Under the pieces are notes generated by a model. The model did no database searches. It was given only the letters and a program-made list of their open reading frames with translations, and was not told the origin of the DNA. The position numbers and the translations under genes are program-made. Positions 1 to 64,000 of a stretch of DNA of 64,000 nucleotides are shown here, one piece after another; within the stretch, counting starts at the first letter, position 1; every line of letters starts with the position of its first letter. Location of the stretch: the NCBI RefSeq assembly GCF_023256255.1, contig NZ_JAGDXD010000043.1:62001-126000 (forward strand), given 5' to 3'. The DNA is from Caldivirga sp. GTDB taxonomy: Archaea > Thermoproteota > Thermoprotei > Thermoproteales > Thermocladiaceae.

Positions 1-95
1 TTAAATTTTAGAGAATTAAGATTCCCCCAAAGGATTCAATGACTTAATACTCCAGTGAAGGATTAACACCTAATAGTGAATGGTTCTGGAAATTG

Positions 96-977
96 TTAAA
101 CTAGGTCACTTATCTTCGCGTCTGAAACAGGGAACTTAATGTTCTTCCTTCTATTAACAATACCTGGATTAGCTAATTCCAGGAAGCCTAATCTTTCGAG
201 GACTTTAAGTGCCCTCTGAACTAGATCAGGATTAATGCCTCTTGCAGTATCCTCAATTAGCCTAATTAACCCAACGCTCCAGTACCTGTTTAAGTACTGT
301 CCAATTGATGAAACTAACCTAGTGGCTTCTTCAACACTTATCTTTAGTTCCGACGCAACTAACTGAGATAATTGTGATAGGGTTAATTGAGATGGATCAA
401 TAGTCTCATTACCAGTACTTTGGGCTTGCTCCTGAATCATAGGCTGATTAACAGCAACATTAGTAGGCGTGGTTTGTTCAAGCTGCTTAACGGATGCAGA
501 CTCGCCTTGCTTCTCCTGACCCTCAACAGTTGCTTCAGCGCCCTGGGTCTGTTCATTAATAGGTTCCTTAGTCTCATTGATTGCTGCTTGCCTTAACTCC
601 TGCCCTCTTTCAGCGGCTTCCTCATTATTTAGAATATCCAGGAGGGTCTTCTGTCCCCTAATGCGTTTACGTTGGCTAACCTTAACATTCTCCTTCCTTC
701 TAGACTTATCCTGCAGAATAATCTCACTGGGTAACTTAAGGTTAAGCACCTTACCCAGTAGCTCTACGTTACTATTAATCAAGGGTTCAGGAGGACCTAG
801 TACTAAGTCCTTTTGTCTTTCCTGAATAAGCTTACTTAAGGATAAGTAAAGGGTGAGTAAACCTACATTGTTCTCTAGGGCCCACTGCCTTAATTCACTT
901 AACTTAACTGCACGCTTCCTCTGAATGTATGCTAGTATTGTTCTTTTAACGTTATCTAGGTCCTCCATTTCTAACAC
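96..977 (-). CDS. Winged-helix-like protein with Q/E-rich linker, unknown function
   Basis: 293 aa that I do not recognise as a named family. Residues 1-70 look like a small helical, winged-helix-type domain. A basic patch follows at about 90-110, then a Gln/Glu/Thr-rich low-complexity linker at about 115-195. Residues 197-275 form a second helical domain resembling a winged helix, ending in a basic tail. The order suggests a DNA- or RNA-binding protein with two folded ends joined by a disordered linker; this is inference. It is divergent from the membrane winged-helix gene starting at 1054. A TATA-like box at 998-1007 lies about 26 nt before the first ATG (977), which supports that start; a second ATG lies three codons in. 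Confidence 0.7.
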   Translation of the reverse strand: MLEMEDLDNVKRTILAYIQRKRAVKLSELRQWALENNVGLLTLYLSLSKLIQERQKDLVLGPPEPLINSNVELLGKVLNLKLPSEIILQDKSRRKENVKVSQRKRIRGQKTLLDILNNEEAAERGQELRQAAINETKEPINEQTQGAEATVEGQEKQGESASVKQLEQTTPTNVAVNQPMIQEQAQSTGNETIDPSQLTLSQLSQLVASELKISVEEATRLVSSIGQYLNRYWSVGLIRLIEDTARGINPDLVQRALKVLERLGFLELANPGIVNRRKNIKFPVSDAKISDLV

Positions 978-997
978 TTCTGTTGACTGTAATGTAC

Positions 998-1007
998 TTA
1001 ATAAAAC
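998..1007 (-). promoter_or_regulatory. TATA-like box of the 96-977 gene
   Basis: On the minus strand the box reads AAGTTTTATT and is centred about 26 nt upstream of the ATG at 977, the expected distance for a leaderless archaeal transcript. Confidence 0.45.
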
Positions 1008-1024
1008 TTACTTAAACGGTAATT

Positions 1025-1032
1025 GTTTAAAG
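1025..1032 (+). promoter_or_regulatory. TATA-like box of the membrane winged-helix gene
   Basis: GTTTAAAG is centred about 26 nt before the GTG at 1054. This is the reason for preferring that start over the longer frame that opens at 925 inside the divergent neighbour. Confidence 0.4.
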
Positions 1033-1053
1033 TTAGCTCAAGCCCAGTTATGT

Positions 1054-1857
1054 GTGGCTGAGGATTTAGCTAGCTTAGTGTCAACGCCTAGGAGGATTTC
1101 ACTGCTTGCCTTACTTGAGGATGGGCCTAAGAGTGTTCAGGAGATTACTAGGCTTGTTCCCCACATGCCATTATCTATAATAGTTTATGATCTTGAGCAG
1201 ATGAGGGCTAGGGGTATTGTTGTTAAGAGGAATGGAAAGTACTTCATAACGGATAAGGGTTCTGAATTACTTAGGAATATTCCAAGTGAGTTTAATGACA
1301 TGCTGCGTGGCTTATCAACATTCTATAAGATGCTTAACGTAATCTCCCTGAGATCAGCCTGGGTTTACCTATACTACATTAACCCATTAATACTACTAGC
1401 AATATCAACACCACTGGTTCTACTAGGTGTATTAATGTCATGGATTGCTAACGTTAAGTTAGTTCTCCTATTTCCTTACGCTGGCTCAGCATTACCATGG
1501 TATGTTAGTGTAATTTCCTTAGCAATATACATAATGGTGGATTACATTGTTTCATATAGGTTAAAACCCATGATTACCCACCTTAGGGAATTAGCCAACG
1601 TAATGGTTTCCCTAGTCCCAATATCAGTGTCAGTAAGCCTAATGAGTCTACTCTACTACTTCACTACCCATGTAACGGAGCAGGTCCTAGTACCATTCTA
1701 CATTATAAGTTATTTAGCGCCAATAATGTCATTAACCATACTAGCCACATTAACGGCACTAGATACTGGCGTTCCATTCGAGCACACTGCTATAACATAC
1801 TTAGCAATATTATACATACCCTCAAGTATAGTGTACCTAACTGTAGCCAGCCTATAG
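1054..1857 (+). CDS. Membrane-anchored winged-helix protein
   Basis: About 267 aa from the GTG at 1054. Residues 1-80 form a winged-helix domain (segments RRISLLALLEDGPKSVQEI and GIVVKRNGKYFITDKG, with the typical wing followed by DKG). The rest holds about five hydrophobic segments, so the protein is a membrane-bound DNA-binding regulator by architecture. The open frame extends upstream to 925, but that part overlaps the divergent gene and lies before the TATA box, so I take the GTG. It may sense a membrane signal and control itself, the divergent gene or the MFS gene downstream; the target is inference. No enzymatic motif is visible. Confidence 0.7.
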   Translation: MAEDLASLVSTPRRISLLALLEDGPKSVQEITRLVPHMPLSIIVYDLEQMRARGIVVKRNGKYFITDKGSELLRNIPSEFNDMLRGLSTFYKMLNVISLRSAWVYLYYINPLILLAISTPLVLLGVLMSWIANVKLVLLFPYAGSALPWYVSVISLAIYIMVDYIVSYRLKPMITHLRELANVMVSLVPISVSVSLMSLLYYFTTHVTEQVLVPFYIISYLAPIMSLTILATLTALDTGVPFEHTAITYLAILYIPSSIVYLTVASL

Positions 1858-1897
1858 TGACCATAGCTTGATCAATGCCTTATACTTACTGAGTAAG

Positions 1898-1906
1898 TTT
1901 TTTAAA
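1898..1906 (+). promoter_or_regulatory. TATA box of the MFS gene
   Basis: The T-rich box TTTTTTAAA ends just before the inverted repeat at 1909-1925 and is centred about 30 nt before the ATG at 1932. Confidence 0.45.
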
Positions 1907-1908
1907 GT

Positions 1909-1925
1909 ATTCGGGACGCCCGAAT
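1909..1925. promoter_or_regulatory. Palindromic operator between TATA box and MFS start
   Basis: ATTCGGG-ACG-CCCGAAT is a perfect 7-bp inverted repeat with a 3-nt centre. It sits between the TATA box and the ATG at 1932, where a bound dimeric repressor would block the polymerase or transcription start. Its GC content stands out from the AT-rich surroundings. Confidence 0.55.
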
Positions 1926-1931
1926 AAATTC

Positions 1932-3173
1932 ATGAGCACTAGTAGATCAATAAGTAGAGGTGGTACAATACTTGGCTTAACTGCGTTAGGTCACTTTATA
2001 AACGATGGAAACATGTGGCTAATACCAGGTATAGTACTCCCGATACTTAGTGAAATGGGTATTAACTACGCGATAATAGGTCTACTAGCCTCACTTTACG
2101 CCCTTGTCTCCGCCTTAGCTAGCCCACTAGTTCCCTTAACAATTAAGTGGAGTGGGGGACATATGAGGGCTATGTCAATTGGTATGGTACTATGGGGATT
2201 AGCGATAGGCATAGTGGCATTGGGGTTCCTAACTCATACACTATACTTAACTTACACCGGCATTATATTATCTGGCGTAGCTGCAGCTTACTACCACCCA
2301 GTGGGTAGTGCAGTGTTGTCGCATGAGTATGGTGGTAACGCTGGACTAGCATTAGGGATTAACGGTGCGTTCGGTAGCCTAGGTAGATCATTGTACCCAC
2401 TATTAGCGTCAATAGCAGTCTTCAGTGTTGGAGCCATAGTAGGCTTTAACCTATGGATATTCTCACTAGTAGCAATTCTACTTGGTGTAGCAGTTCTCTT
2501 ATATAGTGTCAATTACTTCGATGTTGACCCACCCACCAGGGATAGGGGATCCATGGCCTATGCAAGGAGTCTTGGAGTTTCAATAGGCCTCATAGTACTC
2601 TTAACCGTAATCACAATGCTTAGGAACATGGTTGGGCAAGGGGTTCAGACATTCATAGGTATTTACCTTAATAAGAACCTTCACATAAGTCTAGGCGTTA
2701 ATTATGGGGTAACCCTTGCAATAGTGTTGTCATCGGCGATAATTGGTCAACCACTCCTAGGTTGGTTAAGCGATAGGATTGGTAGGAGATTAATGGCTTC
2801 ACTGTCAACATTCGCCTTCGCAATCTTCTTTATACTATTCATATACACAGGTAACCTAATAATGGCGTTCTTCTCATTCATGTTCCTCCTAAGCAACTTT
2901 CCACTAATAATGGCAGTTGTAGGTGACTTATTCCCAAGAGAACTAGTTGGCTGGGCAACAAGCATAGTCTGGAATGTAGCGGTGACGGGAGGAAACGTGG
3001 CTGGTTCATTACTAACTGGGCTCCTTGCCCAATACTACTCCGCAACATATGGTCAATCCCTCGGCCTTGAACATGCTATGCTAGTTGTGTCGGCATTAGC
3101 CTTCGTATCAGGCGTATTATGGGTCTTTATACCAAGACCACCTAAAAGAAGTAAGATACCCCTCTTCTCCTAA
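1932..3173 (+). CDS. Major facilitator superfamily transporter, Fsr-like
   Basis: 413 aa with about twelve membrane segments. The N-terminal GHFINDGNMWLIPGIVLPIL and the later YYHPVGSAVLSHEYGG are typical of the fosmidomycin-resistance-like branch of the major facilitator superfamily, with FGSLGRSLYP in helix 5 and a GWLSDRIGRR loop after helix 8. The substrate cannot be read from the sequence; drug export or organic-acid transport are both possible. The gene has its own promoter with a perfect palindrome between the TATA box and the start codon, so it is probably controlled by a repressor. The winged-helix membrane protein immediately upstream on the same strand is a candidate regulator. Confidence 0.85.
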   Translation: MSTSRSISRGGTILGLTALGHFINDGNMWLIPGIVLPILSEMGINYAIIGLLASLYALVSALASPLVPLTIKWSGGHMRAMSIGMVLWGLAIGIVALGFLTHTLYLTYTGIILSGVAAAYYHPVGSAVLSHEYGGNAGLALGINGAFGSLGRSLYPLLASIAVFSVGAIVGFNLWIFSLVAILLGVAVLLYSVNYFDVDPPTRDRGSMAYARSLGVSIGLIVLLTVITMLRNMVGQGVQTFIGIYLNKNLHISLGVNYGVTLAIVLSSAIIGQPLLGWLSDRIGRRLMASLSTFAFAIFFILFIYTGNLIMAFFSFMFLLSNFPLIMAVVGDLFPRELVGWATSIVWNVAVTGGNVAGSLLTGLLAQYYSATYGQSLGLEHAMLVVSALAFVSGVLWVFIPRPPKRSKIPLFS

Positions 3174-3215
3174 ACCCATAATGATAGGATGCTTCATAAG
3201 GGCTGAAAGGTGTTT

Positions 3216-3860
3216 TTAACTCCAAATTACCTTAAGCGCATTAAGTAGTACACATAGGTTATCTATAATTATAGCTTTCTCAAACTGAGTTAAGTGCCTA
3301 ATCATTAGCGGATTCAATATTATCACAATGATCCTTAAGCCAGCCTTTAAATAAGCCTCGTAATCGTGTATAGTATCCCCTACCCCCATGGTGCTCTCTG
3401 GCTCACTATTCATTAGGCTAAGCGCCTTATTAATGGGTTCCGGGTCCGGCTTACCCTTACTAACATCGTCACCAGTTATGATGTAGTCAAGTAGATTAAT
3501 CATGTTTACCGTTTCAAGAACTGTGTATGCGGAAACTCTATTTGATGAAGTTACGACACTCAGTTTAACTCCAATCCCTCTTAGAGTCTTCAATAATTCA
3601 ATAGCGCAGGGCTTGGGTTTTGCAAGACCTACGAGTCTCTTGAAGTAGCTATTCTTCCTCTCCAAGAGTCTCTGCGCAAGCTCTAAATTACCTCCAGCTA
3701 GTTCTAAGGCTATTTCAGGGGCTCTCTTACCCAGTAGTTGATTAATATTAATACTAGCCACTACACCTAGGTCCCTTAATGCCATTTTCCACGCTTCACC
3801 GTGTATTATAGCTGTATCCGCAAGTGTACCATCTAAGTCAAGTACTACTCCCTTCAGCAT
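3216..3860 (-). CDS. HAD-superfamily phosphatase
   Basis: 214 aa haloacid-dehalogenase hydrolase with a helical cap (subfamily I). Motif I is DLDGT (nucleophile and general acid Asp8 and Asp10), motif II the Ser of VTSSN, motif III the Lys of KGKPDPEP, motif IV GVGDTIHDYEA. It resembles phosphoglycolate phosphatases and beta-phosphoglucomutases; the substrate is open. An ATG 15 nt upstream (3875) is in frame, but a strong GGAGGT Shine-Dalgarno at 3865-3870 precedes the ATG at 3860, so I take that start. It overlaps the upstream gene by 23 nt and is probably translated from the same mRNA. Confidence 0.85.
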   Translation of the reverse strand: MLKGVVLDLDGTLADTAIIHGEAWKMALRDLGVVASININQLLGKRAPEIALELAGGNLELAQRLLERKNSYFKRLVGLAKPKPCAIELLKTLRGIGVKLSVVTSSNRVSAYTVLETVNMINLLDYIITGDDVSKGKPDPEPINKALSLMNSEPESTMGVGDTIHDYEAYLKAGLRIIVIILNPLMIRHLTQFEKAIIIDNLCVLLNALKVIWS

Positions 3861-4269
3861 GAGTACCTCCTTCAATGCATTTAGCTGTGTTCTTAAGCAT
3901 TATTAGCATAATGCCTAGTGCCCTACTGTATTCAGGTTTAGATAATTCTTTAACTAAGTCATCAATGGTTACTTCAGGTGGATTAAGTAAATCAGCGTTA
4001 TTCATGCTTGCGTTGAGGCAATTTAGCGAGTATGTTAACGTTATGAGTAGTGATGGGTTTATTAGGCTCAGCATGTTGAGTATCTTGGTTAACTTGTCTA
4101 TTAAATCAATTACCTTAGGCTCGGTTAGCAGCTTCATTAGTGATGATAATGTTGACGATAAGTCAACATCAGCCAACACTGATAAACCAGCCCTATCCAG
4201 TTTATCCTCAATTCTCCTCATAGTTTCCAGTAGCTCCTTCAATTCCTCACATTGGCAATTACTACCCAT
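3838..4269 (-). CDS. DUF1641-like helical protein
   Basis: 143 aa, all-helical and Leu-rich, starting with a short Cys-containing segment (CQCEELKELLETM) followed by a predicted coiled coil. The pattern of long helices around VIDLIDKLTKILNML and EYSRALGIMLIMLKN resembles DUF1641 proteins of archaea and bacteria, whose function is not settled. It is the first gene of a two-gene operon with the HAD phosphatase, whose start lies inside it. The call to DUF1641 is from memory of the family pattern and is moderately sure. Confidence 0.6.
   Translation of the reverse strand: MGSNCQCEELKELLETMRRIEDKLDRAGLSVLADVDLSSTLSSLMKLLTEPKVIDLIDKLTKILNMLSLINPSLLITLTYSLNCLNASMNNADLLNPPEVTIDDLVKELSKPEYSRALGIMLIMLKNTAKCIEGGTHAEGSST
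3865..3870 (-). promoter_or_regulatory. Shine-Dalgarno deciding the HAD start
   Basis: GGAGGT on the minus strand, 4 nt before the ATG at 3860 and inside the upstream coding region. It selects this ATG over the one at 3875. Confidence 0.6.
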
Positions 4270-4351
4270 ACTTAATATTCGGTGGCTTTAAATATAAAGA
4301 TTCCTAAAACAGTGGAGGTAGTTTTTAATACGTCTAGGGGACTATTAAACC

Positions 4352-4891
4352 ATGATTAAGCTTATTGTAATTGGTGACACGCACGTAGTCAATGGTTCAT
4401 TACCTGAGAATTGCCTAGTGAGGTTGATTAAGAGTGAACGCTTCGATTTCATAATTCACGTGGGTGATTTATCTAATGAACAGGTTTTAAGCGATTTAAA
4501 GAAGCTAGGCAATTTAATTGCAGTTGCTGGTGAAACTGACACTGTATTATTACCTGATAAGGAATTACTTGACCTTGAGGGTTTAAGGGTCCTCATTATT
4601 CATGGGCATCAGAAGGAGGCTAGGATGCATTTGAGGAGGATTGCCCATTACTTTAACGCTAGATTAGTGTTAACTGGGCACACTCACAAGCCTAGCATTC
4701 AGGATTTAGGTGAATCAATAGTGGTTAATCCGGGTTCACTCATGGGTTCTAATGGTGAGGACGGAACCATGGCCATTATTAATTTAGATTCAGGCATAAT
4801 AAGGGTGAGGGTTCAGGGATGCGGATGGTTTAATGATTATGAGTACGGTAGGTTAATAACGAGGGCTGATGAATTCACTAGCCTTGGTTAA
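4352..4891 (+). CDS. YfcE/MJ0936-type metallophosphoesterase
   Basis: 179 aa calcineurin-like phosphodiesterase of the small YfcE class. Motifs run in order: GDTH (residues 8-11), GDLS (38-41), HGHQ (84-87), GHTH (108-111). These supply the two-metal site. The fourth block, normally GNCD, reads GETD at 60-63, so the Asn that bridges to a metal and binds phosphate is replaced by Glu; this is unusual and may alter activity. The family cleaves small phosphodiesters in the cytoplasm. A GTTTTTAATA box at 4321-4330 lies about 26 nt before the ATG, so it is probably leaderless. Confidence 0.88.
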   Translation: MIKLIVIGDTHVVNGSLPENCLVRLIKSERFDFIIHVGDLSNEQVLSDLKKLGNLIAVAGETDTVLLPDKELLDLEGLRVLIIHGHQKEARMHLRRIAHYFNARLVLTGHTHKPSIQDLGESIVVNPGSLMGSNGEDGTMAIINLDSGIIRVRVQGCGWFNDYEYGRLITRADEFTSLG

Positions 4892-4902
4892 TCCAAGTAA
4901 TA

Positions 4903-5091
4903 CTAATGATACTGGGTCAGTATCCTTCTTATGAGTTCACTGGCCTCTCTACCATTCCTAGCCTTAGCAATTATGGTGCCTTCACTTATCCTAAACCTAC
5001 TGCCACAGTAGGGACACATGTGGCTTACTGAACCAAGTCTCACTGCTGAAGGCATACTGCACTTAGGGCACCTGACCACCAGGTACTCCAT
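4903..5091 (-). CDS. Zinc-ribbon protein, DUF1922-like
   Basis: 62 aa with one CxxC pair at Cys8/Cys11 and a second at Cys26/Cys29, forming a single zinc ribbon. The C-terminal half continues RISEGTIIAKARNGREASEL and a short helix. This layout matches the DUF1922 family of tiny archaeal zinc-ribbon proteins of unknown role. It converges with the phosphoesterase gene, whose stop is only 11 nt away. Confidence 0.75.
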   Translation of the reverse strand: MEYLVVRCPKCSMPSAVRLGSVSHMCPYCGSRFRISEGTIIAKARNGREASELIRRILTQYH

Positions 5092-5145
5092 AATGTTGAG
5101 TTAAAGGAAATATAATAATAAACCTTTCCGTGGATACTTTAATAA

Positions 5146-5688
5146 ATGGGTACTAGCTCCTTTACTGAAATGAGTAAAGTCAGTAAACTTAGTGGTCTCC
5201 CAGGTTTTAGAAGGATAAACCTTGGTGACGTAATCCTACTCATATTGAGTGAAGCAAAAATGGAGGCCCTAAGATTATTCATAATTATGTACCTCCTCAG
5301 AAACCACCTAGGGGTAAGTTACGAGTACCCACCATGGTACTCTAGTGATGTTTGGGACTCTTTAAGAGCATTGATTAGTGATGGCTTAGTTGATAGGTAT
5401 AGTGGAGATAAGGGGATTACAATGATTACTATTACTGAAAGGGGCATCTCCAGGATTAATAGCCTGGTTAAGGAGTTAGGTGACTCAATGGTAATCATTG
5501 GGCCAGCATTAATAATGAGGGCAAGTGACCTACGGCTTAGGGTTAAGGAAATTACACGCACCTATGTTAATATGCCTCTTAGGGCATTAGCCTCAGTGGC
5601 TCTTTCTGATGCAGCCCATGAGAGGTATTATCTTGGGGATAGGTCTATTGCATCAAAGATGCTTTGGGAAGCATCAAGCATACTTTAA
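5146..5688 (+). CDS. Winged-helix protein, unknown function
   Basis: 180 aa. Residues 25-110 look like a winged helix: helix pair around DVILLILSEAKMEALRLFI, then DSLRALISDGLVDRYSGDKG and the wing ITITERGISRINSL. The C-terminal 60 residues are helical with no motif known to me. It is likely a transcription regulator. A TATA-like box TATAATAATAAAC at 5111-5123 is centred about 28 nt before the ATG, supporting a leaderless start. Confidence 0.7.
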   Translation: MGTSSFTEMSKVSKLSGLPGFRRINLGDVILLILSEAKMEALRLFIIMYLLRNHLGVSYEYPPWYSSDVWDSLRALISDGLVDRYSGDKGITMITITERGISRINSLVKELGDSMVIIGPALIMRASDLRLRVKEITRTYVNMPLRALASVALSDAAHERYYLGDRSIASKMLWEASSIL

Positions 5689-5777
5689 TATATTTGCCTT
5701 AATTTAACTTAACTTAACACTATATTTGGTCTCACGTAAATTAACCTAGATTCCTTCAAGGCTATTCAATACTAGGT

Positions 5778-6767
5778 CTAAATAGATTGCTCATCATTGC
5801 TTTCATTAATCTCCTTACTAGATTGCCTCTTAGTAACTGACCTAACGTAATTAGAGAATGTTGCCTCAGCAATGTCCACTGATAAGGCTATTATTAACTG
5901 CAGTTCATGCATTATTCCAGCCATCTCCTCACTGCATGGTTTCCTCACTAGGTTAAACATTCTGCTTAATAATTCCTCCCTACTCATTATTACCTTTAAT
6001 GCCTGCTCCTTAGACCCTGATTGGTATGAGTTTATTGCCCTAAGCGTATATGACCAAACATCCTTAATCCTATTGTTAAGCTCCTTTACGCAATCAGGCT
6101 CAATCTTCTGCATTCTCTTAAGCGTACTGGCTGTTCTATCTAGGGCATCGGCAACATGCTCCATATTCTTAACTATTATCGTATCATCTATTGACTCCTT
6201 AGGATCCCTGAAGGACAACTTCTTAATTGTCCTTAAGGCTAAGAAGTAAAGCTTATCAACCTGGTCATCCATTCCAACAGCCTCATCAAGTAGTGATGAG
6301 TCGCCGGATTCAAGGTATGTTGATATTTTATCAAACATAGCGTTAAGTATTGTTGAGGTGCTGTTTATAACCATCTTAAGATCTATGTTTGTTTCTGAAG
6401 TAGCTACCTTAACCATAATGCCTTCCTCACCTTCAAGTATGAGTGAGCCAGGTAACTTTGATTCAATAGTCTGGTAAGCCCGCCTAATGCTTTCCCTGGG
6501 GCCCTTAACCATTATATCATCGAAGCCTTCAATGTAGCCAGCTATTATTATCCTCATGGCTTCATCAGAACCCTCACCGGATGATAATACGGCTGTGTTG
6601 CTTGAACCATGTTCAGAAACAACAGGCTTTATTATTAACATGTCTTCCACAGCCTTAACCTCTATTAAGTCTCCAAGCCCAATATTTAGCGAATCAAGCC
6701 ACTGTTTAGGTAACGTTACCCCTATGCTCTTCTCCCCAATTCTAATAACCCTACGGTACATTGACAC
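5778..6767 (-). CDS. AbrB-PhoU fusion protein
   Basis: 329 aa. The first 50 residues are a SpoVT/AbrB swapped-hairpin DNA-binding domain (VIRIGEKSIGVTLPKQWLDSL then GDLIEV and MLIIKP). Residues 140-310 carry PhoU-type three-helix repeats with metal-binding-type acidic clusters. Archaeal proteins of this build are thought to be phosphate-signalling regulators that bind DNA directly. No pst transport genes are in the window, so the target is unknown. Neighbours are unrelated and divergent, so it is probably a single-gene transcript. Confidence 0.85.
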   Translation of the reverse strand: MSMYRRVIRIGEKSIGVTLPKQWLDSLNIGLGDLIEVKAVEDMLIIKPVVSEHGSSNTAVLSSGEGSDEAMRIIIAGYIEGFDDIMVKGPRESIRRAYQTIESKLPGSLILEGEEGIMVKVATSETNIDLKMVINSTSTILNAMFDKISTYLESGDSSLLDEAVGMDDQVDKLYFLALRTIKKLSFRDPKESIDDTIIVKNMEHVADALDRTASTLKRMQKIEPDCVKELNNRIKDVWSYTLRAINSYQSGSKEQALKVIMSREELLSRMFNLVRKPCSEEMAGIMHELQLIIALSVDIAEATFSNYVRSVTKRQSSKEINESNDEQSI

Positions 6768-6993
6768 GAGTACACTAAACTACCCACTAGTTAAAAAATC
6801 TTCACTCTAGAACACCCCTAAACACTCGTATTGATTCATATTAACTGCTCAGTAATATGCAATAAGATTAATGATTAGTTAAAAGCGGCAGCTGTTAAAT
6901 ACACCTAATAATACTTAGGTTTAAGCGTAACACATCATTAATGTCATTAACTTAAGACGAAAGCGTTAATTAGGTTAAGTAGCGTAGCCTAAT

Positions 6994-7851
6994 ATGCAGC
7001 CCTGGATCACCCTAGATAAGTTACTTAACGTTAACTATGATTACATTGAAAGGAGGATAGTTGACTTCATAAGAACTTACGTAAACAGTTCTGGGGCTAA
7101 GGGCGCTGTTATAGGGCTTAGTGGCGGTGTTGATTCAAGTGTTACAGCCTCATTATTAACTAAGGCCTTAGGCAAAGATAGGGTTCTTGCCTTAATAATG
7201 CCATTTAAGACAACGCCACCTGAGGATGTTAAGGACGCTGTTCAATTAGCCCAAATATTGGGCATAAGGTATTATATAGTGAACATTGACTCCATCAGGG
7301 CGTCATTCTCAAGCTCAATACCTGCATTTAGTGAAAACGAAGTAGTCGCCAATGGCAATATATTAGCTAGAATCAGGATGACTATACTGTACTACTACGC
7401 TAACATTAATGGTATGATAGTTGCAGGCACTGGAGATAAGAGTGAGCTACTAATAGGTTACTTTACTAAGTATGGTGATGGTGGTGTAGATATATTGCCA
7501 ATAGGGGATATTTACAAGAGCCAAGTAAGGATGCTTGGGAGGCACTTAGGCTTACCTGAATCAATAGTCACAAAGCCCTCAAGCCCACGCCTATGGGAAG
7601 GCCAGACCGCTGAGGGTGAATTAGGTGTTAGCTACGCAGATATTGATGTGATTCTCCACGCCTTAGTAGACTTAAGAATGAGCCCCCAGAAGGCGCAGGA
7701 GGCTACAGGGAAGCCGCTTAGCCTTATCGAGCAGGTATGGAGGAGAGTAATCACAACTGAGCATAAGCGTAGAACCCCCGTGGTGCCTAGGGTTGGGTTA
7801 AGGACTATTGGGCTTGATTGGCGTATGCCAATTCATTACAGCGGCTACTAG
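6994..7851 (+). CDS. nadE: NH3-dependent NAD synthetase
   Basis: 285 aa enzyme that amidates nicotinic acid adenine dinucleotide to NAD with ATP and ammonia. The PP-loop SGGVDSS is at residues 43-49, and the family blocks GTGDKSELLIGYFTKYGDGG and LPIGDIYKSQVR are intact. No glutaminase (nitrilase) domain is fused, so ammonia comes from solution or from a separate partner. Length is normal for the ammonia-dependent archaeal form. It stands alone between the divergent PhoU-like gene and the converging aminopropyltransferase. Confidence 0.95.
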   Translation: MQPWITLDKLLNVNYDYIERRIVDFIRTYVNSSGAKGAVIGLSGGVDSSVTASLLTKALGKDRVLALIMPFKTTPPEDVKDAVQLAQILGIRYYIVNIDSIRASFSSSIPAFSENEVVANGNILARIRMTILYYYANINGMIVAGTGDKSELLIGYFTKYGDGGVDILPIGDIYKSQVRMLGRHLGLPESIVTKPSSPRLWEGQTAEGELGVSYADIDVILHALVDLRMSPQKAQEATGKPLSLIEQVWRRVITTEHKRRTPVVPRVGLRTIGLDWRMPIHYSGY

Positions 7852-7974
7852 CGGTTAATTCACGTGTATCTCGTATCCACCTGCATTTGTGTTAATGCTG
7901 GCCCTTAATTCAGTTCAGCATTAATGTTTTAAATTAATTAATCGAGTATCTTCAACCAGTGAAGTTAATTTAAA

Positions 7975-8955
7975 TTACATAGGCATGAAGGTTGGGTTCA
8001 AGTCCGTTGCCGGCTTAACCTCCTTATCCTCAAGGGCTATTCTTATGTGCTTAGGTAAAGTAAACATGTGAACATGGGTTAACCCATCGTAATACCTAGT
8101 ATTCCCTTTAACATGCTTCATTAAGGCATTATCAACGTCAGCCTGCGTTAATTGAAGCGCATCAGTAGTATCGCTAGCTACTATGAATCCCCAGGGGGCA
8201 TCATAGGAATGCATGTATGACTGATACGGTCTCACTTTACTGAAAACGGTCCCAATAGTCCTGTATATCACTGATAGAACCCTTAAGGCATAAGCCATGT
8301 TAGTTGCCTGGGTGGCTAGGACCCCGTTAGCTGTGAGTCTACTTTTAGCGAGTTTATAGAACTCGATGGTGTAAAGAAGATAAGATGGACCCCCCTCCAA
8401 TGGGTCTGTTGCATCAATTATTATTACGTCAAACTTTTCACTGGATTCCTCAAGGAACTTCCTCCCATCACCTATAATTAGCTTAAACCTACTATCGTAG
8501 AATGATCCACCATGCATCTCAGGTAAATACTCCTTGGAGACCTTAACAACCTCCTCATCAATATCAACCATCACCACCTCCTTAACAGTATCCCACTTAA
8601 GCACCTCCCTGGCAGTGGCGCCTTCCCCTCCACCAATTATGAGTACTCTCTCTGGGCTTCCATTAAGTACCATTGCTGGGTGAACCAGGGACTCATGATA
8701 AACATACTCATCAAATAATGAACTCTGAACCTTACCGTCAAGCACAAGAGCCTTACCTAAATCCTTAAACTCAACAACAGCTATCCTCTGGTACTTTGAC
8801 TCACCTGAGTAAAGAACCCTGTTAACAGCCCTCAAATGCCAACTGAATGGGGTTTCAAACTCTATGAAGTACGTACCCATTCTACTAACTTGATCCATTA
8901 CACTACTCATTACGCCTAATCGCCATGAGTAGAGTGTGGCTCCCTTATTAAGCAT
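7975..8955 (-). CDS. speE: Polyamine aminopropyltransferase
   Basis: 326 aa spermidine-synthase family enzyme that transfers aminopropyl from decarboxylated S-adenosylmethionine to a polyamine. The nucleotide motif GGGEGA is at 108-113, the acidic DIDEE at 131-135, Asp163 in GDGR, and the catalytic DATDP begins at Asp181. Thermophilic crenarchaea use such enzymes for long-chain or branched polyamines; the acceptor is not decidable here. The first 25 residues are longer than usual, with in-frame ATGs at codons 16 and 20 as alternatives; an A/T box near 8977 favours the longest form. Confidence 0.9.
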   Translation of the reverse strand: MLNKGATLYSWRLGVMSSVMDQVSRMGTYFIEFETPFSWHLRAVNRVLYSGESKYQRIAVVEFKDLGKALVLDGKVQSSLFDEYVYHESLVHPAMVLNGSPERVLIIGGGEGATAREVLKWDTVKEVVMVDIDEEVVKVSKEYLPEMHGGSFYDSRFKLIIGDGRKFLEESSEKFDVIIIDATDPLEGGPSYLLYTIEFYKLAKSRLTANGVLATQATNMAYALRVLSVIYRTIGTVFSKVRPYQSYMHSYDAPWGFIVASDTTDALQLTQADVDNALMKHVKGNTRYYDGLTHVHMFTLPKHIRIALEDKEVKPATDLNPTFMPM

Positions 8956-9117
8956 TCACCCAAGTAAGCTCCAATGAAATAACCTAGGTCTAGTCTCCCA
9001 GGGGCCAGCATAGTAATGAATCTAAGGTTATTTACCAAGATGTAGCTTATGCTACAGTAACAATTAATGAACACCATATGCAACGGAGCTGAGCCATATG
9101 TTTAACGTTAGGGAAGT

Positions 9118-9190
9118 AGCGGCGGGTGGATTCGAACCACCGACCTCGGGGTTATGAGCCCCGCAGGATACCAGGCTTCCCTACGCCGCT
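9118..9190 (-). tRNA. Initiator tRNA-Met (CAU)
   Basis: A 73-nt cloverleaf on the minus strand: acceptor AGCGGCG/CGCCGCT, D arm GGGA/TCCT, anticodon stem CGGGG/CCCCG with loop CTCATAA (anticodon CAT), T arm GGTGG-TTCGAAT-CCACC. Two marks identify it as the initiator: an A1-U72 first pair and three consecutive G-C pairs next to the anticodon loop. No intron is present and CCA is not encoded. Confidence 0.95.
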
Positions 9191-9212
9191 GAAGTTCTTG
9201 AAGAGGGACAGT

Positions 9213-9222
9213 GTTTATAAGG
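9213..9222 (-). promoter_or_regulatory. TATA box of the initiator tRNA
   Basis: CCTTATAAAC on the minus strand, centred about 27 nt upstream of the tRNA 5' end, a canonical archaeal tRNA promoter. Confidence 0.7.
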
Positions 9223-9417
9223 GTTTCCCCAGTTAATGTTAGTTATTTAGTAAGGAGTAATGGTAGGTAAATGGCATCGCATAAATTCATTAAATCCTAA
9301 ACTTAACGACCTCTTACTAAATGATCAGTGAATTAATTAAACTTTATATTAGTATTAAATAGTATTTACATTTATTGCAGTAAAACTTATATTTTAAGGA
9401 AACTTACCTTATGTAAT

Positions 9418-10725
9418 ATGAGGCTTTCTGTGTTCTTAATAGGTACCTCTAAGGATTTCGTCGATAATGTCAAACAGTACCTACAGAAAAAGTTCCCTCA
9501 CATTGAATTTGACTTCTTCACGGTCTCAAGTATTAATGAAGCATCAAGTACAGTGTCTAGGTTACCAGGCGACACTACTGGCGTATTGGTTTTTAATTCA
9601 TGGAGTATACCAAGCATTGTTAGGCCAATTTTATCGAGGGGTATCCCAACAATACTGATATCTGACACTTACGGTGGCGCTGGTGAATTCCTAATGGAAT
9701 ACTCTAGGGCTCTTAAGTTGAATCTACCAGTGTTTGGTATTGTTGTGAGGGACTTATCCAGCTTAAGTTTACTTGATAAGTACGTAAGGATGCTTGAGAC
9801 CATAGGCAGATTGAGGGATTCTAAAATTGTTGCAGTAGTTGGACCTGATGAATTGAATTTAATGCACCTAGAGTACCCGTTAAGCATAGACCTTTATGGC
9901 TTACGCGCTTACCTTCAGTCAATATTCGGTGTTAAGATAGAATTAGTTGATATAAGGCATTTTAATGAGAAGTACTACAGTAAGGTTACTGATGAGGAGG
10001 CTAAGCCCATTGCTGAGAGGTGGCTTAAGAATGCTGAAAAGGTTGTTGATCACACTATTGATGATTTAATTAAGCCAGCTAAGCTTTACCTAGCGCTCAG
10101 GAGGCTTGCCAGCGATTATAAGGCTGATGCAGTAACCATGGATGACATAGTTCTCTATAACAGTGGCTTCCTGGATACTTGGCCATGCTTGCCCTTCATG
10201 GAGCTTACACTCAGGGACAAGATAGTATCAATATGTGAGGGGGACTTAATTTCAGGAACATTAATGCTGCTAATGAAGTTTTACGCAAATGTTCCAGGCT
10301 TTATAAATGACCCAGCGCCAGACATGAGTAAGGGTGAGATAGTTTACTTCCACTGTTACGCGCCCATAAATGCTAAGGGTTTTGACTCAATGGAGTTAAG
10401 CCCATACATAATAACACCAGCCCATGGAGGTGGTAAGAAGCTTTCAATACATGTTAGGTTACCCGTCAATGAAACAGTAACAGTTGTTGGTTTAAGCCCA
10501 GAGGAGAGGACACTAGCCATACATACTGCTAGGGCGATTGATAATGAGTATCATTTAAGGGCGTGCGCCACAAAGCTAGTGGCTAAGGCTAATGTTGAAG
10601 CCCTAGCTAAGAATTGGGTTTGGAGGGCTGGATGGCATAGGGTTGTATTCTACGGTGATTGGAGAGGGGACTTAAAGATATTAGCAAGACTACTTGGGTT
10701 AAGGATTATTGAGGAGGATGCATGA
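9418..10725 (+). CDS. L-fucose/L-arabinose isomerase-fold protein
   Basis: 435 aa. The pattern matches the COG2407 fucose-isomerase-like superfamily: a Rossmann-like N-terminal region with hydrophobic strands, the metal-ligand-type block ICEGDLISG in the middle, the segment EIVYFHCYAPIN, and near the C-terminus GWHRVVFYGDWRGD with the likely His ligand. The family isomerises aldoses and ketoses with Mn2+, but archaeal relatives of this size are mostly uncharacterised. A CTTATATTTTA box near 9385-9396 lies about 27 nt before the ATG. No sugar-catabolic gene is adjacent, so the substrate is unknown. Confidence 0.75.
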   Translation: MRLSVFLIGTSKDFVDNVKQYLQKKFPHIEFDFFTVSSINEASSTVSRLPGDTTGVLVFNSWSIPSIVRPILSRGIPTILISDTYGGAGEFLMEYSRALKLNLPVFGIVVRDLSSLSLLDKYVRMLETIGRLRDSKIVAVVGPDELNLMHLEYPLSIDLYGLRAYLQSIFGVKIELVDIRHFNEKYYSKVTDEEAKPIAERWLKNAEKVVDHTIDDLIKPAKLYLALRRLASDYKADAVTMDDIVLYNSGFLDTWPCLPFMELTLRDKIVSICEGDLISGTLMLLMKFYANVPGFINDPAPDMSKGEIVYFHCYAPINAKGFDSMELSPYIITPAHGGGKKLSIHVRLPVNETVTVVGLSPEERTLAIHTARAIDNEYHLRACATKLVAKANVEALAKNWVWRAGWHRVVFYGDWRGDLKILARLLGLRIIEEDA

Positions 10726-10830
10726 TTAAACTAGGCTTGGTTTAAGTCTCATTAATGAAAATCATCAGTCTATATTGGTTATGGAATTTCATATATTGAC
10801 TATGAATTAAGTTAACAGCGATGGAGAAAG

Positions 10831-10840
10831 GTTTATAAAG
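10831..10840 (+). promoter_or_regulatory. TATA box of the 71-aa gene
   Basis: GTTTATAAAG, a clear archaeal TATA box about 29 nt before the GTG at 10865. It is the main argument that the small downstream frame is expressed. Confidence 0.55.
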
Positions 10841-10864
10841 CCTATGAGAGGGGAGTAACTCGAG

Positions 10865-11080
10865 GTGAGTAAAATGAACATACCAAGGAATAATCTCACA
10901 TTAGGTCTACCTAAAGGAAACATAAGGAATAGAATTGTTAAGGCACAGGTTAGTAGTCCCTATATAGATTATGAGCAAGCTGATGAAAATACTCATAATG
11001 AAGTATTCGTAATTTATGGTGGATTAACATTTGCTGCATTCACTTATGACACTACTTTGAGAATGTACAGGACTAATTAA
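10865..11080 (+). CDS. Small protein of unknown function
   Basis: 71 aa from a GTG (an in-frame ATG follows at 10874). It begins NNLTLGLPKGNIRNRIVKAQ, which faintly recalls the first strand of HisG-like phosphoribosyltransferases, and ends with an aromatic strand-like segment FVIYGGLTFAAFTYD. It has no membrane segment. It is too short for HisG, so it is either an independent small protein or a fragment. The strong TATA box upstream argues for expression. Confidence 0.5.
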   Translation: MSKMNIPRNNLTLGLPKGNIRNRIVKAQVSSPYIDYEQADENTHNEVFVIYGGLTFAAFTYDTTLRMYRTN

Positions 11081-11187
11081 TCTTAATTAATGCATTGAAA
11101 CCGCATTAGGCAATTTAATGACCACTAAGCAAGCATATGGAATAATGTGCAATGTGGGATGTTTGAGAATGAGCATAGTGAATTTAA

Positions 11188-12042
11188 TTATGGCATGAAG
11201 TATCCCCTACTCCATAGGAATTCAGCATACCTAGTACCCTTAATTTGCCTTAAGGGTACATTCACGTTAACTCTTATTAAATCCTCCGCATTAGGACCCT
11301 CCTTGCCTTTAACCAATATAATTCCCCCAGGTCCTACTGCTAATGATGAGCCTATTAGTCTCCAGCCTTTCCATGGACCCTTACTCATCTCGCCAACACT
11401 ACTTACACCGATAATTGCCATGTCGTATAACCTAGCCATTGTTGTGTATGAGACAATCCAATGCTTCCCATATGATCCATCTAAGTAGCTTTCCTTACTT
11501 AAATCATACGTGGGTGGTACCGCCCAGCCTGATGGTGAAAGTATCATGATTGCCCCCATCCTTGCCATTGAGTGGGCTAAAACTAGGTTACTGGGTGCAT
11601 TATCTATGCAAATATCTACTCCAATTCTACCATACTCAGTATCCACTACGCCAACCTTATCACCAACCTCATATATTTCCTGCTCCTCAGGGGTTAAGTT
11701 AATCTTCCTATACTTCCACATTAGTTCACCTCTTGGGGAGGCTAAAATCGCCGAATCATACACCTTACCATTGTCGCGTTCAGTTAAACCAGCAACAACG
11801 TATACTCCATGTGACTTAGCGGCGTCTACCAGGATATCACTATATTGGCCAGGTATTGGTTTAGCTAATTCAACCGCATCAGGGTTGAGCCAACCAATAT
11901 CCAGTGTTTCAGGTAAAACAACAATACTACAACCCATGGATGCGGAACGTCTAATAGCTTCAACAGCCCTACTTAAATTACCTTCAACATCATTGAAGAC
12001 AACCTTAATCTGCCCCATGCATACAGCCACCTCATTATTCAT
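11188..12042 (-). CDS. Carbon-nitrogen hydrolase (nitrilase family)
   Basis: 284 aa. The catalytic triad is complete: Glu45 (VLPETLD), Lys113 (KYRKINLTPEE) and Cys145 (GVDICIDN). The family hydrolyses C-N bonds in amides, carbamoyl compounds or nitriles in the cytoplasm. Candidates include N-carbamoyl-putrescine-type or omega-amidase activity, but specificity cannot be read. It stands alone; the region between it and rps4 (12043-12322) holds no ORF I trust. Confidence 0.88.
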   Translation of the reverse strand: MNNEVAVCMGQIKVVFNDVEGNLSRAVEAIRRSASMGCSIVVLPETLDIGWLNPDAVELAKPIPGQYSDILVDAAKSHGVYVVAGLTERDNGKVYDSAILASPRGELMWKYRKINLTPEEQEIYEVGDKVGVVDTEYGRIGVDICIDNAPSNLVLAHSMARMGAIMILSPSGWAVPPTYDLSKESYLDGSYGKHWIVSYTTMARLYDMAIIGVSSVGEMSKGPWKGWRLIGSSLAVGPGGIILVKGKEGPNAEDLIRVNVNVPLRQIKGTRYAEFLWSRGYFMP

Positions 12043-12287
12043 GGTTAATGCACCTAACTTCCAAGTCTACTAGAGTTAATTAACTTTCACCCAATGGATG
12101 CGAAATATCTTGCGCATAGGATTGAAACCGATATTTCCATTGTCCTTATGGACTATTGAAACTTCAAAGATTAACCAGCGGATGGTGAATAAAGCAAGTG
12201 GTACTGAGACCTCACTTAAGGTTAGTGAATACGCCTTAAAGGATAAGGTTCAAGCTTTTCATTAATACTAATGTTAATTATGCTGGG

Positions 12288-12300
12288 AAATATTTATATA
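12288..12300 (+). promoter_or_regulatory. TATA box of rps4
   Basis: AAATATTTATATA centred about 28 nt before the ATG at 12323, giving a leaderless mRNA. Confidence 0.6.
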
Positions 12301-12322
12301 CCATATACTCACGTTGAGCGTA

Positions 12323-12865
12323 ATGGGCGATCCTAAGAGGCCTAAGAAGAAGTATGTTGAGGGGAAACCGAAGAGGCTGTGGAATAGCGACTTATTGATG
12401 AGTGAGCTTAGGCTAATTGGTGAGTATGGTTTGAGGAATAAGAAGGAGCTTTGGTTAGCTAGGGCACTATTAAGGAGTATTAAGCATAGGGCTAGGGAGA
12501 TACTTTCAGCTCCGATGGAAGTTAGGGAGGAGGCTGAGAAGAGGCTTAAGGATAGGTTATTTAGAATGGGGTTAATAAACGATGTTAGTATGCCACTTGA
12601 TTCAGTGCTAGCCCTTGATGTAACGGCAATACTTGAACGCAGGCTTCAAACCATAGTGTATAGGAAGGGTATGGCTAGGTCTATTCATGAGGCTAGGCAG
12701 TTAATAGTTCATGGTCACATATCAATAAATGGTGTTAGGGTTAGGTCACCTGGTTACCTTGTCCCAAGGAGCCTTGAGGACTACGTAGGCTTCGCCCCAA
12801 CATCACGCATAGTTAAGGCTAAGGTAACTCAAGTAAATAAAGAAGGGCAAGCGGCCAGTTCATAG
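12323..12865 (+). CDS. rps4: 30S ribosomal protein S4
   Basis: 180 aa. The N-terminal MGDPKRPKKKYVEG is the archaeal S4 start, and the S4 RNA-binding domain covers about 100-165 (RRLQTIVYRKGMARSIHEAR, VHGHISINGVRV). It binds 16S rRNA early in small-subunit assembly. A TTG three codons upstream (12314) is in frame, but the family N-terminus and the TATA distance favour the ATG. In many archaea S4 lies between S13 and S11; here it is alone with its own promoter. Confidence 0.96.
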   Translation: MGDPKRPKKKYVEGKPKRLWNSDLLMSELRLIGEYGLRNKKELWLARALLRSIKHRAREILSAPMEVREEAEKRLKDRLFRMGLINDVSMPLDSVLALDVTAILERRLQTIVYRKGMARSIHEARQLIVHGHISINGVRVRSPGYLVPRSLEDYVGFAPTSRIVKAKVTQVNKEGQAASS

Positions 12866-12912
12866 ATTTGAATAATGCTTAATAAGGAATCCCTTAACCC
12901 TACTAGTCAAGT

Positions 12913-15450
12913 ATGAGGGGGTTGTTAGCAGTATTAATGTTCGCAGTGGTAATGTCGTTGATCACTATAGCTAACCCGCAGCTTAACCCAGCTACCAGTA
13001 GTTTAACTAATTCAACCCATGCAAGTAACTTCACTAAACCCATACTTAACATCACTCTTAGCGTTAATTTAGTTAGCTTAAATTATGAGAACTGGGTTAA
13101 ATATCCAGTTAACAATGTAGTATCAACCCCCCTAAACTCATTCACACTAGTAGTTAATGCATCAATAATCAACTCCACCGCGCCCATTAATGAAAGTGCA
13201 GTATTAAGTGTTAGAATTAGTAACGTATACTCATACTCAACAACGCTTAACCTCACTGCTGGCTCCTATAAGCTGGTTAATGTATCAGTCTACTCATTAC
13301 CATACGGTAATTACTCAATTAACGTTACCTTAAGCATCATCAATTTCACCACCAGTAAGTCTTACAGTCTAATAATGTATAAGCCAACAATAATTAGTGC
13401 TTATGTGACGCAATGTGGCTTAATCACATCACCAGTTAATAACTCTAAGGTAATCATACCTTACTCATCACCAGTATTAAACATTTTACTTTACTCAGCT
13501 GAGCCCGTTAAATTAAGGCTAGTCAGCAGTGTGGGTGCTCTTTCCTCATCCTATGATGTTACTATTAATGGGGAATACGTGTTCCAGGAACCATTAATGT
13601 TCATAAATGGTACAGTTTCAGCGCAGCTAACGTTTAATGGGCAATCCTACTCCACGTACTCATTTCAGGTTTATTCAGTGAAGCCATGGTACTCCATTAA
13701 CCTTACCTATGGCTCAGTTTCCTTAAGGGTGTTTAATGGTTCAAGTATTCCTGTTATAACTGGGCATAGCGTAAGCTTCTATGGTTCATATTTAAGCAAC
13801 TTAACTATGGGGATTATGATTAATGGCCAAGTCACCGGCAGTAGTTTCTTCATAGTTAATAGTGGATCTTATAGTGCTCAAGCATTATTCACTTACGGTA
13901 GTTGTGTGGTTGGGTTAATTAAATTCAACATAACTGCGTATCAGCCAGTAGCGTTAATTACCTCACCTAATTCAACAGTGCCGCTTGGTGTTGATTCTAG
14001 GGTAATCATTAATGTTAATGTGCCGGCCCCAATTACTGAGGAGTATGTTTACGTTTCACCATTATCACCTCAGCTTCCAGTAAGCATTACTGGTAGTCCA
14101 ATTGCCCTAAAGGGTAATGGTGAATTCACGGTGGGGTTGCTTGCTCTTCAGCCGGGTCCAATGCCTCTAAACGTATCCTTAACGATGACTGATTATGGGG
14201 GTTACTCGTACTACTTCAGTACTATAATCCTACTTAATATACTTAAACCATCCATGAGTATTACGCCTGGGTTACTTTATGTAACGTATGGGGAATTAGC
14301 CAGCATGTTAATTAACTTAACCGCCGATGGCTACAGTATAGTTAATCAAACCCTTCAATACCAGGTTACTTTAAATGGGATCAATGTTGCATTGGGTTCA
14401 GTGAGCACAAATTCAAGTGGCTACGCGTTATTGTCATTTAAGCCTAATGAGACTGGGATCTACATAGTTTACGTAACCTACTCCCCATCCCAATCCTTCT
14501 CAATAACAAGCCAGGCTAAGATTATTGTTAAACCAGCTAAGGTCAATATAAGCTACCTAGTTAACTCAACCATAGTTTATGGAGATTCATTAAAGGTGAC
14601 GGTTAACCTAAGCCCAGGCATAACGGCTTCAGTTTACCTATACTTAAATAAGACATTCATCGGCTACATTAATGTAATTAACGGTACGGGCTACACCTAC
14701 GTGAAACCAAATAGAGCAGGTTACTTCAACTTAACCCTCTATTACCCGGGTTCCCAGAATTACCTACCATCAGCAGTTGAGTCATCCCTAATGGTACTGA
14801 GGGCGCCCTGTTTAATCAATGTGAACATTAATGGATCATTAATTGTTGGGGATAAGCTAATAATAAGTGGTAATGTAACCGCACCAATTAGTCAAGTGCC
14901 AATTTACGTGAATAAATCATTAATCATGGCTTACGTAACTAATGGTAAATTTCAAGAATCATACGTACCACCTTATCCTGGGGTATACAATATTACAGTG
15001 TACTGGCCTGGTAATATCAATTACCTATCATGTGGCTTTAATGAACTGGTAAAGGTCATTAAGGCGAATCCAAGAGTATTAATTAGGGTGCTTAATAATG
15101 GTACAATAGCCTCCGGCAGCTCAATAGTAATACTTGTATTAATTAAAGCTAATAATAGATTACCAACAGACGCGAATGCATCAATCCTTGTTAATTCAAG
15201 CGGAAAGATAAGTAGTATGAGTACCTTAGTTAGTAATGGAACAGTGTTAAGGATAGCTACCGATAAGGCTGGGCCATGGATTATTTACATCAAGTACCTT
15301 GGTAATGAATGGCTTAACGAGGCTCACGTAGGACCTATTGCAGTCTACGTTGTTGCAGGACTCTTTGGAATCCCATGGTACATTTTTACAATATACGCGT
15401 TGGCGATTATAATGGGTTTACTAATATCATTACTAATGCGCCACAGTTAA
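12913..15450 (+). CDS. Ig-repeat surface protein with C-terminal membrane anchor
   Basis: 845 aa. An N-terminal signal peptide (RGLLAVLMFAVVMSLITIA) is followed by an extracellular part rich in Asn-x-Ser/Thr sequons, suggesting heavy N-glycosylation. From about residue 450 there are three or more Ig-like repeats of about 85 residues with the recurrent end YYPGSQNYLPS, YWPGNINYLS and a diverged KYLGNEWL. A single membrane helix closes the protein (FGIPWYIFTIYALAIIMG), leaving a short basic tail. It is likely an S-layer-associated or adhesion protein. The next gene starts 6 nt downstream, so they form an operon. Confidence 0.8.
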   Translation: MRGLLAVLMFAVVMSLITIANPQLNPATSSLTNSTHASNFTKPILNITLSVNLVSLNYENWVKYPVNNVVSTPLNSFTLVVNASIINSTAPINESAVLSVRISNVYSYSTTLNLTAGSYKLVNVSVYSLPYGNYSINVTLSIINFTTSKSYSLIMYKPTIISAYVTQCGLITSPVNNSKVIIPYSSPVLNILLYSAEPVKLRLVSSVGALSSSYDVTINGEYVFQEPLMFINGTVSAQLTFNGQSYSTYSFQVYSVKPWYSINLTYGSVSLRVFNGSSIPVITGHSVSFYGSYLSNLTMGIMINGQVTGSSFFIVNSGSYSAQALFTYGSCVVGLIKFNITAYQPVALITSPNSTVPLGVDSRVIINVNVPAPITEEYVYVSPLSPQLPVSITGSPIALKGNGEFTVGLLALQPGPMPLNVSLTMTDYGGYSYYFSTIILLNILKPSMSITPGLLYVTYGELASMLINLTADGYSIVNQTLQYQVTLNGINVALGSVSTNSSGYALLSFKPNETGIYIVYVTYSPSQSFSITSQAKIIVKPAKVNISYLVNSTIVYGDSLKVTVNLSPGITASVYLYLNKTFIGYINVINGTGYTYVKPNRAGYFNLTLYYPGSQNYLPSAVESSLMVLRAPCLINVNINGSLIVGDKLIISGNVTAPISQVPIYVNKSLIMAYVTNGKFQESYVPPYPGVYNITVYWPGNINYLSCGFNELVKVIKANPRVLIRVLNNGTIASGSSIVILVLIKANNRLPTDANASILVNSSGKISSMSTLVSNGTVLRIATDKAGPWIIYIKYLGNEWLNEAHVGPIAVYVVAGLFGIPWYIFTIYALAIIMGLLISLLMRHS

Positions 15451-15456
15451 TTGTAG

Positions 15457-16182
15457 GTGATATTGCCTCTGCAGCGTTCCGTTCAAGTAGAATGTTTAAT
15501 AAATAGGTTACTTACCCTAATTGCTGTGGATTATAAATCAATTCCGGATAACGTGTGTCCAATATCGTACTTTGACACTACTCACCTGGTCTTACGCATA
15601 CTCTACCATAGGGTAAACCTATGCTTATCACTAGGCCTAGACTGCATGGGATTACCCATAATTTCAACATCAGTATTAACCATGAGGAATTGCAGTAGGG
15701 ATTCTGTATATAAATTATTTAGAAGATTAATTAGGGTGAGGAATAAGTTGGGAAGGAACATTAAGCTACTTGAACTAGGCGATATCAAAGTTTACTTAAG
15801 GATTTCTAAAAATAAGGGTAGTATTCATGTGTACAATAGCTACATGATGAATAACCGTGACTGCAGTAAATTAGATAACTGCATCACAATAAATAACGTG
15901 ACCCTACTCTACATGTACCTATTAATACGGCTTTCCGGAAGGAACGTAATTCTCCTTAATGTTCCTGATGCCCTAATATGGATTGCTAGGGTTTTCGGTA
16001 TAGAGACTGCCGTATCAATCCTAGACTTAATTCATAATTACATGGAGAAGGGTGAGCTCTCAAGTGAGGTTAATGTACTATTAAGTATGCTTAGTTTACT
16101 TGGGCTAAGGATTAGTAAAGAACAGTTTGAGAACGCATTATTACCGGCAAGGAGAATTCTACACGTGTTAAGAAGCACATAG
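15457..16182 (+). CDS. Unknown protein co-transcribed with the surface protein
   Basis: 241 aa from a GTG, 6 nt after the stop of the Ig-repeat gene. I do not recognise a family. It has no signal peptide and no clear membrane span. The N-terminal 60 residues carry four Cys, and the middle is basic (LFRRLIRVRNKLGRNIK). Hydrophobic helices dominate the C-terminal half. The tight spacing suggests a role linked to the surface protein, for example in its assembly, on the cytoplasmic side; this is inference. Confidence 0.65.
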   Translation: MILPLQRSVQVECLINRLLTLIAVDYKSIPDNVCPISYFDTTHLVLRILYHRVNLCLSLGLDCMGLPIISTSVLTMRNCSRDSVYKLFRRLIRVRNKLGRNIKLLELGDIKVYLRISKNKGSIHVYNSYMMNNRDCSKLDNCITINNVTLLYMYLLIRLSGRNVILLNVPDALIWIARVFGIETAVSILDLIHNYMEKGELSSEVNVLLSMLSLLGLRISKEQFENALLPARRILHVLRST

Positions 16183-16230
16183 CTTAATACATTTAATCAA
16201 AGATAAGATTCCCTCACTATTAAGCAACTC

Positions 16231-17643
16231 TTACTCATTCCGCTTCATTAACCTGTCAATGAACCAGGGTACAATTGAATTCTTAATAGCCGTAATCACC
16301 ATGCTTAACTTGCCGCTTAACAGTTCTTTTGCAAGGAATCCTGCCCTGAGGTAGAAGACCCTGTAGGCGTATTGAAGCATTTTATCAGCCTGCTGCCTAG
16401 TGAACCTATAACCCCTCATGACTGCCCTCAATGTCGTGTAATGCTCCCAGTTCCAATCCTCAATAAGGTTCTCGTTAACGGCTTGATAATAAAGTGGAGT
16501 GCCAGGGTATGGTGTTGCTACCGTGAACTGTGCATAAGATGGGTTAAGCTTAGCGGCGAACTTAGCGGTTCTCTTCATGTCATCTATTGTTTCCCATGGG
16601 AAACCTATAACGAATGATGCTACTGCATTAACCTTAAGCTCATGAACCCATTCAAAGACCTTAATGGCCTGCTCAATGGTTATCCTTTTACCAATCCTAT
16701 TTATGGTGTCTTGACTAGCTGATTCGACACCAAAGTAAAGGGCTGTGCAACCGTGGTTTAGTAAGTCGCTCATCATCCTCCTATCAATAGTATCAACCCT
16801 TGAACCACAGGAGAAGTTTATGTCGAGTTTCCTTTCCCTTAACTCCCTTAAAAAGTCGTAAACAAATCTCTTACCTAGGGTGAACTCATCATCAGTGAAG
16901 ACTACAGTATTAGTGTTGTACTTATTAACAGCCTCTTCAATTTCATCCACGACATTCTTCGCAGACCTATACCTAATTAACCTACCCCAGTAGTATGATG
17001 TTGAGCAGAAGGAGCAACCGTATGGGCAACCACGGCTAGCCATGACGTGAATTATCCTAATTGGTTTACCGAATATTGTGTACTTATCCATTGGCAGTAG
17101 GTGACGTGCTGGAAATGGTAACTCATCAAGGTTCCTTATGGGTGGCCTATCCCTTGTCCTAATAACCTCACCACCACTACTGAAAACTATGCCATTAACC
17201 TCCTTGAGAGCATCCTTATTCATTCCCATCTTCTCAATGGTGTTGATGAGGTCCAGTGTAGTGTACTCCCCCTCGCCTCTAACCACTACATCAACCCCAT
17301 TGTTTAACGCCTCCTCATACATGAATGATGCATGTGGTCCACCCATCATTATGGGCAAGTCCTTATCATACTCCTTAATTGCCTTAACAGTATCATAAGC
17401 CTTATATATTGTTGGTGTTAATGCCGTTAAGCCCACTATATCAGGGCTCCATGCCTTAACCTCGTTAATGAAGGTTCCTAGGTCAATACCCTCGGTTGGT
17501 GAGTCAATTATCTTAACCTCATGTCCAGCCCTTTCAAGAACCGCTGCAATCCAAGCCAGTCCAAGTGGTGGCGCCTTAAGCCCAAGGACCTTATATATCT
17601 CCATTTTATCAATACCTGGTGGAACTGCTAATAGAACCCTCAT
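16231..17643 (-). CDS. B12-binding radical-SAM enzyme (class B)
   Basis: 470 aa. Residues 1-130 form a cobalamin-binding Rossmann domain (start MRVLLAVPPG, then PPLGLAWIAAVLERAGHEV, and GGPHASFMY). The radical-SAM core begins near 200 with the cluster motif CPYGCSFC, and the rest of the TIM barrel is intact (FTDDEFTLGKRF, YFGVESASQDTINRIGKR). The C-terminal part is helical and basic. Such enzymes methylate unactivated carbons or, in archaeal GDGT ring synthases (GrsA/GrsB), cyclise membrane lipids. A role in lipid ring formation is plausible for a thermophilic crenarchaeon but is inference. It lies 13 nt after the next gene in one operon. Confidence 0.85.
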   Translation of the reverse strand: MRVLLAVPPGIDKMEIYKVLGLKAPPLGLAWIAAVLERAGHEVKIIDSPTEGIDLGTFINEVKAWSPDIVGLTALTPTIYKAYDTVKAIKEYDKDLPIMMGGPHASFMYEEALNNGVDVVVRGEGEYTTLDLINTIEKMGMNKDALKEVNGIVFSSGGEVIRTRDRPPIRNLDELPFPARHLLPMDKYTIFGKPIRIIHVMASRGCPYGCSFCSTSYYWGRLIRYRSAKNVVDEIEEAVNKYNTNTVVFTDDEFTLGKRFVYDFLRELRERKLDINFSCGSRVDTIDRRMMSDLLNHGCTALYFGVESASQDTINRIGKRITIEQAIKVFEWVHELKVNAVASFVIGFPWETIDDMKRTAKFAAKLNPSYAQFTVATPYPGTPLYYQAVNENLIEDWNWEHYTTLRAVMRGYRFTRQQADKMLQYAYRVFYLRAGFLAKELLSGKLSMVITAIKNSIVPWFIDRLMKRNE

Positions 17644-17656
17644 TAATTAAGTCACC

Positions 17657-19162
17657 TTACTTGAACCCTAACTTGGATACTGTAACCTTAATCTTAGCCC
17701 ACTGTTCAACCTCATCCTTAAGCCTTTTCCACTCCCTGGAATTATATATGCATCCTGGATCTGGAGCTAAAACATCACCGAAGTACCCATACGCCCTAGC
17801 CCTGCAGCCACCGCAAATCATCTTATATGGGCACCGGCCGCAGAAGCCTTTAAGCCTGCTCCTGTCTCTGAAGTTCTCCATGAATGGGTCCATCCAAATA
17901 TCCCAAAATGACCTAGTCCTAAGGTTACCCACTGGGTAGGGTAGGAAGACACATGGTGTGAGGGTTCCCTCAGGTTCAATTGCAGCGTAGATTCTACCAG
18001 CTCCACAGCCACCAATGAATTCGGTTAACTCCCTTGTTATTGGGTCACTGGCAACTACAAAGTGCGTTGGGGCTGTATCACTATTATTGCTTAGCTGATT
18101 AACAACCCTACCATAGTAAGGTGCCGTAGTAACTATCTCCATGTTCCTCCTCTTCATCTCCATGTAAATATGTCTCATGAAACTCTCCCTCTCCTCGGGT
18201 GATAAGTCAATATCCAGGTTCTCACGGCCCCTACCCACTGGGACAAAGTTGAAGAAGACGACCCTCCTCACGCCTATTTCCTGGGCTAGGTCAAGTATCT
18301 TATCAACCTGGTCAATGTTAGTTTTGGTCACTGTAAAGGCTAATGCGGCACTGAAGCCTAACTTAACGGCATTAATGAGCCCCCTAACGGCCTTATCCCA
18401 AGCCCCCTCAACCCCCCTAAACTTATCGTGAACAGCTGGGTCAGCAGCATCGATACTAATCTCCACGTACCTTAACCCAGCCTTCTTAGCCTTCTCAGCG
18501 AACTCCATGTTAGCGAACATGAGTCCATTAGTAGCCACCGCTGAGTAAAAGCCCCTTCTATTCATCTCGTTTAATACAACCCAGAAGTCTGGGTGTATTG
18601 TTGGTTCACCACCAGATAGGGCTATTGCTGGTACGCCAGCTTCATCAAGTTCCTTAACTACCCTAAGCTTCTCCTCTAAGGTTAACTCATTTGGTAGTGG
18701 CTTACCGGCATTCTGATAACAGTGAACGCACTTAAGGTTGCATAGGTTAGTGAAGTTCCAAACTATGAAGAATGGCGCAGGAAGCTTCTGGGGAGTGGTT
18801 ACACCAAATAATGCAATACCCCTAAGTGTAGTAACAATACCCCTCCTAACAGCTGGGTCACTAAGTATCTGCTTAACGTCATCCTCATTAGCATGGAAGT
18901 AACTCATGGTTAACTTAACCATGGCCTTAAAGAACGGTGAAGCCAAATGCGCTACAGTTGGGCAAGGTTCATTACCTGCGTAGGCAGCCATAACCCATTC
19001 AAGTAGCGGCTTCCTCTCACCGTTAAACTCAATCTCCTTCATTAATGCTGATAAGGCATGGCGTATAGCACCCCTATTAAGCATCCTAATCGCAGCTATT
19101 AACGCCCCAGTCCCACTCCTCTCAGAAGCCTTACTAGTAATGTTATCGATGGCTGATGACAT
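17657..19162 (-). CDS. Radical-SAM/SPASM enzyme with N-terminal extension
   Basis: 501 aa. A helical N-terminal extension of about 120 residues precedes the radical-SAM core (CNLKCVHC in FTNLCNLKCVHCYQN near 140-150, LSGGEPTIHPDFW). The C-terminal SPASM region binds auxiliary FeS clusters (GCGAGRIYAAIEPEG, then CGRCPYKMICGGCRARAY). It resembles the NirJ/AhbC and peptide-maturase branch. Substrate unknown: a heme-like precursor, a peptide or a lipid are all possible. It is the first gene of an operon with the B12 radical-SAM enzyme, so the two probably act in one pathway. No RiPP-like precursor ORF is obvious next to it. Confidence 0.85.
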   Translation of the reverse strand: MSSAIDNITSKASERSGTGALIAAIRMLNRGAIRHALSALMKEIEFNGERKPLLEWVMAAYAGNEPCPTVAHLASPFFKAMVKLTMSYFHANEDDVKQILSDPAVRRGIVTTLRGIALFGVTTPQKLPAPFFIVWNFTNLCNLKCVHCYQNAGKPLPNELTLEEKLRVVKELDEAGVPAIALSGGEPTIHPDFWVVLNEMNRRGFYSAVATNGLMFANMEFAEKAKKAGLRYVEISIDAADPAVHDKFRGVEGAWDKAVRGLINAVKLGFSAALAFTVTKTNIDQVDKILDLAQEIGVRRVVFFNFVPVGRGRENLDIDLSPEERESFMRHIYMEMKRRNMEIVTTAPYYGRVVNQLSNNSDTAPTHFVVASDPITRELTEFIGGCGAGRIYAAIEPEGTLTPCVFLPYPVGNLRTRSFWDIWMDPFMENFRDRSRLKGFCGRCPYKMICGGCRARAYGYFGDVLAPDPGCIYNSREWKRLKDEVEQWAKIKVTVSKLGFK

Positions 19163-19253
19163 ATTTTTATTAATGCAGTAACCGGATATTAGCCTGTTTA
19201 CCCATTAAACGAACTTAGGGCATAATGACGCTGTTACATTAAGGCAAGCGTGT

Positions 19254-19439
19254 TCATGCGTTCCTCCTAACGTTAACTATAATGAACGTTAGGAATGCAA
19301 TGAGCATCACTATTACCACTAGGTCAATTATTAATGCAGCCTCAACGTGAATATCAAAGGGTAATGCGAAAAGAGCCAGCACTAGAAATATTATAGACAA
19401 CATGTACGCTAGGCGTGCAACAGACGGATCCAATTCCAT
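19254..19439 (-). CDS. Small two-helix membrane protein
   Basis: 61 aa with two hydrophobic helices (LAYMLSIIFLVLALFALPF and ALIIDLVVIVMLIAFLTFII) and a basic C-terminus, so the tail is probably cytoplasmic. I recognise no family. A minus-strand A/T box ACTATATTTA at 19461-19470 lies about 26 nt before the ATG, which supports real expression. It sits upstream of the radical-SAM operon on the same strand and may share its function, which I cannot name. Confidence 0.6.
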   Translation of the reverse strand: MELDPSVARLAYMLSIIFLVLALFALPFDIHVEAALIIDLVVIVMLIAFLTFIIVNVRRNA

Positions 19440-19597
19440 ACTTAATTAACACTAGGGTGGTAAATATAGTTTAGCTTAATCTTAACTTCATCCTTAAATT
19501 AAATACAGCTCCTCATTCAAGTAAATGAATTAGAATCATTATTTAAAGCCTTAAACCTAATACTATAGATATGCCATTACGCTGGTTGTCCAAGCAA

Positions 19598-19729
19598 TTA
19601 ACCCAGTCCCGCTCTCCTAATGTATATGCTCCTCGTTACGTAAGATAAGATGAAAAGAAGTATAAGGCTTAAAATCAATTCAAGCGCTATGAGTACTACA
19701 TCTACGGTCTTAGTAATCTAAGTCTCCAT
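19598..19729 (-). pseudogene. Possible tiny membrane ORF interrupted by an early TAG
   Basis: From the minus-strand ATG at 19729 the frame reads M-E-T, then TAG, then 39 open codons to a TAA at 19598. The part after the TAG is one clean membrane helix with a basic end (VVLIALELILSLILLFILSY, then VTRSIYIRRAG). An A/T box AGTTAAAAAC lies near -22 of the ATG, as for a leaderless gene. No ATG, GTG or TTG occurs between the TAG and the helix. It is either a recent nonsense mutation, a start at a rare codon, or chance. The rest of the gap 19440-19890 shows only the promoter of the next gene near 19860-19870. Confidence 0.3.
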
Positions 19730-19890
19730 GAGGGCAATACTTGTTTTTAACTGGGTCCTCCATTATTATTTTAAGGTTAACGTTGTCTTCGGTTTAAGTT
19801 CAATTTAAAGGTGAATTTAACAAGAGTTGTTTATTGAATCTTAATTAGCATGAGCGATAAGTTTAATTTTAATTAAGGTAAGCACAACCT

Positions 19891-20778
19891 ATGGTTAGGG
19901 TAGGCTTAATAGGCTTGGGCACGATGGGTTGGAGGATTGCTAAGAACCTTAGGGATGATGGATTACTTGTAGGAGTGTTTAATAGAACTATGAGTAAGGC
20001 CCTGAGGTTTGCAGAAGAGTTTAAGGTTCATGTGTTCAATAATCCTGCTGAATTAGCCAGTAATGTTGATGTAGTAGTATCAATAGTGTCGGATGATGAT
20101 GCAGTCAAATCCATTATGCTGGGTGAGGGAGGGGTCATTAATGGGATTAAGCAAGGCTCCTTGATAATTGAAATGTCAACGATATCTCCATCAACATCAA
20201 TTGAATTGGCCAGTAAGGTTAAGGAGAAGGGTGGATTAATGGTTGATGCACCAATAATAGGTACCTCAGTACTTATTGAGAAACGCGAGGCCGTAGTACT
20301 AATTGGTGGTGAGAAGGAAGCGTATGAGAGGGCTTACGAGGTGGTTAGGCACTTCGCCCGTTACATAATTCACATTGGGCCTAATGGGTATGGGCTTTAC
20401 GCTAAGTTAATCAATAATGCGTTGCTTGGCTCCTATGTGGCAGCTTTAGCTGAGGTTGTTAACCTGGGTGAAGCTATGGGATTAAGCAGTGGCGTAATAA
20501 TGGATGTGTTGACTAAGCTCTCAAGCGCTAGGTCACCAACCTCAGAGCTTAAGGTACCTAAGATGATTAATAATGACTTTAGTCCTCAGTTCGCTACAAA
20601 ACACATGAGGAAAGACCTTGACTTGGTTAATAAGGAGGCAAGCAGATTGGGAGTACCAATACCAATGGCAGCATTATCACTTCAATTATATAGGATGGCT
20701 GAGACAAGTGGATTAAGCGATGACGACTTCTCAGCCGTAGTTAAAATACTTAAGAGACGTAACTTAACTCAACATTAG
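19891..20778 (+). CDS. Beta-hydroxyacid dehydrogenase (3-hydroxyisobutyrate dehydrogenase family)
   Basis: 295 aa. The N-terminal Rossmann motif GLGTMGWRIAKNL binds NAD(P), Asn31-Arg32 of FNRTMSK suggests NADP, the substrate loop is DAPIIGTS, and catalytic Lys172 and Asn176 are present in LYAKLINNALLG. The family oxidises 3-hydroxy acids to semialdehydes or reduces them (tartronate semialdehyde, glyoxylate, succinic semialdehyde). It leads three co-directional genes (with an MBL hydrolase and an enolase-superfamily enzyme), which suggests sugar-acid metabolism. Confidence 0.85.
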   Translation: MVRVGLIGLGTMGWRIAKNLRDDGLLVGVFNRTMSKALRFAEEFKVHVFNNPAELASNVDVVVSIVSDDDAVKSIMLGEGGVINGIKQGSLIIEMSTISPSTSIELASKVKEKGGLMVDAPIIGTSVLIEKREAVVLIGGEKEAYERAYEVVRHFARYIIHIGPNGYGLYAKLINNALLGSYVAALAEVVNLGEAMGLSSGVIMDVLTKLSSARSPTSELKVPKMINNDFSPQFATKHMRKDLDLVNKEASRLGVPIPMAALSLQLYRMAETSGLSDDDFSAVVKILKRRNLTQH

Positions 20779-20894
20779 CCCTACAGTAACGGTCATTAAG
20801 AATAATTCACTGCTTATCCACCATGCTCCTTCAAGTTAAAGTTAAGCATTTTATATGGTGAAATACTTTAAATTATAGGGCTTGAGGTCAGAGT

Positions 20895-21824
20895 ATGGTT
20901 GAGGTTACTGTTAGAGATTTAACAAGTAGGGTTAGCCTAGTAGGTACGTATTATGGTGATGTTGAGTTAAACATGGTTTACGTTAAGGATAGTGGGGTAC
21001 TGCTTGACACATCAACATCAGGCATAATAGAGGATGTGGTTAAGGTAATAGGGTTACCTAAGGTAGCGATAATTGCTCATCCACATGAGGATCATGCCGG
21101 TGGAAGCGGGTACTTAGCAAGCAGGGGTGTTAGGGTAATCGCCCATGAGGTTGCCAGAGGCTTCCTGTACAATAACGTAATAAACGTTGACTCATTCTTC
21201 CCACTAAAGTATAGAAGATGCTTCACGCCAGAGTTCAGTGAGTCCTTCATAAGGGACTTTAGGAGTAAGGTTGGTTCACCGATGGTTCACGAGTCCTTCA
21301 GAGGTATGTTAAGTATTGATGGTGTTAAGTGCATTGAGGCCTTCGGCCACACTTCAGGTACAGTGGTGTGTATTGCTGATGGTGTAATGTTCACCTCGGA
21401 TGCAGTACAGGGTTCTGGTATAAGGGGTTCAGAAACCACGGATTCAATACCTCAGCTAACGTCTATAGATGATTATCTACAGACCTTAAGTTCATTAAGA
21501 AGCATTAAGGTTAACATGCTTGTTCCAGGGCACAATTACTTACCCTTCGCCAAGAGAGTATTGGAGGGGGATGAAATTAGGGGGTTTATTGATGCGTCAG
21601 TGGAGTCTGTTAATAGGATACTTAACATTGCTAAGTCCCTACTTGAGGAAAGGCCAATGACAATATGCGAGTTCGCGACGAATCTAATACATGAATATGG
21701 GGTTAAGAGGAGCCTTTATCCACAAGCCCTAATAACCGCTGATGCGGTCCTAAGGTACTATAGGAGGAGGGGGATGCTTAAAGTTATTAAGGAGGGGGAT
21801 GTTGCCTTATACTCTATAGCATAA
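20895..21824 (+). CDS. Metallo-beta-lactamase-fold hydrolase
   Basis: 309 aa. The metal motif HxHxDH is at His62-His67 (HPHEDHAGG), followed by GHTSGTV and the Asp of FTSDAVQGSG, then VPGHNY. A C-terminal helical region (residues 230-309) resembles a winged helix as in other MBL hydrolases. Thioester, lactone or phosphoester hydrolysis is possible; the genomic setting beside a sugar-acid dehydratase-like gene would fit a lactonase, which is inference. A TTTAAATTATA box near 20869 precedes the ATG by about 25 nt, so it can be transcribed on its own. Confidence 0.8.
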   Translation: MVEVTVRDLTSRVSLVGTYYGDVELNMVYVKDSGVLLDTSTSGIIEDVVKVIGLPKVAIIAHPHEDHAGGSGYLASRGVRVIAHEVARGFLYNNVINVDSFFPLKYRRCFTPEFSESFIRDFRSKVGSPMVHESFRGMLSIDGVKCIEAFGHTSGTVVCIADGVMFTSDAVQGSGIRGSETTDSIPQLTSIDDYLQTLSSLRSIKVNMLVPGHNYLPFAKRVLEGDEIRGFIDASVESVNRILNIAKSLLEERPMTICEFATNLIHEYGVKRSLYPQALITADAVLRYYRRRGMLKVIKEGDVALYSIA

Positions 21825-21948
21825 GCATTAAGCCGGCTTTCCTTAAAACAATGGTTACTTAGGAACAGTAGTTTTAACAGTACGTACGGCTTATGCATTA
21901 ATGATCATTAATTAATACTTATTAAGTCAACATATGTAACTGTTGACT

Positions 21949-23211
21949 ATGCGTGAATTAAGAATAACCGACTTAAAAGTTGCAACTGTTCAAGCTAACT
22001 TCGAGTGGACATTTGTCAGGGTTTATGCAGGTGACTTATACGGTACTGGTGAGGCTGGTCCAGCACCTGGGTTAAGGGGTATGAGTCAGCATTTCAGGAG
22101 GCTGCTGCTTGGTGAGGATGCGCTTAAGATTAGGAGGATTGAGCAAAAGATTAGGTGGGCTACATTATACGCTGGTACAAGTACATACCACTTAGCTTCA
22201 GCGATAAACATAGCCCTTTACGATCTAGTGGGTAAGTACCTTAATGTACCTGTCTGGAGAATATTAGGTGGGTATAGGGATGAGGTTAGGGTGTACGTTG
22301 ATGCGCATGGTGGTAAGGGGCTTGAGGCAATGAATTCACTACTGCTTCCGGAAAAATTACCATGGCTCACTAGTACTGAGGTTGAGTCAGGTAGATTAGT
22401 TACTGAGAATAATCCAATACACGGTAGATTATCGATTGAGAAGTGGAATAGTGACTATAGCCCAGAGTCCTATGCTGATAGGGCTAGGAGGATGGTGGCT
22501 GAGGGTTATACTGCCATTAAGTTTGACTTAGATGTTCCAACACCCTATACTGACCCAAGGTTAATCATGAGTGGTGAACTGAGTCTTAAGGATATTGACT
22601 ACTTAGCTTCAATAGTTAGGGCTGTTAGGGAGGCTGTGGGTGATGGTGTGGATATAATGTTTGACCTGCATTGGAGGTATAGTGTTAACACTGCGGTGAG
22701 GATATGTAAGGCTATTGAGCAGTATAGGCCAAGGTGGATAGAGGATCCAACCCCAGCTCAAATAACGATTAGTAACCTTGATGAATTAAGGTTAATTACG
22801 CAGAACTGCACCATACCTATTGAGACTGGTGAGAACCTGTACACCGTATACCAGTTCAAGGACCTCCTCAATACTGGAGTTAGGGTTTGGGCACCCGATA
22901 TTGTTAAGGCCGGCGGTGTAAGTGAGGGCGTTAGGATCGCTGAATTAGCCTCAATGTATGATATAGAGTACTCGCCTCATAATATATCGTCACCAATAGG
23001 CACAATGGCCCATGCCCACGTAGCCTCAGTGGCGAATACGTTTGGTGTCCTTGAATTCCATGGTCATGATGTACCCTTCTGGGGTGAGGTCGTTAAACCT
23101 AAGAGGAGGGTAATTGAGAAAGGCTACATTAGGCTTACTGATGAACCTGGATTAGGCGTTGACTTAGATATGGATGTTGTTAAGAGGTATTGGCCTGATG
23201 TGGAACTCTAA
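21949..23211 (+). CDS. Enolase-superfamily (mandelate racemase/muconate lactonising) enzyme
   Basis: 420 aa from the ATG at 21949; a TTG two codons earlier is in frame but gives no better N-terminus. The N-terminal capping domain is followed by a barrel with three metal ligands in the expected order: Asp of FDLHWRY, Glu of WIEDPTP, Glu of PIETGENLY. A C-terminal His in YSPHNISSPIG would be the general base, as in galactonate/gluconate dehydratases. A sugar-acid dehydratase is the best guess, fitting the branched Entner-Doudoroff routes of thermoacidophilic archaea. An insertion at about 115-170 is longer than usual. Confidence 0.85.
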   Translation: MRELRITDLKVATVQANFEWTFVRVYAGDLYGTGEAGPAPGLRGMSQHFRRLLLGEDALKIRRIEQKIRWATLYAGTSTYHLASAINIALYDLVGKYLNVPVWRILGGYRDEVRVYVDAHGGKGLEAMNSLLLPEKLPWLTSTEVESGRLVTENNPIHGRLSIEKWNSDYSPESYADRARRMVAEGYTAIKFDLDVPTPYTDPRLIMSGELSLKDIDYLASIVRAVREAVGDGVDIMFDLHWRYSVNTAVRICKAIEQYRPRWIEDPTPAQITISNLDELRLITQNCTIPIETGENLYTVYQFKDLLNTGVRVWAPDIVKAGGVSEGVRIAELASMYDIEYSPHNISSPIGTMAHAHVASVANTFGVLEFHGHDVPFWGEVVKPKRRVIEKGYIRLTDEPGLGVDLDMDVVKRYWPDVEL

Positions 23212-23226
23212 GGCATTGTCAATGAG

Positions 23227-24342
23227 CTATGTCACAGTAGCCCCAAGTGCATGGGCTAATGAACCCACTAGGTATGTTATCATTAATGCTAGCAGGCTTA
23301 ACCCTACATTTCTGGTGATTGCATTACGAATCTTAGCGTTACTTGAAACAGCAGTAAATAAGCCGGCTATTGACGTTGCTATAATCATTAATATTATTGA
23401 CGCTAACAATGCTGCGTATTTACTTATTAACCCAATGGTTGGGAATGGCAATATAACTAAGGCAGCGCCAATCATGTAGGAGACTCCTGTGCTTATTGCT
23501 GATTTAGTAGCGTCCTCGGTTGATTCCACGTAGCCTAATTCCCTCGTTATAACCATATCCGATACAGCATCCTTATACTCACTTAATTCCTTAGCAATAC
23601 TCCTAGCCTTCTCCTCAGGTACACCGCTACTTTTTAAGATACCAAGCACCTTATCGCTAACGGTACTAATGGGCAGTATCCTAAGAGCTGTCCTCACCTT
23701 ACTCACCCTATAGTTCATTAATTCTGATTGGGCCTTAACCGACATGTAGGCTCCTATGCTCATTGAGATTGTGCCGGCGACCCCCACTATTAAACCAGCC
23801 ATGGCTATTAACAGCGGGTTAGTTACAACCGGTACTAATCCTGCTAAGGCCGCCATTACCTCAACCAAGCCATCGCTCATACCATATATGAAATCCCTAA
23901 TGTTACTGAAGCGTTCACTCATTTTAGTTGCTTCCTCTATGAAGTAATCCTCATGTACTACCTCATCCCTAATTATTTCATCAAGCGTGGAATCCTTTAC
24001 GAAATCCCTAGCGTTAACGTACCTTATAATAGCCTCATCCTCCTCCCTCTCCCTAAGCCTAATAACAACCGCAAGACCGAAGAGTATTCTTAGGACTAGG
24101 TAAAACATGATCTTAAGTAATGGGGCCTTAAATTCACCAACACTTTGACCCGCCTCCTTTGCCTTTAATTCCCAATACTTCGCATGCCTAAGCTCTGTTG
24201 AGGCTATCTCCTCTAAAGCCCTCTTCCTATCCTGATTCCTTTCAACCCTAGCAAGGGCGCTATAAACATAGTAGTCCGTTAACTCATCTCTGTAGAACTC
24301 AATGTAATTAACATTACCTAACACTTCACCGTGCTGGTTCAT
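23227..24342 (-). CDS. Ferritin-like/VIT1 fusion iron transporter
   Basis: 371 aa. Residues 1-150 are a rubrerythrin/ferritin-like four-helix domain with di-iron-type ligands (Glu in EFYRDELTDY, EIASTELRHAKYWE, and EVVHEDYFIEEA). Residues 150-371 are a VIT1/CCC1 membrane domain (FIYGMSDGLVEVMAALAG, then GTISMSIGAYMSV) with about five helices. This arrangement matches membrane-bound ferritin MbfA-type proteins, which oxidise ferrous iron and move it across the membrane. Role in iron or manganese efflux is inferred from the family. It converges with the enolase-family gene and is divergent from the acetyl-CoA synthetase genes. Confidence 0.85.
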   Translation of the reverse strand: MNQHGEVLGNVNYIEFYRDELTDYYVYSALARVERNQDRKRALEEIASTELRHAKYWELKAKEAGQSVGEFKAPLLKIMFYLVLRILFGLAVVIRLREREEDEAIIRYVNARDFVKDSTLDEIIRDEVVHEDYFIEEATKMSERFSNIRDFIYGMSDGLVEVMAALAGLVPVVTNPLLIAMAGLIVGVAGTISMSIGAYMSVKAQSELMNYRVSKVRTALRILPISTVSDKVLGILKSSGVPEEKARSIAKELSEYKDAVSDMVITRELGYVESTEDATKSAISTGVSYMIGAALVILPFPTIGLISKYAALLASIILMIIATSIAGLFTAVSSNAKIRNAITRNVGLSLLALMITYLVGSLAHALGATVT

Positions 24343-24413
24343 TACCGCTACAGTGATTGCTCCTTAAATAAACCCTTCGCAGATGAAAAGCCTATAGGCT
24401 AGGTGAAGTGGGA

Positions 24414-24426
24414 ATATATTTAAACC
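24414..24426 (+). promoter_or_regulatory. TATA box of the acetyl-CoA synthetase operon
   Basis: ATATATTTAAACC about 29 nt before the ATG at 24449. Confidence 0.55.
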
Positions 24427-24448
24427 ACTAGTAACTATTTAGTACTAT

Positions 24449-25888
24449 ATGGTTATTGAAGAAGCCAGTGAGGCAACTGGTACTGGGGGGAAGGGCATTG
24501 ATGTTTTGTTTTACCCATCGTCAGTAGCCGTAATTGGAGCAACACCTAAGCCAGGTCACGTCGGCTACGTCATAATGAGTAACCTACTTAGTAAGTTTAA
24601 GGGTAAGGTCATTTTAGTTAACCCAAGGTATGATTCAATAAATGGAGTGAAGTGCTATAAAAGTATAACTGAGGTGAATGATGAGGTTGACTTAGCCGTA
24701 GTGGCAGTACCAGCCCCAGTGGTTCCCCAGGTTACGGCTGATGCAGTTAAGAAGGGTGTTAAGGCATTGATTATAATTAGTGGAGGCTTCAGTGAGGTTG
24801 GTGAGGAAGGGAGGAAGCTTGAGGATGAGGTTAGGGCGATTGTGAAGAATACCCCCGTTAGGGTACTTGGCCCAAACTGCATAGGCGTTTACAATGCGGA
24901 TAACGGCTTTGACACATTCTTTCTACCTGAGGATAGGATGGGTAGGCCACCTAATGGTCCAATAGCCCTAATAAGTCAATCAGGAGCTGTTGCGGCGGCA
25001 ATACTTGACTGGGCATCAAGGAGAAGACTAGGCATAGGTTTAGCCGTGAACTACGGTAATAAGCTTGATGTTAATGAGTCTGAGCTCCTAGAGTACCTAG
25101 CCAATAATAGGAACGTTAAGGTAATCACAATATACATGGAGGGGTTAAAGTACCCTGGTGAGGGATTAAGGTTCCTTGAAACTGCAAGGAAAGTAACCCA
25201 AATGAAACCTGTAATAGTCTACAAGGCAGGCAGGACTAAGGCATCAGCAGGTGCCGTGGCGAGCCATACGGCAGCATTAGCTGGTGACTACGAAATCTAC
25301 AGGGGTGCCTTTAGGCAGGCGGGCTTAATAGAGGCTAATAGTGTTAGGGAAATGTTCGACTTAGCGAAAGCCTTAGCCACACAACCCTTACCAAGAGGCA
25401 GGAGGGTACTTGTACTTACGGATAGTGGGGGAATGGGGATTCAGGCAGTGGACACATTATCAACCCTAGGTCTTGAGGTCCCTGAACTACCTGAAACTAT
25501 TCAATCAATGCTTAGGAAGTTCCTACCACCCTTAGCCATAGTTAGGAATCCTGTTGATGTAACCGGAAGCGCAACTGATGAATACTATAAGATAGTTCTT
25601 GATTCAATCCTACCCACTAGTTACGTTGACATGGCCCTCATAGTTGCGTTAATGCAGATACCTGGCTTAACCCCAAACCTAGTTAACTATATTATTGATG
25701 CTAAAAGATACGGGAAACCCATGGTGGTGGTTTCCTTTGGAGGTAGCGCAATGATGGAGAAGTTCAATGAAGCACTAGAAAATAATGGAATACCAGTATA
25801 CGCAACACCGGATAGGGGTGCCAGGGCCCTATGGGCCCTAGTGGAGTACAGTATGATTAAGAAGATGCTTAGGGAGGAGGTGGAGTAG
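24449..25888 (+). CDS. acdA: Acyl-CoA synthetase (ADP-forming), alpha subunit
   Basis: 479 aa. It holds the CoA-binding domain (FYPSSVAVIGATPKPGHVGY), two succinyl-CoA-ligase-type domains (PIALISQSGAVAAAILDWAS) and the conserved phosphohistidine region GAVASHTAALAGDYEIY. With the beta subunit it converts acetyl-CoA or other acyl-CoA, ADP and phosphate to acid, CoA and ATP, the main energy-conserving step of archaeal sugar and amino-acid fermentation. The beta gene follows after 1 nt. Its proximity to indolepyruvate oxidoreductase and an aminotransferase (31-38 kb) fits amino-acid breakdown. Confidence 0.93.
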   Translation: MVIEEASEATGTGGKGIDVLFYPSSVAVIGATPKPGHVGYVIMSNLLSKFKGKVILVNPRYDSINGVKCYKSITEVNDEVDLAVVAVPAPVVPQVTADAVKKGVKALIIISGGFSEVGEEGRKLEDEVRAIVKNTPVRVLGPNCIGVYNADNGFDTFFLPEDRMGRPPNGPIALISQSGAVAAAILDWASRRRLGIGLAVNYGNKLDVNESELLEYLANNRNVKVITIYMEGLKYPGEGLRFLETARKVTQMKPVIVYKAGRTKASAGAVASHTAALAGDYEIYRGAFRQAGLIEANSVREMFDLAKALATQPLPRGRRVLVLTDSGGMGIQAVDTLSTLGLEVPELPETIQSMLRKFLPPLAIVRNPVDVTGSATDEYYKIVLDSILPTSYVDMALIVALMQIPGLTPNLVNYIIDAKRYGKPMVVVSFGGSAMMEKFNEALENNGIPVYATPDRGARALWALVEYSMIKKMLREEVE

Positions 25889-25889
25889 T

Positions 25890-26591
25890 ATGGTTCATGA
25901 TATTGTTGCTAAGGCCCTCTCCGAGGGTAGGTTTAAGTTACTTGACTATGAGGCATATGAACTACTTGAAGCCTATGGGATACCAACACCAGGGTATAGG
26001 GTTGCATCAAACTATGAGGAAGCCATTAAGGCGGCTAATGAGGTCGGCTACCCAGTTGCAATAAAGGTGATTTCCCCTGATATAATGCATAAGACTGATG
26101 TTGGTGGCGTAATACTTAACGTTAATAGTGATGATGAGGTTAAGAGGGCATGCGAAGAAATGAACAGCAGCATTAAACGCCTAGCTCCATACGCCAGGGT
26201 TTCCGGTTTCCTAATTCAACACATGGTTCAGGGAGGCCTTGAGGTAATTGTAGGGGGATTAAGGGATAGGATATTCGGTACAGTGATTCTATTCGGTATT
26301 GGAGGAATCTTAACTGAGCTGTATAAGGATACTTCAATGAGGATTGCACCAATTACTGAGGATGATGCGTTAAGCATGATTAAGGAAACTAAGGCTTACC
26401 AATTAATGATAGGCTACAGGGGTATGCCGAGGAGGGATATTTACTCACTCGTAGATGTGATTGTCAAATTCTCTAGACTAATGATTGAGAATCCGCAGAT
26501 ATCTGAGGCTGACTTGAACCCAGTAATAATGCTTGAGAATGGGAAGGGTTCATACGCTGTAGATGCTAGGTTCATAATAAAGCCCACTTAA
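25890..26591 (+). CDS. acdB: Acyl-CoA synthetase (ADP-forming), beta subunit
   Basis: 233 aa ATP-grasp subunit: YEAYELLEAYGIPTPGYRVA at the start, then GYPVAIKVISPDIMHKTDVGGV and GTVILFGIGGILTELYKDTS. It binds ADP and receives the phosphate from the alpha-subunit histidine. The start ATG lies 1 nt after the alpha stop and is preceded by GGAGGTGG, so translation is coupled. Length is normal for the separate archaeal beta subunit. Confidence 0.93.
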   Translation: MVHDIVAKALSEGRFKLLDYEAYELLEAYGIPTPGYRVASNYEEAIKAANEVGYPVAIKVISPDIMHKTDVGGVILNVNSDDEVKRACEEMNSSIKRLAPYARVSGFLIQHMVQGGLEVIVGGLRDRIFGTVILFGIGGILTELYKDTSMRIAPITEDDALSMIKETKAYQLMIGYRGMPRRDIYSLVDVIVKFSRLMIENPQISEADLNPVIMLENGKGSYAVDARFIIKPT

Positions 26592-26654
26592 TCCAATACT
26601 ATTTATAACGCATAACAGTAGGATGTGATTAATCCTTAAAATACGTTATTGAAA

Positions 26655-29267
26655 TCACACAGTGTCGGCTATTAGCTTAATGCTATCCTTATCAAGTCTC
26701 TTTAAGTCAATTTCATATACATTATCATGAATGTCAACTAACGTTAGCTTACTGTCCATGAGCATTACGTTCCTCCTACCCCTAGTGTTAACTACTACTT
26801 CACCATAGTTAGTCACTAAGTGCCACTCCAGCTCATCACCCTTAACATTAATTGCCTTAACACTGACCGTAATAGGCTTGAAGTTGTTTAGAGCTATTGC
26901 AGTCTCAAGTAGCTTAACTGACTCAGCATCAAGAACCTTATAGTTACTTAAAATGAACCGCTCCCTACCATCCTTATCATAGAACGCGACGTATTCAGGT
27001 TGAGATATTGGGAACGGTAACCTAGGTTTAAGATCCTTATAAACTTCCCCATTAACGACCAGTGTGACTAGACTCCTTCTACTTCCTGGCTTAACCTTAA
27101 CGCTACTTGGTTCAAGCATAATATCCTTAACGTAATCCCTGAGCGTTAAGGCATTTCCATTATTATCATCATTCTTAAGAAGCTTTAACTCACCTGTGAA
27201 TAATTCAAGCTGATCCTTAAACATATTGTAGAAGTACCCCCTCTTAGCTAATAATTCATTAGGCTTACCCTCCTCAATAATTTCCCCATTAGACATTACT
27301 ATTACCCTATCAGCGCTCATAACCTCAACGAAACTGTGGGTTACGAAGATTGCTGTCCTACCCTTAGCTAAATTCATGATGGCTCTATAAACCTCAGCCT
27401 CATTAATAACATCAAGGTTCGATGTTGCCTCATCAAGGATAACGATATCCGGCTGCTTAATAATTGCCCTAGCAATCGAAATCCTCTGCCTCTGGCCGCC
27501 GGATAATGATGAACCCCTTTCACCTAAGTTAGTGTCGTAGGCTAGTGGTAACTGCATTATTTCATCATGAATCCTAGCAGCCTTACAGGCAGCTATTATC
27601 TCCCAAGGTTCAACACTTCTTCCACTACCATAGGCTACATTGTAGGCTACTGTACTATCGAACAAGGCCACCTCCTGTGGAACGTAGGCAATCCTATCCC
27701 TAAGGTACTGCAGGTCAATTTCCTTAATATTAACACCGTTTATCCTTATTTCCCCTGAATCCACATCATACATCCTAAGGAGTAGCTTAGATAGCGTACT
27801 CTTCCCTGAACCACTCTTACCAACCACGGCAACCTTCTCACCAACCCTTATCCTCAGGTTTATGTTCTTTAAGACAGGCGTATACTTATCGTAACTAAAC
27901 CAAACATTACTGAACAATATGTCACCCTTTAGGTCAGGCTTCTTAGGTTTCTCAGGCTCCTTAACGTCGGGCTCAGCCTCCATTATCTCCCTAAGCCTAT
28001 CCCCTGATGTCACTGCTTGCTGTATGAATGGTATTATGTTACTCAAGTTGTTTATCGGTCCATAGAACTGAGCCATGTAGGACACGAATGCCGTTAAGGT
28101 ACCTAACTGGATAGTACCAGCAATAACCTGTTCACCACCGAACCACCACATCATGACTGTTGACAGTGATGTTAGTAAACCGAGGAATGGCCAATAACTG
28201 ACGTTCATTTTAGTTACCTTAACCTGTGACTCATAAAGCCTATTAAGGAGTTCATTTAACCTACCTGACTCATAATCCTCCTTGGCGAAGGACTTTATAA
28301 CCATGTAGTTGGGTATAGCGTCTGATAGGGCGCTGGTCACATCAGCGCTCCTCCTCCAATTCCTATGGTAAACCCTATGTGACTTCTTACGATACCTATA
28401 TATCATGTAGGCTATTACTGGGGTTGGTAATAGTACGAATAGCGCTAGTTTAACATCCATTGTGAACAGTATTACGCCTATACCTATTAGGGTTAGCACA
28501 TTAACTATGAGCGTTGGTAAGCCCCAAACCATTAACCATTGAGTGTTACCGGCATCATTAGTTAGCCTTGAGAGTATCCTACCAGTTGACATTCTATCTA
28601 TGAAGGATGCTGAAAGCTTCATGACATGTGCAAACACCTTAGACCTAATATCATTCACAACCCTCTGCCCAACAGTGTTAAGTATGTAGTTCTGAGCTAT
28701 TGATAAAGCCGTAACGGCTACATACGATCCTATTAATGTTAAAGTTAAATTATAGAAGAGCCTCATTGAGTGAGTCTTAGTTAAGAAGACGTTATCAATC
28801 AGTATCTTAAGCAGGTAGGGTGGAACTAGGTTAAGCATCGCTATGGCTATAGATAATATAACCCCTATAAGCATCTTATGCCAGTAAGGTCTCATGAAGT
28901 TAAGCAGCCAGAGTAATGTGCTCCTAACGTTAGATTTTCTACTTTGTCCAGCTAATGTAATACCTTCATAATGCCCATTACCGTTTATGCGTCCATTAAC
29001 AATTATTGCAAACTTCCTAAACTCCTCAATGGGCTTCTTAGTGAAGTATGCGGCTTCAATTTCCTCGCCTTTTTTAGTAACAAGGATAAGCTTACCTATA
29101 CCGATTCCATCCTCAACGTACACCCTCTGTATGTCACTTAGTTGATAGGATTCCTCTTTACCATCACTGCTCACTATTATTCTGTTATCATTGGTTAAGC
29201 ATACTTCACTATTCCTGAACCTGAGGTCTTTATCTAAGTCGGAAATCGCCTTGAAGATGCAATCCAT
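26655..29267 (-). CDS. ABC exporter fused to a C-terminal DUF1854 domain
   Basis: 870 aa. An N-terminal beta-rich domain (1-105) is followed by a six-helix exporter domain (about 130-430) and an ATPase domain with VGKSGSGKST, SLSGGQRQRIS and ILDEATSNLD. Residues about 715-870 match DUF1854 (LPFPISQPEYVAFYDKDGRE, then SVKLLETAIALNNFKP), known from bacterial ABC systems tied to cyanophycin metabolism. The N-terminal domain looks like a second, distantly similar copy of the C-terminal fold. No cyanophycin synthetase is present. Substrate unknown. It is probably a homodimeric exporter with cytoplasmic domains at both ends. Confidence 0.85.
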   Translation of the reverse strand: MDCIFKAISDLDKDLRFRNSEVCLTNDNRIIVSSDGKEESYQLSDIQRVYVEDGIGIGKLILVTKKGEEIEAAYFTKKPIEEFRKFAIIVNGRINGNGHYEGITLAGQSRKSNVRSTLLWLLNFMRPYWHKMLIGVILSIAIAMLNLVPPYLLKILIDNVFLTKTHSMRLFYNLTLTLIGSYVAVTALSIAQNYILNTVGQRVVNDIRSKVFAHVMKLSASFIDRMSTGRILSRLTNDAGNTQWLMVWGLPTLIVNVLTLIGIGVILFTMDVKLALFVLLPTPVIAYMIYRYRKKSHRVYHRNWRRSADVTSALSDAIPNYMVIKSFAKEDYESGRLNELLNRLYESQVKVTKMNVSYWPFLGLLTSLSTVMMWWFGGEQVIAGTIQLGTLTAFVSYMAQFYGPINNLSNIIPFIQQAVTSGDRLREIMEAEPDVKEPEKPKKPDLKGDILFSNVWFSYDKYTPVLKNINLRIRVGEKVAVVGKSGSGKSTLSKLLLRMYDVDSGEIRINGVNIKEIDLQYLRDRIAYVPQEVALFDSTVAYNVAYGSGRSVEPWEIIAACKAARIHDEIMQLPLAYDTNLGERGSSLSGGQRQRISIARAIIKQPDIVILDEATSNLDVINEAEVYRAIMNLAKGRTAIFVTHSFVEVMSADRVIVMSNGEIIEEGKPNELLAKRGYFYNMFKDQLELFTGELKLLKNDDNNGNALTLRDYVKDIMLEPSSVKVKPGSRRSLVTLVVNGEVYKDLKPRLPFPISQPEYVAFYDKDGRERFILSNYKVLDAESVKLLETAIALNNFKPITVSVKAINVKGDELEWHLVTNYGEVVVNTRGRRNVMLMDSKLTLVDIHDNVYEIDLKRLDKDSIKLIADTV

Positions 29268-29425
29268 AAATGGTTCTTAGGCTGCCTTCAACCTTTCATA
29301 TTAATAAACCTTTCTCCATTGAGCCTCAGTAAAATTGCACTAAAGCTTAATAATGAAGATAATAATGCATATACACTATAGTGAATACGAATTATATATA
29401 ATAGTTAAGCAATTAAGAGTAAGTA

Positions 29426-30478
29426 TTACCCCCTATGTTCATTAGCCAGTACATCGGCTTCATTGAGTATTAACCCAGTGGGGTCCTCAAGGTCCTTTAT
29501 TAAACCCACCTTACCTATCTCCATTGCTTTACGTATACTGGATATTAGCCTACTTGGCTTAACCCTAATTAAGGGTGCACCAGCCTTAATAACATACTTA
29601 TCAGTATAGTAGGTTGAGGGAAAGTACGATATTGATGGGACCCCCAGTAATGCAGCCTCCACAGCGAAGGTTGATCCACCAGTTATGACTAGGCTTGAGA
29701 AGTACGCTAATTGAAGACCATCAACTGGCTTACTTGGTATTATTACATTGCCATTACTTAATTCACGGTTAAACCTACTTGCCACTAATTCCCTCTGGTC
29801 ATCATACCTAGGGAACACGATTACCTTGAAACCCTGCTTTAGGAGGAATCTAATAGCCTTAACGGCAATCCTAGATTGTTCACTGTATTTGTAATAGGCT
29901 GCCTTACTCTCCTCAAACCTGAAGACAACATACTTGTCACCATTTCTCAAACCCAATTGCTCAACCTCACTCCAATTCGGCTTAAACCTATAGACCCACA
30001 TGACTTCGAAGACGCCATTAAAGAACTTAACCTTACCTTCCTCACCATGTGGAATATAGGCCATTAGCTTCCTCTTAGGTATGGCGATTGGTGCAATAAC
30101 CCTATCAGCTAGGGGTAAGGTTAGTTTATTAACGTGGAAGGCATGGGCAGTGTCTGTTAACGCTATTGATGGCTTACCTAAACCGAAGGCAACCCTGAAC
30201 GCGTCCGGTGATGTTAATGATATATGAACATTGAAGTCATCTACCACATTAATTAGTTTAAGGCTCCTGCTAAGTCCATTAACCAGCTTACTCCTAACAT
30301 CCTCACCATGCTCGCCTTCGCAATACCCATTTACACCATACATCTTTAGCACATTAATGACGTAGTCGTACTTCCTACAAGTCACTATGAACCTATAACC
30401 CCTCCCCTCGCCTTCTAGCGCCAACACAGAGGCTATTCTTGCTTGTTTAGCCGTTAATGCGTCGAACCATACTAACAT
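29426..30478 (-). CDS. DUF354 glycosyltransferase-fold protein
   Basis: 350 aa of the archaeal DUF354 family, which shares the two-Rossmann GT-B fold of UDP-GlcNAc 2-epimerases and glycosyltransferases. Visible blocks: VWFDALTAKQARIASVLAL at the start, KPSIALTDTAHAFHVNKL, YVVFRFEESKAAYYKY, and GGSTFAVEAALLGVPSISYF near 270, the nucleotide-sugar-type region. A role in surface glycan synthesis is plausible. It is on the same strand as the arginine-deiminase-like gene, 56 nt downstream of it. Confidence 0.8.
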   Translation of the reverse strand: MLVWFDALTAKQARIASVLALEGEGRGYRFIVTCRKYDYVINVLKMYGVNGYCEGEHGEDVRSKLVNGLSRSLKLINVVDDFNVHISLTSPDAFRVAFGLGKPSIALTDTAHAFHVNKLTLPLADRVIAPIAIPKRKLMAYIPHGEEGKVKFFNGVFEVMWVYRFKPNWSEVEQLGLRNGDKYVVFRFEESKAAYYKYSEQSRIAVKAIRFLLKQGFKVIVFPRYDDQRELVASRFNRELSNGNVIIPSKPVDGLQLAYFSSLVITGGSTFAVEAALLGVPSISYFPSTYYTDKYVIKAGAPLIRVKPSRLISSIRKAMEIGKVGLIKDLEDPTGLILNEADVLANEHRG

Positions 30479-30534
30479 TAGTGGGGTAATGGGGTATAAT
30501 TATTAAGCTTAGCTTCACTTAGGTTAAGTTATCG

Positions 30535-31782
30535 TTAAGATCTCCGTATAGTGGCTGTGGCGCAGTGTACACCACCATAACCACCCACTAGTTCACTGAC
30601 GTCTATTGTTATGAAATCCACACCCTCATTAAGCACATCCGGCCTATATGGGAAAATATGCCCCTCACTCTTCATCTTCTCATAACCAGACTCCACGTAC
30701 TGTAGTGTAGCTTGCCTAACTGGGTCATCACTACTCCGTAGTCTTTTAATCATTTTCTTAATATTCATCTCAATATTAGGCACTAGTATTCTCCTATCCT
30801 TAAGCGTCAGGAAATTAGAAGCGAAGGCTGCCTGCTCAATTACTGATAAGTTAATTATGTTGAAGCCCCTCTGCTTAATGTAATCAAGTAGAGTGGATTC
30901 ACCCAACTTCTCTAACCCATCCTGAGCCCTCGCGTAGACAATAACATGAGTATTCTTCATTAATTCCTCGTTCCCTATTACTAAACCATCACCAGCAACG
31001 TTAAAGTATGTGTCTAGGTGCATGACAAGCATATCGTCACCCCACGGGTGCTTAGGTAACTTAGCCACTACCAACTCATCGAAATCCAGGAGACCCATTA
31101 TCTGCTTAACACCATTGAAGCTGCTCCTCCAACCGTACCCAACGATTGCGAAGTCACCCATGGGCATGAAGTCTCCCCCCTCCAGGAAGCCAGGCTTAAT
31201 CAGCTTGTATACTATTGGTGTATTTAAGGCCTTGAAGAATAGCTCAGTGATGGTTGGCTCAAGTCTCCTTTGAGGCATTCGCATCCTCCCAATTACTACA
31301 CCCGTCTTAACCACTAATTGCTGATCCCTAGTGTAGTATAGGTTAGCCATTGGGTTTCTATTAATAATCCTAGCTATAGTATTAGTCTTAGTTCTCTTAA
31401 TAATTATCAATGGTCTTAGTATGAGTATATTGAATAATGCTTCAGGGTCATATGAGGCTAGGTTCCTTAGGAAGTCTGTGTACGCATCATCACTTAAATC
31501 CCCCTTATACATTATTGATGACTTAACAATGGACACTACCGTCTCCCTGAACTCACTACTGTGCCTCATTCTTTGAATCACAATGCTTTTAAGCCTATGT
31601 ACAGTGACTCCTTCGCTCATCATTACGTGCTCCATGTTTTGATGCTCATAGAGTGCCTCATCCATGCTGAACACCCCCTCGTAGAGGAAGGCTCTAGGGT
31701 AAAGTAATCCGTAGAACATTTCCACACCCGGCCTATGAACCATGACTTCGCTTAGCTTGTCCCATTCGCTTCTAACCAGCAC
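30535..31782 (-). CDS. Arginine deiminase-like amidinohydrolase
   Basis: 415 aa, normal length for arginine deiminase. Family blocks are in order: SEWDKLSEVMVHRPG at the N-terminus, GGDFMPMG, MHLDTYFNV with the catalytic His, and GGVHCATATI at the C-terminus with nucleophile Cys407. The enzyme would convert arginine to citrulline and ammonia. Partners of the classical pathway (carbamoyltransferase, carbamate kinase) are absent from the window, so an alternative substrate or role remains possible. It is divergent from an aminotransferase with a 53-nt gap that must hold both promoters. Confidence 0.82.
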   Translation of the reverse strand: MLVRSEWDKLSEVMVHRPGVEMFYGLLYPRAFLYEGVFSMDEALYEHQNMEHVMMSEGVTVHRLKSIVIQRMRHSSEFRETVVSIVKSSIMYKGDLSDDAYTDFLRNLASYDPEALFNILILRPLIIIKRTKTNTIARIINRNPMANLYYTRDQQLVVKTGVVIGRMRMPQRRLEPTITELFFKALNTPIVYKLIKPGFLEGGDFMPMGDFAIVGYGWRSSFNGVKQIMGLLDFDELVVAKLPKHPWGDDMLVMHLDTYFNVAGDGLVIGNEELMKNTHVIVYARAQDGLEKLGESTLLDYIKQRGFNIINLSVIEQAAFASNFLTLKDRRILVPNIEMNIKKMIKRLRSSDDPVRQATLQYVESGYEKMKSEGHIFPYRPDVLNEGVDFITIDVSELVGGYGGVHCATATIRRS

Positions 31783-31835
31783 CAGTTAATTGACTAGGCA
31801 TAGCTTAAATAGATTATACCTAAGCCTAAACCAAG

Positions 31836-33044
31836 GTGAATCAAGTGCCTAAGCCGGCTAAGGGGTCAGAATACTTGAAGGGGTCAATGATTAGGGAGGT
31901 TAATACACTGGTTGATGAACTTGAGGGTAATGGGGTGGATGTGATCAAAATGCATATTGGACAACCTGGAGTACCACCTTCAAGTGAATTAATAAGCGAA
32001 TTCACGGATCTACTCAGGGAGAAGCCCTTTGAGTTAAGCGCCTACTCCTCAACCCCTGGAATCCTGGAGTTGAGGGAGGCTATTGCTGATGACTACTACA
32101 GGTATTCAGGCGTTAAAGTATCATCATCCAATATTTCAGTGACCACAGGATCCTCAGAGGCCATAATAACGTTAGCCATGGCATTCCTAAACCCGGGTGA
32201 TAAGGTTGTTTTACTTAACCCAACTTACCTACTGTATAAGCCCATCATGCAGTACTTCAACGCTAAGGTTACGGAAGTTAAGGTTAATATAAGTAATGAT
32301 TTCAACCCTGACCCTGAGGAATTAAAGAGGGCTGTTGATAAGGGTACTAAGTTAATAGTGTTGGTTAATCCCGATAACCCAACTGGTTCAACCCTTAAGA
32401 GTGAGGTGGTTAAGACGGCTGTTGACTTAGCTGTTGATAATGATTCATTATTAATCTATGATGAGGCATACAGGCACCTTTACTACGAGGGTGAGCATGT
32501 ATATGCTTTAAGATACAACATGAGTAATGTTGTTGCATTAAACACGTTCTCGAAGGATCCGGCTTTACCAGGTTGGAGACTTGGATTTGCGGTTGCTGAT
32601 GAAAGCATACTCAACGTCTTCAATAGGGTTAAGCAGTACATTAATATTAATCCGCCAACCCCAGCACAGTTCATTGGACTCCTGTATCTTCGTAAGTATA
32701 AGGAGGATTTCATTAAGGAGACTATACCATTATTCAAGGAGAGGAGAGATGTAGTTTACAATAGTATTAGGTCCATGTTACCTGATGCTAAGGTACTCAA
32801 GCCTAAGGCTGGCTTATTCATGTTCCCTGACTTATCAAGGTATTTAAGCAAAATCAACATGAATGACCTAGACTTCTCCCTGCGATTACTGAGGGAGAAG
32901 CATGTTGGTGTTGTGCCAGGTTCAGCATTTGGTGATGGAGGCGCATTACACATTAGGATCAACTTCACGAGGGAATCAACAGATAGGCTTCGTGAAGGCG
33001 TAGAGAGGATTGCCGAGTTGCTGAGGGAATTATCAGTATTGTGA
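31836..33044 (+). CDS. Class I/II aminotransferase
   Basis: 402 aa from a GTG. Fold-type I PLP enzyme with NPDNPTGSTL, IYDEAYRHLYYEG and the PLP-lysine block LNTFSKDPALPGWRLGFA; the C-terminal Arg of HIRINFTR binds the substrate carboxylate. It is close to archaeal aspartate/aromatic aminotransferases. With the indolepyruvate:ferredoxin oxidoreductase at 35.7-38.1 kb and ADP-forming acetyl-CoA synthetase at 24.4-26.6 kb it could feed amino-acid carbon into ATP formation, an inference from gene content. Confidence 0.88.
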   Translation: MNQVPKPAKGSEYLKGSMIREVNTLVDELEGNGVDVIKMHIGQPGVPPSSELISEFTDLLREKPFELSAYSSTPGILELREAIADDYYRYSGVKVSSSNISVTTGSSEAIITLAMAFLNPGDKVVLLNPTYLLYKPIMQYFNAKVTEVKVNISNDFNPDPEELKRAVDKGTKLIVLVNPDNPTGSTLKSEVVKTAVDLAVDNDSLLIYDEAYRHLYYEGEHVYALRYNMSNVVALNTFSKDPALPGWRLGFAVADESILNVFNRVKQYININPPTPAQFIGLLYLRKYKEDFIKETIPLFKERRDVVYNSIRSMLPDAKVLKPKAGLFMFPDLSRYLSKINMNDLDFSLRLLREKHVGVVPGSAFGDGGALHIRINFTRESTDRLREGVERIAELLRELSVL

Positions 33045-33149
33045 GCTTTAGCATCCGTTACGTAATTAACCTTAAGAATGGTTTAAATGATTGTTTAATG
33101 ATTGTATTGCGGGTTAATTCACATGCGAGAATCAGATATTGAGAAGAGT

Positions 33150-34505
33150 TCATATCTTCCTCAGTACACTTATTAGTGATCTTGCGTTAAGGTTATATAT
33201 CTTGGTTACCCTGGGTCCAAGCATCTCTAGGGCTGAGTGTTCATTCCCTATGAGTATTATCCTATAGTCACTGAAGCTTGATAAGCCCTGTTTAATCAAC
33301 GCTAAGTCAAGTTCATCATCCTCCCCATCCGTTATTAGCACTAGTTTATAATTCCTTAATGCTGGGTTTCTACGTACATCATCGTATGCTACCCTAATGG
33401 CTGATGTTATGTTAGTCCCACCGAGTGGGACTAGGGATAGGAGAGTCTTTATTATATCCTTCTTATTCGTCATTAATTGGTATATCTGCTGGTCGAAGAA
33501 CCTTGCCACAACCTCATGCCCCTTCATAACCATTACTATGGCTAATGCGGCCGCCCAAGTTATCTTACTTACACTACTGTACTCGAATATGTTATTCATA
33601 ACTGTGTAGAACATGCTTCCACTCTTATCTATAACTAAATATATCTTAGGCTTCCTCATCATTTTCCTTTCCTTAACCGTTAAGCTTCCAGTAGCCAACT
33701 TATAGGCGTATATTGGCTTAGCGAACTTAGCCAGGGCCCTATTGGTTGGGGTTAGGTCCTTAACCTCATTAACCTTATCCATCCTCTTAATACCGGTCAT
33801 GACACCCTTATCAAGCATTTCATTAAGTATACCCTCATCATACATGCGGCTTGACTCGGTTACGAGCTTAAGCAGTGAGTTAAGCATGTTAACTAACCTA
33901 GCCCTATATGGGTCTATGTCGGTGTCCAGTATGAGTTCAGCAACCTCATGACCTATTGCGGGTCCTAGAATTGAACGAGCCTTATTAATAGTGTCATTAA
34001 CCTTCTTCATGTTACCCATGTAGAATGAAATCAATGATCTAATCTCCCTATCAAGCATGTTCCTGCTCTCCTTAGATGATTGTGATGACTTATTAGATGC
34101 ATCCCTCAAGGCATTCGCAAGTCTCTCATTGCGTTCAATCCTATTAAGCATGTTAACGTATATTCTAAGTAACTTAACCGCCATTATCCTGGATAACCTA
34201 CCATTTAATTTAGTTAACCTAGAGACCTCAGCGTATTGTTCACTATTAATATAGTTGCTAACGATCATTCTCCATAATGCCCTATAATTATTACTATCAC
34301 TACCACTCCTAAGTATTGGCTGCCTGTAGTGTATGTAGAATGAGTCAGCCAGTATGTAGTTCCTTAATTTATCCAGGTTCGGTATCATGTGGCGTTTAGC
34401 CAGCAGGAAAACCTCCCTAAGCCTATACCGGGTTAACTCCTCATCGTAATCAACGTTAAGCAGTATACCGTAATCCTCCTCACTGCTCTGACCCATATAT
34501 AGCAC
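33150..34505 (-). CDS. VWA-domain protein paired with MoxR ATPase
   Basis: 451 aa. The first 280 residues are helical and charged; the von Willebrand A domain covers about 285-451 with a MIDAS site Asp293-x-Ser295-x-Ser297 (VIDKSGSM), the Thr of GGTNITSAI and LITDGEDDE. It overlaps the upstream MoxR gene by 26 nt. MoxR-VWA pairs act as chaperones that insert metal or activate enzyme complexes. The client here is unknown; the molybdoenzyme island or the FeS proteins nearby are candidates by inference. Confidence 0.85.
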   Translation of the reverse strand: MLYMGQSSEEDYGILLNVDYDEELTRYRLREVFLLAKRHMIPNLDKLRNYILADSFYIHYRQPILRSGSDSNNYRALWRMIVSNYINSEQYAEVSRLTKLNGRLSRIMAVKLLRIYVNMLNRIERNERLANALRDASNKSSQSSKESRNMLDREIRSLISFYMGNMKKVNDTINKARSILGPAIGHEVAELILDTDIDPYRARLVNMLNSLLKLVTESSRMYDEGILNEMLDKGVMTGIKRMDKVNEVKDLTPTNRALAKFAKPIYAYKLATGSLTVKERKMMRKPKIYLVIDKSGSMFYTVMNNIFEYSSVSKITWAAALAIVMVMKGHEVVARFFDQQIYQLMTNKKDIIKTLLSLVPLGGTNITSAIRVAYDDVRRNPALRNYKLVLITDGEDDELDLALIKQGLSSFSDYRIILIGNEHSALEMLGPRVTKIYNLNARSLISVLRKI

Positions 34506-35673
34506 CCCTTAACCTCTGAATCAAGTACTCCGTCTCCTCTATTTCACTCATGTATAGGCTCAGGAGGGACTTATCCCACCTAGCCTTAAGCCTATTCAAA
34601 GTTTCCTCAGCCTCCTTAATCTTCTGAGCCGCCTCATTAATCATGTTATTGTTGAGGAGTGCCTTAGCCTCACTAACCAGGTCACTGACCTTAAGTAATT
34701 CATCGGGCAAGTGAGCGGTTAAGAAGGCATCATACTCACTCAACTGCTCCTTATCATGAACTAAGTAGCGGGAAACCTTCATGACTGCGACCTTAAGCAT
34801 TGTTGCATTAACTTGACTGAGTGGGAAGCCTTGAATCATTAAGTAGGCTAAGGCATATAATGGAACCTTTATCCTAGTCCTATTGCTTATGGGAACGTGC
34901 TCAACGAAGTCAGCTATTATTGGTGAAGTAACCTTAGCAACGTCACTAATGTTAACGTAAAGGTGCCTAATTAGTTCATTGTACGTGTCGCGAATCAACT
35001 CCATGGTTGCCACAGGGCTTAAGTTCTCAGTCTCCCTACGAAGATACCAACCCTTAGTGAGCAATGCCTCAGTGTCCTCAGGTGCAGCGTACTCAGTGAA
35101 TATCCTCAATGGGAATCTATCGTAAAGGGCCTGAAGCTCCTCCTCCTCAGGAATCCTATTGCTACTACCGAAAACAGTCCAAGTCTTAACGGGAATCACC
35201 TTGTCACCATCGTAAACCACCCTCTCGTTTAAGAGTGAAAGAAGAGTGTTCAGTATTGCGCTTGACGCGTTGAATATCTCATCAAGTAGTGCGAAGTCGC
35301 TCTCAACTATTGAATTAACGTAAATCCTCTCAACCTTACCCTCCAGTAGCTTAGCCACATCAATGGGTCCAAGTATCTCCTCAAGGTCAGTGAACTTAGT
35401 TAACTGCCTGTAAAACCACCTGGCGTTAAGTAGCTTAGACAATACGTAGACTAGGGTCGTCTTAGCAGTGCCGGGGGGCCCTATAAGTAGGTAATTCTCC
35501 CTAGCTAGGGTTGACATTAATATGCCAGTAACCTCATTACTATACTTGTAAAACATGCCGTTAAGCTTAAGGTACAGGCTCCTAATGTTCTCAATGCCTT
35601 TACTGCCCGCAGACTCCATAATTGTATAGGCGCTAACCCATTTATAATGGTTTGTGTTGTTTTCACTCGACAA
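34480..35673 (-). CDS. MoxR-type AAA+ ATPase
   Basis: 397 aa. Walker A GPPGTAKTT is at 65-73, Walker B at about 128-132 (FALLDEIF), and sensor 1 at VFGSSNRIPEEEE. The C-terminal 80 residues form a coiled coil (KIKEAEETLNRLKARW). The region matches RavA/MoxR ATPases that work with a VWA partner, which overlaps its 3' end. It lies 23 nt before the iorB stop on the same strand, so it could be the tail of a longer transcript. Confidence 0.88.
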   Translation of the reverse strand: MSSENNTNHYKWVSAYTIMESAGSKGIENIRSLYLKLNGMFYKYSNEVTGILMSTLARENYLLIGPPGTAKTTLVYVLSKLLNARWFYRQLTKFTDLEEILGPIDVAKLLEGKVERIYVNSIVESDFALLDEIFNASSAILNTLLSLLNERVVYDGDKVIPVKTWTVFGSSNRIPEEEELQALYDRFPLRIFTEYAAPEDTEALLTKGWYLRRETENLSPVATMELIRDTYNELIRHLYVNISDVAKVTSPIIADFVEHVPISNRTRIKVPLYALAYLMIQGFPLSQVNATMLKVAVMKVSRYLVHDKEQLSEYDAFLTAHLPDELLKVSDLVSEAKALLNNNMINEAAQKIKEAEETLNRLKARWDKSLLSLYMSEIEETEYLIQRLRGAIYGSEQ

Positions 35674-35696
35674 AAGGCGTTAACAGGGGTTAGTTT

Positions 35697-36284
35697 TTAT
35701 GAAACTGAAGAAGCTATACTGCGTCCAAGCCTAAAGGCTTTAAGGTTCTCTGAAACAGCCTTACCAATAACCTTAACAATAGCTCCCTCAATGGACTCAA
35801 CACTAATTACCTCACTTACCCTGCTTAACGCATGCAACGCACCCAACATAACCATGTTTTCAAAAACCGGGTTTCCAATCTTCACTGCATAGTCGTATGC
35901 GTTTATAAAATAAGCCCTAGCAACCCTTCCCTTAACCTCAGCCTCTATTAACTCAGGCTTAGGTAACTTAACCTTAAGTATTGGGGGCGGTATTAACCTC
36001 TTGTTAGCTATTAACACAGTGGTCCTATTAGTGAAGGGTAATGACCTAAGCGCCTCAATTAACTCAAAGGCAACAACAATATCAGCCCCACCCTTAGGTA
36101 TTAGTGGTGAGTCAACGTCACCTATCCTAACATGCACATCAACAGCTCCACCTCTTTGGCTTAGACCATGGGTTTCAGCCACCAATGCCCTAAGCCCAGA
36201 GTCCACTGCTGCCTGACCAAGAACTGATGCGAATGTAATTAAGCCTTGACCACCCACACCGGTTAAGTACACGTTAAGCCTCAT
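35697..36284 (-). CDS. iorB: Indolepyruvate:ferredoxin oxidoreductase, beta subunit
   Basis: 195 aa with the gamma-domain fold of 2-oxoacid:ferredoxin oxidoreductases (GVGGQGLITFASVLGQAA, ETHGLSQRGGAVDVHVRIGD). With IorA it oxidises aryl pyruvates from transamination of aromatic amino acids to aryl-acetyl-CoA while reducing ferredoxin. The start codon overlaps the iorA stop (TAATG), so the two are translationally coupled. Confidence 0.92.
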   Translation of the reverse strand: MRLNVYLTGVGGQGLITFASVLGQAAVDSGLRALVAETHGLSQRGGAVDVHVRIGDVDSPLIPKGGADIVVAFELIEALRSLPFTNRTTVLIANKRLIPPPILKVKLPKPELIEAEVKGRVARAYFINAYDYAVKIGNPVFENMVMLGALHALSRVSEVISVESIEGAIVKVIGKAVSENLKAFRLGRSIASSVS

Positions 36285-38131
36285 TAGAGTTCACCCCACT
36301 TACTTACCCATTCTTCAGCGTTGCCAAGGGGCTTTATTGCATTATATGGGCAAACTTGAGCGCATACTGAGCAGCCTAAGCATGAGGCTGGGTCTATTGA
36401 TGCCTTACCATTACTAAGCCTAATTATGGCTGGGCACGCTATCAAATTATAGCATATTCCACACGCCTTACATGCGTCGTAATCCACTGTGAACTTAACA
36501 ATGAGTGAACCGCGCCCCCTTGAGGCTTCTAGGGCGCACGCCCTCTTCATAACCACTACTGCTAATTCCCCATCCTTAACCTTCCCCAATGCCTCACTCA
36601 ACGTGGCCTCAGCATCCTTAACCTTGAATGGGTCAACAGTGTACACGTACTTAACCCCAATTGCCTTAGCCACACTGCCAATGTCAATAGCTTGCGTTGG
36701 GCTTGGTTGACCACCGGTCATTGCCGTAAACCTGTTATCCATTACGATGACGAGCATTGGCGCCTTATTATAGACAGCGTTAACTAAGGCTGGTAGGCCA
36801 GTGTGGAAGAACGTGGAGTCACCTATAATGGCTATAATGAATTGATTTCCACCAGTGCCTCTGAGTATACCCATGCCTAAGCCTATTGAACTACCCATGT
36901 TGGTTAGCAAGTCTTGCTCATTAAATGGTGGGTTTATGCCAAGTGAATAGCAGCCTATGTCGCCGCTGAATATTGGCTTAACCCTAGCCTTAGCGGTAGT
37001 TATCTTTAACTCATAGAATGAGGCTGCATGAGGGCAACCTGGGCAGAAGACCGGTGGCCTTGGTGGTGCTTCAATGTGTTGAGGATCATTACTTATTCTC
37101 TTTAACTCAACTCCAAGTGCCTTAGCTAAGCCTTCCTCAACATTCAATAACGTTAATTCACCAACCCTAGTGAAGAAGCCCTCAGACTTACCGTAAACTG
37201 GAACCCTAATGCCCTCATCATAGAGCACATCCTTAATCTGAAACTCAACCACTGGATCACCCTCCTCAACAACCACAACCTTATCAGAATTAGCTACTGC
37301 ATTAGCTATAAGCTTCCTAGGTAAGGGCACTGGGGTGACTACGTTAAGTGTACTGACGTGAACTTCAAGATCCCTTAAAGCCTCCTTAACGTACTTATAT
37401 GCAACGCCACTTGTAACAACTAGGACCTTACCATCATTAACGTACTCATGGGGCAGGTTCTCAACAGCATACTGAATATTTTCCCAACGTTTAATCAACT
37501 CCTCTTTAAGTTGCCTAACGTTTGATGGAACTAAAGCATGGTGTAGTGGATCCTTTAAGTAACCCTGAACGTAACTTGGCTTACCAAACTCGCATACCTT
37601 AACAGGCTCCCTAACGTGGGAAACCCTAGTAACAAGCCTCATTAAGATGGGGTGGTTAAAGCGTTGGCTCATATTCATTGATAACTTAACAAGGTCAGCC
37701 GCATTCTGTGGGCTATATGGTTCAACTACCGGAATATAAGCATGCAAACCCACCCATCTGTTATCCTGTTCATTTTGACTTGACCACATTCCAGGATCAT
37801 CAGCCGTAATAACTAGTAGGCTATTCCTAACACCCGTGTAGGCGCTAGACATGAGCGGATCCATTGCCACGTTTAAGCCAACATGCTTCATGCTGACCAA
37901 TGCCTTAGCACCAGCTAACGCTGCCCCATAAGCCACCTCATACGCTACCTTCTCGTTGCTTGACCATTCAACATAAGTTCCAGTCTCCTTAGCGTGATCA
38001 ATTATGTACTCAATTATCTCACTACTAGGTGTGCCAGGGTAGCCAGCTGCAACTGCAATGCCTGCTTCTAAAGCTGCATGCGCAACCGCATGATTACCTA
38101 ACATGAGTCTTACTGAACAATTAACCATCAT
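36284..38131 (-). CDS. iorA: Indolepyruvate:ferredoxin oxidoreductase, alpha subunit
   Basis: 615 aa. The N-terminal half is the pyrimidine-binding domain (AGYPGTPSSEIIEYI, VSMKHVGLNVAMDPLM), the middle is the thiamine-diphosphate domain (SGDIGCYSLG, IIGDSTFFHTGLPALVNAVYN), and the last 60 residues carry two 4Fe-4S motifs (CKACGICYNLIACP and CLGCSVCAQVCP). The first motif has an extra residue before its last Cys, as in IorA. A GTTTTTAAAA-type box at 38149-38160 lies about 25 nt before the start. The product aryl-acetyl-CoA could be used by the ADP-forming synthetase at 24-26 kb. Confidence 0.94.
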   Translation of the reverse strand: MMVNCSVRLMLGNHAVAHAALEAGIAVAAGYPGTPSSEIIEYIIDHAKETGTYVEWSSNEKVAYEVAYGAALAGAKALVSMKHVGLNVAMDPLMSSAYTGVRNSLLVITADDPGMWSSQNEQDNRWVGLHAYIPVVEPYSPQNAADLVKLSMNMSQRFNHPILMRLVTRVSHVREPVKVCEFGKPSYVQGYLKDPLHHALVPSNVRQLKEELIKRWENIQYAVENLPHEYVNDGKVLVVTSGVAYKYVKEALRDLEVHVSTLNVVTPVPLPRKLIANAVANSDKVVVVEEGDPVVEFQIKDVLYDEGIRVPVYGKSEGFFTRVGELTLLNVEEGLAKALGVELKRISNDPQHIEAPPRPPVFCPGCPHAASFYELKITTAKARVKPIFSGDIGCYSLGINPPFNEQDLLTNMGSSIGLGMGILRGTGGNQFIIAIIGDSTFFHTGLPALVNAVYNKAPMLVIVMDNRFTAMTGGQPSPTQAIDIGSVAKAIGVKYVYTVDPFKVKDAEATLSEALGKVKDGELAVVVMKRACALEASRGRGSLIVKFTVDYDACKACGICYNLIACPAIIRLSNGKASIDPASCLGCSVCAQVCPYNAIKPLGNAEEWVSKWGEL

Positions 38132-38278
38132 TACATAGGCAATTTACGGTTTTTAAAACTATTGCTATAAATATAGTTTATATTTCAGTACATTAAATAT
38201 ATTTAAAGGCCTTGAACTCAAGGTTCATTAAGCGTAACCTCAGTGGCGGGAAGACCCTAGGCTTAATTAAACCACAAT

Positions 38279-38341
38279 CTAAGTGAACGTTGGGTATGTG
38301 CAATGATCACTATACTGAACCTTGCTTAGGTTAAAAAGCTA
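38279..38341 (-). pseudogene. Decayed copy of the mre11 promoter and 5' end
   Basis: Read on the minus strand, this stretch aligns with the mre11 promoter and first codons at 58667-58732: the same AGCTTTTTAACCTAA box, TTCAGTAT, a GTG at 38310 and the codons for x-Ile-Ala-His. It lacks two bases after the Ala codon, so the frame is lost, and no mre11 sequence continues beyond the CACTTAG block. The similarity extends about 25 nt further upstream with more mismatches. It lies between the divergent iorA and mobB starts. Confidence 0.6.
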
Positions 38342-38376
38342 TAATTAATTAACTTCTCAGGAACCCTCACTAGGTG

Positions 38377-38880
38377 ATGTTAATGGTTTCAATTATTGCG
38401 GTTATTGGTTTCAGGAAGTCTGGTAAAACAACCATAATTAGGGAACTCTTACATTCACTGGGGGATAAGGTGGTCATTATTAAGGATATTCATGATTATG
38501 GGCAGGAATTCGACTCAAGGAATAAGGATACGTGGATTTTCTCAAGGGAAGGCGCCTATGCCGTTGTTGGTCTAGCCCCAGACAAGACTCACATACTAGT
38601 TAACTCACCCATTGAGCTTAATGAGGTTATTCAACTAACGTTAAATGTGGTTAAACCAAGGTATGTGATACTAGAGGGCTTTAAGAATAAGATTAAGGAT
38701 AGGAGTGATGTTATTAAAATAATCACGCTTAGGAGTATTGATGAATTAAGTGAGCTGGCTAATGGCGTTAAACCACCCATGCTAGTATACTGTGGCTTCT
38801 GCGGATGTAACATTAACGGCTGTATTAGTAGCATGGATCAATTGGTTAATGCGGTTTTAAGGATAATTAACGAGCATTAA
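38377..38880 (+). CDS. mobB: Molybdopterin-guanine dinucleotide biosynthesis adapter MobB
   Basis: 167 aa GTP-binding P-loop protein (GFRKSGKTT near the N-terminus, then VIIKDIHDYGQEFDSRNKDT). MobB assists MobA in attaching GMP to molybdopterin. A Cys-rich stretch near the C-terminus (YCGFCGCNINGC) is unusual and could bind metal. Three start candidates lie within 9 nt (GTG 38374, ATG 38377, ATG 38383); I choose the first ATG. It opens the molybdenum/tungsten island and converges with tatA, the two stops being 1 nt apart. Confidence 0.88.
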   Translation: MLMVSIIAVIGFRKSGKTTIIRELLHSLGDKVVIIKDIHDYGQEFDSRNKDTWIFSREGAYAVVGLAPDKTHILVNSPIELNEVIQLTLNVVKPRYVILEGFKNKIKDRSDVIKIITLRSIDELSELANGVKPPMLVYCGFCGCNINGCISSMDQLVNAVLRIINEH

Positions 38881-38881
38881 C

Positions 38882-39229
38882 TCATTGAGAACCCTTACTA
38901 CGCATTGACTCAATCTCCTTCTTTAATTGTTCTATTTGCTTTCTTAACTCCTCAACCTCCTTATCCTTGCTGGACTGCCCATTATTAGTTTGAGCATTCT
39001 GTTGAACCACGGCTTGGGTATTCTGGTTAACCTGGGGTGGTGACTGGGGTTCTGTTGTTAGTTGCCTAAGCTCCCTCTCAACTTCAACCTGGCCCTTCTT
39101 AAACTCCCCCACAGCCCTACCCAAAGCCCTAAATAACTCAGGTACCTTATTGTATCCACCGAAGAGTATAAGCACCACCGCTATTACTATGACCCAGTCC
39201 CAAATGCTCCCAATCATACCTATCAACAC
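38882..39229 (-). CDS. tatA: Twin-arginine translocase subunit TatA
   Basis: 115 aa: short N-terminus, one membrane helix (IWDWVIVIAVVLILFGGYNK), the amphipathic helix ELFRALGRAVGEFKKG, then a Gln/Asn-rich linker and a charged coiled coil (VEELRKQIEQLKKEIESM). It forms the pore of the Tat system that exports folded proteins. The catalytic subunit at 45.7 kb has a twin-arginine signal, so the location inside the same island makes sense. TatC is not in the window. The Q/N-rich tail is longer than in many TatA proteins. Confidence 0.9.
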   Translation of the reverse strand: MLIGMIGSIWDWVIVIAVVLILFGGYNKVPELFRALGRAVGEFKKGQVEVERELRQLTTEPQSPPQVNQNTQAVVQQNAQTNNGQSSKDKEVEELRKQIEQLKKEIESMRSKGSQ

Positions 39230-39443
39230 TAAATAATGTTATCTAGTTAATAAACCTTACTTTCATGTGCTTGATAACTTCAATTAACTTAACTAGGCCC
39301 CCTCTCCATTTCAATTTCAATAGTTTACTAATATACCTTAGAAGCAGTTTAACAATTACCTCTTAACTTCCTCACTGAGTAAATAATGCTAATTGAGTCT
39401 TCCTTAACTTAATTAGTGAATTAAGAGTTGCATCTTTAAGTCA

Positions 39444-40274
39444 TTAGCTTACCCATTTATGTTTACCCAACACATGTCTTAATATCTCTATTATGGTTAA
39501 CGCAATTATTGACATTAATAATGTTGCTGCTGCATAACCCAGTGCAGGTTCTAGTCCATAAGTCTCATAGTAGTACCAAACTAGAACTGATGCTGGATAA
39601 ACGTAGTTAAACAGAGGTGGTGCAATAACATAATACGCTACCAATACTACTGAACCAAATTCACTAATTGCCCTAGCCCAAGCAAGTAGGTATGATTCAA
39701 TTAGTTCGCTTAGCGTCATTGGTACTATTAGCCTAATGAAGACACCAAACTTACTTATGCCTGCAATAAGACCCACATCCTCGTACACTGGGTCTATTCG
39801 TTCAAAAACCTGCACCAGTGAACCTGTTATTATTGGTGAGGACACCATGAAGTAAGCCATCACTAGTCCTAGAATTGAGTTAATAACCGGTAAGCGTTTA
39901 ATTAACGGTATTGGTGAAAGTGGGGAAACCATTAGGAGTATTGCCAGGCCAATAACGGTATGCGGTATTGTCATTGGTGATGATAATAGTGCGGAAACAA
40001 TCCTACTAGCCCAACTTGGGATCATGCCTCTAGCTAATGCGTAGGCTGTAGGTGCACCAATAAGTAGGCCTAATGCAGCGGCAATCATAGCGCCTGTAAA
40101 CGTTAATGTTAGGCTTTGAGTAAACTGAGGTCTAGTAAATAATGACACTATGTTGATTGGATCCATGAGGCCCACATAGAGCAATGCGAATACTGGGGTC
40201 AGTAGCACGATAAGCATGGTCGCTATTACGGCATGAAATGGTGCATTATCCTTATCCACCGTAAACCACCTCAC
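39444..40274 (-). CDS. wtpB: Tungstate/molybdate ABC transporter permease
   Basis: 276 aa with about six membrane helices and the permease EAA-type loop (ISEFGSVVLVAYYVIAPPLF, preceded by EDVGLIAGISKFGVFIRLI). The sequence is ModB/WtpB-like. Its start lies 23 nt inside the end of the binding-protein gene, so they form an operon. The assignment to tungstate or molybdate rests on sequence type and on the molybdopterin genes around it; sulfate or another oxyanion is possible. Confidence 0.82.
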   Translation of the reverse strand: MRWFTVDKDNAPFHAVIATMLIVLLTPVFALLYVGLMDPINIVSLFTRPQFTQSLTLTFTGAMIAAALGLLIGAPTAYALARGMIPSWASRIVSALLSSPMTIPHTVIGLAILLMVSPLSPIPLIKRLPVINSILGLVMAYFMVSSPIITGSLVQVFERIDPVYEDVGLIAGISKFGVFIRLIVPMTLSELIESYLLAWARAISEFGSVVLVAYYVIAPPLFNYVYPASVLVWYYYETYGLEPALGYAAATLLMSIIALTIIEILRHVLGKHKWVS

Positions 40275-41343
40275 TTGAATTAAGCAATAGCCTCAATTCC
40301 TTAGGAACCTGCGTTAAATTACCATAAAGTATAGCCGGCTTTAATGGTGTTATACTAAGCATCTTCATTAGTTCACGGCCTCTATGAGAGATTAGAAAAA
40401 GTATAAGCTTCGCCGCCTCATCCTTATGCGGATACTTGGATGGGATCGTTAACGCTAATTGTATGGGCGCTCCCTTAATTAAGTAAGGTTTACCATTAAC
40501 GGTAATTGTTACTGATGCATTTGAATACACGTTACTGTACCTTGGATCCCCCAGATTAACCAAAGGAGGTAATGGGAAGTAAGGTAGATTAGCAGTCTCG
40601 GCTGAGGATTTATATATTGCAATATCAAACCAAACATCACCAAGCTGCAGCAAACCTATTAACTGACTTCCTGCTAACACCTCATATACTTTATTACTCT
40701 TATTAAGCTCATTGAGTAAATCAATATAGTAGTACTTACCATTGCCTGAGTACATCCCTATAAGTTGGAAAACCATTAATGCTCTATACCCCTCTGGGTC
40801 AGTATTGGGGTTCGATGTTCCAATTAAGTAAGCGCCTTGGCTCTCAGCTAGGTTTATTACCTTATTAGAGAACATTAGTTTAATGAACTTCATAGTTATG
40901 TTTATGGCCAATGAGTAATTGCTCTCGTTAAGCGCCTTCTCCTCCTCAATGGTTAGGTTTCTGACTTCATACAACAGTGGCCTGGGAAGTTTAGGTGAAT
41001 AGGCTATAACCATTTCATCTCCTGCAATCGCAATGTACCAACTGGCATCATGAGCTGGATACAGTATTGAGGTTAGGATGTATGGATCAATGGAAGCGTA
41101 TATAGCGTAGTAACTTGGATTCAGTAGTACTTGCCTAGCTGCCTGAACAGACCCCATTCCAGTAACTGCAACTGGAATACCAGCTTCAGTGCCGGATTCA
41201 TTAAATAATTCTGCGTAAAGGGATGCGCATATTACTGGTAACCTAGCTTGACCTTGTGATTTAGCATGATTGAGTATGCTATAAATTCCAATACTTAATC
41301 CAAGTATTATCAAAAGAAGGATCACGATTACTGTTAGTTTCAT
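40252..41343 (-). CDS. wtpA: Oxyanion-binding protein of the tungstate/molybdate transporter
   Basis: 363 aa extracytoplasmic solute-binding protein. An N-terminal membrane helix (LTVIVILLLIILGLSIGIYS) anchors or exports it. The blocks VICASLYAELF, GMGSVQAARQVLLNP and ASIDPYIL follow the pattern of WtpA/ModA proteins, in which Ser residues bind the oxyanion. A second lobe begins near 150. It carries its own promoter region with two inverted repeats (41397-41470). Confidence 0.75.
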   Translation of the reverse strand: MKLTVIVILLLIILGLSIGIYSILNHAKSQGQARLPVICASLYAELFNESGTEAGIPVAVTGMGSVQAARQVLLNPSYYAIYASIDPYILTSILYPAHDASWYIAIAGDEMVIAYSPKLPRPLLYEVRNLTIEEEKALNESNYSLAINITMKFIKLMFSNKVINLAESQGAYLIGTSNPNTDPEGYRALMVFQLIGMYSGNGKYYYIDLLNELNKSNKVYEVLAGSQLIGLLQLGDVWFDIAIYKSSAETANLPYFPLPPLVNLGDPRYSNVYSNASVTITVNGKPYLIKGAPIQLALTIPSKYPHKDEAAKLILFLISHRGRELMKMLSITPLKPAILYGNLTQVPKELRLLLNSSEVVYGG

Positions 41344-41396
41344 AGGTATTTAGAAATGGTACTACACTTATTAGATTTGCTCTTATTTGATTAAAA

Positions 41397-41418
41397 AATT
41401 TTCATATATTTGAAAATT
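41397..41418. promoter_or_regulatory. Operator-like inverted repeat 1 upstream of wtpA
   Basis: AATTTTCA-TATATT-TGAAAATT: 8-bp arms with a 6-nt centre, beginning 54 nt before the wtpA start (41343). Together with the second copy it sits in a 53-54-bp direct duplication that also includes TTTGCTCTTATTT. Confidence 0.5.
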
Positions 41419-41452
41419 ACTTTTTAATTTTGCTCTTATTTTATTGAAAGAA

Positions 41453-41470
41453 TTTTCAAATGCATGAAAA
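41453..41470. promoter_or_regulatory. Operator-like inverted repeat 2 upstream of wtpA
   Basis: TTTTCA-AATGCA-TGAAAA, the same arms with a different centre, 54 bp (about five helical turns) from copy 1. Conserved arms with a drifting centre fit a dimeric regulator site. Confidence 0.5.
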
Positions 41471-41529
41471 ATAACGGTAGTTTACATGTGCACTTAAAAA
41501 CTCCGTTCCTTTGGGATGAGGAATGAGTT

Positions 41530-41898
41530 AGATTGAAAACTTTAAGGCACATTAATGCTCACCATAGGCTTAAGAGAGATGACTTAGGGCAACTAGCCTT
41601 GAAGTTAGGAAGAAGCGCCTCTAAATGCTGTATATCAGGGAATTCTTTGGAACTAAGGGTAAGCTCCTAAAGGCATACACTTCAAGGATGTGGCAAGGTA
41701 TGGTTACATTGTTAGTGACATAGCACTTAAATAATAAAGCGTTCAAATTGCTCAAAATGCTGGCTAATTAATCGCATGGACTTAAACGCAAGCATAAGTA
41801 TTCTAAGGAATGCAGGGGTAGGAGCCATATTAAATTACTTGCAGAGTCTTGACCTAAAGGGTAATGTAGCCCACATGGCTGCTATTAGTGGTCCTTAA
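41530..41898 (+). pseudogene. Decayed IS605-type tnpB C-terminal region
   Basis: Joining frames across single-base gains and losses gives a TnpB zinc-ribbon end: YTSRM, then (with one base dropped) CARYGYIVSDIAL, then NNKAFK and, with one extra base skipped, CSKCG, and finally RMDLNASISILRNAG in frame to a TAA at 41896-41898. This matches the typical order YTSRxC..., FxCxxCG, DRDLNAAINILR. Stop codons and shifts occur throughout, so no functional nuclease is left. The relic lies between wtpA and the ATPase gene and probably split their operon. No TAM-side or hairpin end was recognised. Confidence 0.7.
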
Positions 41899-42983
41899 AT
41901 GTTAACTACTGCGAAACCACAGTTATCATGACTTTTATCTAATTCCCCATTATTTAATTTAAATACCAATACTTTATTCTTCTTAGCTAATACTACTACC
42001 CCATCTCCTACACGGTATAATTGATTAAACGCAGCTTTAATATAGTATCCATTAATATCAATGACCATTAATGGTTCATTGTCTTGGATTTCAATAGCCT
42101 TAACAACCCCTATTCCTATCTTAACATAGTTTTCATCAACATGGTGACTACTACTTAGGATTATGTCCCTGGGTCTAATGCCTAGGTACACTGTAGTACT
42201 CTCGTGGTTACAGTAATTGAGTATTGTTGCCTTAATTATGTTTAAGTTACCTATTGCATTAGCTACATCTATTGATTGTGGTTCATCATATACCTTAGCT
42301 GGTTCATCCACTTGAATAATCCTGCCTTTAATTAACATGGCTGTCCTATCCGCTAGATTAAGTACATCATCTGGATCATGGCTCACTAATACAGTGGTTA
42401 TATTGAATTGCCTCTGAATGTTTTTAACCAAAATCCTTGCTATTGTCCTAAGCTTAATGTCAAGGTTTGTGAAGGGTTCATCAATGAGCAATATGTAAGG
42501 ATTACTTATAAGGGCTCTAGCTAACGCAACCCTCTGCTGCTGGCCACTCGACAATTGGTTAGGGTACCTATTGAGTATATCGTTGATCTCAAGCACTTCA
42601 GCAATATGCCTAACGGCATTACGTATTTCGTTTTTAGGAACGTGCTTAATCTTTAGGGGGAGAGCTATGTTATCGAAGATTGTCATATGTGGATAAAGAC
42701 CCCAATTCTGGAAAACCACCCCTACCCTCCTCTCAGCAGGGGGAACAATCACACCCTTCTCGGAAGAAGTCACGAGCTCATTATCTATCCAAACTTCTCC
42801 ACTTGTAGGCTTCTCTAAACCGGCTATAATCCTTAGAAGGGTTGTTTTACCACTACCACTTGGGCCAAATAATGAGAAGAATTCACCATGGTTTATTACT
42901 AAGTTAACGTTATCTAAGGCGATTACTTGACCCTTATTACTCCTAAATACTTTAGATAACTTTCTCAGTTCAATCTTAGGCAT
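41895..42983 (-). CDS. wtpC: Oxyanion ABC transporter ATPase
   Basis: 362 aa. ATPase domain: Walker A GPSGSGKTT, signature LSSGQQQRVA, Walker B YILLIDEPF. The C-terminal 110 residues form a TOBE/MOP-type domain (YLGIRPRDIILSS, VKIGIGVVKAIEIQDNEP) that often senses the oxyanion. It would power wtpB/wtpA 39.4-41.3 kb. Its stop overlaps the end of the tnpB relic, which separates it from its partners. A TTATATTTTTAAG box near 43010-43022 precedes the ATG by about 30 nt, so it has its own promoter. Confidence 0.85.
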   Translation of the reverse strand: MPKIELRKLSKVFRSNKGQVIALDNVNLVINHGEFFSLFGPSGSGKTTLLRIIAGLEKPTSGEVWIDNELVTSSEKGVIVPPAERRVGVVFQNWGLYPHMTIFDNIALPLKIKHVPKNEIRNAVRHIAEVLEINDILNRYPNQLSSGQQQRVALARALISNPYILLIDEPFTNLDIKLRTIARILVKNIQRQFNITTVLVSHDPDDVLNLADRTAMLIKGRIIQVDEPAKVYDEPQSIDVANAIGNLNIIKATILNYCNHESTTVYLGIRPRDIILSSSHHVDENYVKIGIGVVKAIEIQDNEPLMVIDINGYYIKAAFNQLYRVGDGVVVLAKKNKVLVFKLNNGELDKSHDNCGFAVVNI

Positions 42984-43123
42984 TCAATATTGATGTCCAA
43001 TAGCTAGACTTATATTTTTAAGCATGTCAAATCAATAACCTGATTTCATTGAATTGTATTGGTGTTATGTATGAAACATTATGGGGTATGGTGTCATGTT
43101 TTCTTTTGCTTCTTGGGGTTAGG

Positions 43124-43130
43124 TTTTTAA
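43124..43130 (+). promoter_or_regulatory. TATA-like box of rpl18e
   Basis: TTTTTAA centred about 29 nt before the GTG at 43156, which helps choose that start over the ATG at 43135. Confidence 0.4.
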
Positions 43131-43155
43131 GAGTATGGTTTATTGGATTTTTCTT

Positions 43156-43515
43156 GTGGTGTTTGGGTCTAGTAATAGGTATCTTAGGATGACTGTTAGG
43201 TTTCTTGAGGTGGCGCATAGGCGGTATAATGTGGGGCTCTGGGCTACTGTGGCTGTTTTGCTTAGTAGGCCTAGGAGGGGTAGGGTTGTTGTTAATGTTG
43301 GTGAGTTGAATAGGCTTCTTAATGATGGTGATGTGGCTGTTGTTCCAGGTAAGGTTCTTGGGGATGGTGAATTAAGTAAAAGGGTAACGGTGGCTGCTTG
43401 GGCCTTCTCTAAAACAGCCATTAGTAAGATTAAGGCTAATGGAGGCGAGGCCCTAAGCATCCCGGAGCTTGTTAGGAGAATGCCTAAGCCAAGCGGCGTT
43501 AAGATAATCACTTAA
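43156..43515 (+). CDS. rpl18e: 50S ribosomal protein L18e
   Basis: 119 aa. Diagnostic blocks are VVVNVGELNRLLNDGDVAVV, PGKVLGDGELSKRVTVAAWA and the end GVKII of the L18e/L15 family. It binds the large subunit rRNA. The frame is open back to an ATG at 43135, but L18e proteins start just before the NxxLxxxIRxL-like segment (here NRYLRMTVRFLEV), so the GTG at 43156 or 43159 is more likely. In many archaea the gene heads an L13-S9 operon; here it is alone. Confidence 0.92.
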   Translation: MVFGSSNRYLRMTVRFLEVAHRRYNVGLWATVAVLLSRPRRGRVVVNVGELNRLLNDGDVAVVPGKVLGDGELSKRVTVAAWAFSKTAISKIKANGGEALSIPELVRRMPKPSGVKIIT

Positions 43516-43651
43516 CAATCATCGACCCCCTCAACCTCCTAATCTCCTCATCCCTAACAGCCTTCCTCCTAGCCCCCTCCTCAAAAAGCCCCCTCTCATA
43601 ATCATTAATAGGCTGGTATTGGGTACATGATAGGAATAGTAATGGCAACAT
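43508..43651 (-). CDS. Small lipoprotein-like or membrane ORF
   Basis: 47 aa from the ATG at 43651 (56 aa if a TTG at 43678 is used). It starts with a hydrophobic stretch ending in a lipobox-like LFLSC, then a charged helix (DYERGLFEEGARRKAVRDEE). The codon use is purine-rich like that of real genes here. The stop overlaps the rpl18e stop by 8 nt on the other strand. The frame stays hydrophobic and open further upstream, so the true start is uncertain. I recognise no family. Confidence 0.4.
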   Translation of the reverse strand: MLPLLFLSCTQYQPINDYERGLFEEGARRKAVRDEEIRRLRGSMIVK

Positions 43652-43799
43652 TATACATAATAAGCATAATAATAACAATAATATAGAGAAAGGTAATGCG
43701 AAGAGAAAAGATATAATTAATAAGTATTGATATGAAAAATAATATTAATGTCATATTTTTGACTTAATAGGTTAAAAATATACCGCTTACTGCATATAA

Positions 43800-44567
43800 G
43801 TGACCAGTGTGGTTAATCATATTGTTGGTATGATGCTTGACCCAGTACATATACTTATACTCAGGTATTTAATATTGGGGCCTAGAGGTAATCATTTGAA
43901 TTCTGATGTATCGCTGTATAAGATATCATTAATGGAGAATCAGAGCATAGCAACATTATATAGGAGGGCACTGGAGCTTCTTAATTATGGTCTCTTAATA
44001 AGGGTTAATAGGGGTAATTACATTGCAACCACTAAGGCATACTTCATTATTCTTTCCCTATATTTATCTAAGAGTGGTCTTGTTGATGATGAATTAGCCA
44101 TGGCAAGTTTAAGAAAGCTTAAGCAAGCTTGGTATCTTGAGGAGTTTAATGATGAGGAGGTTTTAAACTACGTTAAATTACTAATCAAAGGAGCTGAAAG
44201 AAGACGCATAAGCCTTGTTAATGTTTGTACAGATTCATTCTCACGTACAGTAGTAATAATATTGCCTGACAAACTTAAGAAGAAGCCAATGATTGATGCA
44301 ATAGGTGACTTCATTAATGATATGCAGTTAGTTAAGGCATCAGAGAGGGTGATCGCTAAGGCTCTCCTGGAGTTCTTCCCCACAATTACGTTAAACGATG
44401 GTTGCGAGGCAGCAATAGCAATATGGGGGCAGCAGAACCGTGGTATTAGGTATAGGGTGCTTGCATTGAAGTGCAGAATGCATGGGTACACTTTAGGCGA
44501 ATGCCCTGTGGCCAGTAACTTAATAGGAATGATGCTTAGTAGCCATTTAAATATTTCTAAGTCTTGA
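43800..44567 (+). CDS. Winged-helix regulator next to the reductase operon
   Basis: 255 aa from a GTG. Residues 10-80 resemble a winged helix (VHILILRYLILGPRGNHLNS, LYRRALELLNYGLLIRVNRG). Residues 140-255 form a second domain with alternating strands and helices and four Cys (KCRMHGYTLGECPVASN among them), which could bind a metal or FeS cluster. It points toward the reductase operon 100 nt downstream, so it is a candidate redox or sulfur-responsive regulator; inference from position. An A/T box (TTAAAAATATACC) lies at 43772-43784, about 22 nt before the GTG. Confidence 0.68.
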   Translation: MTSVVNHIVGMMLDPVHILILRYLILGPRGNHLNSDVSLYKISLMENQSIATLYRRALELLNYGLLIRVNRGNYIATTKAYFIILSLYLSKSGLVDDELAMASLRKLKQAWYLEEFNDEEVLNYVKLLIKGAERRRISLVNVCTDSFSRTVVIILPDKLKKKPMIDAIGDFINDMQLVKASERVIAKALLEFFPTITLNDGCEAAIAIWGQQNRGIRYRVLALKCRMHGYTLGECPVASNLIGMMLSSHLNISKS

Positions 44568-44667
44568 AAGGAAATCCCCTGAACCTAAAAATAAATGATG
44601 TACCTATTCTTCACAGGTTAGAAAGCAAGGTTTAATGAGTTCTTAGCTATCATTTAAGCGAAACCTT

Positions 44668-45702
44668 ATGCAGGCAATAAGCTACGTGAGTTTAAGCGGT
44701 TGGGGTCCCTACATGCCTCCGGGATTCCACATGATATGGGGTTGGCGTATCGCTGCTGCAGTATTCCTAACAGCACTAGGTAGTATGAGCATGTTGTTGG
44801 CTGCCTTCTACGATATTAGGGATAAGGGTGGTAGAATGACTAAGATAAACATAACTGCTGGTTGGATATTCATACTTGCTGCCTTAGCCTTCTTCATAAT
44901 AGACCTTGGCCAGCCAACAAGAGCCGGTAACATAATATTCTATGGTTATACTCATGGTAGGTTAGCTCAATCATGGATGGATTGGGGTGTCATGTTCCTT
45001 GGAGGAATGGTCATATGGGGTATAATATACTTAATCATGCTTTACCTACCATCCTTAGCCTCCTCAATACTTGGAAGGAATCTGAGGATAACCAGGATAG
45101 TGTTGGATTACCTAGTAATGATAACTGGCATAGCAGCCACAATATACACTGCCTTCCTATTTGCGGCAGCTGGAGGTAAATCATATTGGTGGAACGGTGC
45201 ACTACCAATACTATGGTTATCATCGGGTCTAGGATATGGAGCAGCCTTCTCACTTCTAGTGGCCAGGTTCTTCTACATGCCTAATATTAAGACTGATGGT
45301 GGTTCATTTGATGTTAGGCATCTGCTTCATGAATTAAGCTGGGTAGACTTACTTGCAGTGATTTTCGAGGGCTTCGCATGGACATTATTCCTAACTGTGG
45401 CCTACACTAATCATTATGAAGCCAGGATACCGCTTACTGAACTCCTTCTACAAACTTATGCACCATACTTCTGGGGTTTCGTGGTAACCCTAGGTATAGC
45501 AATACCACTTCTACTTGAGATAGCCTTACTTAGAGTTGACCCAATGGGTAACTTCGCCAAGTGGGCTGTCCCAGTAATATTCATTGCAGTGATAGTAGGG
45601 GGTTACATGCTTAGGTACATTGTAATAGCAGTAGCCTACTATTACGCTCCATTCACCCCATTAATCAATGCAGAACCACAATGGGGACCATGGTGGGGGT
45701 GA
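44668..45702 (+). CDS. NrfD/PsrC-type membrane anchor subunit
   Basis: 344 aa with about eight to ten membrane helices. The family pattern of NrfD/PsrC is clear (PPGFHMIWGWRIAAAVFLTALG, IDLGQPTRAGNIIFYG, YGAAFSLLVARFF). It exchanges electrons with menaquinone-type quinone and anchors the catalytic subunits on the outer face. It is the first gene of the five-gene reductase operon; the catalytic gene follows after 6 nt. Confidence 0.88.
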   Translation: MQAISYVSLSGWGPYMPPGFHMIWGWRIAAAVFLTALGSMSMLLAAFYDIRDKGGRMTKINITAGWIFILAALAFFIIDLGQPTRAGNIIFYGYTHGRLAQSWMDWGVMFLGGMVIWGIIYLIMLYLPSLASSILGRNLRITRIVLDYLVMITGIAATIYTAFLFAAAGGKSYWWNGALPILWLSSGLGYGAAFSLLVARFFYMPNIKTDGGSFDVRHLLHELSWVDLLAVIFEGFAWTLFLTVAYTNHYEARIPLTELLLQTYAPYFWGFVVTLGIAIPLLLEIALLRVDPMGNFAKWAVPVIFIAVIVGGYMLRYIVIAVAYYYAPFTPLINAEPQWGPWWG

Positions 45703-45708
45703 GGGATA

Positions 45709-48700
45709 ATGGCGGCAGTAACCCTGAGTAGAAGGGACTTCCTAAAGCTTGTTGGAGCCACAGCAGCTGTTACTGGGGTTTACCTAGCAGCTAGGAAGGA
45801 AATGTTCCTATTTAGCCAGGTTTTTGAACAAAGTAATACTTCGGGAAGTGGTATACCTAGTGATGTAGTAGCCTTCACAACATGCTATGGTTGCTTAGGT
45901 AGATGCAACGTTGAGGTTATTATAAGCGGCCAAACAAAGCTACCTAGGTACATTGCTGGTTCAATATTCACCAGAAACCAGGGGGCTACATGCGATATTG
46001 GTGCAACCACAATGCTCCATTACCTTAGTCCAGCTAGATTAAGGTCACCATTACTTAGAGTTCCATCCAGTGAGAGATGTGAAGGCTACTTCATTGAGAT
46101 AACCTATGATGACCTTCTTGATATTCTTGTTAATGGCGATAATGCATCGTTCCTAAAGGAGAGGGGATGGACGTACGGCTTCCTAGGCCTTAAGCAGATT
46201 AGGGAATGCTGCCCATACAAATTCGTGTACTTCACGGGGAGGGATCAATATAATCCAACGGAGAACACCTGGTTCGCTGCAATGTTTGGTACACCAAATC
46301 AGGCAGCTCACGGAGGATTCTGCGCAGTTGCGGTTGCCTCAGGTGGTTCCTACGCCATGGGTGGAACATGGTGGGAGTATGGTGGTTGGGACAGTGAATA
46401 CACTAAGCTACTTATAATAGCTGGCATGACACAGGACCACTTCCCAACGATAACTAGACGTGAGGTCATTAAGGTGATTAATAATGGTGGTGAAGTAATA
46501 TACATGTCACCTGAGAGAATCGGCAACTTCGGTGAGGTGGCTAATGAGTGGATACCAGTAATACCGGGCACTGATGGTATGGTTGTTTGGTCAATTATAC
46601 ATGAATTATTTAAGATGAGGGAACAGGGAGTACACTCAATAGATGAGGACTACTTGAAGTGGTACACTAATGCACCTTGGCTTGTCATCACTAACTCAGA
46701 TGGTTCAATAATACCACCGCAAGCATCTAATGTTGGCTTATTCGCTAGGATGAAGAACAAGAATGGTGACTGGGTACCAATAGTAATGGGCAGTGATGGT
46801 AACCTATACCCATTCACTGATGTACCTTGGCAGAATGGTGTTGAACCAGTACTTGAGTGGAGCGGTTCAATAACAATACCGGTAGCCTCGGATTCTAACC
46901 AAACCATTACACTCAATGTTAGGACAGCCTTTAGTATACTAAAGGAAATAGCGCTTCAGGATAAGTGGAGTCCAGAGAATGTGGAAGCCACTTGGAAGAC
47001 ACCACCAGCCTATAAGATTAGGGAATTAGCCCAGAAGATTGTTAACCTGCTTAATAATGGTAGAGTTGTAATTAAGGCTAAGTGGACTGACTACCTAGGT
47101 AGGCAACATGACTACTACATAGGTACGCCATTCTCAGCATACATAATGAGGGGTATATCAGCCCACAGTAACGGCTTTGTAACAGCCAGGGCATTCGCAC
47201 TATTATTTGCACTAATTGGTGCAATAGACACACCTGGAGGCTTCACCTATAAGCCACCTGCACCATGGCCAGTGCCAGATGGTGATTATTGGCCGGCCTA
47301 TGTGGCTCCAGCTCATCCAAGAATGAACATTACGCAGGAGGACTATAACTCTAACCCATCACTCTACACTGGGCCGAATGGTGAAAAACTAATAGGTGTT
47401 ATTGGTGGCGCCATGATTCAAGAGAGGATACTCAATGATGGCACAGTTCAGATATTAAGTGTTGAAAAGGTTCCGTATTCTAAGGCATTGCAGATAACCA
47501 CGAAACCAATTGTCTATACGCCTGATAACCTAGTCATTGATGAGAATGGGCATCCATTATTAATTGACAGGGGCTTCAGTTGGGAATTCCCATTATCTGT
47601 GCATAGGAATTATACTGCTGTTAATATTGATGCTGGCCTTGAGTGGCCCTATAGGATTGAGTTCCTGCTTTGGCACATAACTAACCCCTACTGGGACAAC
47701 GCCTACGATATTGATAAGGATCTTGGCTTACTTAGGATGAGGGATACTGATGGTAGGTATAGGATACCATTCGTTGCTCAGGTTGATACATTCTATGGTG
47801 GTTCAATACCCTGTGTGGACTTAGTAATACCTGATACAACATTCTTTGAAAGATATGGTGAACATAGTTTACTGGATAGGCCAGTATCGTCCGTTCATGG
47901 GCCCGCTGATAACATTGAGTGGCCTATATTGCCGCCATTATTTAGTGAGGTTAGGCCATGGAGTGATGGCGAGATAATGCTGGGTACGAAACTAGGGTTA
48001 CCGGGTTTTGTTACTGATACTGGTGAACCCATGTACCCCAACTTAATGTATGATTGGCTCTGGAAGTGGCAGTACGCACCAGGTATTGGTGCATTATACA
48101 TGGCTAGGGGTAAGGATGGGACATCGTGCTGCAAGGGTGATCCTAATCCCGATCAGATTAAGATGTACGTGTACCCAGGCTTCATAAATGCGGCAGCCTA
48201 TAGTAACCAGGAAACATACCCAGCACCGCAAAAGGTACCAGTAAATAATGGCATTTACCCACCAGGTGTTTCACCAGGTACGCAGACTGTTGGCCATGCC
48301 TTCGCTTACTATGAGTTGCCGCTGGAGATTAGGTACTATAGGCATGTGAATAAGGGTTACTTGGAGTGGGCTGTGAGTGTCAGTATGATGCCTTATGCTA
48401 AGCCAACAATAATACCCATATATTCTGAAATAATAATGAAGTTCATATTGGCGGCTTACGGATTATGGAAGGGTAAGAACGCGTACTTCTACTACATGTA
48501 TCAGAAGACTGGTGATTCAACGTACCTACAGTTAGCTGAGAAGAATGCGTCACCACCAAGTGATTGGTGGGGTAGCCACGTAGCCCAGATAATTAAGCAA
48601 TTCTACCATCCAATTGCTGTCTGGTATGAACCACTGGACTGGATAGCGTCAGATGGCTCACCACCAAACGAGTACCCATTAGCCACCATTAATAGGAAGA

Positions 48701-49452
48701 CAACACCATGGTTCTACCACACTTGGGAGAATCACCACCCATGGCTTAGGCAGATGATACCATACTCCCAAATCTGGTTAAATCCAAAGACCGCTGCTCA
48801 GTATGGTATTAAGGATGGTGACTGGGTTGAGTTAACCAGTAGAGGTGGTGAAATAGCTAGGGGGCAGGTTAAGTTAACGGAGGCCATAGCCCCAGGCGTG
48901 GTTGGTTACTGGAAGTCTAGAAACGCTAGGGCAGGTATGATGGCTCTCCCACCCAATGCAGTGGAGGTTCAGAAAGGCTTCATGTTTAACGACATATACG
49001 TCTACACAAGGGCCCAGAGTCAAGGTGGTGTAGCTAACTCCAACTACACAGTGGAGGGCTTGATAAATGCTGTGAAGAGCGGCCAATATCCAACACTGCA
49101 GTTTGATATATTCAGCGGTAAGACTGCTTGGGGTGATTTAAGGGTTAAGGTGGTTAGGATAGCTAATGATAAACCGTACTCAGCGTGGGGTAACGCAGAT
49201 CCAATAGTTAAGACACCGCCAAAGCTGATAGTGGGTAGTGAGGCGTGGAAAATTAAGGTATTCAACTACAATGCTTATACTCAACCCATCGACATGGGGA
49301 TAAGCTGGTATGAGGTTAACTCATCTTGGTTGCAGTTCCAGGAATCAATAAGGCACTCAATGGGTTACTCCTTCTCAAGTGCCGTAACTCCACCTTCAAA
49401 TTCAAATAATGGACAAGACCCCCGTAATGGGGGTAAGAGGGGTGGGAGGTGA
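45709..49452 (+). CDS. Tat-exported molybdopterin oxidoreductase, sulfur/polysulfide reductase type
   Basis: 1247 aa, longer than PsrA (about 765) and closer to large archaeal or tetrathionate-type catalytic subunits. A twin-arginine signal (SRRDFLKLVGATAAVTG) directs export. A 4Fe-4S site follows: Cys59-x2-Cys62-x3-Cys66-x28-Cys95. The Mo/W ligand is probably Cys205 (HGGFCAVAVASGG). The C-terminal MGD-binding domain includes TAAQYGIKDGDWVELTSRGG. It would reduce polysulfide, sulfur, thiosulfate or tetrathionate outside the cell. It should receive electrons through the FeS subunit and NrfD. Substrate is not decided by sequence alone. Confidence 0.9.
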   Translation: MAAVTLSRRDFLKLVGATAAVTGVYLAARKEMFLFSQVFEQSNTSGSGIPSDVVAFTTCYGCLGRCNVEVIISGQTKLPRYIAGSIFTRNQGATCDIGATTMLHYLSPARLRSPLLRVPSSERCEGYFIEITYDDLLDILVNGDNASFLKERGWTYGFLGLKQIRECCPYKFVYFTGRDQYNPTENTWFAAMFGTPNQAAHGGFCAVAVASGGSYAMGGTWWEYGGWDSEYTKLLIIAGMTQDHFPTITRREVIKVINNGGEVIYMSPERIGNFGEVANEWIPVIPGTDGMVVWSIIHELFKMREQGVHSIDEDYLKWYTNAPWLVITNSDGSIIPPQASNVGLFARMKNKNGDWVPIVMGSDGNLYPFTDVPWQNGVEPVLEWSGSITIPVASDSNQTITLNVRTAFSILKEIALQDKWSPENVEATWKTPPAYKIRELAQKIVNLLNNGRVVIKAKWTDYLGRQHDYYIGTPFSAYIMRGISAHSNGFVTARAFALLFALIGAIDTPGGFTYKPPAPWPVPDGDYWPAYVAPAHPRMNITQEDYNSNPSLYTGPNGEKLIGVIGGAMIQERILNDGTVQILSVEKVPYSKALQITTKPIVYTPDNLVIDENGHPLLIDRGFSWEFPLSVHRNYTAVNIDAGLEWPYRIEFLLWHITNPYWDNAYDIDKDLGLLRMRDTDGRYRIPFVAQVDTFYGGSIPCVDLVIPDTTFFERYGEHSLLDRPVSSVHGPADNIEWPILPPLFSEVRPWSDGEIMLGTKLGLPGFVTDTGEPMYPNLMYDWLWKWQYAPGIGALYMARGKDGTSCCKGDPNPDQIKMYVYPGFINAAAYSNQETYPAPQKVPVNNGIYPPGVSPGTQTVGHAFAYYELPLEIRYYRHVNKGYLEWAVSVSMMPYAKPTIIPIYSEIIMKFILAAYGLWKGKNAYFYYMYQKTGDSTYLQLAEKNASPPSDWWGSHVAQIIKQFYHPIAVWYEPLDWIASDGSPPNEYPLATINRKTTPWFYHTWENHHPWLRQMIPYSQIWLNPKTAAQYGIKDGDWVELTSRGGEIARGQVKLTEAIAPGVVGYWKSRNARAGMMALPPNAVEVQKGFMFNDIYVYTRAQSQGGVANSNYTVEGLINAVKSGQYPTLQFDIFSGKTAWGDLRVKVVRIANDKPYSAWGNADPIVKTPPKLIVGSEAWKIKVFNYNAYTQPIDMGISWYEVNSSWLQFQESIRHSMGYSFSSAVTPPSNSNNGQDPRNGGKRGGR

Positions 49453-49457
49453 TTTAA

Positions 49458-50261
49458 ATGGTCCAGCTAGCAATACTCACTGACTTAAGTAAATGCTTTG
49501 GCTGCGCTGCCTGTATGCATGCCTGTAAGGAATGGCACTCAAGTGGATGTTATGGCCCAATGACTGACCTTGACCCATGGGGACCTGACCCAGGCAAGGC
49601 TCCATGGTCAGTCTTCTTCATGAGGGTACTGCAGGTTGAGGTTGGGGAATTCCCCAACACTAAGACCTTCAGCGTACCAATAAGCTGCTTCCACTGCAGG
49701 AATCCAGCCTGCACCACGGTATGCCCAACTGGTGCTATATATAAGAGGAAGGAGGATGGCGTTGTTGTTATTAACTATGATGTATGCATAGGGTGCAGGT
49801 ACTGTGAGAACGCATGCCCCTACGGAAACATAATCTTTGATCCAGTGGAGGGAGTTAGTAAGAAGTGTGTCTTAGCCATTGATAGAATTTACGATGACTC
49901 CCTTCCACTCTATGAGAGGATTCCACCATGCGTTAGGAACTGCCCAGCTGGCGCTAGGATATTCGGTGACATGGATGATCCCAATAGTATAATATACAGG
50001 ACAGCGGTTAGAAAAGGCGCTGTACCAATGGGTGCTGAGTACGGTACTAATCCACCCAGTCTTTACGTGATGCCTGGTGTACCAACTAATGAGTCAGGGC
50101 GTGAAGCAGCCCAGCAAATTATGAGCGAGCCCAATGAGTATGCCGTAAGAACTGGCGCGGCTGATTTACCCACGGTATTAAGTAAGCTGAAGGGCGTTAA
50201 GCCATCTGGTGGGCATTGTAAAGTTGAGAGTGTAGGTAACTCTAAAGGGTATGGGACATGA
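49458..50261 (+). CDS. Four-cluster FeS electron-transfer subunit (PsrB type)
   Basis: 267 aa with four cysteine groups: CFGCAACMHACKEWH, CFHCRNPACTTVCPTGA, CIGCRYCENACPYGN and the split set CVLAID...CVRNCPAGA. These hold four 4Fe-4S clusters that link NrfD to the catalytic subunit. It has no signal of its own, so it is probably carried out with the Tat-exported subunit. A GGAGGTGAT Shine-Dalgarno stands just before the ATG. Its stop overlaps the next ATG by 4 nt. Confidence 0.92.
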   Translation: MVQLAILTDLSKCFGCAACMHACKEWHSSGCYGPMTDLDPWGPDPGKAPWSVFFMRVLQVEVGEFPNTKTFSVPISCFHCRNPACTTVCPTGAIYKRKEDGVVVINYDVCIGCRYCENACPYGNIIFDPVEGVSKKCVLAIDRIYDDSLPLYERIPPCVRNCPAGARIFGDMDDPNSIIYRTAVRKGAVPMGAEYGTNPPSLYVMPGVPTNESGREAAQQIMSEPNEYAVRTGAADLPTVLSKLKGVKPSGGHCKVESVGNSKGYGT

Positions 50262-50917
50262 GTAACGTTGAGGTAGTTAATTTTAAAAGGACACTAGCTA
50301 TTTCAAGATCAATACTTTATGATTTCCTCTCATCGCTGTATTTATACCCACGAAACCTTAATGACTTTAATAATTTCGTTAAAAGCAAGATAAATGTTGT
50401 TAAGAGCGCTTCAATGAGCTTAACCAACATATATGATTTTAAGGATCTTAATGAAGTTATGCGTTATGCTGAAAAGGTTAATGACTATGACTCATTAACT
50501 CAAATTGAAGCTGACCTAACTAGGGTAGACTATGGTGTTCCACCATATGAAGGCTACGTACATAGGGGTTACTTTGATGTTGGTGTTGAATCAATGGTTA
50601 ACGCAATCTACGCAGAGTTTGGAATGAGCGTGAATAAGGGCTTCAGAGACCTTAGGGGTGATCATATTGTTATTGAGCTGTCTTTCATGAGTTACCTAGC
50701 GTATAAAAGCTACGAGGATTTTGAACACTATGAGAAATACACTGATGCTGAGATCAATTTCCTAATTAACCACTTAGCAGTATGGATCCCAATATTCGTA
50801 ATTAGGGCGCTTAATCTTAAGCTTAAGACAAGTTACGTTAAGGGTATTCTTAGGTTCACTAGGTACTTCATACAAAGGGATAAGGAGGTTATTACTAGTT
50901 TAGGTGACTTATCGTGA
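50258..50917 (+). CDS. TorD/DmsD-like molybdoenzyme chaperone
   Basis: 219 aa, all-helical, with the TorD-family layout: ILYDFLSSLYLYPRNLNDF at the start, YEGYVHRGYFDVGVESMVNA, then the conserved region RDLRGDHIVIELSFMSYLA. Such chaperones bind the Tat signal and apo-enzyme until the cofactor is inserted. It overlaps its neighbours on both sides by 4 nt, which fits coupled synthesis with its client. Confidence 0.82.
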   Translation: MSNVEVVNFKRTLAISRSILYDFLSSLYLYPRNLNDFNNFVKSKINVVKSASMSLTNIYDFKDLNEVMRYAEKVNDYDSLTQIEADLTRVDYGVPPYEGYVHRGYFDVGVESMVNAIYAEFGMSVNKGFRDLRGDHIVIELSFMSYLAYKSYEDFEHYEKYTDAEINFLINHLAVWIPIFVIRALNLKLKTSYVKGILRFTRYFIQRDKEVITSLGDLS

Positions 50918-52194
50918 GTAATGAGGTTAAGGTTGTTAGTGATAATGAGGACTTAAGCACTATTACCAATAGCCCTACGATAATATTGAGTGATAATCAA
51001 CATGGACAATCGCCTAAGTTACCTAATGTTCATCCAATTAACGTATATGTTGTGAAGAAAAGTGATAACCGAAGATTAAGGGTCCTATTAGCGCAACTAA
51101 GAGCCCGTAGAATTAGCTTAACTACTATTGATGAAAAAGGTAATTTAACGAGAAGGGATTTCATAACAGGTAAATTAACTAAGACGAGGCTTGTTAATGC
51201 CCCAGTAGTCTTTAATGGCTCCTGCATGGCAAGGTATGGCTGCACTCAGTGTGTTGATGCATGCCCAAGTGGTGCAATATCAATCAATAATAAGGTGGTA
51301 ATGATAGATGCGGGTAAATGCATTGAGTGTGGTTCCTGTGTTGCGGCGTGCCCCACAGGTTCATTAGCCATGGCTGGTGCAGACGATAATGAGTATGTTG
51401 TAGCTATTAATGAAGCATCAAGAGCCGGTTTCAGAAGACTAAGATTCACGTGTATTTACGATAATTCACAGGACAGCGATGATGAATACACGTATAAACT
51501 ACCATGCATTGCATCAGTAGGTCCTGAGTGGCTGACTATGGCCTTAGCATCATTTGACGAGGTCTCCTTCACATGCCCTAATGAATCCTGTAAATTAAAT
51601 GGCGTAGCTAAGGTTAAGGAATTACTCAGTAATTTAACTAAGGCTATTAAAGTTGAGGTAAGTGGGCTAATGGTTAAGAGACCTAAGGGGTATAGTGATT
51701 ACTTAACCTACGTAGGAATAAGGAGGAGTGACTACTCCAGTGCGCTTAGGAGGCTTAAGGCATTATCCACGGGTGAATTGGCCTATGGCTTAAAAATATT
51801 TGATATTAACATTAGCGAGGATAAGTGCTCCTTCTGTGGTGTCTGCTTTGCTAAATGCCCTGGTAAGGCTTTCGACGTAGATAGTGCCCAAGGTGTCACA
51901 GTGCTTAAGTTTAATGCTATTAAGTGCTTGGGATGTGGATTATGTGTGGATAGTTGCCCTGAAAAGGCAATTAAGTTAACGGTATCTTCATTAAACGATG
52001 AGTGGATTATTAAGGTTAAGGATGAGGTTGTTAAGTGCAAGATATGTGGTAAACCCTTTGATACCAGGAGGCATATTCAAATGGTTAAGGCTAGAATGGG
52101 CATTAAAGGTGACCCAGAGTGGCTTTACTTATGCCCAGATTGCAGAAGATACTATACTGCTAAGGAAATGCTTAAAAGGAATCTTAGTATTTAG
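50914..52194 (+). CDS. Polyferredoxin with C-terminal zinc ribbon
   Basis: 426 aa from a GTG overlapping the chaperone stop. It holds four FeS motifs: CMARYGCTQCVDACP (a wide first spacing), CIECGSCVAACP, CSFCGVCFAKCP and CLGCGLCVDSCP. A CxxC pair near the C-terminus (CKICGKPF) and a second (CPDCRRYY) form a zinc-ribbon-like end. The middle also has two Cys (PNESCKL). It resembles the extra FeS protein seen in archaeal sulfur-reductase clusters (sreD). It has no signal peptide, so it likely acts inside the cell, perhaps in assembly or electron supply. Confidence 0.85.
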   Translation: MSNEVKVVSDNEDLSTITNSPTIILSDNQHGQSPKLPNVHPINVYVVKKSDNRRLRVLLAQLRARRISLTTIDEKGNLTRRDFITGKLTKTRLVNAPVVFNGSCMARYGCTQCVDACPSGAISINNKVVMIDAGKCIECGSCVAACPTGSLAMAGADDNEYVVAINEASRAGFRRLRFTCIYDNSQDSDDEYTYKLPCIASVGPEWLTMALASFDEVSFTCPNESCKLNGVAKVKELLSNLTKAIKVEVSGLMVKRPKGYSDYLTYVGIRRSDYSSALRRLKALSTGELAYGLKIFDINISEDKCSFCGVCFAKCPGKAFDVDSAQGVTVLKFNAIKCLGCGLCVDSCPEKAIKLTVSSLNDEWIIKVKDEVVKCKICGKPFDTRRHIQMVKARMGIKGDPEWLYLCPDCRRYYTAKEMLKRNLSI

Positions 52195-52206
52195 AGGATG
52201 AGTGAA

Positions 52207-53481
52207 TTAATTAGAATTCATTCTACTCCTACTTCTAAGCATCAGTAATTCTACTATTAAGCCATCCTTTACTTCATTTACCCATGGTGGTATATTAACT
52301 AATGCATCCGCCTCAGCTAATGTTGATGTAAATGAACTACCTGTAACCTTCAATGGCTTAACCAAGTACCCTTCACCACTGGTTTCGATAACAGCCCTAA
52401 CCTGTCTCCAAAGCCCCCTACCTGGTTCAGTTTTCTCAACGAGCCTACCGTAGGCTTTAGGTAATGGTACTGTGCTGACTATGCCAAGCATACGCCTTAT
52501 GAATGGTTCTATTAAGAGGGTTAAGGCGTTTAACGCGCTTATTGGGTGCCCACTCACGCCGAACACTACATGGCAATCATCAAATACCGCCACTGTAGAT
52601 GGTCTACCCGGCCTCATTTTAATACCCCTAATGTAGTACCTTGGCTTCAGTGAAGTTAATACATCGTGAACGTAATCTATTCCACTTGGCCCAGTCCCAC
52701 CTGTAATGATAACTATGTTTGATTCACCTAACTCACCCTTAATAGTTGACGAGATTTCATCATAGGAATCCTTAATTATAAGGTGCTTTAATATGGTTAC
52801 GTAAGGCATGTAATTGCTCATGAACCACTTAATCACTGAACCAGTGCTCTCAATAACCTTACCCCCTAGGTATTCCTTAAGAGCCTCTTCGGGGGTATGG
52901 GGCTTAACTAATTCACTACCTGTTGACAGTAATGATGCTGTAAGCCTATTGTAGAATTGCGCCTTAAAGACCCCGGCCTCAAGTAGTGCTGATAATAAGT
53001 AGGGTGTTAATACAGTACCCTTCTCAACCAGTAACTGACCCTTCCTTGCGTAGGAGCCTGGCGCATCAATGTTTTTACCTGTTGAGTAACTCTTTGTAAC
53101 TATAATGGAATCGCCATTAACCTCAGCGTCCTCCTCAGGTACAACAACGTCAGCACCCATGGGTAAGTATGCCCCCGTAGTCACGTAGTACGCCTCCCCA
53201 TTACCTAATTCACGGTTTGGTAATTGCCCTATTAGGATTGAGCCAGCTAACTTAAACACTCCAGGTGTCTCACTAGCCCTTACTGCGAAGCCATCGTAAG
53301 CCGCCTTAGGCATTATTGGTGTATCAAATGGTGCAGTAATGTCATTAGCAGTAACTAACCCAATGGCATCCCATAATGCTAATTCACTAACACCCGGATT
53401 ACACTTGGGTGCATTGTTTAATGCATCCTCTAGGTCATGTAATGTTATGTACTTATCCTCGTGCAGTCTCATTAGTCTCAA
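52207..53481 (-). CDS. moeA: Molybdopterin molybdenumtransferase MoeA
   Basis: 424 aa. The N-terminal domains include DAIGLVTANDITAPFDTPIM and KAAYDGFAVRA; the central domain has the MPT-binding TGGTGPSGIDYV and FGVSGHPISALNAL. MoeA inserts molybdate or tungstate into adenylylated molybdopterin. It follows mobA on the same strand after 54 nt and converges with the reductase operon, so the enzyme and cofactor genes are adjacent but on opposite strands. Confidence 0.93.
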   Translation of the reverse strand: MRLMRLHEDKYITLHDLEDALNNAPKCNPGVSELALWDAIGLVTANDITAPFDTPIMPKAAYDGFAVRASETPGVFKLAGSILIGQLPNRELGNGEAYYVTTGAYLPMGADVVVPEEDAEVNGDSIIVTKSYSTGKNIDAPGSYARKGQLLVEKGTVLTPYLLSALLEAGVFKAQFYNRLTASLLSTGSELVKPHTPEEALKEYLGGKVIESTGSVIKWFMSNYMPYVTILKHLIIKDSYDEISSTIKGELGESNIVIITGGTGPSGIDYVHDVLTSLKPRYYIRGIKMRPGRPSTVAVFDDCHVVFGVSGHPISALNALTLLIEPFIRRMLGIVSTVPLPKAYGRLVEKTEPGRGLWRQVRAVIETSGEGYLVKPLKVTGSSFTSTLAEADALVNIPPWVNEVKDGLIVELLMLRSRSRMNSN

Positions 53482-53535
53482 TGTGCTGCTAAACTTTTAA
53501 ACCCACCGTGATTAATCTTTCTCTAAAGTGAATAA

Positions 53536-54348
53536 TTACTTCTCAGCACCTATGAGGTTCAGTATTGCGTTAGCCACTGCACCATAACCCACACCCCTCC
53601 TCTCAAGGTCCCTTAAGGCATGCGCCGCTAGGGATAATATGCCCTTACTCACGTAAACCCTAGCCTCATCCCACAGCAGCGCCTCAGCATCACCCTCACC
53701 CCTAAGTAACCTTAATAATGGTGGATCACTCCACCTAATCACCACATCATTAGTGAACACTATTGGACCCCTTAGGTTGAAGCCCATTAAATCAATCCTC
53801 CTGTTAACGTTTAGGAATGAGGTTAATTTAATACCATGGCTTAATGGGCTTAGGAAATTGACAACATTCGATAATCTAAATAAGTCACTTAAACGGCTTC
53901 TACCATGGGCAGCCGCCTCATTAATCACAGTCCTAAGTAGGCTTGAGTCTATTCTGAATAAGTGGCTTTCAACAAGACCATTAGGCAGCACAAAGACTGA
54001 TAATGGTCCATTACTAAGCAGTACCTTAAAGACATCAGTGGTTACATTGGGTGTATCGCATGGTGAGAAAACCAGAACCCCATTTAACGATGAAGCTGAG
54101 TCAACGCCAGCCAATACACCACTGAAGCGTTCACTATCCCCTATTACACGTAAACCCATGTTAACGTACTTGCTTGAATTAACCCCACCAGCGATAATGA
54201 TGTCATCAAATACTGTGGCCTGCTTAATTATCCTCATTATCATTGGTTCACCATTCACTGGAAACAAGCACTTATCAACCCGCTCTAAACCATCTTGCTG
54301 AAACCTCCTTGACTCGCCACCAGCTAGTATTATTAGGAACGAGGGCAT
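53536..54348 (-). CDS. mobA: Molybdenum cofactor guanylyltransferase-like protein (MobA)
   Basis: 270 aa. The nucleotidyltransferase signature LAGGESRRFQQDGLERVDKC is complete, with VLVFSPCDTPNVT as the metal-binding Asp block. It should attach GMP to molybdopterin to give the bis-MGD cofactor. The C-terminal 70 residues (from about 200) are an extra domain not seen in short MobA proteins. The first motif has an inserted residue or two between Arg and Lys compared with typical MobA. Confidence 0.82.
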   Translation of the reverse strand: MPSFLIILAGGESRRFQQDGLERVDKCLFPVNGEPMIMRIIKQATVFDDIIIAGGVNSSKYVNMGLRVIGDSERFSGVLAGVDSASSLNGVLVFSPCDTPNVTTDVFKVLLSNGPLSVFVLPNGLVESHLFRIDSSLLRTVINEAAAHGRSRLSDLFRLSNVVNFLSPLSHGIKLTSFLNVNRRIDLMGFNLRGPIVFTNDVVIRWSDPPLLRLLRGEGDAEALLWDEARVYVSKGILSLAAHALRDLERRGVGYGAVANAILNLIGAEK

Positions 54349-54440
54349 TAATTTAGGTGGTACGGTAAGTTAATTAACATTAACACAAGCCCAGTAACTA
54401 AACTATGAATTAATACCAGGACGCTGATTAATAGGCAGTA

Positions 54441-54450
54441 ACGTTTATTT
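54441..54450 (+). promoter_or_regulatory. TATA-like box of the 43-aa ORF
   Basis: ACGTTTATTT centred about 28 nt before the ATG at 54474. Confidence 0.4.
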
Positions 54451-54473
54451 GATCTGGGATAGTTTACAGCATT

Positions 54474-54605
54474 ATGCATGAGCATTACACTAAGCTTAGT
54501 GGTAGGATTGGGCACATTTACGTGATTAGGCGTAGGATTGGACATATTTACGTTAAGGGTGATTTAAGTGGCCTTAAGGGTGAAGCTAAGAGTAAGAGCC
54601 AGTAG
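54474..54605 (+). CDS. 43-aa ORF with an internal repeat, upstream of the retropepsin-like gene
   Basis: The frame encodes the same short motif twice, RIGHIYV at residues 11-17 and 21-28 region, followed by KGDLSGLKGEAK. The DNA copies at 54503-54523 and 54533-54553 match in 19 of 21 bases with a 30-bp period. A TATA-like box lies at the leaderless distance. It overlaps the next gene by 38 nt in another frame, a layout seen with small antitoxin-like partners. I know no family; a strand-rich swapped hairpin is possible. Confidence 0.45.
   Translation: MHEHYTKLSGRIGHIYVIRRRIGHIYVKGDLSGLKGEAKSKSQ
54503..54553. repeat. 30-bp-period tandem repeat inside the 43-aa ORF
   Basis: TAGGATTGGGCACATTTACG at 54503 recurs at 54533 as TAGGATTGGACATATTTACG. 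The period keeps the reading frame, giving the repeated RIGHIYV in the protein. Confidence 0.6.
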
Positions 54606-54987
54606 GGTTATTGAAACCACAGCGTTAGTTAACACAGGCTTTGAAGTAGAACGCCCTCAACTCCTAATCCCACTTAGATTAGCAAAGGAGCTTGGGCTCT
54701 GGCCTCCCCCGCCCTCAGCTGAATTGATTGAACTTGGTACTGCAGGTGGGCCAGTTAGGAATTACATGGTGCCTAATGCGCTTGAGGTTTGGGTAATCAC
54801 TGAGGATAGGGAAGTGGGTCCTGTTACCTGCGATGCATTAATCTCAAATATTGAAACCGAGGTGCTCATAAACGATAAGTTAGCTGGGGAATTAAAGATC
54901 GTTATACTTAACCCAGCCACTGGTGAATGGAGATTCTACGATGAGACCATTACTAGACATACTGAGTCACCCACGTATTGGGTTTAG
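54568..54987 (+). CDS. Retropepsin-like protein with NTG in place of DTG
   Basis: 139 aa from a GTG. The pattern TTALVNTGFE, then IPLRLAKELGL, and later VLINDKLAGELKIVILNP and EWRFYDE matches small archaeal clan-AA aspartic-protease-fold proteins. The catalytic triplet normally reads DTG; here it is NTG, so proteolysis is doubtful. Other roles, such as binding or being one half of a two-gene regulatory pair with the 43-aa ORF, are open. The fold assignment is from motif order only. Confidence 0.6.
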   Translation: MALRVKLRVRASRVIETTALVNTGFEVERPQLLIPLRLAKELGLWPPPPSAELIELGTAGGPVRNYMVPNALEVWVITEDREVGPVTCDALISNIETEVLINDKLAGELKIVILNPATGEWRFYDETITRHTESPTYWV

Positions 54988-55089
54988 GCATTCACTTAAG
55001 AGTTCTTCCAGCATCAAGGCATCATTAATATTCATGTAGGGTTAAGAAGGAGCAGTATGGGAATCTACCTAAGGTTCAGATCCATTATT

Positions 55090-57504
55090 TCATGCATTAT
55101 AGGCTACTGATTCACCCCTTGGAGTAGTTACCTCAACCCTAATTACGTTATCTGCAGTATTCTCAAATGCATCAACGTGTGATGTGACTACTAGCGTATC
55201 GACAACGTTGGATAAGTCACGCAGCCAATTTGAAACCCTCCTTCTATGTTCTGAATCCAAGTGCTCTGTTGGTTCATCTAGGAGCATTATGGGTATGTCA
55301 CCAAGTATTGCCTTAGTTAAGGCAAACCTAAGCACCAGGGCTACTAGGTTTCTCTCACCCATTGAAAGCATGCTTACTGGTAATTCCCTACCATCACTCC
55401 TCTTAACCATGACCTCATAGTCCTCCGTAACGTAAACATCGGTCAGTGATTCCTTATGCCTAAGCATCTTGAAGGCGTCCCTCAACTCATCATTTATTGC
55501 ATTCAGTAACGCCCTCCTTAACGCAGGCTTAGCGTTATCTATTGCGTTAATTAACCCTACAACCTCCTGGATCTTCCCCCTAATGAACCTAAGTCTCTCA
55601 CTCCTCTTACTAATCAACTCCCTTAAACGCTCAATCTCATTCTCTAATTCCTCTATACTGGCCCTTAATTGACTTAAACTACCCCTGTTTTGATCAAGCC
55701 TAGTCCTCAATTCCTTAACCTCCCCCTCAGTCCTCTTAACCTCCTCCTCAACCTCCCTAAGTCTCATTAGCTCCTTCCCCAAGGCCTCAATCTCATTCTC
55801 TAGTTCCTTAATCCTAGCCTCAGTATTAGTCTTATTTTCCAGTAAATGCCTTAAGTCAGATTCAGGGTTCTTAGCTAACTCAGCATTAAGTTCCACATAC
55901 TCCTCCTGAAGACTCTCCGCCTCAGCGAGTTCCCTCCTTAATTGACTAAGCCTAGTGTTAACGTTATCATGCATCCTCCTCAGGTTCCCCAATTCCTTAA
56001 CCTCCTCCTTAGCGGCCTTCAACTCCTCCTCAAGTTCACTAATCCTTATCCTTAATTCCCTTAGCCTTGATTCAAGAATTGGAATTCTCTCAGCAGCCAT
56101 CTTGGCTTGGGTAAGCTTACCCCTAAGCTCCTCCTCAGCCTCCTTTAAATCACCATAATCCTTTAACCTCAGGTCAATTTCCCTCATCTCCTCCTTAATC
56201 TTCCTCAACTTCTCATTATTCTCCCTAATTAACCTCTCCTTATCCTCTGGTTCTAATGGTCTCTTGCAAACTGGGCATACGGGTTCCTTAGATGACTTCA
56301 ATACATTCAACTCCTCCTCAATATGGCTTAACTCACTCTTAAGTGATAGCTTCCTAGACTTCAATTCATCAAGTTCACTAAGCCTCATTATGATTTCCTT
56401 AAGCTTCCCCTCAATTTCCCCCTTCCCAGCCACCCTTTCCCTTAATTCCTCCAACTCCGCCTCAATTTCCCTCAACTGGTTACTTAACTCTGAATGCTGC
56501 TTCTCAAGCCCCTTTATTGTTGATTCCTTGGATTCAAGGGTTATTACCTTACTCCTTAATTCCTTCTCCTCCTCCTCAAGTTCATTAATCTTGCTTCTTA
56601 ACTCCTTTATACCCTTGATCTTTTCCTCAATCTCCTTAACCCTGGCCTTAATGCTCTCCCTCTTCTTGATCTTTTCCTCAGTATCCTTAATACTTGAATT
56701 AATCCTACTTAACTCACCCTTAAGCCTAGTTAACTCATCATTAAGGGCATTAAACCTCTCCCTAATTCCAATCAGCCTCCTCTCCTCCTCCTTAAGCTTA
56801 CTTAATTCACCATCCTTGATGCTTAACTCCTCTTCAAGCTTATTGACCTCGTTCTCAATTTCCTTAACCTTAACCTTAGCTTCACTCAGCCTCCTCTCAA
56901 CTCTCTCCTTCTCATCATTGTTCTCCCTAATTGCAGCCTCAAGCGCCTTCTCCTCCCCCTCAAGCCTCTTCTCAATGCTCCTTAGGACATCAGTCTGAAG
57001 CTTATCCATTGAGTCAATCTTAAGCAGCCTATCAAGCTTAAACTCCTCCCTCCTATTAACCTCAAGTATGTCCCTTAATTCACCTTGCCTAACGTAAAGA
57101 AGGTTGAAGAGGTCAACGTCCACCCCCAGGTTCTCCGTAACCCACCTAGTCACCTCCTTATCCCTACCGGCAACTCTACTACCGTTCTCGTTCATAACGT
57201 ATGTTTGGGATTCAATAACCTTCTCCTTAGTGAAGGCACGTTGAATAACGTACCTACGCCCCTCAATATTCACTACTAGCCTAACCGCACCAGTGGAGGC
57301 ACCTATGGTAACCAACTCCGATAACCTCACCCTCCTCCTCTTAAGCCAGTCGGTCCCATAGAGTGCTAAGGCGATAGAATCCAGTATGGTTGTTTTACCT
57401 GCACCGTTTAAGCCATGTATGAAGTTAACCCCACTACTTAACCTCACTGAGGCTTTCCTTATTGACCTAATGTTCTCAATCTCAATTAACTCTACTGAAG
57501 CCAT
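55090..57504 (-). CDS. rad50: DNA double-strand-break repair ATPase Rad50
   Basis: 804 aa SMC-like ATPase. Walker A is GLNGAGKTT near residue 35, the long coiled coil covers about 160-670, the zinc hook CPVC is at Cys410/Cys413, the signature is LSMGERNLVALV and Walker B IMLLDEPTEHLD. With Mre11 it tethers and resects DNA ends. The first codons overlap the mre11 end by 13 nt. The antisense strand shows a long Ser/Leu-rich open frame, a shadow of the coiled coil. Confidence 0.96.
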   Translation of the reverse strand: MASVELIEIENIRSIRKASVRLSSGVNFIHGLNGAGKTTILDSIALALYGTDWLKRRRVRLSELVTIGASTGAVRLVVNIEGRRYVIQRAFTKEKVIESQTYVMNENGSRVAGRDKEVTRWVTENLGVDVDLFNLLYVRQGELRDILEVNRREEFKLDRLLKIDSMDKLQTDVLRSIEKRLEGEEKALEAAIRENNDEKERVERRLSEAKVKVKEIENEVNKLEEELSIKDGELSKLKEEERRLIGIRERFNALNDELTRLKGELSRINSSIKDTEEKIKKRESIKARVKEIEEKIKGIKELRSKINELEEEEKELRSKVITLESKESTIKGLEKQHSELSNQLREIEAELEELRERVAGKGEIEGKLKEIIMRLSELDELKSRKLSLKSELSHIEEELNVLKSSKEPVCPVCKRPLEPEDKERLIRENNEKLRKIKEEMREIDLRLKDYGDLKEAEEELRGKLTQAKMAAERIPILESRLRELRIRISELEEELKAAKEEVKELGNLRRMHDNVNTRLSQLRRELAEAESLQEEYVELNAELAKNPESDLRHLLENKTNTEARIKELENEIEALGKELMRLREVEEEVKRTEGEVKELRTRLDQNRGSLSQLRASIEELENEIERLRELISKRSERLRFIRGKIQEVVGLINAIDNAKPALRRALLNAINDELRDAFKMLRHKESLTDVYVTEDYEVMVKRSDGRELPVSMLSMGERNLVALVLRFALTKAILGDIPIMLLDEPTEHLDSEHRRRVSNWLRDLSNVVDTLVVTSHVDAFENTADNVIRVEVTTPRGESVAYNA

Positions 57505-58700
57505 TCAACATCATCCCCTATCCCAAGGGCCTTCTCCAAGGCAACCCTAGCCTCATTAACCTTACCGTCGCTTACCAGGTCAAGGGCCCTAAGGACGGCA
57601 TTAACCATAGTCTCATTACTCAGGTTCTTGCCTAAAACTGATTGAATCAAGTCAAGTAGGCCATGGACAACCTGACCCTTAACACTACTGCGTTTAGTGA
57701 CGGCTAACTTAACGTTAACCTTAAGTGCATCCCTTATTAAACCCTTAACTGCGTTGAAGCTGTAATCCCTCACACTAAAGCCCTCACCTAATTCACCGGT
57801 TACGTTAACCTCAACGTAGGCGTCCCTGTAATTAAGGCTACTTAACTCACCTAAATGCTCCCTGAGAACTGAGGGTGATTCACCATTAACATTAATTAAC
57901 ACCTTGATCATTCTGCGTCCCCCACGTAGCCTAATTGGTTCAACCCTAACCCTATCACCATAATCAGTATCCAGTAGTAGGAAACCCTTAGGATCCTGTT
58001 CCTTAACCTTACTCAACTTGCCATCATTAAGAATGTAAGTTTCAAACTCCTGGGAATCCCAAATCTCAAGGGAACCAGGGTATACTGCATTTAATGATGG
58101 ATGCCTTAAGGCATGTTCATGAATATGACCCACCGCGTAGTATGCATTGGTCGGAAGTTCACCAGCAGGTATAGTGTAGTAATCAATATTAGGCATGGGG
58201 TACCTATATGGTGCACCCTCAATGTATTGATGCATCATAACAATGTTTAAGCCACTCCCCATTAATTCCCTTAAACCCCTGGTTAGCTTACCATGATCAC
58301 TACTGGGCACGCAGCCTACACCAATGATCCTCAACTTCCCGTAATCAACGTAATCCAAGTCAAGGTACTTAACTAGGCCTGAAGATGATAATACACTTAT
58401 TGGATTATCCACAGGATTAATTACCGAGGCATCATGATTACCCCTAGTAATAATTACATCAAGCCCAGAATCCTTAAGCCTACTGAAACCCTTAATTGCC
58501 GTTAAGTATGTTGATGGGGATGGCCTTGGATTATCAAAAAGATCACCAGTAACAAGAACAGCATCAACCCCCCTCTCTTCATGTAACCTAATAATCTCAT
58601 TAATTGCATTAAAGAACGCTAACTCGTAATCCTTAGCCCTAGCCTCAAGACCATACTGCCTCCTACCTAAGTGCACATCAGACATGTGCGCAATGAGCAC
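57492..58700 (-). CDS. mre11: DNA double-strand-break repair nuclease Mre11
   Basis: 402 aa from a GTG. Phosphoesterase motifs are intact: HMSDVHLG, VTGDLFDNPRP, TRGNHDA, MMHQYIEG, and GHIHEH. The C-terminal capping region follows. It works with Rad50, encoded downstream with a 13-nt overlap. HerA and NurA, often in the same operon in archaea, are not present in the window. The promoter box AGCTTTTTAACC at 58722-58732 is centred about 27 nt before the GTG, so the mRNA is leaderless. Confidence 0.95.
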   Translation of the reverse strand: MLIAHMSDVHLGRRQYGLEARAKDYELAFFNAINEIIRLHEERGVDAVLVTGDLFDNPRPSPSTYLTAIKGFSRLKDSGLDVIITRGNHDASVINPVDNPISVLSSSGLVKYLDLDYVDYGKLRIIGVGCVPSSDHGKLTRGLRELMGSGLNIVMMHQYIEGAPYRYPMPNIDYYTIPAGELPTNAYYAVGHIHEHALRHPSLNAVYPGSLEIWDSQEFETYILNDGKLSKVKEQDPKGFLLLDTDYGDRVRVEPIRLRGGRRMIKVLINVNGESPSVLREHLGELSSLNYRDAYVEVNVTGELGEGFSVRDYSFNAVKGLIRDALKVNVKLAVTKRSSVKGQVVHGLLDLIQSVLGKNLSNETMVNAVLRALDLVSDGKVNEARVALEKALGIGDDVEWLQ

Positions 58701-58721
58701 AATACTGAATCTTCGTTTAGG

Positions 58722-58732
58722 TTAAAAAGCTA
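58722..58732 (-). promoter_or_regulatory. TATA-like box of mre11-rad50
   Basis: GCTTTTTAACC on the minus strand, duplicated in the decayed copy at 38331-38341. In the gap 58701-59076 I see nothing else that I can support: no RNA fold and no ORF with coding-like composition. Confidence 0.5.
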
Positions 58733-59076
58733 GTGCATTAATTAATACTTTTCAGAAACTCTAAGGTTAAGTAATTCTTAATAAGCACAGGTTTAACCAC
58801 ACTAATGTTTCCCTAAACCTTCTAATAAGCTAGTATCATCTGTGCATTTCACTGTTTTAATATTCCTTAACTTAGCTAGTATCCACTTTATTTACTCCTT
58901 AATCTTCATTTAATCCCCTCAATCCAACCCATAGCCCTACTCAAAGCCTTAAATACGGTACCTCATTGAAACTGCATCATCAGTTCAGTATAACGATTAC
59001 TTCTGCTTAATCCCAAGCATAATTGGTTGTACATTGTCTCAATGTTGAAACCTAGGGGGAATGAATTATAATTGAT

Positions 59077-60519
59077 TCAACCAATCTTATGCAGCTTGCT
59101 TAACTCTAATTCAATAGCCTTATTGAAAATTGACATGTACTCCATCGGTAGGTTAACCATTACATCGTGGAAGTACCCCAGCACTATTAGGCTCCTGGCC
59201 TCCTCCTCACTTAAGCCTCGGCTCCTCAGGTAGAATAACTTATCCTCACTTATCTTGCCAGTGTAGGCTTCGTGGGTGACTGTGGCTGAATCCTCAAAAA
59301 CCTGCTCATGAGGTATTGTGTACGCCCTAGACTTCTCATCAAGCACCAGTGAGTCACATGATACTGATGACTTAGCGTACTTAGCCCCCTTCCTAACGTA
59401 GACGAGCCCCCTATACACTGTTGTACCACCATTTAGGCTAACCCCCTTACTAACAACCTTACTTGACGTGTGGGGTGCATCGTGAAAAACCTTAGCCCCC
59501 TCCTCCTTCCAGGTTGGCCCATTAGCCAGAGCCACAGAGGTGACGGTGGTTTTAGCGTACTCACCCTTAAGGACAGTCATTGGGTAAACCATAGTTACCT
59601 TACCGCCCAATGAGCCGCTAAGCCACTCAACGTTAGTGTTGGCCTCGGCTATGGCTCTATTATTACCAAAGTAGACCACACCCTTACTCCAATTCTTCAA
59701 GTCAACAAGCTTAACCCTAGCCCCCTTATGCACGTAAACCTCGGTTACGCCATCATGTAGGCTAAGGCCACTGAAGACTGGGGCGGCACAGGCAACTATT
59801 AATTCAACCTGGGAGTTCTCACCAACGACTATGAGGGAATGTTCGAATTGACCAACATTAGCGCTACTTATAAGTACAACAAGCTCTATAGGCATTTTAA
59901 CACGCGTATTAGGTGGTACATAAACAAACACACCCCCGCTCCATAGGGCAATGTTAAGTGATGCAAACTTATACTCAGGTGGGAAAACCTTACCGAAGTA
60001 CCTTGCCACTAGGTCAGGATACCTCTTAACAGCCTCATCCATGCTCATAGCCACCACCCCAGCTTCCTCAAGGCTTCTCCTCACGTTCTCGTAGACCACC
60101 CCTGAGTCAACTTGGCTAATGACTCCAGCCAATAGCCTGGACTCAACTTCAGGTATTTGAAGAGCCTCATAGTACTCCCTTAATTCCCTAGGTAACTCAT
60201 CCCATGACCTAGCTCTCTCAACGCTTGGCTTAGCGTATAGGATTAGGGATTCAAGGTTAATGTTACCCTCCAGGGGGAGCCAATTTGGCCAAGGTTGCCT
60301 CTCAAACATTTCAAGCGCCCTTAACCTAAGCCTCCTCATCCAATCAGGCTCACCCCTAATCCTGCTCAACTCCTCAACGGCATCCCTACTTACTCTACCT
60401 GTTATTGTTACATCCCACTTAATTGGCTTAGCTAAACCAAGCATGCTTGAGACATCCTCAGCCTTAGTGAAATCTAGCTTAACATCACTTATCCCCATCG
60501 TGTACTTCACCAACTTCAT
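59077..60519 (-). CDS. sufB: SufB-family FeS assembly protein
   Basis: 480 aa. The beta-helix core of SufB/SufD is clear (KFASLNIALWSGGVFVYVPP, FEHSLIVVGENSQVE, FHDAPHTSSKVVSKGVS). Features closer to SufB than SufD are the Cys in SVSCDSLVLDEKS and the THEAYTGKISEDKLFYLRSR block. It acts as scaffold for 4Fe-4S assembly, normally with SufC and SufD. Neither is in the window, so the partners must be encoded elsewhere. A minus-strand box GTTTTATAATTT lies just before the ATG (60525-60536). Confidence 0.88.
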   Translation of the reverse strand: MKLVKYTMGISDVKLDFTKAEDVSSMLGLAKPIKWDVTITGRVSRDAVEELSRIRGEPDWMRRLRLRALEMFERQPWPNWLPLEGNINLESLILYAKPSVERARSWDELPRELREYYEALQIPEVESRLLAGVISQVDSGVVYENVRRSLEEAGVVAMSMDEAVKRYPDLVARYFGKVFPPEYKFASLNIALWSGGVFVYVPPNTRVKMPIELVVLISSANVGQFEHSLIVVGENSQVELIVACAAPVFSGLSLHDGVTEVYVHKGARVKLVDLKNWSKGVVYFGNNRAIAEANTNVEWLSGSLGGKVTMVYPMTVLKGEYAKTTVTSVALANGPTWKEEGAKVFHDAPHTSSKVVSKGVSLNGGTTVYRGLVYVRKGAKYAKSSVSCDSLVLDEKSRAYTIPHEQVFEDSATVTHEAYTGKISEDKLFYLRSRGLSEEEARSLIVLGYFHDVMVNLPMEYMSIFNKAIELELSKLHKIG

Positions 60520-60705
60520 GAAATTATAAAACTTATTTAATTATAAACCATGATTAATGAGGACCCAATGAACTCAGTACGTGGGTTCTCGATCACTGGT
60601 CACAACTTAATAATCCTCATCACTGCATCCCCTAAATTAAGCCCCCTTATAAACTATGATTATTAATACCATGGTTTGAATAAGAGAGTTCAACCTTCAT
60701 TGTGG

Positions 60706-60800
60706 TTAATAGTTACTTAGCCTCATTACTCCTCCCCTTTGAGGGTGATGGGTTTCATTAGGCGTCTTCCCCCAAGGCCCACTCGCAAGCCCCACAACGG
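60706..60800 (-). pseudogene. Possible tnpB 3'-end relic
   Basis: On the minus strand a short frame reads GLASGPWGKTPNETHHPQRG and ends at a TAA at 60706. This Pro/His/Gly-rich, GC-rich tail looks like the C-terminal extension of some archaeal IS605-family TnpB proteins. No upstream catalytic or zinc-ribbon part is left. It stands out by GC content in an otherwise AT-rich gap. The rest of 60520-60944 holds the sufB promoter and the hairpin at 60915-60932. Confidence 0.35.
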
Positions 60801-60914
60801 CAACCTATGATATCACATAAAACTTACCTTATCGCATTAAGAGGATTGAAAGTAATTAAAAATAACGAGCAGTTACGTAAAAATGTTAACAGACTTGCAG
60901 TACACGTTAATTTA

Positions 60915-60932
60915 ACTACATGAAGATGTAGT
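60915..60932 (-). terminator. Stem-loop after the symporter gene
   Basis: ACTACAT-CTTC-ATGTAGT (minus strand) begins 13 nt after the symporter stop codon (60945) and is followed by TAAATTAA. A 7-bp stem with a four-base loop at this place may end transcription or protect the 3' end. Confidence 0.4.
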
Positions 60933-60944
60933 ACTGCGATTAAC

Positions 60945-62507
60945 TTACGCCTTAACTCTACTAACGGCACTTCTCTTAATTAACCCAGCTAAGGCAGTGC
61001 CCACTAGGGTGACTAATATGTTTACCGCCAATGCTAATACAGCAATGTAGTATAGGTGGCTTGCAATCGGGTAGAGCGTTGGTGAGGCACCCTTTGTTGC
61101 AATATACCTAACCATGAACATGTATACGCCTGTTAATATTCCTGAAGCCCAACCAGCCATGAGCGCATACTTATTAAGCCTATCAGTAACTAAACCAAGG
61201 AATATTGGGGGCAGCGTTTGAGTTATTATTATTCCACCAAGTAGCTGAAGGTTTATTGATACTGAGGCTAATGCTGGTATTAAGGCGAATACGAGCGCAA
61301 GGAACTTAAAGAAGACTGAAGACCACTTAGCCAACCTGGCCTCACCCTGAGGAGTCAATTTAACCACATACCTAGCCACATTCCTAGTCAATAAATTCGC
61401 CTGAGCCATAGCCATAATTGCGGCAGGCACCATACCTCCAATGAAAATGCCCAGTAAAGCCACCCCAGCTAGCCAATTGGGTAGTATTGTGGCCGCCAAT
61501 GCTGGTATGGGTAAGTTACCTTTAATTACAGCCGCGTACCCGGTTGATGGGAAACTCCTTATAATGCTAAGCGCCTGTGAGTCGGCGTAAACCAGTATTC
61601 CGTAAAGCGCCAGTAATGCAAGCCCAATACCATATATTGGCAGTAGGGCTGTGCTTAAGGCTAATTTACGCTTACTCTCAGCGCTTAAGGCTCCATTAAC
61701 CGAGTGGGGGTATAGGTATAGTGCAAGTGAGCTACCAACCCAAAGTGATAGGTAAGCCGAGGAGAAGGCTGGGTTAAGGCTACTGGTGCCTGTGGGTAAG
61801 CCCTTACCACTGTTTAGGCTGGTGGCTATCTTGAAGGCTGTGTGGAATGCGCCTGGTATGGCAATGGGCGCAACAATGAGTATCGCTATTATGCTTAGGA
61901 AGATTAATGCATCCTTAAACACCGCAGTTAAGGTGGCTCCCCTTAAGCCGCTTGTGTACGTGAAGGCTGCTAATATTATGAAGGCTATGGTTAAGGCCAA
62001 GTCGCTCACAGTTTCTAGGCTAGCCCCAGGAACAACGTTAAGCAGCATAACTGCTAACACAGCACTCATGCCTACTATTTGAAGCGCAATGTAAGGTAAC
62101 TCAGCCACTATACCGGTTAATGCCACTAATGCAGCCAATAACCTACTGTTAAACCTATCCTCAACGAAGTCAGCGGCCGTAATGTAACCCCTCCTCCTAG
62201 ACCACTCCCAGAGGGGAGGCATGACTACTGTGGCTAATGCGAAGACTGTGGCTACATAGGGTACTGCGAAGAAGAATAATGCACCCTTCGCGAATACACC
62301 AGCGGGAACTGCAACGAACGTGTATGCCGTGTATAAGTCTGCACCCACTAGGAACCATACTAAGAATACTCCTAACCTCCTGCCGGCTAAGGCCCACTCA
62401 TCAAGCCTACTTAAATCACCCCTCCTCCACCTAGCCCCATAGAAGCCCAGCAGCACGAAGACTATGAAGAGTACTAGGAATGATGCCCAACCGGCAATCC
62501 CAATCAT
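60945..62507 (-). CDS. Sodium/solute symporter (SSS family)
   Basis: 520 aa with about thirteen membrane helices. The SSS pattern is visible in GRRLGVFLVWFLVGADLYTA, GFYGARWRRGDLSRLDEWAL, the middle TYTSGLRGATLTAVFKDALI and GMVPAAIMAMAQANLLTRNV. Substrate unknown; monocarboxylates or amino acids are common for relatives. It follows a DUF3311 gene with an ATGA overlap, a pair seen across many bacteria and archaea. Confidence 0.9.
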   Translation of the reverse strand: MIGIAGWASFLVLFIVFVLLGFYGARWRRGDLSRLDEWALAGRRLGVFLVWFLVGADLYTAYTFVAVPAGVFAKGALFFFAVPYVATVFALATVVMPPLWEWSRRRGYITAADFVEDRFNSRLLAALVALTGIVAELPYIALQIVGMSAVLAVMLLNVVPGASLETVSDLALTIAFIILAAFTYTSGLRGATLTAVFKDALIFLSIIAILIVAPIAIPGAFHTAFKIATSLNSGKGLPTGTSSLNPAFSSAYLSLWVGSSLALYLYPHSVNGALSAESKRKLALSTALLPIYGIGLALLALYGILVYADSQALSIIRSFPSTGYAAVIKGNLPIPALAATILPNWLAGVALLGIFIGGMVPAAIMAMAQANLLTRNVARYVVKLTPQGEARLAKWSSVFFKFLALVFALIPALASVSINLQLLGGIIITQTLPPIFLGLVTDRLNKYALMAGWASGILTGVYMFMVRYIATKGASPTLYPIASHLYYIAVLALAVNILVTLVGTALAGLIKRSAVSRVKA

Positions 62508-62716
62508 GATTCACCACCATGAATCAGGAAAACCCCTATTAGGCTTAATACTGCGGCTATAACTAACCAAAGGGTCTGGAACCAGTAGAAAAATGGTACA
62601 CCACCAACCTCAGGATTAACCCTATTGTACACCGGTAGCACTAGGTAAAAAACCCACGGTACTATGAAGAGTATTGCGGCAGCAACCCTTCTACCCAAGC
62701 CAATGTTACTAGGCAT
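62504..62716 (-). CDS. DUF3311 small membrane protein
   Basis: 70 aa with two membrane helices and the family hallmark GVPFFYWFQTLW. It overlaps the start of the symporter gene by 4 nt (ATGA). DUF3311 proteins are thought to be small accessory subunits of the symporter. Its ATG is preceded by A/T-rich sequence typical for a promoter. Confidence 0.85.
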   Translation of the reverse strand: MPSNIGLGRRVAAAILFIVPWVFYLVLPVYNRVNPEVGGVPFFYWFQTLWLVIAAVLSLIGVFLIHGGES

Positions 62717-62856
62717 AAAGGGGCCTTCTTAATTCCTTTATAAGTATTACCCTGTAACTACTTTAGATTAATATGAACGTAAACTGTGAAATAGGTTACT
62801 CTATTAATATTTAATAATAATTAATTAATCAAGGTTTACGGGTGATTCTTAACACA

Positions 62857-62868
62857 TGAATGCATTCA
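62857..62868. promoter_or_regulatory. 12-bp palindrome upstream of the CDGSH gene
   Basis: TGAATGCATTCA is a perfect palindrome about 30 nt upstream of the TATA-like box GTTTTAAAATAC (62898-62909) of the gene at 62927. Confidence 0.35.
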
Positions 62869-62926
62869 GACATAATTAGGGATAGCAGGCGCGTTACGTT
62901 TTAAAATACTATGAATCAGATGCACT

Positions 62927-63157
62927 ATGGCTAGGTTAGTTATACATACGGCTAAGAAACCATACGTATATAAGCTTCCCAGTGGGGAAACAGTAGCCAT
63001 ATGCATGTGTGGACTAAGCGATAAGTACCCATTCTGCAGTGGGAAGCATAAGCTGGTGCAGGATGAAGATGATGCTAAGGTTTATACATATGATGAAACA
63101 GGTTATAAGAGGCTAGGTGAAGTCAATATTGATGTTAAGGGATTAAGGAAGGTTTAA
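62927..63157 (+). CDS. CDGSH-type 2Fe-2S protein
   Basis: 76 aa with the 2Fe-2S ligands Cys26, Cys28, Cys37 and His41 (CMCGLSDKYPFCSGKH). The usual CDGSH sequence reads CSGKH. No membrane anchor is present, so it is soluble, and only one CDGSH unit is visible. The family is redox or FeS-transfer related. A TTTTAAAATA box about 24 nt before the ATG supports the start. Confidence 0.9.
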   Translation: MARLVIHTAKKPYVYKLPSGETVAICMCGLSDKYPFCSGKHKLVQDEDDAKVYTYDETGYKRLGEVNIDVKGLRKV

Positions 63158-63232
63158 GCATGGTTTAATTTAAAACTAAGCTTAATACAATGTACCTCAA
63201 TAATATACTTGAGAGCATTCCTGACCGTGAAT

Positions 63233-63242
63233 TAGTTTTAAA
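63233..63242 (+). promoter_or_regulatory. TATA-like box of threonine synthase
   Basis: TAGTTTTAAAG lies about 26 nt before the ATG at 63264, favouring that start over the ATG at 63285. Confidence 0.45.
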
Positions 63243-63263
63243 GCTAAAAACCACCCCTTATTC

Positions 63264-64000
63264 ATGGTACTTAACTTAACCAACATGAGTGGGGAGGTAA
63301 CGTATAAGTGCCCTAAATGCGGCTTCACAACTGAGGCTAATACCTGGCTTATCAAGTGCCCTAGGTGTGGATCACCTTTGGATGTAAGCCATGATTTAAG
63401 GAAACCTAGGGAACTTAGTAGGCGTGAATTAGCGAGGATTCTGCCCATTAAGGAGCCGTTAAGCCTTGGTGAGGGTTTAACCCCACTGGTTAGGAGAGGT
63501 GATTATTACTTTAAACTTGAGTACCTTAACCCCACTGGTTCATTTAAGGATAGGGGATGGAGCCTTGCCCTATCAGTACTACGTAACGACGTCACTGTGG
63601 TTGAGGATTCAAGCGGTAATGCTGGACTATCCCTAGCAGCATACTCTGCGGTTAAGGGGGTTAAGGCTAGGATTTACGTCCCTAAGACGGCCCCTGAGGC
63701 TAAGAAGAGGCTTATGAGACTCCTAGGCGCCAACGTTGTTGAGGCGGCAACTAGGGCTGACGCATCATCGCTCGCCATGAGCTTCACAGAGGGGGTTTAC
63801 GTTGGTCATTCATGGAACCCATTCTTCATACATGGGGTTAAGTTAATAGCCTATGAATTAGCATTAGAATTAGGAAGCATTGATAACGTTGTTGCACCTC
63901 TGGGTAACGGTACCTTAACCCTAGGCCTATACTTAGGCTTCAAGGAGGCTGAGGAATTGAAACTAATTAAGGACATGCCTAGAATAATAGCCGTTGAGGC
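63264..64000 (+). CDS. thrC: Threonine synthase, 5' part (cut by window end)
   Basis: 245 codons visible, frame open at the last base. An N-terminal zinc ribbon (Cys16, Cys19, Cys32, Cys35) precedes the PLP domain with Lys95 in NPTGSFKDRGW and the glycine loop DSSGNAGLSLAAYSA. It converts O-phosphohomoserine to threonine. The zinc-ribbon type is common in archaea. Similar folds (cysteate or diaminopropionate synthases) cannot be excluded without the C-terminus. Confidence 0.88.
   Translation, partial: MVLNLTNMSGEVTYKCPKCGFTTEANTWLIKCPRCGSPLDVSHDLRKPRELSRRELARILPIKEPLSLGEGLTPLVRRGDYYFKLEYLNPTGSFKDRGWSLALSVLRNDVTVVEDSSGNAGLSLAAYSAVKGVKARIYVPKTAPEAKKRLMRLLGANVVEAATRADASSLAMSFTEGVYVGHSWNPFFIHGVKLIAYELALELGSIDNVVAPLGNGTLTLGLYLGFKEAEELKLIKDMPRIIAVE

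Follow-up and report, generated by a model that had tools for sequence, protein, structure and literature searches.

The window, a 64,000-nt stretch of a Caldivirga sp. contig, carries two radical-SAM genes in tandem on the minus strand. The first encodes a SPASM radical-SAM enzyme of 501 residues (17657–19162; Pfam Radical_SAM and SPASM), very probably a GMGT synthase (Gms). The second, after a gap of 13 nt, encodes a B12-binding radical-SAM enzyme of 470 residues (16231–17643; Pfam Radical_SAM and B12-binding, the latter, PF02310, covering residues 19–130 at 17254–17589), a probable tetraether-lipid methylase that is neither GrsA nor GrsB. Coordinates, strand and spacing are as given in a first-pass annotation of this DNA, and the Pfam domains agree with its naming of the two ORFs. 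That annotation also drew attention to a small membrane protein just upstream on the same strand: a hydrophobic protein of 61 residues is indeed encoded there (19254–19439, minus strand), 91 nt upstream of the SPASM gene, but its matches are confined to Caldivirga loci, so that it falls outside the conserved unit and was rejected as a partner of the pair. Convergent with the B12 gene lies an ORF of 241 residues as listed (15457–16182, plus strand), here termed family X and regarded as a candidate third component. The named records closest to the window come from Caldivirga (95% and 89% identity), followed by Vulcanisaeta, Thermocladium and one Thermoproteus. In draft Vulcanisaeta and Thermocladium assemblies (L026–L030), the pair and its neighbouring genes contain broken reading frames, which are probably sequencing errors.

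The domain layout of the SPASM enzyme is that of Gms, the enzyme that cross-links the two chains of tetraether lipids. As published (Li et al. 2024, PMC11186832), Gms has an N-terminal domain made up of six helices, followed by the radical-SAM domain, a bridge that includes a beta-hairpin, and a SPASM domain carrying two auxiliary clusters. The CX3CX2C motif of the SPASM enzyme from the window (CNLKCVHC, residues 141–148; 18719–18742, minus strand) begins only at residue 141, compared with residues 11–57 in the related SPASM proteins examined, and the N-terminal extension is therefore real. In an AlphaFold2 model of moderate confidence (mean pLDDT 64, pTM 0.71), residues 1–125 (18788–19162) form a helical domain ahead of the barrel, in which six helices fall within residues 17–119 and are preceded by one that is less confident, as expected of the six-helix domain that precedes the radical-SAM core in Gms. 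The extension of 120 residues noted in the first reading thus exists but is not unusual, since it corresponds to this Gms domain. Seven conserved SPASM cysteines (residues 386, 404, 441, 444, 450, 453 and 471; 17750–18007, minus strand), together with the CX3CX2C motif, fit the two fully ligated auxiliary clusters of Gms, and the first radical-SAM and first auxiliary cysteines are 245 residues apart, compared with 247 in Gms if C370 is the first auxiliary cysteine there.

Among the solved structures, the closest folds to the model include SuiB, to which Li et al. also aligned their Gms model (PMC11186832), and SkfB is a further neighbour. Both are peptide maturases, and with a protein of 61 residues encoded upstream it could be imagined that the pair matures a peptide of which this small protein is the precursor. 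Such a role is highly improbable, however, given that the supposed precursor was found in Caldivirga loci only, whereas conservation of the pair reaches much further.

Ignisphaera aggregans harbors a Gms homologue and is a reported GMGT producer (Li et al. 2024, PMC11186832); its protein served here as a stand-in for the assayed euryarchaeal Gms, which was otherwise compared by its published description. The single family member in this organism (G218; 486 residues) is 54% identical to the SPASM protein from the window over 475 residues, inside the thresholds taken for orthology to the homologue of a GMGT-producing species (>30% identity, E<1e-50, >420 residues). In a maximum-likelihood tree, in which some deep forks, including the placement of L179 and L180, are weakly supported, both proteins cluster with the other long family members and apart from AhbC/NirJ-like, TIGR04053, PqqE and mycofactocin-type proteins. 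Of the 398 Thermoproteota genomes sampled, 172 contain the family (E<=1e-75), none of them from Sulfolobaceae, in line with the published absence of Gms from S. acidocaldarius and M. sedula. Both genes of the pair are found in Vulcanisaeta distributa (G050; 79% identity to the window for the SPASM protein and 77% for the B12 protein), a species in which GMGTs with up to six rings are reported (Garcia et al. 2024, PNAS).

By every test applied, the SPASM enzyme is thus very probably a Gms orthologue: the arrangement of its domains, its pair of auxiliary clusters, the spacing of its cysteines and its distribution among anaerobes match those of Gms, and it has an orthologue in the GMGT producer I. 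aggregans. We assign it the GMGT synthase reaction with considerable confidence, as one would from orthology. What sets it apart is that its gene shares an operon with a B12 radical-SAM gene, an arrangement not described by Li et al. (PMC11186832). The suggestion of an undescribed lipid modification consequently survives as far as the lipid is concerned, through the Gms orthology and the GrsA neighbours found in other genomes (see below), but its SPASM half is already described: with Gms known since 2024 (PMC11186832), this enzyme is a further example, accompanied by a conserved B12 partner that is a probable methylase, and the new lead is family X.

The first reading had also allowed for a cofactor as the substrate, and the scores against curated families could be taken to favour a pair that modifies heme or another cofactor in the manner of AhbC/AhbD and NirJ. 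By score, the nearest curated SPASM families are indeed AhbD (247 bits, cut-off 500) and NirJ2 (234 bits, cut-off 500), with TIGR04053 also among them and AhbC at 191 bits (cut-off 650). These values amount to half of the NCBIfam equivalog cut-offs at most, so none of the AhbC, NirJ or AhbD families claims the enzyme. AhbC/NirJ-like proteins form a separate clade, lack the N-terminal domain and have an aspartate where the SPASM family has its sixth SPASM cysteine; the genome of the window already encodes a distinct protein of this type (L001); and in other genomes the pair has GrsA and Tes-like genes in its neighbourhood. Tree, cysteine pattern and genomic context thus all contradict a role in cofactor modification, which we regard as very unlikely. 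Tes, another radical-SAM enzyme in the same lipid pathway, is likewise a separate protein in the genome of the window (L006; NF045702, 627 bits, cut-off 450), and this family is absent from the best 25 families listed for the SPASM enzyme. A search of a plasmid collection returned NirJ, TIGR04053, BchE and other distant relatives only. One plasmid of Rhizobium acidisoli carries a row of a SPASM gene, a B12 gene and a further radical-SAM gene (L198, 6479–10507), in which the B12 protein shares 32% identity with that from the window and the SPASM protein gives no match to its counterpart above the reporting threshold.

The association of the two genes extends well beyond Caldivirga, and here the expectation of a conserved pairing is borne out. 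In 33 Thermoproteota genomes the two are immediate neighbours, 20 times with the SPASM gene leading and 13 times with the B12 gene leading, which is far more than chance would produce. For their co-occurrence over the 398 genomes the odds ratio is 22; because these genomes are related to each other, the p-value is only a guide. The existence of both gene orders indicates that the linkage was established, or re-established, on more than one occasion. The SPASM gene is frequently found without the B12 gene, and a close B12 homologue occurs without the SPASM gene in eight genomes. An overlapping SPASM–B12 pair was also seen in a Sulfolobaceae genome outside the sample (G407, 79% complete; L176, 4602–7519); a close B12 homologue was found in none of the other 30 Sulfolobaceae searched, and this pair may reflect transfer or contamination.

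Genes of tetraether lipid synthesis recur around the pair. GrsA directly adjoins the SPASM gene in two genomes (G104 and G118), is at most 3 kb from it in G279, and is at most 3 kb from the B12 gene in G037, G170, G190 and G266, while in G111 the genes for GrsA, the B12 enzyme and the SPASM enzyme overlap in a row (L141, 6036–10419), such that three lipid-type radical-SAM genes form one apparent operon. In total, GrsA lies beside or within 3 kb of a SPASM or B12 gene in eight genomes, as against about 1.2 by chance on a rough estimate that ignores relatedness. G222 and G247 each have a Tes-like gene (33% identity) at a distance of 3–4 kb from the SPASM gene. This context, which is independent of the comparison with Gms, points to tetraether lipids. 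In the G222 and G247 loci (L179 and L180), three paralogous B12 radical-SAM genes cluster with the SPASM gene and the Tes-like one within about 17 kb.

The B12 enzyme had been placed in the class that includes the archaeal lipid ring synthases, which is true in the broadest sense only. The two Grs proteins of S. acidocaldarius (G151; taken from their map position to be Saci_1585 and Saci_0240) and the two from the genome of the window form a clade of their own (SH-aLRT 100), with the B12 enzyme outside it, and an identity as GrsA or GrsB was accordingly rejected. GrsA and GrsB resemble it as radical-SAM enzymes that act on GDGT and whose genes adjoin the pair in some genomes; however, they are phylogenetically apart, and other genes in the genome of the window encode its own GrsA (L016, which shares 56% identity with the Saci protein) and a protein resembling GrsB (L019). 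With Tes, GrsA and a GrsB-like protein all encoded in this genome, substrates for both the SPASM and the B12 enzyme should exist.

As to what the B12 enzyme does with such a substrate, methylation of a tetraether chain appears fairly probable by analogy: B12 radical-SAM enzymes methylate in most cases, extra-methylated GMGTs and GDGTs are known archaeal lipids, and a GMGT methylase (Gmm) reportedly acts together with Gms (Garcia et al. 2024, PNAS). Gmm is reported to be a partner of Gms on the same lipid, and the B12 gene is genetically tied to Gms, being adjacent to it in the 33 genomes mentioned above, as would be expected of Gmm. Because close B12 homologues occur in eight genomes that do not have the SPASM gene, the substrate need not be a GMGT. 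An AlphaFold model of the enzyme (mean pLDDT 61, pTM 0.49) was too weak for use. Its best curated scores are those for BchE (235 bits), ApyD (200 bits) and HpnJ (187 bits), all above that for the methylase HpnR (142 bits), and neither BchE nor HpnJ is a methylating enzyme. This ranking is what one would look for if the SPASM enzyme were Gms and the B12 enzyme made a further C–C bond, closing another ring or adding a second cross-link while cobalamin held the substrate radical as proposed for OxsB. However, all of these scores are far below their cut-offs and so reflect distant kinship, and a methylase working with Gms has been reported, whereas we know of no report of an enzyme for a second cross-link; further C–C bond formation is therefore considered rather unlikely, and methylation is preferred.

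On balance, we favour an operon that encodes two tetraether-lipid tailoring enzymes, namely Gms and a Gmm-like methylase, the reaction of the former being predicted from orthology and methylation by the latter with less certainty. In the mechanism envisaged, the SPASM enzyme would use a 5'-deoxyadenosyl radical to take a hydrogen from one GDGT chain, and the resulting carbon radical would be held by an auxiliary 4Fe–4S cluster of the same enzyme; a second hydrogen would then be taken from the other chain, and C–C coupling between the chains would yield the cross-linked GMGT. For Gms itself, this mechanism of two hydrogen abstractions has been proposed by analogy with Tes. Working on the same lipids, the B12 enzyme would most likely use methylcobalamin to methylate an unactivated carbon of a chain, giving a methylated GMGT or GDGT in the manner of Gmm. 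GMGTs, which are linked to heat and anoxia, are looked for in sediments. Conservation of Gms and the B12 enzyme as a unit would mark anaerobic archaea that could both make GMGTs and modify them further, and for the step of methylation the B12 enzyme is an immediate candidate.

The convergent ORF downstream of the pair belongs to a family that follows both genes. After extension by a profile, a whole-genome search of all loci found 42 copies of family X in 41 of the 398 genomes, plus one short fragment: 22 directly adjoin the B12 gene, 13 the SPASM gene and seven are unlinked, such that 35 of the 42 are next to one of the two. In genomes that have these two genes apart from each other, family X accompanies either one, and G389 has two copies, one beside each. 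The SPASM gene is present in 40 of the 41 genomes. Members are about 220–260 residues long and share C56, C63, P67, D135, C136, C142 and N168, and the conserved cysteines suggest a metal or Fe–S site. The ORF in the window has no Pfam or NCBIfam match; matches to these collections obtained by single members of the family were rejected, and a match in the PDB to a designed helical repeat was judged to be an artefact of helix composition. To our knowledge, the family has not been described.

Family X is thus a candidate third component of the SPASM/B12 system. A more specific proposal, which we put forward tentatively and at somewhat less than even odds, is that it assists GMGT/GDGT tailoring as an accessory protein so far undescribed, perhaps one that binds a metal or an Fe–S cluster and partners both enzymes, acting alongside the B12 enzyme, whatever step that enzyme performs. 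If it is a real third component, current annotation has wholly missed an archaeal lipid-tailoring gene. Its homologues suggest that the copy in the window starts at a GTG at position 15526. Also on the plus strand, positions 12913–15450 encode a Ser/Thr/Asn-rich protein of 845 residues that has a hydrophobic stretch at its C-terminal end and looks, on inspection by eye, like a surface protein; among the loci compared it was matched in Caldivirga only.
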